Shown: positions 1-35,496 of the stretch, one piece after another
Layout: every line of letters starts with the position of its first letter
Numbering within the stretch: the first letter of the stretch is position 1
The notes under the pieces: model-generated
Seen by the model: the letters and a program-made list of their open reading frames with translations, nothing else
What the model was told of the DNA's origin: nothing
Databases searched by the model: none
NCBI GenBank assembly: GCA_014728015.1
Contig: WJMI01000180.1
Span: 1-35,496 of the forward strand
Reading direction: 5' to 3'
From: Chitinivibrionales bacterium
Lineage (GTDB): Bacteria > Fibrobacterota > Chitinivibrionia > Chitinivibrionales > WJMI01
DNA length: 35,496 nucleotides
Made by a program: the position numbers and the translations under genes

Positions 1-4
1 GCGC

Positions 5-1561
5 ATGCGTAAACAATGCATGACAACACCTACTGCCATGGTCGGGGCAATCTGCGTTTTCGGCATCTCGCTCTTCTCGAGCTTCATACTCCCGTCACTG
101 CTACAACCTGCATTTGACGGGCCGGACGGCGCGCTCTGGGTCCGTCCCTTCACGATATGGATCGGGTTGGTCGCCGCCGTGTTCTGTATTCTGTTGCCGC
201 TCGCCCGCGCCCGCTTCAGGGATACCGAATCGATATTGTTGCTGGGCACCGCCTTTTTCCTGGGGGGGGTTCTTCTGTTCGTGGGTATCCAGAGGTTCAG
301 TTCAGGTCTGCGGGAATTGGAGTCCTTTCATGAAGGACGATGCCTGCGAATTGGCCTTGGCGTGCCGCTTTTTCCCGATCCGGAAAAAGCACCCCTCGGC
401 AGCTACTACACTCCGTTGCTGTACGTGCTCGGCGGAGTTCTTTACCGGGTATTTCCCGGCGCGTCGGGCTATGGACGTCTCATTTCTCTGAGCGCCGTGG
501 CGGTTACCGCAGCGTTTGCTTTCGTGATTGCACGCATGCACTTTAGGTCGGAAAAGGCAGGCCTATGGGCATGTACACTGTTCCTGGGTACGTACAGTAT
601 CATGGGAAAGATGTATGACTGGGTGCTGGTCGATCCGCTGATGATGTGCCTGCTTGTTGTGTCGCTATACTTCCTAATGAAAGATACGCCGAGGGGGGAC
701 TTCTCTGCTCTCTGGTTCGCGGGGCTGGCGTGCTTGACAAAACAGACCGCGCTGCTACCATTTGCCGTTGTTCTGGCGTTTGCCGTCACACGTCGCCGTC
801 CTTGGTGGGTGTATACGCCGGTCGTGTGCTGGATCTTGCTCGGCGGAGTGATGATCGCTGCAACGGATGGGCGCGCGTGGCTTTATCTGGTGGCCGAGAG
901 AACAGGACAAAACTTCAAGTCATGGCCACATCCAGATGCCATGATGCGCTTGTTTGTCTTTCAACTCCCTCTCTGGGCTATGGCTGCGCTTTCCCTCCGG
1001 CGGAATCGGAGCGTGCGATTTGAGATATGTTCGGTGTCCGTTCTTCTCATCTGTATTGCCGGTGCCTGGAAAGGGGGAGGGTGGATCAACACCGTGTTTC
1101 CATTCGAGCCGTTCCTCTGCGTCGCCGCCGCGGGCATTGCGGGAAAATGGAAACTGCTGGGGGTAGTCCAATTAGTGCTGGGCATTTACAATCCGTTCGC
1201 GACAATCTACCCGTGGGCGACTATCCGAAATCCGGATCAACGGGCGGTCACAATTGCGCGATCGGTTGATGGTGATGTTTGGTTTCCGGCGCAGCCGTAT
1301 CTCTACGGCCGAGCTGGCAAGCCTGTCTGGGAGGACTTCGGTTCGCTCGAGGCCCGTGCGGCAGGTGGTATACCACCCCCGGATCGATTCATGACGGCAC
1401 TGCAACGGAAGCATTTCGAGTGCATTATCATGCGGCGGGGGGGAGCATTTTGGTTTGGCAGCGTTTCACCCGCGATACACCAAGCCGTTACCTGCAACTA
1501 CATGCAGCGCACTCAAGGCGAACTCATCATCTTCGAGCCCACAGTCGAAACATCGCCGTGA
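5..1561 (+). CDS. Polytopic membrane protein, GT39/ArnT-like glycosyltransferase family (start may lie upstream of window)
   Basis: 518-aa ORF with many hydrophobic segments and an extracytoplasmic loop pattern (FVGIQRFSSGLRELESFHEGRC...YYTPLLYVLGGVLYRVFP) typical of dolichyl-P-mannose-mannosyltransferase-like proteins; the ORF starts 4 nt from the window edge. Confidence 0.65.
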   Translation: MRKQCMTTPTAMVGAICVFGISLFSSFILPSLLQPAFDGPDGALWVRPFTIWIGLVAAVFCILLPLARARFRDTESILLLGTAFFLGGVLLFVGIQRFSSGLRELESFHEGRCLRIGLGVPLFPDPEKAPLGSYYTPLLYVLGGVLYRVFPGASGYGRLISLSAVAVTAAFAFVIARMHFRSEKAGLWACTLFLGTYSIMGKMYDWVLVDPLMMCLLVVSLYFLMKDTPRGDFSALWFAGLACLTKQTALLPFAVVLAFAVTRRRPWWVYTPVVCWILLGGVMIAATDGRAWLYLVAERTGQNFKSWPHPDAMMRLFVFQLPLWAMAALSLRRNRSVRFEICSVSVLLICIAGAWKGGGWINTVFPFEPFLCVAAAGIAGKWKLLGVVQLVLGIYNPFATIYPWATIRNPDQRAVTIARSVDGDVWFPAQPYLYGRAGKPVWEDFGSLEARAAGGIPPPDRFMTALQRKHFECIIMRRGGAFWFGSVSPAIHQAVTCNYMQRTQGELIIFEPTVETSP

Positions 1562-1631
1562 TCGTGTCGCCGAAGCGAATATCGCTCGGCCGAGTCGACC
1601 GACGCCGCTACTGACGTATATTCTACCCCCT

Positions 1632-2414
1632 ATGGGTCACGCGTTCGAGCTCCGCAAGAAATATATCCTCGGCAAGATCGACCAGGAATCCTCTGTCCTG
1701 GTCAAAGACATCGCCGACGAGCTTGGTGTTTCCGAAACCACTATCCGTCGCGATCTTAACGAGCTTGATTCCCGGAAACTCATCCGGCAGGTCTACGGCG
1801 GCGCCGTGCGTATCGAGCGGTCGTCACGCTCGTTCCGGTTCGCATGGGCCAATCGAAGCACGCAGGAGATCGAGGCAAAGAAGCGCATTGGGCGCCGCGC
1901 GGCATCGTTTGTGCAGGATGACGATATCCTGTATATCGATCCGGGCACCACAAGCTGGGAGATGATCCCGTACCTCAAGGAGAAGCGCAATCTCACGATT
2001 ATCAGCAATTCGGTCCGCCTCCAGCAGTGCATGGAGTTCATCGGGCATCATAATATTATCCAGCTTGGCGGTACGTTTCGCCCGGATCGCCTCGATACGG
2101 TTGGTACGCTCGCAATCTTGGGCCTGGAGCAGCTTCGGGGCTACAAGGCGTTTCAGGGCGGTGATGGCATGGATATCGAGTTCGGGCTTTCGGCGATAGA
2201 CCACGAAAGCGCGCTCATCGCAAAAACCGCGCTGGACAAGGCCCGCCAGGTGTTCGTGATTGCCGATCACACCAAATTCGAAAGCCCCTCGATGCTCTTC
2301 AAGATCGCCGACATCGATAACATAGACTATATCATAACCGATCGGCCGCTCAGCAGCCAGTGGAACCAGACCTGCGAGCGGTCGAATATCAACGTGATAT
2401 TTGCGGAAGGATAG
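1632..2414 (+). CDS. DeoR-family transcriptional regulator
   Basis: N-terminal HTH (LRKKYILGKIDQESSVLVKDIADELGVSETTIRRDLNELDSRKLIRQVYGGAV) and DeoR C-terminal sensor (DDILYIDPGTTSWEMIPYL). In-frame ATG at 1632 preferred over the ORF-track start at 1455, which would overlap the upstream gene. Confidence 0.9.
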   Translation: MGHAFELRKKYILGKIDQESSVLVKDIADELGVSETTIRRDLNELDSRKLIRQVYGGAVRIERSSRSFRFAWANRSTQEIEAKKRIGRRAASFVQDDDILYIDPGTTSWEMIPYLKEKRNLTIISNSVRLQQCMEFIGHHNIIQLGGTFRPDRLDTVGTLAILGLEQLRGYKAFQGGDGMDIEFGLSAIDHESALIAKTALDKARQVFVIADHTKFESPSMLFKIADIDNIDYIITDRPLSSQWNQTCERSNINVIFAEG

Positions 2415-2423
2415 TTTCTGCTC

Positions 2424-3695
2424 ATGAAAACACTCGCGCTCAGGCTCTACGGAAAAAACGACCTTCGGCTGGAGGAGTTCGAACTCCCGAAAATGCATGA
2501 CGACGAAATCCTGGCGGATATTGTCACCAACAGCATCTGCATGTCGTCGCACAAGGCGGTCGCCCAGGGACCGGACCACCAGAAAGTGCCCAACGATATC
2601 GCGCAGAACCCCGTCATCGTCGGGCACGAGTTCTGCGGGACCCTGCTCGAGGTCGGCTCCAGGTGGAAAGACACGTTCAAGCCGGGCCAGAAGTACAGCG
2701 TGCAGCCCGCGCTGAATTATCCGGGAAGGGGCCCTGATGCGCCGGGCTATTCGTTCCACTATATCGGCGGGCAGGCCACGAAGGTGATCATTCCCAAGGA
2801 AGTGCTTGAAATGGACTGTCTGCTTCCGTATGACGGCGACGGGTTTTTCAAGGCATCGCTTTCCGAGCCGGTGAGCTGTATTATCGGGGGTTTCAACGCG
2901 CAGATTCATCGGGAACGCGGCAACTATAGGCCGACCATGGGTATCGCAAAAGGCGGTGCCATGGCTATCCTTGCCGGCGCGGGCCCCATGGGTCTCGGGG
3001 CGGTCGATTATGCGCTGCACGGCCCGCGGCAGCCCCGCCTGCTCGTGGTGACTGATATCGACCAGGCGCGTCTGGATAGGATGAACCAGCTGTATCCGGT
3101 CGAGAAAGGTAGGGAGCTGGGCGTGGATCTGCAGTATGTAAACACCCGTGATGTCGATGCCGTGGCGCATCTCAAGGGGCTCAACGGCGGGAAAGGGTAC
3201 GACGATGTGTTCGTGTTCGCGCCGGTGGTCCCGCTCGTAGAGCAGGCCAGCGCGCTCCTGGGATACATGGGGTGCATAAACTTCTTCGCAGGCCCCGCCG
3301 ACAAGAGTTTCACCGCGCCGATTAACTTCTATGACGTTCACTACAATCTGCACCATGTCGCGGGATCGTCGGGCGGCAATACCGATGACATGCGCGAGGC
3401 CCTGGATCTCATGGGCAGGGGTTTGCTGGATCCGGCGGTCATGATCACGCATGTGGGCGGTATCGACAGCGCCGCGGAAACCATCAAGAACCTGCCGAGC
3501 ATTCCCGGCGGGAAAAAGCTCATTTACACGAACAAGGCCATGCCGCTGACCGCGCTCGAGGATTTTGAGATGATCGGTGAGCGCGACCCGTTTTTCGCGG
3601 AGCTGGCCGCTATCATTGCAAAGAGCAAGGGATTATGGTCGGTCGAGGCGGAGCAGTATGTACTCGATCATGCTACCCCTATCAACGTTTCTTGA
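2424..3695 (+). CDS. Zinc-dependent MDR alcohol dehydrogenase, SorE-like (L-sorbose-1-phosphate reductase-like)
   Basis: MDR features: NSICMSSHKA (Cys ligand), GHEFCGTLLEVG, SLSEPVSCIIGG, and nucleotide-binding AILAGAGPMGLGAVDYAL. Overall resembles SorE-type reductases. Confidence 0.8.
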   Translation: MKTLALRLYGKNDLRLEEFELPKMHDDEILADIVTNSICMSSHKAVAQGPDHQKVPNDIAQNPVIVGHEFCGTLLEVGSRWKDTFKPGQKYSVQPALNYPGRGPDAPGYSFHYIGGQATKVIIPKEVLEMDCLLPYDGDGFFKASLSEPVSCIIGGFNAQIHRERGNYRPTMGIAKGGAMAILAGAGPMGLGAVDYALHGPRQPRLLVVTDIDQARLDRMNQLYPVEKGRELGVDLQYVNTRDVDAVAHLKGLNGGKGYDDVFVFAPVVPLVEQASALLGYMGCINFFAGPADKSFTAPINFYDVHYNLHHVAGSSGGNTDDMREALDLMGRGLLDPAVMITHVGGIDSAAETIKNLPSIPGGKKLIYTNKAMPLTALEDFEMIGERDPFFAELAAIIAKSKGLWSVEAEQYVLDHATPINVS

Positions 3696-3727
3696 AATAA
3701 CAAGCCGTTTACACAGGAAAGGACCGT

Positions 3728-4894
3728 ATGTCTCTCACAAAGCCGTTGCGCGTTAACAGTCATATTCATTCTCCCTACTCGTTCTCCGCGTTCGATTCGG
3801 TGGAGCAGGCGGTAACACTGGCCCGCGAGCAGGGCGTTGCCGCGCTTGGGCTCAGCGATTTCAACCTGGTTGACGGCCACGAAGAATTCGCCGGTCTCTG
3901 CGCCCGGTACGGGGTCTATCCGCTGTTCAACATGGAAACCATCACGCTGGTCCGTGAAGACAAAGACAGGGGATTTCGCTACAACGACGGCAACCCCGGC
4001 ATTATCTATTTCTGCTGCGAGGCGCTCGACCATCCGGCGAGTTTTTCGCAGGCTTCCCGCGACAGACTGCATACGTTGTGGGCCGGCACCCAGAGCCGCA
4101 TGCGGGAAATGATCGCCAACGTTAACAGGCATTTTGCAGCCAGCGGCCTGGATGTGTCTTTCGATTACGAGTCGATGCGGGAGCGGTTTGCCAAAAACAC
4201 GGTACGCGAGCGGCATCTGGCCAAGGCGATATTCCATGCAGTTGTCGAGCGCTGGCCCGATCGCGCCGAAGCTCTTGACGCGCTGGAGAAGGCGATGGGC
4301 ACCCGCGCCGTGGACCTGGGGGACCCCATGGGCGCGCAGGGGACCATTCGCGGCGCGCTTCTGAAAGCCGGGAAACCGTGCTATGTCGAGGAAGACCTCG
4401 ATGCGTTCATGACGCCTGCCGAGGCGCGGGAGCTGGTCCTTGACGGCGGCGGCGTGCCGTGCTACCCGATCTGGATCGATGACCGGGCGGGGTACAGCGA
4501 ATACGAGAAAGATCCGGATGCGCTGGCGGATACGCTTCTTCGGATGGGATTCCATTGCGTGGAGTTCATTCCCCTGCGAAACGATTACGATCATTTCAAA
4601 TCGTACGTATTGCGCATGCACGAGCGCGGTTTCAATGTGATATTCGGCACCGAGCATAACACCCCGAAGCTCATACCGCTTTATCCCATGGCCTACGGCG
4701 ATGTGGAATTCGACGAAGAAATCATGCGCATCGGGTACCGGGGCATCTGCGTTCTGGCCGCGCACCAGGAGCGGCGCCGGCAGGGACAGGACGGGTATGT
4801 CGACCGGCAGGGCGAGCGCCAGATTGCGCCCGGCGACATGGACGCTTTCGCGCATATCGGCGACGAGGCCATTCGCAGGGCCATTGACGTGTAG
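3728..4894 (+). CDS. PHP-domain protein
   Basis: HxH start motif (RVNSHIHSPYSFSAFDSVEQAVTLAREQGVAALGLSDFN) and NMETITL. Upstream AGGAAAGGA ribosome-binding site. Confidence 0.8.
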   Translation: MSLTKPLRVNSHIHSPYSFSAFDSVEQAVTLAREQGVAALGLSDFNLVDGHEEFAGLCARYGVYPLFNMETITLVREDKDRGFRYNDGNPGIIYFCCEALDHPASFSQASRDRLHTLWAGTQSRMREMIANVNRHFAASGLDVSFDYESMRERFAKNTVRERHLAKAIFHAVVERWPDRAEALDALEKAMGTRAVDLGDPMGAQGTIRGALLKAGKPCYVEEDLDAFMTPAEARELVLDGGGVPCYPIWIDDRAGYSEYEKDPDALADTLLRMGFHCVEFIPLRNDYDHFKSYVLRMHERGFNVIFGTEHNTPKLIPLYPMAYGDVEFDEEIMRIGYRGICVLAAHQERRRQGQDGYVDRQGERQIAPGDMDAFAHIGDEAIRRAIDV

Positions 4895-5018
4895 TCTTGC
4901 CCATCCGCACCTCCCGCAATCGCAGCCCGGACCGCTGTCCGCACTATCTTATATATTATGCCTCGTTGTGTGAGTGCCCTGAAACATCCCCCTGCGGTTT
5001 TTTTGAAGGAGTTGTAGT

Positions 5019-6875
5019 ATGTCCACGCGTCCTCACTTCGAAGCCCTGGCCAAGCGGGCCAGATCATTTAAAGCATCGTCACGCCGCCTGGTCGGCCATG
5101 TGCCTACAATCGCGATCACGCCGGTGGCTGACGGCCGTACCGGCGCGTACGAGTACAATGTGGAGCGCACCTGGGGAATGGTCCAGCGGGTATACGACCT
5201 TATCGTCGGTCATGTCCGGCTCTATGACGGGCTCGCCCCGAATGTGGTTGTGGCCCCGGAAATCGTATACGGCGCGCGGACCGGTGCCCTTGCCCAGGAA
5301 TACTACGCCACGCAGGGCGTCAGCGCCAACATATTCGTGAGCCGATCGTGGGCGTACAGCGACGAGCTCATGTCGGCATGCATGGGCATTGGCAGCGCCG
5401 AGTGGCAGATCGCCGCCTACGGCCTGAACCAGACCGATCGCCCGGGCGCGGTATGGCTCAAGGCGTTCTGCGCTGCCATGGACGAGAAGCGCCGGCCGAT
5501 ATTCTGTATCTACAATCCCGACCTCGAATCAGAAGAGGGCGAACTGGCGCCGTTCGTGCGCGATCGCATTCTCCGGTTTGCCCGGTGCGCGGTCGCGGCG
5601 GCCGAGATGCGCGGCAAGAACTATCTGGGTGTAGGCGGCGTGTCCATGGGCATCATCGGCTCCGACGTGCGGCGTAACCTGCTGCACCACTACTTCGGTA
5701 TGGGCAGCGCATCGGTTGACATGTCTCTTTTGCGCGGCCGGATTGACAAGGGGTTCTACGATCACGAAGAGGCGGAGCGGGCGTTTCGGTTCATGAAACG
5801 GCGCTTCAGGTATTCGTTTGGCGAGGGCGCCCGGCCGCTGTCCGGCGACGACCTTCTGAAGACCAGCATCATCATGGCGCTTATCGTGCGCGATCTGATG
5901 GTGGGCAATCCGCGCCTGGCCAGCAAGAAGAACGGCAGAAGCCAGGGATTCACCGGCGACGTAGAGCACGCGCAGGGGTTTAACGCTATTGCCGCGGGCA
6001 CGCAGGGACAGCGGCAGTGGACCGACCTGTATCCCAATTTCGACATGTGCGAATCGATTCTCTCCAGCACGTTCGACTGGGACGGGTTCCGGCCGCCGTA
6101 CATCGTGGCAACGGAGAACGACTCGAAGAACGCGATCGGCATGCTTGCGGCATACCTTTTGACCGGCGGCATGCCCCAGCTGTTCGCCGACATCCGCACG
6201 AACTGGACCGCGGAGAGTGTCAAGAAGGCCACGGGAAAAGACGTATCAAAAATCGCGCCCAACGGGTTTATTGACAAGAGAAATTCAGGCGCCGGCGCGC
6301 TGGACTACGCGGTCGACATGTTCGCCACTACGGGAGAGAAAAGCGGGCACGCGTGCCGGCTCATGGAAAAGCTCCGTTCGAACAAGAGCGCGCAGAAAAA
6401 GCATATTACCGCGGCAATAGAGAATACCATGTACATGGCGGCATCGCTTACCTATTTCCCCGGCGACGGCCTGTCGAGTCACTACCGCACGCCGGGCGGG
6501 GTGCCAATGACCGCGTACCGCTACAATGTGGTTGACAACATGGTGACCTGCTCGGTGGTCGAGGGCGCAACGGTCGAGCTGCCCAAGGCGGTTGCCGCGC
6601 ATGTCAGCACCGTGACCGACAAGACCTGGCCGGAAAGCTACTGGGTCCCCCGGGACATGACGTCGTTCGAATACATGTCCCGTATCGGGCCCAACCACGA
6701 TGCCAACAGCTTCGGGCTCATCGGCGCCGACCTGATCACGCTCAACGCGATGCTGCGTATCCCGGTCGACATGCACAATGTGCCGAAGGACCAGATATTC
6801 CGGCCGACCATGTGGGACCGCTACGGCGGAAATGATTTCCTGGTGTGCGAAAAGCTGGGGCCCAATTACATCTGA
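5019..6875 (+). CDS. L-fucose isomerase-like aldose isomerase
   Basis: Extended similarity to FucI: GKNYLGVGGVSMGI, GFNAIAAGTQGQRQWTDLYPN, STFDWDGFRPPYIVATENDSKNAIGML, PQLFADIRTNW, GLIGADLITLNAMLRIPVDMHNVPKDQIFRPTMW. Glu (ATENDS), Asp (FADIR) and His (GPNHD) metal ligands all present. Strong SD AAGGAG. Confidence 0.88.
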   Translation: MSTRPHFEALAKRARSFKASSRRLVGHVPTIAITPVADGRTGAYEYNVERTWGMVQRVYDLIVGHVRLYDGLAPNVVVAPEIVYGARTGALAQEYYATQGVSANIFVSRSWAYSDELMSACMGIGSAEWQIAAYGLNQTDRPGAVWLKAFCAAMDEKRRPIFCIYNPDLESEEGELAPFVRDRILRFARCAVAAAEMRGKNYLGVGGVSMGIIGSDVRRNLLHHYFGMGSASVDMSLLRGRIDKGFYDHEEAERAFRFMKRRFRYSFGEGARPLSGDDLLKTSIIMALIVRDLMVGNPRLASKKNGRSQGFTGDVEHAQGFNAIAAGTQGQRQWTDLYPNFDMCESILSSTFDWDGFRPPYIVATENDSKNAIGMLAAYLLTGGMPQLFADIRTNWTAESVKKATGKDVSKIAPNGFIDKRNSGAGALDYAVDMFATTGEKSGHACRLMEKLRSNKSAQKKHITAAIENTMYMAASLTYFPGDGLSSHYRTPGGVPMTAYRYNVVDNMVTCSVVEGATVELPKAVAAHVSTVTDKTWPESYWVPRDMTSFEYMSRIGPNHDANSFGLIGADLITLNAMLRIPVDMHNVPKDQIFRPTMWDRYGGNDFLVCEKLGPNYI

Positions 6876-6983
6876 ACCGGGCATGCAATTCGGCGGGGGA
6901 GACGATTTCCGGCGCGAGAGGCTACCCGATCGCGCCGGAAAAGGTGATACCGTTATACTCTGCATCCAGAGAGACAGGGGACC

Positions 6984-7379
6984 ATGACGCGAGAGAACAT
7001 ACAGCTCAACGACTGCCTGGCATGCGGCGCGCAATGCTGCCGTCACGTAGCAATGCAGACCGAGACGCCGCGCTGCAAGCGTGAATATGACAACATCCGC
7101 TGGTTTCTCATGCACGAGAACGTGAACGTGTTCGTTGATGACGAGAACGACTGGCTGGTGGAATTCAAGACGCGATGCTCGCATCTGCGCGCGGACAACA
7201 CCTGCGAAATTTATCCCGACCGGCCCAGCGTGTGCCGGGACTATCCGCCGCCCGGGTCGCCGTGCGAATACGGCGATGCGGACCCGCCGCACAAAGTGCT
7301 CTTTACCACGGCGCGGGAATTCGAAGAGTACCTGGAGCGCAAAGGTATCGACTGGCGGTACAAAAAAAACGAGCCGTAG
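6984..7379 (+). CDS. YkgJ-family cysteine cluster protein
   Basis: CLACGAQCCRH...RCSHLRADNTCEIYPDRPSVCRDYP matches the CxxCxxxCC...CxxL....C.IY..RP..CR.YP pattern. Confidence 0.85.
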   Translation: MTRENIQLNDCLACGAQCCRHVAMQTETPRCKREYDNIRWFLMHENVNVFVDDENDWLVEFKTRCSHLRADNTCEIYPDRPSVCRDYPPPGSPCEYGDADPPHKVLFTTAREFEEYLERKGIDWRYKKNEP

Positions 7380-7405
7380 GGAGTCCCCTCTTCTCCCCAC
7401 GGCTC
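7362..7405 (-). terminator. Rho-independent terminator for the minus-strand TPR gene, overlapping the 3' end of the opposing ykgJ-like gene
   Basis: Minus strand reads GAGCCGTGGGGAG-AAGAGGGGA-CTCCCTACGGCTC-G-TTTTTTTT: a 13-bp stem with one G.U pair, 9-nt loop, then an 8-T tract (plus-strand A8 at 7362-7369). Confidence 0.85.
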
Positions 7406-7438
7406 TGCACACTATGCGAACCCGGCGCTATCCGGGGG

Positions 7439-10400
7439 TCACTCCAGAATTGCCATCTGTTTCTTCAGGGTTTCTTCTTCGCCGCCGGCGCGGACATATT
7501 TCTTCGTGTAGCGCCTGGCTTCCTCCTCGTTGCCCAGATGCTTGCCGTAGATTGTGGCGATGTAGATATAGGCATCGAGACACTGCTCCCCGCCCCGCTT
7601 AACCGCCTCCACATAGGCATCAACAGCTTCCTGGTATCTGTTGACCATCCGGTACGCATGGCCAAGACCCATCAAAAGGCGCGGGTTCTTAGGGTTGTGC
7701 TCGAGGCCCTGTTTCACGATTTCCATGGCCCGCATGTGCTGTTTCTGATGGCTCTTGAGCTGCGCGAAACGATAGTATGCTTCGGCAACCTGCGGGTATT
7801 TCGACGATACCTCGCGGTAGATTTCGAAGGCTGAGGCATACTCCCCGATACCCTCGTATGCGCGCGCCAGGTCGAGCATCAGGTAGGGGTTGTACGGATC
7901 GCGGGCAAGCGCCTTGCCGAAATTGACAATCGCGTTGTTGTGGTCGCCTTTGGCGAGATCGACCCGCCCGAGCCCGCTGTGCGCCTCGGGAATGTCCGGC
8001 TTCAGCCTGAGCGCCACCGTATATGAGATGCGCGCTGCATCCGCATCACCTTCTATCTCGAATATTTCTCCGGCGGCCAGGTGGTGCCAGACGGTTTTCT
8101 GATCGCGCTTGCGGCGTTTTACCATCTCCCGGGCCTCGTCAAAACGGCCCGAACGAATGTGCAGGTTCGTCAGGTGATAGAATGCCTCGTGCTGGTCGGG
8201 ATTCTTATCGAGCACCTGTCCGAAAAGCTCGGCGGCCCTGGTGTCCTGGCACCCGAGCTTGTACGCGCAGGCAAGGCCGACCGCCGTCTTCTCGTCGTAG
8301 CCGTCGATTTCGATGGCGCGCTTGAAATACCCGATGGCCGGAGCATAGTCGCATTCGTCAAAGCATATGCGGGCGAGCGTGCGATAGCATCCGGCGCAAT
8401 TGGGGTCCTTCGCGATGGCCTTGGTGAGCACCGCCTTGGCTTCATCGCTTTTCCCGGCTTCCCGGTACAGCCTGCCCGCGAGGGCCAGGGCGGGAACCGA
8501 GCCGGCATCGATATCCAGGGCCGCCTCGACGGCTTTCACGGCTGCGTCCGCGTGGCCGGCTTCCCAGGCCAGGCGCGCGAACAGGACCTGGTACTCGGCG
8601 ACATAAGGGTCCTGGCCGACCGCGCGCCGCATGTGCTCCAGCGCTTCGGGTCCCCGGTCCGAGCCAGCCAGCAACAGGCTGTAGGCATACAGCGACGGCG
8701 CGTGATTCCCGTCTAATTCCAGTGCGCTCGCGAAATGCCGCTCCGCCTTTTTCTCGCGATCAGATGCGACATAGTACCGGCCCAGCTCGAAATGCGCATC
8801 AAGGTTCTGCCCGTCGGCATCGAGCGCCGACTTCAGGTGCGCGTACCGGGCATCGGCGTTGCCCAGGGACTCATACGCCCGGGCGAGCGTGACATGGAGG
8901 GCGGCATTGTTCGGCCGCATGGAGCTGGCTTTTTCCAGCGCCGCGACCCCGTCGGTGGTCTTGCCCGATGCCAAAAGAAGGTTCCCGAGCTCTTCTGTGC
9001 TGGCAAAATCGCCCGGCCTGACCGTGGTCAGCTTGCGCAATGTCGCAACGAGCTTTTCGATGTCGTTTATGGCCCGGTAGCAGTCGCAGAGAAGCACGAG
9101 GACATCGGAGTCGTTAGGCTGGACCGCGTGCGCACCCTCGGCCGCGGCAGCGGCCTCGGCGATCTTCCCGACCTGGCGAAGCGCCCTGGCCAGCATGAAC
9201 TGCACCTCGAAATGCTTCGGCTCGAGCGCGGCAGCCTTGGCCAGGGACGTGGCGGCCTTGGCGTAGAGCTGCTTCGAGAAATAGATCTCGCCCATGCTGC
9301 GCCATGCGGAGGAATCATCAGGTTTGAGCTCGACGTATTCGCGGTAGCGCTTGACCGCGGCAACCTTGTCGTTTTGGCCGGCGCAGACCTCGGCGAGTGT
9401 TTTCAGGAAGCGCGCTTCGGCCTGAGGGCGGACCACGGCCTTTTCGAGCACTTCGCGGGCCTCGGCGAGGCGTTGGTCGTTTCGGTACAACCGCACCAGA
9501 CAATCGTAGTTGCGCATGTCGTTGGGATAGGCTTCGGCATTCAGATGATAGCGTCCGATTGCATCTTCGAACTTCCGGTCCTTTTCGAACAGCTCGCCGA
9601 TATGAAACGCCAGATCCGGCTTGCGATCGTTTTCGATCAGACCCAGCAGGTTGCCGTAGGAATGGCGGGCGTTCTCGAGCTGGCCCTGCTTCTCATACGA
9701 GACCGCCAGCATTTCGACCACCTTTGGATCGGCGGGCGTATTTGCCGCGGCGGTCTCGAGCCACGGGAGCGCTTTGGCGTGCTGCGAGGACTGGTAGTAT
9801 GATTCCCCGAGCATGCGCACGGTCTGCACATCGCCCAGATGCGAGCCATCAAGCCCGGCGAGCAGATCGATGACTTTCTGGTAGAGGTGATGGCCATACT
9901 CGAACCGGGCAAGGTGCAGGTTGATCTCGTGGTTCTTGTATCCCTTGTTCACGAAAAGCTTGTACAGCTCGTGGGCGCGTTTGATGGAATTGGCTTCCTC
10001 ATGAAGCAGGCCGGCCCTGGCAAGGTAGTCCTTGTTTTGCGCATTGTTCAGCTCGAACAGTTTCACGTAGCACTCAGCGGCCGCGACCTTCTGGCCCAGC
10101 TTCAGATGCGCGGCGGACATCCTGGTAAGCGCCTTTTGGTGGTCGGATTTCTTCTCCAGACACGCACTGTAGGCCGCGATGGCCTTGCGTGCGTTGCCGA
10201 CCTTGTCGTAGCCCTTGCCGAGCATGAAGCTGGTATTCATTTCAGGTGAGCCGAGCTTGCGCGCGGTCGCGAGGAACACCTCGGCCTCGCGCTCGCTGTT
10301 CTGTTCGAGCGAGACAATTGCCAGGCGGTAATAGGCCTGCGCATCTGTGGCATCGAGCTTGGTCAGCTTGCGATACTCCACCGCCGCCACGGGGTAGTTG

Positions 10401-12250
10401 CCGGCTTCGAACGTGATGCCCGCGATGCGTTTCTGGACAAAGGCGTCGTCGCCTTCAAGCTCGCGCGCCTTCTTGTAGCAGGTCAGCGCCTCGGTGGTGG
10501 TGCCGACCGCATACCAGGCATCGGCAAGCATGCGGTGCACTCCGGCATACCCGGTGTCTTCTTTCAAGATGTCCAGGAGCTGGGAGATGGCCGCCTGATA
10601 GTCGCCCTTTTTCATGTGGAACTTACCCAGCGCGAACCGGCAGGGGTTCTTGTCTTTCATGAGCGGCATGGCATGGTTGTACATGTACAGGGCCCGGTCG
10701 TACCGTTCGGTTTCGGTGTAGATAGCGCCCAGAACCATGTACACGCTTGCATCCGGCTCGCCCTTCTTGACAAAGCGCTCGAGATGAAGCACGGCGTTCG
10801 ATGTGTTCCCGAGGGAGTGCTGGAGCAGGCCGATTCTCCTCTGAAGGTCGACCTTTTCGGGGAACAGACGCTCGGCCCGCACCAGTATCTCGGCCGCCTG
10901 CTTGACATTGCCGGCCTTTTCCCATGCTTCGGCCGCCTTGATATGGCCGGCGTAGAATTTCGGGTTCAGGCGAAGAATGTGCTCGTAGTGGCCGGCAGCC
11001 TTTTCATGCATGCCGCCTTCCGAGTAGAGATCCGCCAGCAGGCGGCGTACCGCGGCTTCGTCCGGTATCAGCGCGGCGCTTTTCTCGAGTGTCGCAATCG
11101 CATCCTGCGTCTTACCGGTCATGGCAAGGGCCTTGCCCAGCTCGAAATGCGCATGACCGTTCCCGGGCTCCTGCGCAATAATTCGCTTCGCGAGGTCCCC
11201 GGCCTTCTCGTATTCGCCCTTGCGGTTGTGCTCGCGCGTGAAAAACAGCAGGGCATCCGGCTGGTTCTCGTCCATGTCAATGACCGCCTCGAAGACACGC
11301 CGCGCTTTCTGGAGCCTGCCGAGCGATTCGAATGCCAGTCCGCCTTCCAGAAGCAGCGCGCTGGACTTGATCGCCTTGCTCTCCGCGGCCGATGCGTATT
11401 TCAGGACCTCCTTGTACCGGTCGCTCAGGCGGAAGTTCCGGCAGACATCGATGTACAGTGCCGTATGATTAGGAATTACCGCGAGAATGTCCTTAAGCGT
11501 CATGGCCGCGTTGAAATGGTCGCCGGCGCGATCATAGGCGGCCGCCGCCACGTACTGCGCCAGAAGGTTGCGCGAGTCCTTGTCGACGATGTCCATGGCT
11601 TGCTGTGCGATTGCATCCATGCGCTTCTCGGGAGCGCCAACAACCAGTCCGGCAACAGCGCCAAGATCCTCAAGTCCACGGTGGGGGATCGGGACGGCCG
11701 GAATGTTGAAAAACCTGGTAAGGTTTTCATCCGGCGTGATGCCGAGACTGTTAAATGACCACATGACCGCTTCGTCGATATCCGCAACCATCTTTTCGAT
11801 TGCAATGTCCTGCTCGAACGCGGCTGCTACCTCGCCGGACGATACGATTCCCAGCTCCAGAAGGCTGCTGGCGGTTTTCCTATCGCGTGATACCTCGTAG
11901 TTCTGAAGCAGGATATGCGTGGCGCCCATCTCCCGGGCCACCGGCAGGTAGTCGCGGACAGATCGCAGTGTTTTCACACCCGACTCCCTGACCGCGGCAT
12001 GCATCCGCCGGGCGGGAATAACACGCAGCTGATCGCTGGCCGACATGCGGAAGTGGAAAAGCTGCTCGGACAGGGGCGCGAACCATTCCTGCCTGTCCTC
12101 CGGATTGCCGGAGGCATCCACCGGCAGTGCAACGAGAATGAGAGGCACATCTGTCTGATCGGCAGATATTTTTGCGGCCTCGTCATCCGCGCGGGCGGTT
12201 GCTGTGATGATGACGGCAAAGGTCATGACAACTGAGAGTAGCGAGCGCAT
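7439..12250 (-). CDS. Giant exported tetratricopeptide-repeat protein (~1600 aa)
   Basis: Signal peptide MRSLLSVVMTFAVIITATARADD, then a CsgG/TolB/FlgO-like N-terminal region (VPLILVALPVDA...LPVAREMGATHILLQNYEV), then many consecutive TPR units (e.g. GNGHAHFELGKALAMTGKTQDAIATLEKSAALIPDEAAV). ATG at 12250 has SD GGAGGAACACT; the track start at 12343 would add 31 aa before the signal peptide. Confidence 0.88.
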   Translation of the reverse strand: MRSLLSVVMTFAVIITATARADDEAAKISADQTDVPLILVALPVDASGNPEDRQEWFAPLSEQLFHFRMSASDQLRVIPARRMHAAVRESGVKTLRSVRDYLPVAREMGATHILLQNYEVSRDRKTASSLLELGIVSSGEVAAAFEQDIAIEKMVADIDEAVMWSFNSLGITPDENLTRFFNIPAVPIPHRGLEDLGAVAGLVVGAPEKRMDAIAQQAMDIVDKDSRNLLAQYVAAAAYDRAGDHFNAAMTLKDILAVIPNHTALYIDVCRNFRLSDRYKEVLKYASAAESKAIKSSALLLEGGLAFESLGRLQKARRVFEAVIDMDENQPDALLFFTREHNRKGEYEKAGDLAKRIIAQEPGNGHAHFELGKALAMTGKTQDAIATLEKSAALIPDEAAVRRLLADLYSEGGMHEKAAGHYEHILRLNPKFYAGHIKAAEAWEKAGNVKQAAEILVRAERLFPEKVDLQRRIGLLQHSLGNTSNAVLHLERFVKKGEPDASVYMVLGAIYTETERYDRALYMYNHAMPLMKDKNPCRFALGKFHMKKGDYQAAISQLLDILKEDTGYAGVHRMLADAWYAVGTTTEALTCYKKARELEGDDAFVQKRIAGITFEAGNYPVAAVEYRKLTKLDATDAQAYYRLAIVSLEQNSEREAEVFLATARKLGSPEMNTSFMLGKGYDKVGNARKAIAAYSACLEKKSDHQKALTRMSAAHLKLGQKVAAAECYVKLFELNNAQNKDYLARAGLLHEEANSIKRAHELYKLFVNKGYKNHEINLHLARFEYGHHLYQKVIDLLAGLDGSHLGDVQTVRMLGESYYQSSQHAKALPWLETAAANTPADPKVVEMLAVSYEKQGQLENARHSYGNLLGLIENDRKPDLAFHIGELFEKDRKFEDAIGRYHLNAEAYPNDMRNYDCLVRLYRNDQRLAEAREVLEKAVVRPQAEARFLKTLAEVCAGQNDKVAAVKRYREYVELKPDDSSAWRSMGEIYFSKQLYAKAATSLAKAAALEPKHFEVQFMLARALRQVGKIAEAAAAAEGAHAVQPNDSDVLVLLCDCYRAINDIEKLVATLRKLTTVRPGDFASTEELGNLLLASGKTTDGVAALEKASSMRPNNAALHVTLARAYESLGNADARYAHLKSALDADGQNLDAHFELGRYYVASDREKKAERHFASALELDGNHAPSLYAYSLLLAGSDRGPEALEHMRRAVGQDPYVAEYQVLFARLAWEAGHADAAVKAVEAALDIDAGSVPALALAGRLYREAGKSDEAKAVLTKAIAKDPNCAGCYRTLARICFDECDYAPAIGYFKRAIEIDGYDEKTAVGLACAYKLGCQDTRAAELFGQVLDKNPDQHEAFYHLTNLHIRSGRFDEAREMVKRRKRDQKTVWHHLAAGEIFEIEGDADAARISYTVALRLKPDIPEAHSGLGRVDLAKGDHNNAIVNFGKALARDPYNPYLMLDLARAYEGIGEYASAFEIYREVSSKYPQVAEAYYRFAQLKSHQKQHMRAMEIVKQGLEHNPKNPRLLMGLGHAYRMVNRYQEAVDAYVEAVKRGGEQCLDAYIYIATIYGKHLGNEEEARRYTKKYVRAGGEEETLKKQMAILE

Positions 12251-12585
12251 AGTGTTCCTCCACGAAACAACGAGGGATTTGGCGAGCGTATCGAGCCCCG
12301 GGCTTAACCGATTAAATTGATGCCCATAATCACTCATCATCATGCTATTAAAGTATTGTTTGGAGCCTGGAAGAGCGGAAGGCGGTGTTCCGATATTCTA
12401 TATTGAATTGACGCAAAATCTTGCGGGCGGATGCATAGGAGTATTCCTAGAACAGGGCCCGAATCGGATACCGGCACATGATGTAGTGTTTAACCCAACG
12501 GTTAATACCTCATATGGGCTATTCCTGAACGTGTTCCCTTGATTGACCTGATTTACCCTGCCTCGCCGGAACAGACTGTAGTCGA

Positions 12586-12918
12586 ATGCGAATCCGCTTC
12601 TACGAAGAACTCAACGACTTCCTTTCCAAGGACCGGCGGAAGGTCGAATTCGATGTGCCTTTGTTCGGCAGTCCCGGCATCAAGGATGTTATCGAATCTC
12701 TCGGAGTCCCTCACACCGAAGTTGATCTCATACTGGTGAACGGCGAGATTCGACCCGCGCGCAAGCGGGGTGTCCTCGAGCGCATCCCTGCAAAGACGCG
12801 AGAGTCTTATGATGAATTCCACGAATGCCCGGACTGCGGACGCGTATACTGGAAAGGCTCCCACTTCATGAAAATGCAGGCAGTAATTGACGGCCTGCTT
12901 CCGGATGATCCGGCGTGA
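12586..12918 (+). CDS. Short Ub-Mut7-C/Mut7-C-related protein lacking the nuclease core
   Basis: N-terminus RFYEELNDFLSKDRRKVEFD...GIKDVIESLGVPHTEVDLILVNGE matches Ub-Mut7-C; C-terminus VLERIPAKTRESYDEFHECPDCGRVYWKGSHFMKMQ matches the Mut7-C tail/zinc ribbon. Confidence 0.72.
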   Translation: MRIRFYEELNDFLSKDRRKVEFDVPLFGSPGIKDVIESLGVPHTEVDLILVNGEIRPARKRGVLERIPAKTRESYDEFHECPDCGRVYWKGSHFMKMQAVIDGLLPDDPA

Positions 12919-12945
12919 ACCTTCGTACGAATCATGCTTCTAATG

Positions 12946-12984
12946 GCCGGTCCTCGCTTCTCGTGGAGTGGACCGGCACGGTCC
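12946..12984. repeat. GC-rich overlapping inverted repeats in the convergent intergenic region
   Basis: GCCGGTCC (12946-12953) pairs with GGACCGGC (12970-12977); GGACC (12970-12974) can alternatively pair with GGTCC (12980-12984). No flanking T tract. Confidence 0.5.
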
Positions 12985-12991
12985 CTCGACT

Positions 12992-15784
12992 CTAGCCGAG
13001 CGTTACATCCACCATGTTTAGACTGCGCGTGCACGCGCGAAGCAAATCCGGTTTCCTGACTGTCGCGCTCGGTCTTCGGCGATCCCTCTCCGCGTGAACT
13101 TCCCTGCCGTTGATCGTTACGGAAACAATACGGTAGGCATCCCAGTTGAGGCGCTTGCGGTTGATGTAGCGAACGAACAAGGCGCGGTTATGCAGGCTGC
13201 AGCGCATCCCGGCAATGCCCTTTCTGCCGAACTGTGCGCGTACCAGTTTCGGGTTGAGGCATAGATTCCCCAGCTCGCCGCGAACGCCGAACATTTGTGT
13301 CGCCATGGTAAGCACCGCCCAGGTCGCCGAGCCCGTGAGATACGTATATGCCCCGCGGCCGTTACTATCGAAATAGGACGGTATGCAGGGAAACGTTTTC
13401 GCGCGCTGTGTCTTCATGCACATGTCATAGATGGTGCTGAAAACCTCGTATGCTTCATCCACGAAGTTCTGGCGATACAGGGCATAGCTGAACATGACAT
13501 TCTGCTGGTTCCACACCGAGCCGTGTTCCTTGAACCCGTACACGTAGCCGGTCGCTCTTCCGAAGTCCATCTTGACTTCCTTGAAATCGGTGCACAAGTG
13601 CAGGCCTTTGAGCTCCGGATCCCGGAGGTAGCGTTGGACGGCGTGGTACAGTTTTTTTATCTGCCCGCGCGTTGCCACGCCGAACATGGTGGGCAGCACC
13701 TGGGACGTGAGATCGATGCGGACGCCGTTTGGATGGTTCCCGTGCACGCGCCTGCCGTTGTTGTCGTAGTGTCCGTTGAAAAAAAGCTCGCCGTGTTTCG
13801 TGCGGATCCATTCCCTGGTGCGAATATGATCGTATACGTGGCCGGCCTTGGCCCGCAGGTCGGCGGCGAGATCGCTGCATTTCACGCGTACCATTCTGCA
13901 GCTGATCGTATGACGCACTTTGGTGAAATACTCCTGAAGCCGCTTCTGTTTGGCGCGGGGAGCATTGTAGTTCACCCGCGTGCCGCGGGGCAGGCGGTCA
14001 AGCAGCATGGTTATCTCGGCGAACAGCTCAACGTACCTGGTGCCGCGCTTCTCCAGCTCGTCGATAAGCCCGGCCAGCGTGCGAAGGTTCCACCCGTACC
14101 AGCTGTAAAAGCATGCCGATTCGCCGCGCTCGCGTGCCATGTCGTAGCAGTCGTTCCAGTCGGCGCCTTCGAGAAGGATATTGTTGTGCTCGCCTACATT
14201 GAAAAAGGAGGAAAGCTGCTGTATGAGCGTGTGCTCGAGAATGGTTCCCCGGTAGATGCTGCCGCTGCGCGTTCGTTGGACGGTGCCCTGCTTCTCCGAC
14301 CATTCGAGATCGCGATCCTTGCTGCGCCGGATAAGCGCATCCTTGAAGTATGTAACTTTCTTGTCCAGAATCCGCAAATCGCCTGTCTGGTCGATGTAGA
14401 AATTCAAGACAAAGAACGGCCACGAGCCGTGGTCGCACCATGTTCGCGGGATATTATTTCTGTCCGCCTTGAAATCGCCGGGTTCGGTACCGATAATGGT
14501 GGCGTTGGAACCGTCGATGCGGAACCCGAGGAAATTGTTGACAATGTCGTCTCTGGTTCCGGCCGGGTCGATGAGAAACAGGGCCAGCAGGTCGGACCAC
14601 AGGTCGCGCCAGCCGCGCCCGCCGCGCCCGTAGCCCAGATCGAGAAGATAGGAATTCCCGTAGATCTTTCGGCAGAATGTCTGGAAAGCCATCCAGCGGG
14701 CAAGGTTGTTGAAGTTCGTATCTTCGCTGCGAAACGATACGGCATCGATGGTTGTGTTCCAGTACCGCGCGGTCTTGTCAAGCGATGCGTGCGCTTTTGG
14801 GGCGGTGCCGAAGCGCCGCGCCCATTTCGCAAGATCGCGCCGGTCATCGGTAATGCAGTGCAGGACCACAAAACTCGTCTTGGCGCCCGGTTTCAGCGAA
14901 ACAGGCGAAAACCGGAATGCGCCGACAGCTTCTTCGCCGCCCGTGCGGTTCCCGGGTATGCGCGGCGCGGGCAGATGTTTTGCCACGGCCTCGGGGTTGA
15001 GAAGGTTTCCGCCCTCGCCCACGAACTCGCGCATGTACCCCCAGATGTGTTTCGGCGAAGCGCCGCGCCCGGTGAATCCCAGCACGGCATAGCTGGTGAC
15101 ATTGGGCGTGTGACCGGTTTCGTCGTGATGAATGCGCGGCTTGACAATCACGCCGTTTCTGTGGAAGTCGATTTCGCCGCACATGGTGGTGACATGGCGG
15201 TGGTCGCGGAGGTTGTCTGCGGTGCGGCCGAAAACAGGCAGGGCATAGGTGCCGGCGAAGCGTACACTCCGCGAGGAGGTATTCTCCACTTCGATAGACA
15301 GGACTTCGACCATGTCCGGCGAACAAGGCACGTGGGTTGCGGTGGTGACGCGCAGGCCCAGGGCGCGGTTCTCCCGGATGACCTTACACCATCCCAAACC
15401 CGCCTCGAGAACCGCTTTCTCCGCGCGTTTCCATTTGCCGGCATAGTGCTTCGCGCTTACGCCGGTCGCGGACCACGGCTCCTTGCCCTGCACGGTGACC
15501 CAGAAATTGCGGGAGTTGTTGCACCGGTGGAGATCTTCGGTGACCACCGGAATTGTCAGATAGCTATTGAAATCGCGGCAGATATCGCCCTTGAGATCAG
15601 GGGTGATCGAGCATTTCATTCCCGCCAGGTTCATGAGAGGGAAATAGAGCCCGGTGACATAGTCGGGATCGGGCATGACAAATGAGCCGTCGTTTCTGTC
15701 GGTGAATGCGTACAGCGGTCCCCTGTTTTCCCGCGCGGCAATGCCGCCGAGGGCGTGTCTTCTTGTTGTGTCTGCCATTGGCAT
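12992..15784 (-). CDS. GH94-family-like glycoside phosphorylase
   Basis: GH94 hallmarks: NILLEGADWNDCYDMARERGES (candidate catalytic Asp in DWND), YLTGSATWAVLTMATQMFGVRGELGNLCLNPKL, LDLGYGRGGRGWRDLWSDLLALFLIDP. Start at 15784 with SD GGAGGAACGC; the track start at 15862 gives an unlikely 26-aa extension. Confidence 0.8.
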   Translation of the reverse strand: MPMADTTRRHALGGIAARENRGPLYAFTDRNDGSFVMPDPDYVTGLYFPLMNLAGMKCSITPDLKGDICRDFNSYLTIPVVTEDLHRCNNSRNFWVTVQGKEPWSATGVSAKHYAGKWKRAEKAVLEAGLGWCKVIRENRALGLRVTTATHVPCSPDMVEVLSIEVENTSSRSVRFAGTYALPVFGRTADNLRDHRHVTTMCGEIDFHRNGVIVKPRIHHDETGHTPNVTSYAVLGFTGRGASPKHIWGYMREFVGEGGNLLNPEAVAKHLPAPRIPGNRTGGEEAVGAFRFSPVSLKPGAKTSFVVLHCITDDRRDLAKWARRFGTAPKAHASLDKTARYWNTTIDAVSFRSEDTNFNNLARWMAFQTFCRKIYGNSYLLDLGYGRGGRGWRDLWSDLLALFLIDPAGTRDDIVNNFLGFRIDGSNATIIGTEPGDFKADRNNIPRTWCDHGSWPFFVLNFYIDQTGDLRILDKKVTYFKDALIRRSKDRDLEWSEKQGTVQRTRSGSIYRGTILEHTLIQQLSSFFNVGEHNNILLEGADWNDCYDMARERGESACFYSWYGWNLRTLAGLIDELEKRGTRYVELFAEITMLLDRLPRGTRVNYNAPRAKQKRLQEYFTKVRHTISCRMVRVKCSDLAADLRAKAGHVYDHIRTREWIRTKHGELFFNGHYDNNGRRVHGNHPNGVRIDLTSQVLPTMFGVATRGQIKKLYHAVQRYLRDPELKGLHLCTDFKEVKMDFGRATGYVYGFKEHGSVWNQQNVMFSYALYRQNFVDEAYEVFSTIYDMCMKTQRAKTFPCIPSYFDSNGRGAYTYLTGSATWAVLTMATQMFGVRGELGNLCLNPKLVRAQFGRKGIAGMRCSLHNRALFVRYINRKRLNWDAYRIVSVTINGREVHAERDRRRPSATVRKPDLLRACTRSLNMVDVTLG

Positions 15785-15903
15785 GCGTTCCTCCGTTGAG
15801 TGTGCACAGGGGGGAGTAGACAGAATGGTTATGGTGTTTCGCGCCCCCCGCAAAACGAGCACAAATATAATTCACCTGGACCGGGGGTCCGTGCGAGGGG
15901 GCC

Positions 15904-16497
15904 TTATGGTACGACCACGTGCGATGCGCGTGCGAGTGCTTCGGCGATATCGTACATGTTGGAGACCGCCCCGACCCCGATATTTTCCTTCTGCCCGAAA
16001 TGGTTCAGGCAGGTGCCGCATACCAGAATGCGCACCCCGTGATCTTCGAGCTGCCGAAGGCTTGCGAGAACCGGGGAGTCTTTCAGCGCCAGCGTGATGC
16101 CGCTGTTGTAGAACACAATGCTGGACGGCAGAGGCTGGATTTCATCGAGGACATTGAGAAACGCGCGAATGAGTACATCGCCCAAATCGTCGTCGCCATG
16201 CCCCATCCGGTTGCTTTTTACACACACCGCATGACCGCCGTGAGCTTGCTCATGCGTTTCGTGCGCAGCGTCCTCTGGTCTGGCTCCTGTCATAATCCGA
16301 AAGTCTCCGCTCTTCTCCTGGACATGCGCGGAAATGCCCTGGGTGTCGAGATAGCGGCAGACATTCTGCCTGGCAACGGGATCATCGACCACAATTTCGA
16401 GGCCGGCACCCGGCGCGAGGTTAGCCAGCGCCTTCCTGGCCATTACCACGGGCAGAGGGCATGGTTTGCCGCGGGCATCAACGACTGTCCGTTCCAT
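15904..16497 (-). CDS. yedF: YedF-like sulfurtransferase/selenium-metabolism protein (TusA + DsrE-like)
   Basis: TusA domain VVDARGKPCPLPVVMARKAL followed by a DsrE-like domain with SSIVFYNSGITLAL...ILVCGTCLNHFGQKENIGVGAVSNMYDIAEAL. SD GAAGGAG upstream of ATG at 16497. Confidence 0.82.
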   Translation of the reverse strand: MERTVVDARGKPCPLPVVMARKALANLAPGAGLEIVVDDPVARQNVCRYLDTQGISAHVQEKSGDFRIMTGARPEDAAHETHEQAHGGHAVCVKSNRMGHGDDDLGDVLIRAFLNVLDEIQPLPSSIVFYNSGITLALKDSPVLASLRQLEDHGVRILVCGTCLNHFGQKENIGVGAVSNMYDIAEALARASHVVVP

Positions 16498-16944
16498 ACG
16501 ATGCTCCTTCTTTGGAATCCACGATACGTGGTTTACTACGGGTAAACTCGTGTGTGGTATAGGCACACGTTTTCCGGACAGAAAGAGACGGACGGGAGAG
16601 GGGGACAGCGGGTGCAGGGATGGTGAGTAGCATGGGCATATTGCCTGTCAGAATGCATGCCGCTTTGCCGGACCGGCCCAGCCGTCACGCACCGGGTTTG
16701 TTTTCGGCGAACTCCTCTATTTTCCACTTTGGCAGATGCGCACCATGTGTCGGCTGCGCTGTGCGCTTGAAAAATAGTCCTTGCAGCCAGGAACAGGAAA
16801 GGCTCATCTCCGTACCGGTTTGCCAATCCTCCTGCTGTAACCCATTGGTTGCGCTGAAGTTGCACAAACGGCGCTAAATAATCCTTCCATTCCGCCGATA
16901 AACCTGGTAGAATGTAAGGGTAGTACCCAACCAAGGGGGCGGCA

Positions 16945-17262
16945 ATGGATGCGTCGATGGCATCGCCGGTTTCGGGAATGAGAACGCATATCACGCGGCA
17001 CGATGTGACCGCTCACGATGTGGCCAATGTTAACACCCCCGGCTATGAGCAACGCGACGTCCATCAGGCTGACGTCCGCCCGCAGGGCGTGCGGATTACA
17101 GGTATCTCCCGCACACCGAACACCTCCCCCGACCGCTCCAACACCGACCTTGCCGAAGAGGCAAAGGAGCAGATTGTCAACAAGCATGCAAACGCGGCCA
17201 ACGCCAAGACCATCAAGGTCAAGGACCGCATGATTGACGATTTGCTCGATCTCGTGCGCTAG
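16945..17262 (+). CDS. Mini flagellar rod-like protein (FlgB/FlgC-type N- and C-terminal domains only)
   Basis: N-terminal SGMRTHITRHDVTAHDVANVNTPGYEQRDV resembles Flg_bb_rod; C-terminal DLAEEAKEQIVNKHANAANAKTIKVKDRMIDDLLDLV resembles Flg_bbr_C. Only 105 aa. Confidence 0.78.
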   Translation: MDASMASPVSGMRTHITRHDVTAHDVANVNTPGYEQRDVHQADVRPQGVRITGISRTPNTSPDRSNTDLAEEAKEQIVNKHANAANAKTIKVKDRMIDDLLDLVR

Positions 17263-17396
17263 GCTGTTGCCGTCCTGTTTCATCTGCTTGGCGTGGCGGG
17301 GATTCCTGCTAGTCGAATTCTAGGCCCATCCTAACACAATTCTGGCGATTCACCGGTATATTAGTGCGGTTTTCACCATGCAAGAGGTGCAGGCTC

Positions 17397-17573
17397 ATGA
17401 CAGTAGAAATCATTGTACGAGGCAAGCAGGGCGCCAAGTTTCCTGCCGGGTTCGAAGTGGATGCGCTCAGGGTTCCCGAAACCAAGTCCGCCGACCGGCA
17501 TTTGTCTGGTTTCGCCTGCGACTACTTTGACGAGGACACCTGGTTATGGCGCCGTGACGTGCAGTCCGGCTGA
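17397..17573 (+). CDS. Small hypothetical protein (58 aa)
   Basis: Short ORF MTVEIIVRGKQGAKFPAGFEVDALRVPETKSADRHLSGFACDYFDEDTWLWRRDVQSG with reasonable composition and AGAGG upstream. No family recognised. Confidence 0.35.
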   Translation: MTVEIIVRGKQGAKFPAGFEVDALRVPETKSADRHLSGFACDYFDEDTWLWRRDVQSG

Positions 17574-17709
17574 GAACGCGGGCATTGCGCCGATCGCCCC
17601 CGCCGCGTTCGTATCTCCGGATTGCCCGATTTCGTGGTGTATTCCGCCCGTTGTTTCCGCGCTGTCATATATTCTTCAAGCTGATATTTCACTTCGGTGA
17701 GGTTGTCGT

Positions 17710-19491
17710 ATGGCTTTTCTGCGATATGCCGCATTCTCAGCACTATGCTTCACGGCGACGGTTTTCGTCGTCTGTAACCGTGAGCCGGCCGAGGGCGCTG
17801 GGGGTACGGATACCCGGGGCCGGCTGGACACAGGTGCCTTCCCTGCCGCCAAGAACATCATTATTATGATCCCTGACGGATGCGGGCTCGGACACGTGAC
17901 CGCAAGCAGGTGGTACAAGGGGAGCTCCCTTGCGCTTGATGAAATGCGTGTCGGGTTGATGCGCACGCACAACGTGCATTCGCTGATTACCGGTTCAGCC
18001 GCTGCCGCAACCGCGTTTGCCGCCGGCCGTAAAACCCGGGTTGGCTATATCGGCATGATGCCGGACACGATTCTCGTGCCGAAACAGCGCAGCGTGGCTG
18101 ACAGTCTCAAGTACCGCCCGGCAGCCACCGTGATGGAGGCTGCGCGGTTGAGCGGGCGTGCCACCGGTCTCGTGATGACCAGCAATTTCAACCATGCAAC
18201 ACCCGCCGCATTTGTGTGCCACTGGCACGACCGCGATGCCTTTCACACTCTTGCGCTGCAGATGCTCGATGCCGGGCTCACTGTTGTGTTCGGGGCGGGC
18301 ACGGCATATCTGGATGCTAACCTGGCAGGGGATTTGTCCGCGGAGCTCGGGCGGCGCGGCATCCCCTACGCGCGCGATCTGGAGGGGTTCAGGCGCTTGC
18401 CGCCCGCCGCCGCATCGGCGTGGGGACTGTTCGCGGCAAAGCATTTGGCTAACGATCTGGATCGAAGGACCCTTGGTATTGAAGAACCGTCGCTTGCCGA
18501 AATGACCGACAAGGCGCTGCAGATTCTCTCGAATCATCCAGATGGATTCATGCTTGTGGTTGAGGGGAGCAAGGTTGACTGGTCTTCGCACGACAACGAT
18601 CCGGTGGGAGTGGTCTCGGAATTCCTCGCTTTTGATGAAGCCGTAGGGGTGGCGCTGGACTACACGAAGTCTCATGACAGTACGCTGCTCGTTGTCTTTC
18701 CGGATCACGACAACGGCGGCATGACCATCGGTACTTTCGCCAACGACGAATGGTACAAGAGGTACACCTACGATACCAGCATCGCCGTGCTCAGGCGCGC
18801 CAGCCTGACAGCTGAAGCGATTCTCGATTCGATGGAGTCGGTATTCGAGAACACCGGGAGGCTTCGTAGCGGGACCGCGGCCGGGCTTGTTTCCAAAGCG
18901 TTGGGTCTGGAGGGGCTTGATGCCATCGAGCGCCGATCGGTAAGGGAAATGACACAGTTCGTCGCGATGATACCCCGTGGTACAAGCTGGCGGGACAGCG
19001 TAGGGCGCCGACTGGGAAGGCTCATCAGTAATCGCGCGTATATCGGCTGGACAACCTACATGCATGTCGGGAACGATGTGCCGGTGTGGTACGCGGGTGC
19101 CGCGGGGGAGATGCACACCATCGACAATACCGACATGGCCCGGATGATATTTTGCGCCCTTGGCACGGATCCGCGCGCGCTGAACGGGCGGCTCTTTGTC
19201 GAAGCGGGCGCGGCATTTGCCGGGGCAAAGGTCCGTATCGACACGGCCAACGCGGCTGTCTACGACAAGAAGGGCAAGGTCGAGGAATTGACAGGCGGAT
19301 TCCTGCGCGTAGACCGCGGCGGCATACGCGCCGAATTGCCGCTCAACCGTGCCCGGATGATCGTCAACAGGCCAAACAGGCCCGATACGAGCGTTTCTCT
19401 CGAAGGACTAACTATCTATTCTCTTCCCGCCCACAAGGTCTACGTGCCGAGGCAGGCGGGCTCGATGTTTGATGCCATGGCACACGAATGA
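17710..19491 (+). CDS. Alkaline phosphatase superfamily (PhoA-like), exported
   Basis: NIIIMIPDGCGLGHVTASRWY, nucleophile region LITGSAAAATAFAAGRKT, FMLVVEGSKVDWSSHDND, VVFPDHDNGG, YAGAAGEMHTIDNTDMARMIF. N-terminal hydrophobic segment. Confidence 0.85.
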   Translation: MAFLRYAAFSALCFTATVFVVCNREPAEGAGGTDTRGRLDTGAFPAAKNIIIMIPDGCGLGHVTASRWYKGSSLALDEMRVGLMRTHNVHSLITGSAAAATAFAAGRKTRVGYIGMMPDTILVPKQRSVADSLKYRPAATVMEAARLSGRATGLVMTSNFNHATPAAFVCHWHDRDAFHTLALQMLDAGLTVVFGAGTAYLDANLAGDLSAELGRRGIPYARDLEGFRRLPPAAASAWGLFAAKHLANDLDRRTLGIEEPSLAEMTDKALQILSNHPDGFMLVVEGSKVDWSSHDNDPVGVVSEFLAFDEAVGVALDYTKSHDSTLLVVFPDHDNGGMTIGTFANDEWYKRYTYDTSIAVLRRASLTAEAILDSMESVFENTGRLRSGTAAGLVSKALGLEGLDAIERRSVREMTQFVAMIPRGTSWRDSVGRRLGRLISNRAYIGWTTYMHVGNDVPVWYAGAAGEMHTIDNTDMARMIFCALGTDPRALNGRLFVEAGAAFAGAKVRIDTANAAVYDKKGKVEELTGGFLRVDRGGIRAELPLNRARMIVNRPNRPDTSVSLEGLTIYSLPAHKVYVPRQAGSMFDAMAHE

Positions 19492-19638
19492 TTGAGCAGC
19501 AGAATTACCCCGGAGGTAAATTAACGATTGAAACCCGGGAGTCATACGCGGCCCTGCGCCCGCATCCCGCAAATTTGAGTTCCCCGCCGCCATCGGTTTA
19601 GATTTAGAGCAGAGTTTTATTATCGAAGGGAGCAGCCG

Positions 19639-20229
19639 ATGGTTTCCAGGGCAATGCACTATTTGAAGCTGGCGGCACTGACATCTCTGCTGGTCTTCTC
19701 GTTCTCCAACGCCGCCGAAAAGAAGATGGTCCTGATCACGACCGAGGGCGACGAACTGCAGCTGTTTCAAAACAACACCTGGATGCCGGTGAAGGGACAG
19801 GAGATTCTCTACGAGAAGGATTTCACGGTGCCGCTTCCCGACGGCCGGCATGTGCTGATCAATGTCGACGGCACCTGGGGGTTTGTGACAGAGGAGCTTC
19901 TGTATGCCGAAGACCTCTTGACCACGAAGAAGGTCGTGGGAAAGGGGCGCGCAACCCACATCGATGTGAACATTGCAACAGACAAAGCTAAAAAGAAGGC
20001 CTTTGACAATACGGTAGTTAAGGCCAAGAACGCGCTCCGCAAGATGAAGAAGATCGACTATAAGCAGGTTCCCGACTGTATCAAACGGGTCGAGAAAGAC
20101 ATTGAAGTTTCCGAGCAGTTCGCAAAAAGCTCCGGATGGACCGTGCAGGTCCTGATAACCCTTGACGAGGGAAGCCTGCTGGCGGTCGTCGAGTGTGCCC
20201 ACGACACGACTGCAAAACAGGATAATTAG
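19639..20229 (+). CDS. Small exported protein with DGTW-type motifs (DUF3157-like)
   Basis: Signal peptide (LKLAALTSLLVFSFSNAAEKK) and repeated motif VLITTEGDELQLFQNNTWMPV / VPLPDGRHVLINVDGTWGFV. Confidence 0.55.
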   Translation: MVSRAMHYLKLAALTSLLVFSFSNAAEKKMVLITTEGDELQLFQNNTWMPVKGQEILYEKDFTVPLPDGRHVLINVDGTWGFVTEELLYAEDLLTTKKVVGKGRATHIDVNIATDKAKKKAFDNTVVKAKNALRKMKKIDYKQVPDCIKRVEKDIEVSEQFAKSSGWTVQVLITLDEGSLLAVVECAHDTTAKQDN

Positions 20230-20242
20230 CGAAAGCATTCAA

Positions 20243-21049
20243 ATGCGCACATATGGTCTTGTACTCATCCTGCTCATGGCGCGCATCGCGCTGTGCGGCC
20301 ATATCACGCTGGCCACAACGAGTGTTGTCAAAGAGTCCGGGCTTCTCGACAGGATTTGTGCCGCCTTCGAAAGAGAGTCGGGGATCGTAGTCCGGATTGT
20401 GGCGGCAAGCCAGCAGGATGTGCTCGCGCTCGGCATGGAAGGTAAGGCTGATGTGCTTCTCATGAAGGCGCTGTATGCGAGCAAGGAATTGGCCAACGGA
20501 AGTTGTCTCGCGCGAACATGCGCACTCTATGATGATTTCGTAATTGTGGGGCCGAGAGATGATCCCGTACATGTCAGGTGGCAGAAAACAGCTGCACGGG
20601 CGTTCAGCAGAATCGCAGCAGACCAAGCGTTCTTTGTGTCTCGCGGTGACAGTTCGGATACGCACAAAAAAGAGGAAGCAGTCTGGCATCAGGCGGGGCA
20701 TACGCCCAACGGGACATGGTATTTGCCGGTATGCCAAAGCATGGCGGCCGTGCTCATGATAGCCAGCGAGAAGCAGGCGTATGCGCTCGCGGACCGTCCC
20801 ACATTCGTTGCTCTCAAGACGAGTCTCGACCTCGAAGTCGTATTCGAAGGGGACAGTGCTTTGTGCAACCAGTATGATATCATTGCTGTGAAGTCTGCAC
20901 ATCGACCGCCGCTCCTCACAGATCGAGCCGTACAGTTTGTGCGCTGGTTTGCTACAGATGCGGCACAGGAACTGATTGCAGAACCCGGGGGCGTCTTTTT
21001 TCCTGTTTCGCGAGGCACGGACGCCTGTCAGAGGCGAAAGCCGAGGTGA
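20243..21049 (+). CDS. TupA-like (tungstate-type) periplasmic substrate-binding protein
   Basis: ITLATTSVVKESGLLDRICAAFERESGIVVRIV, LYDDFVIVGPRDDPVHV, SRGDSSDTHKKEEAVWHQAG, GTWYLPVCQSMAAVLMIASEKQAYALADRPTF. In-frame ATG at 20243 precedes the signal peptide. Confidence 0.78.
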   Translation: MRTYGLVLILLMARIALCGHITLATTSVVKESGLLDRICAAFERESGIVVRIVAASQQDVLALGMEGKADVLLMKALYASKELANGSCLARTCALYDDFVIVGPRDDPVHVRWQKTAARAFSRIAADQAFFVSRGDSSDTHKKEEAVWHQAGHTPNGTWYLPVCQSMAAVLMIASEKQAYALADRPTFVALKTSLDLEVVFEGDSALCNQYDIIAVKSAHRPPLLTDRAVQFVRWFATDAAQELIAEPGGVFFPVSRGTDACQRRKPR

Positions 21050-21142
21050 AGGGCCCGGCTTGACTGCACCCCCTAAAAGGTTTATCTTGCATATGCCAAA
21101 CAGCCCTAAATTGGGGGAGCGGCACTTTTTTTGAGGATGTGC

Positions 21143-21158
21143 TGTGAAATAATTCACA
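21143..21158. promoter_or_regulatory. CRP/FNR-superfamily-type palindromic operator candidate
   Basis: TGTGA-AATAAT-TCACA, matching the TGTGA-N6-TCACA consensus of CRP-like regulators, about 120 nt upstream of the hypF ATG and in the intergenic region. Confidence 0.6.
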
Positions 21159-21279
21159 GAAGTTCGCGTTGCTGCCAATACTGAAGAGGCTGTTCCGTAT
21201 ACGGGTTGAAAAACCGGCCCTTAGCCATAAGGGTCATGAGCGAACATGAGAGCACAGCACCTAAAAGAGATATCTGGAA

Positions 21280-23625
21280 ATGCAGTGTTGTACTTCACGA
21301 GAGCAATACGAAACGCCTGATTGGGTTCACCGGTCCGCCCTGTCCGCTGCACGGGGTGAAAAACGCGTCCGATTCAGGCTTGTCGCAACCGGCCGCGTGC
21401 AAGGCGTGGGTTTCCGTCCCACCGTGTTTCGTCATGCCACCGAACTGGGGCTTGCGGGCTTTGTCGGGAATATGCCTGCCGGCGTGATTATCGAGGTCGA
21501 AGGGCCTGCTGAAAAGGTTGGCGCGTTTGTTAAAATGCTCGAAGATGCCCCCCCAAGGCAGGCACATATCGACAGCATTGATATTACGGAAGTGCCGGTT
21601 GCCGGCGATGTGCATTTCGCTCTGGCCGCCAGCGCGCGGTCCGGCGACATTGAGACAGGCATGCCGCCGGATCTGGCACTCTGCGAGGACTGCCTTCGGG
21701 AGCTTGGAAATCCGTGCGACCGCCGGTATGGCTATCCCTTTCTCAACTGCGTAAACTGCGGGCCGCGATTCACTATCATTCGGGCGCTTCCCTACGACCG
21801 CGAGCGGACATCCATGGCTGCGTTCGAGCAGTGCTCGGACTGCGCCGCCGAATATGCCGATCCCGCCAACCGGCGGTTCGATGCTCAGCCAAATGCCTGC
21901 GCCCGTTGCGGCCCGTCCCTTTCCCTGATCGATGCAGGCGGGATTGCGGTGGAAGGTGATCCGATCGAGACGGCTGCGCGGCTTCTGGCCGGCGGCGCAA
22001 TCGTGGCGATCAAGGGACTCGGCGGCTATCATTTGTGCTGTGATGCAATACGCGCCACCGCGATAGAGGCGCTTCGCGAGCGAAAAAACCGTCCTTCCAA
22101 GGCGGTTGCCGTGATGTTCCGCGGCATTGAGCAGGCGCGTGAGCACTGCGAAATAGGTCCGGACGAAGAGCGAGAGTTATGCTCCGCCGCGGCACCCGTT
22201 GTGGTTCTCAGGCGAAAGCAGGGGTCCGGCCTGGCCATAAATATCTCGCCGGACACGGGTGATATCGGCGCGTTTCTCGCATATACGCCGCTGCATTATC
22301 TCCTGCTCTCAAAAACCGGTCCGCTGGTTATGACAAGCGGTAATCGCGCCGACGAGCCGATTGTCAAAGATGAGACCGCCCTGCCGCGGCTGCTTGACGG
22401 CATCGCCGATTACGCGCTGACGCACAACCGCCCCGTTCTTCGCCGATGCGATGACTCGGTCATACGCGTTGTCCGGGGGAAGCGGCTGTTTATCAGGCGC
22501 TCGCGCGGTTTTGTACCGAATGCCGTCCCGCTGCCCGTGCGAGGACCATCGGTCGTGGCGGTCGGCGCCGAGCTGAAGAACACTTTCTGCATAACGCGGG
22601 GCGCGCAGGCGTTCGTGTCGCAGCATATCGGCGATCTGAGCGAGCACACGGCCTGCGACTTTTTCGAAGAGGCTGCAGACGATCTCGCCCGGCTGTTAGG
22701 GGTCAAGCCGGACATTGTTGCGCGCGACCAGCATCCCGATTACTGGAGCACGCGATATGCACAAGCGCGGGGGGCGGCCGCCGTTGTCGAAATACAACAC
22801 CACCATGCCCACATCGCGAGCTGTATGGCGGAACACGGAATCACCGACCCTGTTATCGGTGTTGCGCTGGATGGAACAGGGTTCGGGCCCGATGGTACAG
22901 TGTGGGGCGGTGAGTTTCTCGTGGCCGACCTTGGATCATACCGGCGCCGGGCGCGATTCAAGCACTACCGCCTTCCCGGCGGCGATGAAGCCGTGCGGCA
23001 TCCAGTGCGCATGGCATTGAGCTGCCTCGCGGCGGAATTCGGCGCCGAGGTTGCTCGCTTCCGCGATACCCTCCTGGGCGGCATTCCCGAAGCCGAGATG
23101 AGCGTGCTGCTGACGATGCTTGACAAAGGTGTTCGTTCTCCCTTGACATCGAGCTGCGGCCGCCTTTTTGATGCTGTTTCCGCTTTGCTTGGCTTGTGCT
23201 CGACGATTACCTACGAGGGCCAGGCCGCGATACGGCTTCAAAGCGCTGCGGATCCGGCGATCGCCGGCAGATACGAATTTGAGATTGCGGGCGGCGATGG
23301 AATCGATGTGCTGACGTTTTCGCCAGCACTGCGCGCTCTTGTCAAAGACATCGAATCGAACCGCGGCGCTGCGGAGATTGCTTCGAAGTTCCACAACACG
23401 ATTGCCGAAGCGGTGTGTGCCGTGTGCGACCGCATCCGCGGGCGTGAGGGTATCAACGTGGTTGCGCTGTCGGGCGGCGTGTTTCAGAACGATCTGCTTC
23501 TGGCCCGCGTAACCGACGGCCTTGCGAAGCGCGGATTTAATGCGTATTCGCATCATGGGGTCCCGCCCAATGATGCGGGAATCTCACTGGGCCAGGCGGT
23601 CGTGGCGCTTGCAAAGAATGGATGA
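21280..23625 (+). CDS. hypF: Carbamoyltransferase HypF
   Basis: Acylphosphatase motif ATGRVQGVGFRP, double zinc finger CEDCLREL...CVNCGPRFTIIRALPYDRERTSM...CSDCAAEYADP...CARCGP, YrdC-like NRPSKAVAVM, Kae1-like HHHAHIASCMAEHG. Start codon uncertain. Confidence 0.96.
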   Translation: MQCCTSREQYETPDWVHRSALSAARGEKRVRFRLVATGRVQGVGFRPTVFRHATELGLAGFVGNMPAGVIIEVEGPAEKVGAFVKMLEDAPPRQAHIDSIDITEVPVAGDVHFALAASARSGDIETGMPPDLALCEDCLRELGNPCDRRYGYPFLNCVNCGPRFTIIRALPYDRERTSMAAFEQCSDCAAEYADPANRRFDAQPNACARCGPSLSLIDAGGIAVEGDPIETAARLLAGGAIVAIKGLGGYHLCCDAIRATAIEALRERKNRPSKAVAVMFRGIEQAREHCEIGPDEERELCSAAAPVVVLRRKQGSGLAINISPDTGDIGAFLAYTPLHYLLLSKTGPLVMTSGNRADEPIVKDETALPRLLDGIADYALTHNRPVLRRCDDSVIRVVRGKRLFIRRSRGFVPNAVPLPVRGPSVVAVGAELKNTFCITRGAQAFVSQHIGDLSEHTACDFFEEAADDLARLLGVKPDIVARDQHPDYWSTRYAQARGAAAVVEIQHHHAHIASCMAEHGITDPVIGVALDGTGFGPDGTVWGGEFLVADLGSYRRRARFKHYRLPGGDEAVRHPVRMALSCLAAEFGAEVARFRDTLLGGIPEAEMSVLLTMLDKGVRSPLTSSCGRLFDAVSALLGLCSTITYEGQAAIRLQSAADPAIAGRYEFEIAGGDGIDVLTFSPALRALVKDIESNRGAAEIASKFHNTIAEAVCAVCDRIRGREGINVVALSGGVFQNDLLLARVTDGLAKRGFNAYSHHGVPPNDAGISLGQAVVALAKNG

Positions 23626-23715
23626 ATGGAGTAGTGGAGTGCTGAAGGCGTAGGTTTCCGATTGCAGCTGTTTTTTCGTACGGCACCCTACTACTCCTCT
23701 ACGCGATCACTCCCA
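23614..23715. repeat. Inverted-repeat element, copy 1 (hypF 3' end / hypC upstream)
   Basis: Left arm of 8-nt units AATGGATG/AATGGAGT/AGTGGAGT; right arm ACTACTCC...ACTCCC in inverted orientation. GGAGTAGT (23628-23635) pairs with ACTACTCC (23690-23697). Confidence 0.6.
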
Positions 23716-23736
23716 AACAAGAGGGACGGTTATTTC

Positions 23737-23955
23737 ATGTGTCTTGCGGTACCGGCGAAGATAGTCGCAATAGAGGCTGACACCGCCACGATTGATGTAG
23801 ACGGCGTGCGCCGCCCGGTGAACGTTTCCCTTGTACGCGATCCGAAAGTCGGAGAATACGTGATCGTGCATGCGGGTTTCGCCATTCAAAAATGGTCCGA
23901 GAGCGATGTGGACGAGTGGAGGAAGATCCAGGAAGAGATGCATTCGTTGGAATAG
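23737..23955 (+). CDS. hypC: Hydrogenase assembly chaperone HypC/HupF
   Basis: MCLAVPAKIVAIEADTATIDVDGVRRPVNVSLVRDPKVGEYVIVHAGFAIQKW; canonical N-terminal MC start. Confidence 0.96.
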   Translation: MCLAVPAKIVAIEADTATIDVDGVRRPVNVSLVRDPKVGEYVIVHAGFAIQKWSESDVDEWRKIQEEMHSLE

Positions 23956-24061
23956 CCGGGAAGTAAGCGCCGGCGAATTCTGTTTCTGCCATGCAGGGAG
24001 TGGATGGCGGGCAGGCCTCTCAAAGAGACCAACAAGAAAATGACGCAGGCAAAGTAGCTGT

Positions 24062-25144
24062 ATGGAAATGCGAAAACGAGTAGGGGCAATCCGCGCGCTT
24101 GGCCGCAAGATCGGCCGTCCTGTCAAACTGATGGAAGTTTGCGGGACGCACACCATGGCCGCATTTCGCAGCGGCCTGCGCCACCTGCTGCCGGAGAACG
24201 TATCGCTTCTGTCCGGCCCGGGGTGCCCGGTCTGCGTGACCCCCAACGAGTACCTCGATCGCGCAATCGCTATCGCAGAGCAATCCGATACCATGGTCGC
24301 GACGTTTGGCGACATGGTGCGCGTGCCGGGAACAAGAGAATCGCTTGAGACGGTACGTGCCGGCGGCGCGCGCATACACGTGGTCTATTCGCCTGCCGAA
24401 GCGGTCGTGTTTGCCCGGGAAAACCCGGGAACGCGAGTCGTGTTCCTCGGCGTCGGTTTCGAAACAACCACCCCGGCCATTGCCTGGACAATCAAAGAGG
24501 CCGCCGGGAACCAGGTTGACAACTACTCGGTGCTGTGCGGCCACAAGACAATCCCGCGGGCCATGTCAGCGCTGTGCGCGGCCGGAGAGCTCGACCTCGA
24601 CGGGTTCATATGTCCCGGGCATGTAAGTATAGTGATTGGCGCGGATGCCTACGGGCCCGTGTGCCGCGAGTGCGGCCTGCCCTGCGTGGTGACCGGATTC
24701 GAAGCGGCCGACATGCTGCAGGGCGTGGAGATGCTCTTGAGACAGATAGCGGAAAACCGCTCAGAGGTGGAAAACCAGTACACGAGATGTGTACGGGACA
24801 AAGGGAACACCACGGCGCTCGGACTCATCGAAGAGGTGTTTGAGCAGTGCGACGCATCCTGGCGCGGGATCGGTGTGATACCGGGGAGCGGGCTCAAGAT
24901 CCGCGGCTGCTTTGCCGCACATGATGCCGATCGCGTATTTGAGAAAATCTCCGTGCCCCCGGGCCGCGAGCGTTCGGGGTGCATATGCGGGCAGGTCATG
25001 CGCGGCATCAAAACACCACACGATTGCGCGCTGTTCGGAAAAGCGTGTACGCCGTCACAACCGGTTGGCGCGTGCATGGTTTCCAGCGAAGGCACCTGCG
25101 CGGCCTATTATAAGTACGCCCGGAAGAATGGAGACATGGAGTAA
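24062..25144 (+). CDS. hypD: Hydrogenase formation protein HypD
   Basis: KLMEVCGTHTMAAFRSGLRHLLPENVSLLSGPGCPVCVTP, FLGVGFETTTPAIAWTI, FICPGHVSIVIGADAY, CTPSQPVGACMVSSEGTCAAYYKY. Confidence 0.97.
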   Translation: MEMRKRVGAIRALGRKIGRPVKLMEVCGTHTMAAFRSGLRHLLPENVSLLSGPGCPVCVTPNEYLDRAIAIAEQSDTMVATFGDMVRVPGTRESLETVRAGGARIHVVYSPAEAVVFARENPGTRVVFLGVGFETTTPAIAWTIKEAAGNQVDNYSVLCGHKTIPRAMSALCAAGELDLDGFICPGHVSIVIGADAYGPVCRECGLPCVVTGFEAADMLQGVEMLLRQIAENRSEVENQYTRCVRDKGNTTALGLIEEVFEQCDASWRGIGVIPGSGLKIRGCFAAHDADRVFEKISVPPGRERSGCICGQVMRGIKTPHDCALFGKACTPSQPVGACMVSSEGTCAAYYKYARKNGDME

Positions 25145-25199
25145 CAGAATGCTGTATTTGCGTGTACGCGCTCCTCGAAGTGCAGTACTCCAATGCTCC
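25124..25199. repeat. Inverted-repeat element, copy 2 (hypD 3' end / hypE upstream)
   Basis: Left arm AATGGAGA/CATGGAGT/AACAGAAT and right arm AGTACTCCAATGCTCC (reverse complement GGAGCATTGGAGTACT). Ungapped identity of 24/31 with copy 1 over 25124-25154 versus 23614-23644. Confidence 0.6.
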
Positions 25200-25210
25200 C
25201 TCAACAGCCT

Positions 25211-26221
25211 ATGACAAACAATCTTATTACTCTCGCGCACGGGGGCGGCGGCGAGCGAACGCACGCGCTGATACGTGATGTAGTCCTGCGCTATCTGGGA
25301 AATCCCACTCTAAATTGTCTGGATGACGGGGCCTGCATTGAGATTGCCGAGTCGCGCCTGGTGATGACGACCGATTCGTATGTGGTTGATCCAATCTTCT
25401 TTCCCGGCGGCGATATAGGAAAACTCTCGGTGTGCGGCACGATCAACGACCTGGTCATGCAGGGCGGCGATCCGCGTTTCATGAGTCTCGGTCTGATCCT
25501 CGAAGAGGGATTGCGGGTGGCGGATCTCGAACAGGTGATCGCATCGGCGGCCGGCGTACTCCAAAGCACCGGCGTGGCCGTGGTTACGGGCGATACCAAG
25601 GTTGTCGAGCGGGGAAAGGGAGGCGGGGTATTCATCAACACGACCGGCATTGGCGCGCGCCGTGAGGGCATCGATGTGCACGTCGGCAATGCGCGCCCCG
25701 GCGACAGCGTGATTGTGTCGGGTACTATCGGCGACCATGGCATCGCCGTGATGAGCGCTCGCGAAGGATTGCGGTTTGAGTCGGATATTGTCAGTGACGT
25801 TGCGCCGCTATGGGGTATGATAAAGCCGCTGTGGGATGAAGGCATCCCCCTCCGATGCCTCCGCGATCCCACCCGCGGCGGTGTTGCCGCCGCGCTGTGC
25901 GATATCGCCCGGGCATCGGGAGCGGGCATTCGGGTCCGCGAGAAGACCCTTCCCGTGCGGCGGCAGGTACGGGGCGCGTGCGATCTTCTGGGGCTTGATC
26001 CGCTCGAAGTGGCCAACGAGGGCAAGGCGATAGTTGTCTGTGATCCCTCGAGTACCGAGCGCGCGCTTGCGATCCTCAAGCAGAGTGATTCTGGCCGCGA
26101 TGCGACCGAAGTCGGCACGGTGGTCGAGAGCCATCCGGGCACCGTGGTCATGGAGACACGCATTGGCGCCGAGCGTATCGTGGATGTCCCCTCCGGCGAA
26201 CAGTTGCCCCGAATCTGCTAG
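25211..26221 (+). CDS. hypE: Hydrogenase expression/formation protein HypE
   Basis: LAHGGGGERTHALIRDV, VMTTDSYVVDPIFFPGGDIGKLSVCGTINDLVMQGGDP, CLRDPTRGGVAAALCDIA, LDPLEVANEGKAIVV, C-terminal PRIC. Internal ATG at 25211 preferred because 25193 lies inside the repeat element. Confidence 0.95.
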   Translation: MTNNLITLAHGGGGERTHALIRDVVLRYLGNPTLNCLDDGACIEIAESRLVMTTDSYVVDPIFFPGGDIGKLSVCGTINDLVMQGGDPRFMSLGLILEEGLRVADLEQVIASAAGVLQSTGVAVVTGDTKVVERGKGGGVFINTTGIGARREGIDVHVGNARPGDSVIVSGTIGDHGIAVMSAREGLRFESDIVSDVAPLWGMIKPLWDEGIPLRCLRDPTRGGVAAALCDIARASGAGIRVREKTLPVRRQVRGACDLLGLDPLEVANEGKAIVVCDPSSTERALAILKQSDSGRDATEVGTVVESHPGTVVMETRIGAERIVDVPSGEQLPRIC

Positions 26222-26343
26222 ATATATAGTTTTACAGGATTTTGCCGGCATGCTGCGGCACTCCCGCTCCTGTGGCCGTCGAAATCTTCCTGCGGACATT
26301 GCACGATCCAAATAACCCCCCACTGTAGAAGGAGGAGTGGAAG

Positions 26344-27435
26344 ATGAGAAAGACACCGGTACTGATACTGATTGCGGTCCTGTGTACCGCGGGCCTTGCC
26401 GCCAAACCCGAGCTTCAGCCGTACGGATTTCTCAAGGGCGATTTCTACTACGCCAGCAACAAAGTCGCATCGTGGCTGAACTCCACGCCGACTGCGGTGA
26501 CACAAGCGGTCGGTGATGGGCCTTCGACTATGGCGTTCAGCGCCGCGCACTCGCGTTTCGGGCTCACCGGCAGCGTTGACGTAGACCGCGTGACCATCGG
26601 GGGAAAACTGGAGCTCGACTTTTTCTCGGTTTACACCAACACCAACGCGAACGCGAACCCGCGCATGCGCCAGGCATACGCATGGGTACGGATGCGTAAG
26701 GGGCTGGAATTGCGCGCGGGCCAGCAGTGGGACGTGTTCTCGCCACTCAATCCGACGACCAATAACACCAATGCGAATATGTGGTATGTGGGCAACTACG
26801 GGTTCCGCCGTCCGATGTTTCAGCTCCTGTATACGCTTGACCTCGGCTCCGTGGTTCCCTGCATTCAGGTCTCCGCGGGTGAAGGCGCCAAGGAAGGCGA
26901 TGCAACGCTTGGCGGCGACAATCTGTCGCTCACGCCCATGCTGCAGGGACGGCTCAGTGCCGCAGTCGTGAAGATCGTCACTATCGGCGTGGCCGGGACC
27001 TATGCCGCGTTCGACAGCGATCGCGATCTGACCGCCGCCGGATTCAGCGCGGATCTCAACGCCGCTATTCACCGGCTGTTCGCGCTGAAAGGAGAGTTCT
27101 GTTTCGGGTCGAACCTCAACAACGCCAACATTTTTACCATTGGCGGGAGCGGCAGCGCGGATCACGCGGTGGAAAACATCGGGTTCTGGGTCAACGTTAT
27201 CTCCAAGCCCCTTGACTTTCTCCATGTGGCCGCGGGTGTCGGCCAGGAACAGATAATCAGCGAGATAGCCGCGGCAGACCTTGAGAAGAACTTCACCGTG
27301 TTTGGCGATCTGATAATTCCCATCGGCGAGCATTTCTCCCTTGCCGGTGAGTATCAGTTTATCCAGAGCTCGCCCAAGCAAGGCGATGCCGCCAACGCGA
27401 GTGTCGTGGATATTGCCGGAAAAATCTCGTTCTGA
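26344..27435 (+). CDS. Outer-membrane porin-like beta-barrel protein
   Basis: Signal peptide MRKTPVLILIAVLCTAGLAA, alternating beta-strand pattern, C-terminal Phe (VVDIAGKISF), strong SD GAAGGAGGAG. Confidence 0.75.
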   Translation: MRKTPVLILIAVLCTAGLAAKPELQPYGFLKGDFYYASNKVASWLNSTPTAVTQAVGDGPSTMAFSAAHSRFGLTGSVDVDRVTIGGKLELDFFSVYTNTNANANPRMRQAYAWVRMRKGLELRAGQQWDVFSPLNPTTNNTNANMWYVGNYGFRRPMFQLLYTLDLGSVVPCIQVSAGEGAKEGDATLGGDNLSLTPMLQGRLSAAVVKIVTIGVAGTYAAFDSDRDLTAAGFSADLNAAIHRLFALKGEFCFGSNLNNANIFTIGGSGSADHAVENIGFWVNVISKPLDFLHVAAGVGQEQIISEIAAADLEKNFTVFGDLIIPIGEHFSLAGEYQFIQSSPKQGDAANASVVDIAGKISF

Positions 27436-27480
27436 GCCAATAATCCGTCCCGCCGGCGGGACACAGCAGACACGGATGAA

Positions 27481-27528
27481 GGGCCGCGGAAACCGGTTTA
27501 TGGAGGGTTCCCGCGGCCCGTTTCTTTT
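27481..27528 (+). terminator. Rho-independent terminator downstream of the porin-like gene
   Basis: GGGCCGCGG...CCGCGGCCC 9-bp stem extended past one mismatch by AACC/GGTT, followed by GTTTCTTTT. Confidence 0.75.
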
Positions 27529-27552
27529 ACGAGCTTCTCAAAGTCAATCCGG

Positions 27553-27765
27553 CTACCACCATCTGCCGCGCTTCTGGTAGGTCGCGACAAACGTCTCGAT
27601 TGAGCGGTCATAGCTCTGCTCAACGTCGTTGGGGAAGAAGCAGGCGGGAAACTCGCCCATGCGCCAGTGGTACTGGATACATTCGCAACATATGCCTTTC
27701 CTGCTGCAGGGCTCGTAGGAGCAGTTGCAGCGTGACTTATTCTTGGCAACAGTGCATTCTCTCAT
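27553..27765 (-). CDS. DUF6485-like small Cys-rich protein
   Basis: [59 protein letters not shown]; start at 27765 with GGGAGGT SD. Confidence 0.75.
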
Positions 27766-27878
27766 GTGGGACCTCCCGCTAGAGTAGTGCTCGCGACTGC
27801 TTTGCGACACGCATCATACAGAAAATATGCCGATGCCACCCCTGCGCAACAGCGTGCAGTATCACGTATTTTTGCGGC

Positions 27879-28949
27879 ATGTCTTTTCGTACTGTGATCC
27901 GGGTGTGCCTGTGCGCTGTGCTGGCCGGGCGGCTCGGCCGGGCCCACGGGGCATCGTGTGGTGATGCCGTGCCGCCGATCGATTCCGGATGCGGAGCCGG
28001 GGGCGCGTATGCAGTTGCCGTTGATACTCTTGTCAACTGCCGGGGGACGCGCTACCCGACGTATGTTTGCCGGCCTGAAGGAGCGCGCGGGCCGCTCCCT
28101 CTTGTGTTCTTCCTGCATGGTCTGGGCACGAACAGTCCCGCCGCATACGATCATATCACGCGCCACCTTGCCGCGCGCGGATGCTGCGTTGTCATGCCGC
28201 ACTACCGGATATCGTCGTTTCCCGCGCAGCGGCGCACGTATCGCGGGATTTACAGGCGGATGCTGTGCGCGGCCGCGGAACTGGAACTGACCGTAGACAC
28301 GACCAGGATTGGCTTTGTGGGGCATTCATTCGGCGGCGCGGCCATCCCGGCCCTCGCGCTGCGGCTTCTCACTCAGCGCGGATGGGGCGCGCGCGCTGCG
28401 TTCATGTACATCATGGCGCCGCACTTCGTATTCGGCATCACGGAGAAGGAGCTTCGGGAGTTTCCTTCGCATGTGAAGATGCTTGTGCAGGTCTACGAAG
28501 AAGATGACTGCAATGATCACAAAATAGCGAGTCACCTGTTCGAGACCATTGGTGTCCCTGACAGCGCGAAGGGGTACATGATGCTTGTGAGTGATTCCTC
28601 GGCCGCGGTTGGATGCAGGCTGTGTGCCGATCATTCAACACCGTGCGGGCCGGGGGACGAGCTCGGGGAGATTGACGGGCTTGACTACTACGGCGTATAC
28701 CGCCCGCTGGATGCGCTGGCCGCATGTACCTTTTCCGGAAAAGGCGGCTGCCGGGATGCCGCTCTCAAAACAGAGGATGAACGGTATTTCATGGGGGTAT
28801 GGCAGGACGGGCGCCCGGTACGCCCGGCTTTCGTGAGCGATAGACCCGAAGTCCGCGCGCCGAGAGAGCAGTTCTTCTTTCACTGGGAGCATCCCTGGAA
28901 CCCGTTTCACCCGACCCGACGGCGACGGCGGTTCTTGATGCGATGGTAG
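27879..28949 (+). CDS. Exported alpha/beta hydrolase-fold protein
   Basis: LPLVFFLHGLGTNSPAAYDHITRHLAARGCCVVMPHYR and nucleophile elbow IGFVGHSFGGAAIPALAL; N-terminal signal-like segment. Confidence 0.75.
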   Translation: MSFRTVIRVCLCAVLAGRLGRAHGASCGDAVPPIDSGCGAGGAYAVAVDTLVNCRGTRYPTYVCRPEGARGPLPLVFFLHGLGTNSPAAYDHITRHLAARGCCVVMPHYRISSFPAQRRTYRGIYRRMLCAAAELELTVDTTRIGFVGHSFGGAAIPALALRLLTQRGWGARAAFMYIMAPHFVFGITEKELREFPSHVKMLVQVYEEDDCNDHKIASHLFETIGVPDSAKGYMMLVSDSSAAVGCRLCADHSTPCGPGDELGEIDGLDYYGVYRPLDALAACTFSGKGGCRDAALKTEDERYFMGVWQDGRPVRPAFVSDRPEVRAPREQFFFHWEHPWNPFHPTRRRRRFLMRW

Positions 28950-29049
28950 CCTGTCCCCAATTGGCAGAACCCCAACAGCAACCCTCATCAGCCTCTTCCT
29001 TCCAAATATCATATTTTTTTACGGAATACACGGAAAGGAGCCAAGGGGA

Positions 29050-30336
29050 ATGGCCGCCCGCGCGCGAAAGAGCATAGTACTGGCTGCTGTACTTGCAGCA
29101 GGGACATGCCTGCCTGCCCCTGCCGCAACCTGGTGCGCGTTTTCCCTGCGCGCGTTCGCACAGCGGCACGCGACATGCGCGGAAAAAACACCGTGCCGGG
29201 AGGAGCTTCAGCACTGCGGCGGCATTACCAGGCTCATGGGGTATGTTGTCGATGCCGAACATCGCGATATCCTCCTTGTCGGTCGCGCGGTGCCCGGACG
29301 GCCCGCCGCACGCACGGAGGATTTTGTGGTAGCGCTGCGCAATGCATACCTGAAATACGCGAAGCGCAAAGGCAACACCATGCTGTATGCGGCGCCGACA
29401 TGTTCCATTGATCCTGACCCCCGCATGCTCAAGAAGCTTGCCGGGATTGGCCAGAGGATCATGGGCAAACAGCTTTCCGAAGAAGAATTCGGCGAGGTGG
29501 TCGATGCGTGGAAAAAGACCTGCCGCGCGCCGCAGACGGTCCGGATACTGGGCATTCCCAGGAACACGCGCTTTGCCCGGGTCATGGTGGATGCAGACTA
29601 CCAGCTCAAGAAGCTCGTTGACGGGAGCGACACTCTTTCAATTCCCGGATTTTCCAGCCATACACACATGATTCTGAATCAGTCGAAAAAGGAATTTCTG
29701 GCAGGCACGCCCCTGTCGGCACGCCCCTCCATGCTCAACCGGTACTGGTTTACGCCCGGCACTCTGCACGCCGAACACGATGGCGGTACCGTGCTTCTGC
29801 GGAGCTGCGCTGTCGAAGTGCTTACCGAAGAGGAAATGCTGGCGGCGCGCGGCGAGCGTACACAGACCGGCCGTGCCGATGCGCTTGCCGCGAAGTTCGC
29901 AAGTGACTTCGGCGCGCATTTTGGCGACATCGCCGCGAAACGCGCCATCTATCTGGAGTTGGAGAACCTGTATCGGTTTGTTCTGGCGGCGCAAATCATG
30001 AAAGAGCAAGACGCCCTTACGACGGCGGGTTTTGAGGCCGGCTACCTGCTTGAGGATCTCCCGGTGCGCGAAGTGAAAGTCGCGGGGAGCGTTCCGGGAT
30101 GGTCCAGCTATGCGTATGAAACAAGCGAGCGTCCTGAGAACGGCGGCAAGCGGGTTGCCACGTTCAGGATTCCCTCGTGCGGCGGCGTGAGCATGGACAT
30201 CCGGGTGACCGATAAGGTGCTGGTGCGGGAGAAAAACAGGGCCATGAGCCGCCTTGGCAAGGAAGCTGTCTCAAACAGGCCGTCCGGTACGAGCCTGTCA
30301 TGGGAATTTAGGGCGCCGGCCGGCATAGAGAAGTAG
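29050..30336 (+). CDS. DUF1598-like exported protein
   Basis: HCGGITRLMGYVVDAEHRDILLVGRAVPGRPAARTEDFVVALRNAY, TCSIDPDPRMLKKL, QTVRILGIPRNTRFARVMVDADYQLKKL fit the DUF1598 pattern. AAGGAG upstream. Confidence 0.7.
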   Translation: MAARARKSIVLAAVLAAGTCLPAPAATWCAFSLRAFAQRHATCAEKTPCREELQHCGGITRLMGYVVDAEHRDILLVGRAVPGRPAARTEDFVVALRNAYLKYAKRKGNTMLYAAPTCSIDPDPRMLKKLAGIGQRIMGKQLSEEEFGEVVDAWKKTCRAPQTVRILGIPRNTRFARVMVDADYQLKKLVDGSDTLSIPGFSSHTHMILNQSKKEFLAGTPLSARPSMLNRYWFTPGTLHAEHDGGTVLLRSCAVEVLTEEEMLAARGERTQTGRADALAAKFASDFGAHFGDIAAKRAIYLELENLYRFVLAAQIMKEQDALTTAGFEAGYLLEDLPVREVKVAGSVPGWSSYAYETSERPENGGKRVATFRIPSCGGVSMDIRVTDKVLVREKNRAMSRLGKEAVSNRPSGTSLSWEFRAPAGIEK

Positions 30337-30519
30337 GGCAGTACAGGGCTGATGCGGTATCTTGACAGAAAGATATCTCCATGCCTACCCAAAGCGAGCC
30401 ACCCCGGCAAATTCCCTGCCCGGCGCCACTGCTTTCGTATCTACCTCCAAATCAAAACGTTAGGCTTTCAGGTAGGCCGAGGCGTACTGGCTGAAGGCCC
30501 GGCAAGATCAGAAACACTA

Positions 30520-30548
30520 TTGACATATTGAAGAATCGCGCTTACATT
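30520..30548 (+). promoter_or_regulatory. Sigma70-like promoter candidate for the giant secreted protein
   Basis: TTGACA (30520-30525), 17-nt spacer, TACATT (30543-30548), about 100 nt upstream of the ATG at 30650. Confidence 0.5.
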
Positions 30549-30649
30549 ATAGAGGCTGCTCTGGACCCCGTCACGGCTCCGATACGTGTCTCTGCCGGAC
30601 CCCCATCCGGCGGAATCGGCGCCAAAACAGCAATCGTCAGCGGAACGGA

Positions 30650-33600
30650 ATGACACACACAGTTCCCAAGGCCTGCGGGGTGCATACCGCCTGCGCGGGA
30701 GTACATCTCCTGGTCCGCAGTGCGCTTCTCCTGCTGATTGGCGGAGTGATGTTCTTTGCGGCATCCGCTCCGCCCGTGGCTGATGCCGGACCGGATCAGA
30801 CCGTTGCCGCACATGACAGTGTTGTGCTCGACGGGTCTTCGAGCTACGACCCCGACTCCGATCCCATGACCTTCCAATGGACCCAGGTGAACGGGCGGCC
30901 GCTAGCTATCAACAATCCAACGGCCCCAATCGCATCGTTTGATGCATCCGAAGTACTCGGGCTGGACTCCGTGTTTATCGAGCTCGAGGTGACTGGCGGC
31001 GGCCAGAGCGACAAGGACACTGTTACGGTGTATGTCAGCGAGCCGGACGGGTGGGCCGCGTTTGCAAACGGCGGCGATGTGTACGTCTGCCGGCTCGGCG
31101 GGACGGCGAGCAAGCTCTACAGCACCGGTACGGTCAGCCATGCCTGCTGGTCCGCGCAGGGGAAATACATCTATTTCATCAGAACGGATCCGAGTCCCGA
31201 CGAGATCTGGGTGATGAACAACGACGGGTCCAACCCGAAGAAGCTTTGCGATGCGAATAATACCGGCTACTGTCCGATAGGATCCTACCGCCCTGATGCT
31301 GAATACGTTCTGTACCTCGACACCGGCGCGAAAAAATTCTACAAGGTCAGCGCTGCTGACGGCACCAAAACCCTGATCCACACCGAGTCCTCGTCGATTA
31401 CCTGGGAAGGTGAAATAGGTATCAGCAGGGACGGTACCCGTATGGCGGCGCGGGGAAGCCACGACCTGCACGCGATCACTGTCGGCAGTCCGTCAAGCAC
31501 GGTCGTGTACAAATACGGCCAGTGCTCGGCCGGCATCTCGCCCAGCGGCGAGCTGCTCACGCAAAACGTGACCGGCCACAAAATCCTCGTCATACATGGC
31601 TGGCCCGCCGGAGGGGTTGACACACTCCATAACCCCGACACCAGCAGTCTCCAGTGGGACAACCAGAAGTTTGTCGAAAACAGCAACAACTATATCGTCT
31701 GGATGCTCAACCAGGGCGGCCCGCGCATCGGCATCAATCATGTACCTGCCGACAGTTGTATCACCATCTGTAACATGACCTCCGACTATCCTGACTTCAT
31801 ATTCGGCGATCTGCCTTCATCCTCGGCGCCGCAGATCTCGATAACCTCCCCAGTCGACGGCGCCCAATGTACCGAGGGTGATAACATCACGATCGAGGCG
31901 GGCGTCACGGCAAACGGACACACCGTCGACAGTGTGGTCTTCTTTGAGGGCGCCAACCGGCTGGGCGCAGATGCCGCTCCCGCATACTCATACACCTGGA
32001 CAAGCGTTTCTGCGGGTGACTACTCGCTGGGCGCGGTCGTACACTATGACGGCTCCGGGAGCGGGAATTCCGCACCGGTTGACATTGCGGTCAATCCGGA
32101 GCCGCCGCCCGCGATCGATTTCAGCGGCACGCCGCAGAGCGGGGCACACCCGCTCGAAGTCACATTTGGCGCGACCAACACGGGCGGTACCGTGAGCTCG
32201 TGGTCGTGGGATTTCGGGGACGGCGCTTCCAGCACGGCGCAGAACCCGACGCATACGTACAATTTACCCGGCACGTACACTGTGTCGCTGACAGCCACTG
32301 GCCCGGGCGGCAATGATACTGAAACCAAAGAGGGCTACATTGCCGCCGCATGGCGCATCATGCCCCTGGGCGATTCCAATACCCGCGGCAAGGGCGGATA
32401 CGAGTACCGGTCGAGTCTCCGCGATGCGCTTATCGCCGACGGCTATCCCGCGGCAATGCTTGACTATATCGGATCGGGTGTTAGCGCGGGCGGGGCGCAT
32501 GGTCCCGGGCCCGATGCGGACACGGAGTACACGCAGGCGCAGAAAGATGTCCTCGGTAACGATCTCGAGCATGAAGGATGGGGGGGGTATGTCATCGACG
32601 GGAACGGGTTTTCCGCCGACGGTATCAAGGAGAACGTCGACACGTGGCTCACCGCAAGCGACCCGGACATTGTCATCCTCATGATCGGCACCAATGACAT
32701 CGCAAAAGATCTGTCCGGCGATATGGTGACCAGGCTCTCCGGGCTCATCGACCAGATTACCGCCCATTCGTCATTCACCGACGGCCGTTCCTATCTCATG
32801 ATCGGCTCGATTCCGCCAATCGTGAATGCATCCCAGCATGAAAAGGCCGTGATGTACAACAGCCAGATTCCCTCGCTTGTGCTTCAGAAAGTGCAGGCCG
32901 GGAAGAATGTATCATTTGTCGATTTGTACAGCGCGGTCGATGTTTCCTCCGACATGCAGGACAACCTGCACCCCAACAGTTCCGGGTACGCAAATATCGG
33001 CAGCATGCTGTACGGGTTCATGCACTCGCCTCTGGCCCGCAACAATCCGCCTTCCATCGTCCTGACAGCGCCGGCTGACAGCTCTCTGTTCGACGGCGGC
33101 GCAGACGTAGACCTGTCCGCCGATTCGTACGATTCCGACGGCAACGTGGTCAAGGTTGAGTTCTTTGAAGGTACGACCAAGCTCGGCGAGGACCTTGACG
33201 GTGGCAACGGGTGGGGCCTGACATGGTCATCCGTGCCGTGCGGGGAATATTCCCTGACGGCGCACGCCACGGATGATTCCGGTTATACCACGAAATCACC
33301 TGCCATTGTACTCACGGTCAACACGCCGCCGGTCCTGAGTGCGATAGGAAACCGGAGTGGCGATGAAACGCTACTCTTACGTTTCGGCGTGAAGGCGACT
33401 GACAGCGACGGTCACGCCCTTACGCTGGATGCCGCGGGAATGCCTGCCGGCGCATCGTTTGTCGATCATGGCAACGACTCGGGTACATTCTCCTGGACGC
33501 CGGCGTACAGCGATTCCGGACAGCATACTGTCACTTTTTCGGCAAGCGATGGCGGCCTGTCGGATGAAGAGACGGTCACCATCACGGTGGCAAACGTGAA

Positions 33601-35095
33601 TCGAGCTCCGGTGATTGTCACAGTCGCCGACCAGCAGGTTGATGAAATGGTCGCATTGTCATTTGATATTGAGGCGAACGATGATGACGGTGATGCGGTT
33701 TCGCTCGCCGCATTTGACAAACCCGCCGATGCGACCGTGACCGATCAGGGCGGGGGCACATGGCGGTTCGATTGGACACCGACCTATAGCGACTCAGGAA
33801 CGTATGAAATGCTGTTTGTGGTGAGTGACTATTCTCTCTCGGATACCGATTCGGTGACTATCAGAGTCAACAATGACAACCGCATACCGGTCGCCCAAGA
33901 CGACGGCTACACAATCGACGAAGACGAGGTTCTGACCGTGCCTGCCGCGGGGGTGCTCCAGAATGACATTGATGCCGACGGCGACGGGTTGAGTGCGAGG
34001 CTCGATTCCGCAATGGAAAGGGGCAGCCTCGTGCTCGACAGCGATGGATCATTCAGCTATGAGCCAGAAGATGACTACCATGGCATCGTTTCGTTTACCT
34101 ACAATGCCTATGACGGCATCGATAGCTCTGCTACCCCCGCGCTGGTGATCGTAACCGTAACATCGATAAACGATGCGCCCGTCGCCGCCGACGATGCCTA
34201 CGCGATCGACAACAGGACCAACCTGATAGTTGATGCCGCTGACGGCGTGCTGGACAACGATACGGATGTTGAAGACGATCCGCTGAGCGCCGCCCTCGAG
34301 ACCGACGTGGACACGGGCATACTCACGCTGAACAGCGACGGCTCATTCGCCTACTCGCCGACCGTGGGAGTTGTCGGTGATGTGACGTTTTCTTATCAGG
34401 CCGGCGATGGGGATGCCGTGTCCAATGTCGCGACCGTCACTATCTCCGTGAGCTCCGGCAACACGGCGCCCTCGCTTGCACCCACGGCCGATGCCGAAGC
34501 ATTCGCGGATGAAACATTCGGCATGACCGTTGATGCAAGCGATGCCGAGGATGACGATTTGACCTACACGCTTGTCGATGCGCCCGACGGCATGACCATC
34601 AACGATGGCAGCGGTGAAATCTCGTGGCTTCCCGGGGAAAGCGATGCCGGGCCGCACACCATAATCGTAGAAGTGGCGGATATCGAGTCCGCCGCCGACC
34701 GCGACACGTTTGTGGTCACAGTAAAGCTTCCCACCTCGGCTGCTGTGGTGGACAATACCGGCACACACATCGCAAAGACTTCCCGCGATCTTCGCGCGGC
34801 GCCAAACCCGGCAGGCGGCAGAGACGAAGTGCACTTTGCATTTACTGCCGGCAGGAATGTAGACGGCCGGATCGTAATCCGCAATTCCCTGGGCGAGATG
34901 GTGTTCGACCGCTCGTATGTGTTTAGGCTCAATGGTGCTTTGTCCCGCGAGTTCGTGTTCGGCCCGTGGGACCTGCGCGACCGTGCGGGACGCCGCGTCG
35001 GGCCGGGGACCTACCTGGTAATTCTCAGACTGAGCGGCATGGATGATGGCTCGGCTGAAATTCTGCGTTGCCGTTTCGGGGTCAAGGCGGAGTAG
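30650..35095 (+). CDS. Multidomain secreted protein: PKD-like, TolB-like propeller, Ig-like, PKD, SGNH/GDSL esterase, Ig/cadherin-like and VCBS-like repeats, FlgD-like C-terminal domain
   Basis: PVADAGPDQTVAAHDSVVLDGSSSYDPDSD; EIWVMNNDGSNPKKL; VSSWSWDFGDGASSTAQNPTHTYNLPGTYTVSLTATGPGG; SGNH blocks GDSNTRG, GTNDIA and DNLHPNSSGY; PVAQDDGYTIDEDEVLTVPAAGVLQNDIDADGDGL; C-terminal NPAGGRDEVHFAF...GPGTYLVILRL. Confidence 0.85.
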   Translation: MTHTVPKACGVHTACAGVHLLVRSALLLLIGGVMFFAASAPPVADAGPDQTVAAHDSVVLDGSSSYDPDSDPMTFQWTQVNGRPLAINNPTAPIASFDASEVLGLDSVFIELEVTGGGQSDKDTVTVYVSEPDGWAAFANGGDVYVCRLGGTASKLYSTGTVSHACWSAQGKYIYFIRTDPSPDEIWVMNNDGSNPKKLCDANNTGYCPIGSYRPDAEYVLYLDTGAKKFYKVSAADGTKTLIHTESSSITWEGEIGISRDGTRMAARGSHDLHAITVGSPSSTVVYKYGQCSAGISPSGELLTQNVTGHKILVIHGWPAGGVDTLHNPDTSSLQWDNQKFVENSNNYIVWMLNQGGPRIGINHVPADSCITICNMTSDYPDFIFGDLPSSSAPQISITSPVDGAQCTEGDNITIEAGVTANGHTVDSVVFFEGANRLGADAAPAYSYTWTSVSAGDYSLGAVVHYDGSGSGNSAPVDIAVNPEPPPAIDFSGTPQSGAHPLEVTFGATNTGGTVSSWSWDFGDGASSTAQNPTHTYNLPGTYTVSLTATGPGGNDTETKEGYIAAAWRIMPLGDSNTRGKGGYEYRSSLRDALIADGYPAAMLDYIGSGVSAGGAHGPGPDADTEYTQAQKDVLGNDLEHEGWGGYVIDGNGFSADGIKENVDTWLTASDPDIVILMIGTNDIAKDLSGDMVTRLSGLIDQITAHSSFTDGRSYLMIGSIPPIVNASQHEKAVMYNSQIPSLVLQKVQAGKNVSFVDLYSAVDVSSDMQDNLHPNSSGYANIGSMLYGFMHSPLARNNPPSIVLTAPADSSLFDGGADVDLSADSYDSDGNVVKVEFFEGTTKLGEDLDGGNGWGLTWSSVPCGEYSLTAHATDDSGYTTKSPAIVLTVNTPPVLSAIGNRSGDETLLLRFGVKATDSDGHALTLDAAGMPAGASFVDHGNDSGTFSWTPAYSDSGQHTVTFSASDGGLSDEETVTITVANVNRAPVIVTVADQQVDEMVALSFDIEANDDDGDAVSLAAFDKPADATVTDQGGGTWRFDWTPTYSDSGTYEMLFVVSDYSLSDTDSVTIRVNNDNRIPVAQDDGYTIDEDEVLTVPAAGVLQNDIDADGDGLSARLDSAMERGSLVLDSDGSFSYEPEDDYHGIVSFTYNAYDGIDSSATPALVIVTVTSINDAPVAADDAYAIDNRTNLIVDAADGVLDNDTDVEDDPLSAALETDVDTGILTLNSDGSFAYSPTVGVVGDVTFSYQAGDGDAVSNVATVTISVSSGNTAPSLAPTADAEAFADETFGMTVDASDAEDDDLTYTLVDAPDGMTINDGSGEISWLPGESDAGPHTIIVEVADIESAADRDTFVVTVKLPTSAAVVDNTGTHIAKTSRDLRAAPNPAGGRDEVHFAFTAGRNVDGRIVIRNSLGEMVFDRSYVFRLNGALSREFVFGPWDLRDRAGRRVGPGTYLVILRLSGMDDGSAEILRCRFGVKAE

Positions 35096-35261
35096 CATTC
35101 GCCGCAATGCTATCGTGATCCTTGTGCAATTCCTGCCGCTCAGTTTTGCTGCTCTGGAACAACGCACCATTCCTGAGAAATGAACTTCTCTGCCGCCTCT
35201 TACCACTAGATTATAAGGGGATGTGCTTTCTCTACTCTGTCGGCATAATCAGGGGAATCCC

Positions 35262-35496
35262 ATGATACGATCCTTGTTGGCAAGAACGCTGGTCGCAATA
35301 ATATCTGCTGCAGCAGCCGCCATTTCCGCCGATAATCCCGCGGTCGAGCGCAACGCGCGGTTTGGCAGGGGGATAAACCTGGGCAATGCGCTCGAAGCGC
35401 CCAACGAGGGGGAGTGGGGGGTTACGCTCGAAGAAAGCTACTTCTCGATTATCGCCGATGCCGGCTTCGACGGCGTCCGGATTCCGGTGCGGTGGA
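35262..35496 (+). CDS. GH5-family endoglucanase-like, N-terminal part only (truncated by window end)
   Basis: Manual translation MIRSLLARTLVAIISAAAAAISADNPAVERNARFGRGINLGNALEAPNEGEWGVTLEESYFSIIADAGFDGVRIPVRW; GINLGNALEAP and FDGVRIPVRW are GH5 hallmarks. Absent from the ORF track because it is open at the end. Confidence 0.85.
   Translation, partial: MIRSLLARTLVAIISAAAAAISADNPAVERNARFGRGINLGNALEAPNEGEWGVTLEESYFSIIADAGFDGVRIPVRW

Follow-up and report, generated by a model that had tools for sequence, protein, structure and literature searches.

Many bacteria are known to carry short palindromic repeats; as a rule, each repeat family belongs to a single genus or family and goes with a known type of transposase. 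REPs, for example, form stem-loops of 20-40 bp with an unpaired GTAG or CGTC tag, and their GTAG families are linked to RAYT genes; in TIRtrons, or TIRYT, long inverted repeats flank RAYT-like genes (PMC3733652). Correia/NEMIS, ERIC, RUP, YPAL and RPE repeats are about 70-200 bp long, have terminal inverted repeats, are located mainly between genes and have no transposase of their own, and most MITE-like repeats show target duplication and TA termini and are confined to a genus or family (PMC2229807). Finally, intervening sequences with a four-helix-bundle (S23/IVP) gene are found in 23S rRNA, e.g., in Coxiella (PMC4990558).

We analysed a window of 35,496 nucleotides, the whole contig stretch considered here, in which two elements built of 8-nt units lie inside a hyp gene cluster. 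The octamer family to which they belong resembles REPs and bacterial MITE-like repeats most, yet it fails those defining features that can be tested, i.e., the tag, the linked Y1 gene and the target duplication. Like REPs, octamer elements are short intergenic palindromes present in tens of copies, patchy over phyla, often at gene ends, partly intragenic and strongly folding; unlike REPs, they have arms with an 8-nt period, a length of 60-130 bp, no fixed tag and no linked Y1 gene that we could find. With Correia/NEMIS, ERIC, RUP, YPAL and RPE they share the approximate size, the inverted repeats at the termini, the mainly intergenic location and the lack of a transposase of their own, as well as a long stem-loop RNA and occasional in-frame fusion to genes, but in contrast to those MITE-like repeats they show neither a duplication signal nor a fixed terminal dinucleotide, and their arms are octamer arrays with one hexamer common to many phyla. 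As in TIRYT, the inverted repeats also exist as free repeat families, yet no Y1 transposase gene was found between octamer arms. A PF05635 gene lies between inverted octamer arms in three cases, which recalls the 23S intervening sequences; unlike these, octamer elements are intergenic and the great majority hold no gene. Literature searches, with subscription papers mostly outside their reach, returned no description of these octamers in a bacterial genome or of the array's peptide forms, and the family is apparently undescribed. Its interest lies in the motif TGGAGT, which recurs at an 8-nt period in many, mostly uncultured, phyla, and in the presence or absence of the element at orthologous sites. 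Judging from genome comparisons, we consider it probable that the copies are small, spreading, non-coding intergenic hairpin elements, non-autonomous in the manner of REPs or MITEs.

Two elements within the hyp operon

The hyp cluster (hypF, hypC, hypD, hypE) is a genuine hydrogenase-maturation operon. Its genes and the two elements are arranged as follows.

21280..23625, + strand: hypF, with Pfam HypF domains, upstream neighbour of copy 1
23617-23714: copy 1, between hypF and hypC
23617..23644, + strand: left arm of copy 1, octamers AATGGATG AATGGAGT AGTGGAGT followed by GCTG
23645..23685, no strand: loop or spacer of copy 1, where the copies are not conserved with each other
23686..23714, - strand: right arm of copy 1, inverted units CCCTACTACTCC...ATCACTCCC, pairing with 23628-23642
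23737..23955, + strand: hypC (Pfam PF01455), downstream of copy 1
24062..25144, + strand: hypD (Pfam PF01924), upstream neighbour of copy 2
25127-25202: copy 2, between hypD and hypE
25127..25142, + strand: left arm of copy 2, octamers AATGGAGA CATGGAGT
25143..25178, no strand: loop or spacer of copy 2
25179..25202, - strand: right arm of copy 2, GTGCAGT ACTCCAAT GCTCCCTC, inverted units with an ATG at 25193 inside
25211..26221, + strand: hypE (Pfam AIRS/AIRS_C), start as suggested by homologues

The sequence-only reading that first pointed to two related inverted-repeat elements had described the DNA correctly. Aligned without gaps, the left arms (23614-23644 and 25124-25154) are identical at 24 of 31 positions (77%), and inverted ACTCC units are present at the right, at 23690-23713 in copy 1 and 25187-25199 in copy 2. 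When up to 3 mismatches were tolerated, a pattern of two octamers matched the window five times, always within copies 1 and 2, against a mean of 0.27 in dinucleotide shuffles. RNA folding of the + strand gave z scores of -1.44 for copy 1 and -2.79 for copy 2, compared with a strong median of -7.6 for canonical relatives (n=112). The two copies are weathered members of the family, and as both hairpins are imperfect, they alone would not convince. Rfam covariance models produced no match at E≤1 within 23300-25500, and neither copy holds a PF05635 gene between its arms.

Both copies reach into the genes upstream. The left arm of copy 1 gives hypF its final codons and stop (TGA, 23623-23625), while that of copy 2 encodes NGDME of hypD and forms the stop (TAA, 25142-25144) together with the two bases that follow. 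The C-termini observed are ...ALAKNG for HypF and ...YARKNGDME for HypD, as had been read before. The residues KNG had been assigned to the element in both proteins; this holds for NG, but the preceding K is probably native, because HypD homologues end in ...YAKRS and ...YAKKRGA and the element proper begins at AATGGA. It had also been envisaged that homologous HypF and HypD tails might share these codons while lacking the arms, and among the relatives' tails none has the same codons. An ATG at 25193, taken earlier as the hypE start, does lie within the right arm of copy 2, but it is probably not the start, since most hypE homologues align from residue 7, which corresponds to the ATG at 25211 (MTNNLITLAHGGGG). 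The element explains why annotations show unusual short C-terminal tails and uncertain start codons, as in HypF, HypD and hypE.

An element landing on a gene end would give the gene a few codons and a new stop, i.e., NG and stop in HypF and NGDME and stop in HypD. Since a period of 8 is not divisible by 3, each T-R-N triplet lies in another frame than the one before, and all three reading frames are covered. The unit junction T-NN makes a stop codon in 42% of cases (209/495 spacers: AA, AG or GA), a frequency no higher than the base frequencies of both positions predict, and we thus do not claim selection for stops.

Distribution and anatomy of the octamer family

Further copies, which the sequence-only reading had proposed to look for, were found in the same genome (an assembly of 428 contigs). 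There, AATGGAGTANTGGAGT with 2 mismatches gave 29 matches, against one for the reversed control, at about 20 separate sites. These are mostly at gene ends, several of them supplying the stop codon, and three elements follow a tRNA gene at a distance of some 26-52 nt from its 3′ end. Among 151 genomes sampled from the same phylum, three-unit arrays were present in 7, with up to 18 matches in one, and the reversed control gave one stray match. In GTDB contigs, at least 118 stretches matched exactly a full-element pattern of three left units, loop and two right units; phyla among the matches listed include Verrucomicrobiota, Thermodesulfobacteriota, other 'Deltaproteobacteria', Bacteroidota, Calditrichota, Fidelibacterota, Lentisphaerota and KSB1. 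Octamer elements occur in bacteria of at least eight phyla. Exact counts in 40 whole genomes reached 135 strand-hits in one of them, overlapping registers included, and the reversed control was 0 in all 40. In the phylum of one Caldithrix assembly, 3 of 40 sampled genomes carried the element. The pattern was found in three viral contigs, a partial match in one plasmid and no match in phage records. The spread of the family is wide but patchy; scans with exact patterns give too low a count of weathered copies, the two in the window being examples, and most of the relatives are metagenome assemblies.

Alignment of 121 canonical elements gave the form (RNTGGAGT)n-RNTGG-short loop-CCANY-(ACTCCANY)n, with arms of 2-5 octamers, rarely up to about 12. 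The hexamers are fixed, whereas the 2-nt spacers and the loops vary; 448 of 495 units have a purine (R) at the first spacer position. The stretch between the innermost hexamers measures 5-38 nt (median 24), its upper bound being imposed by the search pattern. An unpaired GTAG/CGTC tag is not a fixed feature of the 121 elements, the arms being symmetric octamer arrays. Left and right arrays are convergent, with 135 such pairs vs. 9 single arrays in 852 kb. The two arms, (RNTGGAGT)n and (ACTCCANY)n, flank the loop and form a hairpin of 6-bp helices separated by variable 2-nt spacers. Opposed spacers showed no covariation or compensatory pairing, and the innermost pair was complementary less often than in shuffled sets; this indicates that conservation concerns the hexamer and not the stem as a whole.

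Dispersal, location and possible function

Several observations bear on the earlier proposal of a small mobile or spreading intergenic palindromic repeat, and it is supported by the number of copies, by presence and absence, by homology limited to the element and by loop likeness within genomes. Homology between copies stops at the element edges. Loops are more similar within a genome than under permuted labels (0.486 vs. 0.360 ± 0.015), and this likeness, to which base composition contributes in part, points to a spread of the elements within genomes. Flanks showed no sign of target-site duplication (longest common string 3.79 vs. 3.73 in shuffled flanks), and, loops and spacers varying strongly from copy to copy, there were none of the recent identical copies by which active spread is usually recognised. 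The elements probably spread inside genomes and, rarely, between lineages.

Empty sites, for which a comparison with relatives had been suggested, were found first of all at the hyp locus itself. In relatives that share the order hypF-hypC-hypD-hypE, neither junction holds the element. Between hypF and hypC there are 111 nt in the window, compared with about -10 to +23 nt in the majority of relatives, and between hypD and hypE 66 nt, compared with -11 to +19 nt in most relatives and 78-204 nt in four. At a locus in Verrucomicrobiaceae with flanks 76-79% identical, three genomes have the element and five have none, one of the empty orthologues having about ten bases at a direct junction. At least two changes are required on the tree of this locus, with the occupied genome G197 sister to the empty G206. 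As judged from these alignments, the locus shows gain or loss at a fixed site, either direction fitting equally, rather than the act of insertion itself.

The elements have a clear bias in location, here given with a crude ORF caller: 61% of element midpoints are intergenic vs. 11.5% of random positions, the median distance of the arm start is 21 nt to a gene 3′ end and 51 nt to a 5′ end, and divergent gene pairs are under-represented (5/60 for elements vs. 108/616). As to the enrichment at stop codons, which was to be tested, the elements lie about 20 nt behind stops or tRNA 3′ ends. The stronger statement, that the repeat inserts at gene 3′ ends, stands as to location bias and not as to choice of target. 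Elements would survive chiefly close downstream of stops and tRNA 3′ ends, places at which one more hairpin does little harm, and their retention may be close to neutral.

The same position just behind stop codons, together with the strong folding of canonical elements, would also be expected if the elements, whatever their origin, were selected as working 3′-UTR or operon hairpins, i.e., as mRNA 3′-end stabilisers, processing sites or attenuators. Two 3′ UTRs have the order stop codon, element, intrinsic terminator, and in some orthologues a different hairpin, GGGGATCA...TGATCCCC, occupies the same orthologous place. Consistent with such a role, in the single orthologous pair in which both genomes have an element (flanks 74% identical), the spacers and loop have diverged but most hexamers have been retained. 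Yet opposed spacers show no compensatory pairing, several orthologues have no hairpin at all (G203 at the site of the substitute hairpin, and the hyp junctions), and the window copies are weathered. Ordinary intrinsic terminators are ruled out, since TTTT occurs within 12 nt in 7.1% of elements vs. 5.9% in the background. We therefore regard selection for hairpin function as rather unlikely. The natural pairs of occupied and empty sites allow the effect of an added hairpin on operon expression to be tested.

Candidate mobilisers

If the elements are spreading and non-autonomous, as we prefer to read them, their transposition-like movement would probably depend on a protein supplied in trans that reads TGGAGT arrays, and the octamer array is a clear search target for such a mobilising protein. 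Tentatively, and with low confidence, the family may represent an undescribed class of mobile DNA, present in many phyla, with a phased octamer recognition code of six fixed bases and a free purine-first dinucleotide; it would end translation in any frame and be moved by a putative protein possibly tied to the four-helix-bundle genes enclosed by arms. Y1_Tnp and PF05635 loci were examined as candidates.

Three four-helix-bundle (PF05635) genes or remnants lie between octamer arms. One (G000:C197, L031) is a broken copy in the window's own genome, and the others (L266, L276) are two near-identical copies in G187, which may go back to one event because their flanks are paralogous; their unit, TGGAGGAG, differs. 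These cases, and the presence of PF05635 in all 46 element-bearing genomes scanned, would suit an origin of the short elements by internal deletion from a larger PF05635 (23S rRNA IVP/Avd-like) element that supplies or helps mobilisation. However, more than 100 other PF05635 loci were examined and none had arms on both sides, and among 15 genomes in which canonical elements are few or absent, 13 also have PF05635. Such a parent element is improbable in our judgement, and as general cargo the four-helix-bundle gene was rejected on the same counts.

Mobilisation as REPs or TIRs by an IS200/IS605-type Y1 transposase (RAYT or TIRYT) appears very improbable. RAYT-like genes lying between inverted repeats of other kinds, which form repeat families, are on record (PMC3733652), and Y1_Tnp genes were found in 27 of 28 element-bearing genomes; yet they also occur in 5 of 14 control genomes, none of the 70 Y1_Tnp loci inspected was flanked by octamer arms, and the units have no fixed terminal unpaired GTAG/CGTC tag.

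Chance or slippage of a simple 8-nt sequence, without any element, is refuted by the near-zero reversed-pattern controls and by arms nearly always paired in inverse orientation, which slippage cannot give; spacers of neighbouring units in short arms are no more alike than chance, and the same hexamer recurs in many phyla. In favour of slippage, a few arms are long perfect tandems, e.g., L133 and L183.

Genes enclosed by octamer arms, and transposases

As listed below, genes for four-helix-bundle proteins of the PF05635 (23S rRNA IVP/Avd-like) family were found between arms, in a broken form in the window's own genome (G000) and in two near-identical, intact copies in the Verrucomicrobiaceae MAG H5_VER2 (G187).

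L031 1357-1705 (contig C197 of G000, about 6020-6370): broken PF05635-like gene within octamer arms
L266 1289-1910 (G187): intact four-helix-bundle gene
L276 560-1112 (G187): intact four-helix-bundle gene

The arm-enclosed element at L031 is about 340 bp in size and sits where a different gene has its 3′ end. In each of the G187 copies the left border of the gene is formed by (TGGAGGAG)n and the right border by CTCCACTCCTCCACTCC, and the two copies adjoin flanks that are paralogous to one another. Many element-bearing genomes (G000, G006, G151, G153, G157, G168, G169, and others) also encode several long Y1_Tnp (IS200/IS605-type) transposases each, of about 320–350 aa; no linkage of these proteins to octamer arms was observed.

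The hypD-hypE junction

The hypE ORF start at 25193 of the window falls within the octamer element, while homologues indicate a start at 25211; neither candidate has a clear ribosome-binding site ahead of it. In contrast to the window, locus L034 has a 4-nt overlap between hypD and hypE; in the window, translational coupling of the two genes may have been broken up by the element.

Arm variants, a second hairpin, and contigs classed as viral

Three left arms of genome G131 (L059, L064, L069) share about 30–40 nt of common flank on either side (CAGAATCTGTGGGTAGAATGG...) and have no right arm nearby; these loci are possibly a larger repeat carrying half an element. Several arm copies of G008 (L055, L050, L077), in which an inner piece, CCTAAAGGATTAAAA, separates the hexamers, represent a genome-specific subfamily.

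A distinct dispersed hairpin, GGGGATCA-n-TGATCCCC, was seen at five loci (L370, L371, L372, L378, L388). It occupies the same orthologous intergenic site as the octamer element of other genomes and may constitute a second repeat family of Verrucomicrobiaceae.

Canonical octamer elements were also detected in three IMG/VR contigs classed as viral (L336, L337, L338), one of which carries two copies 500 nt apart.
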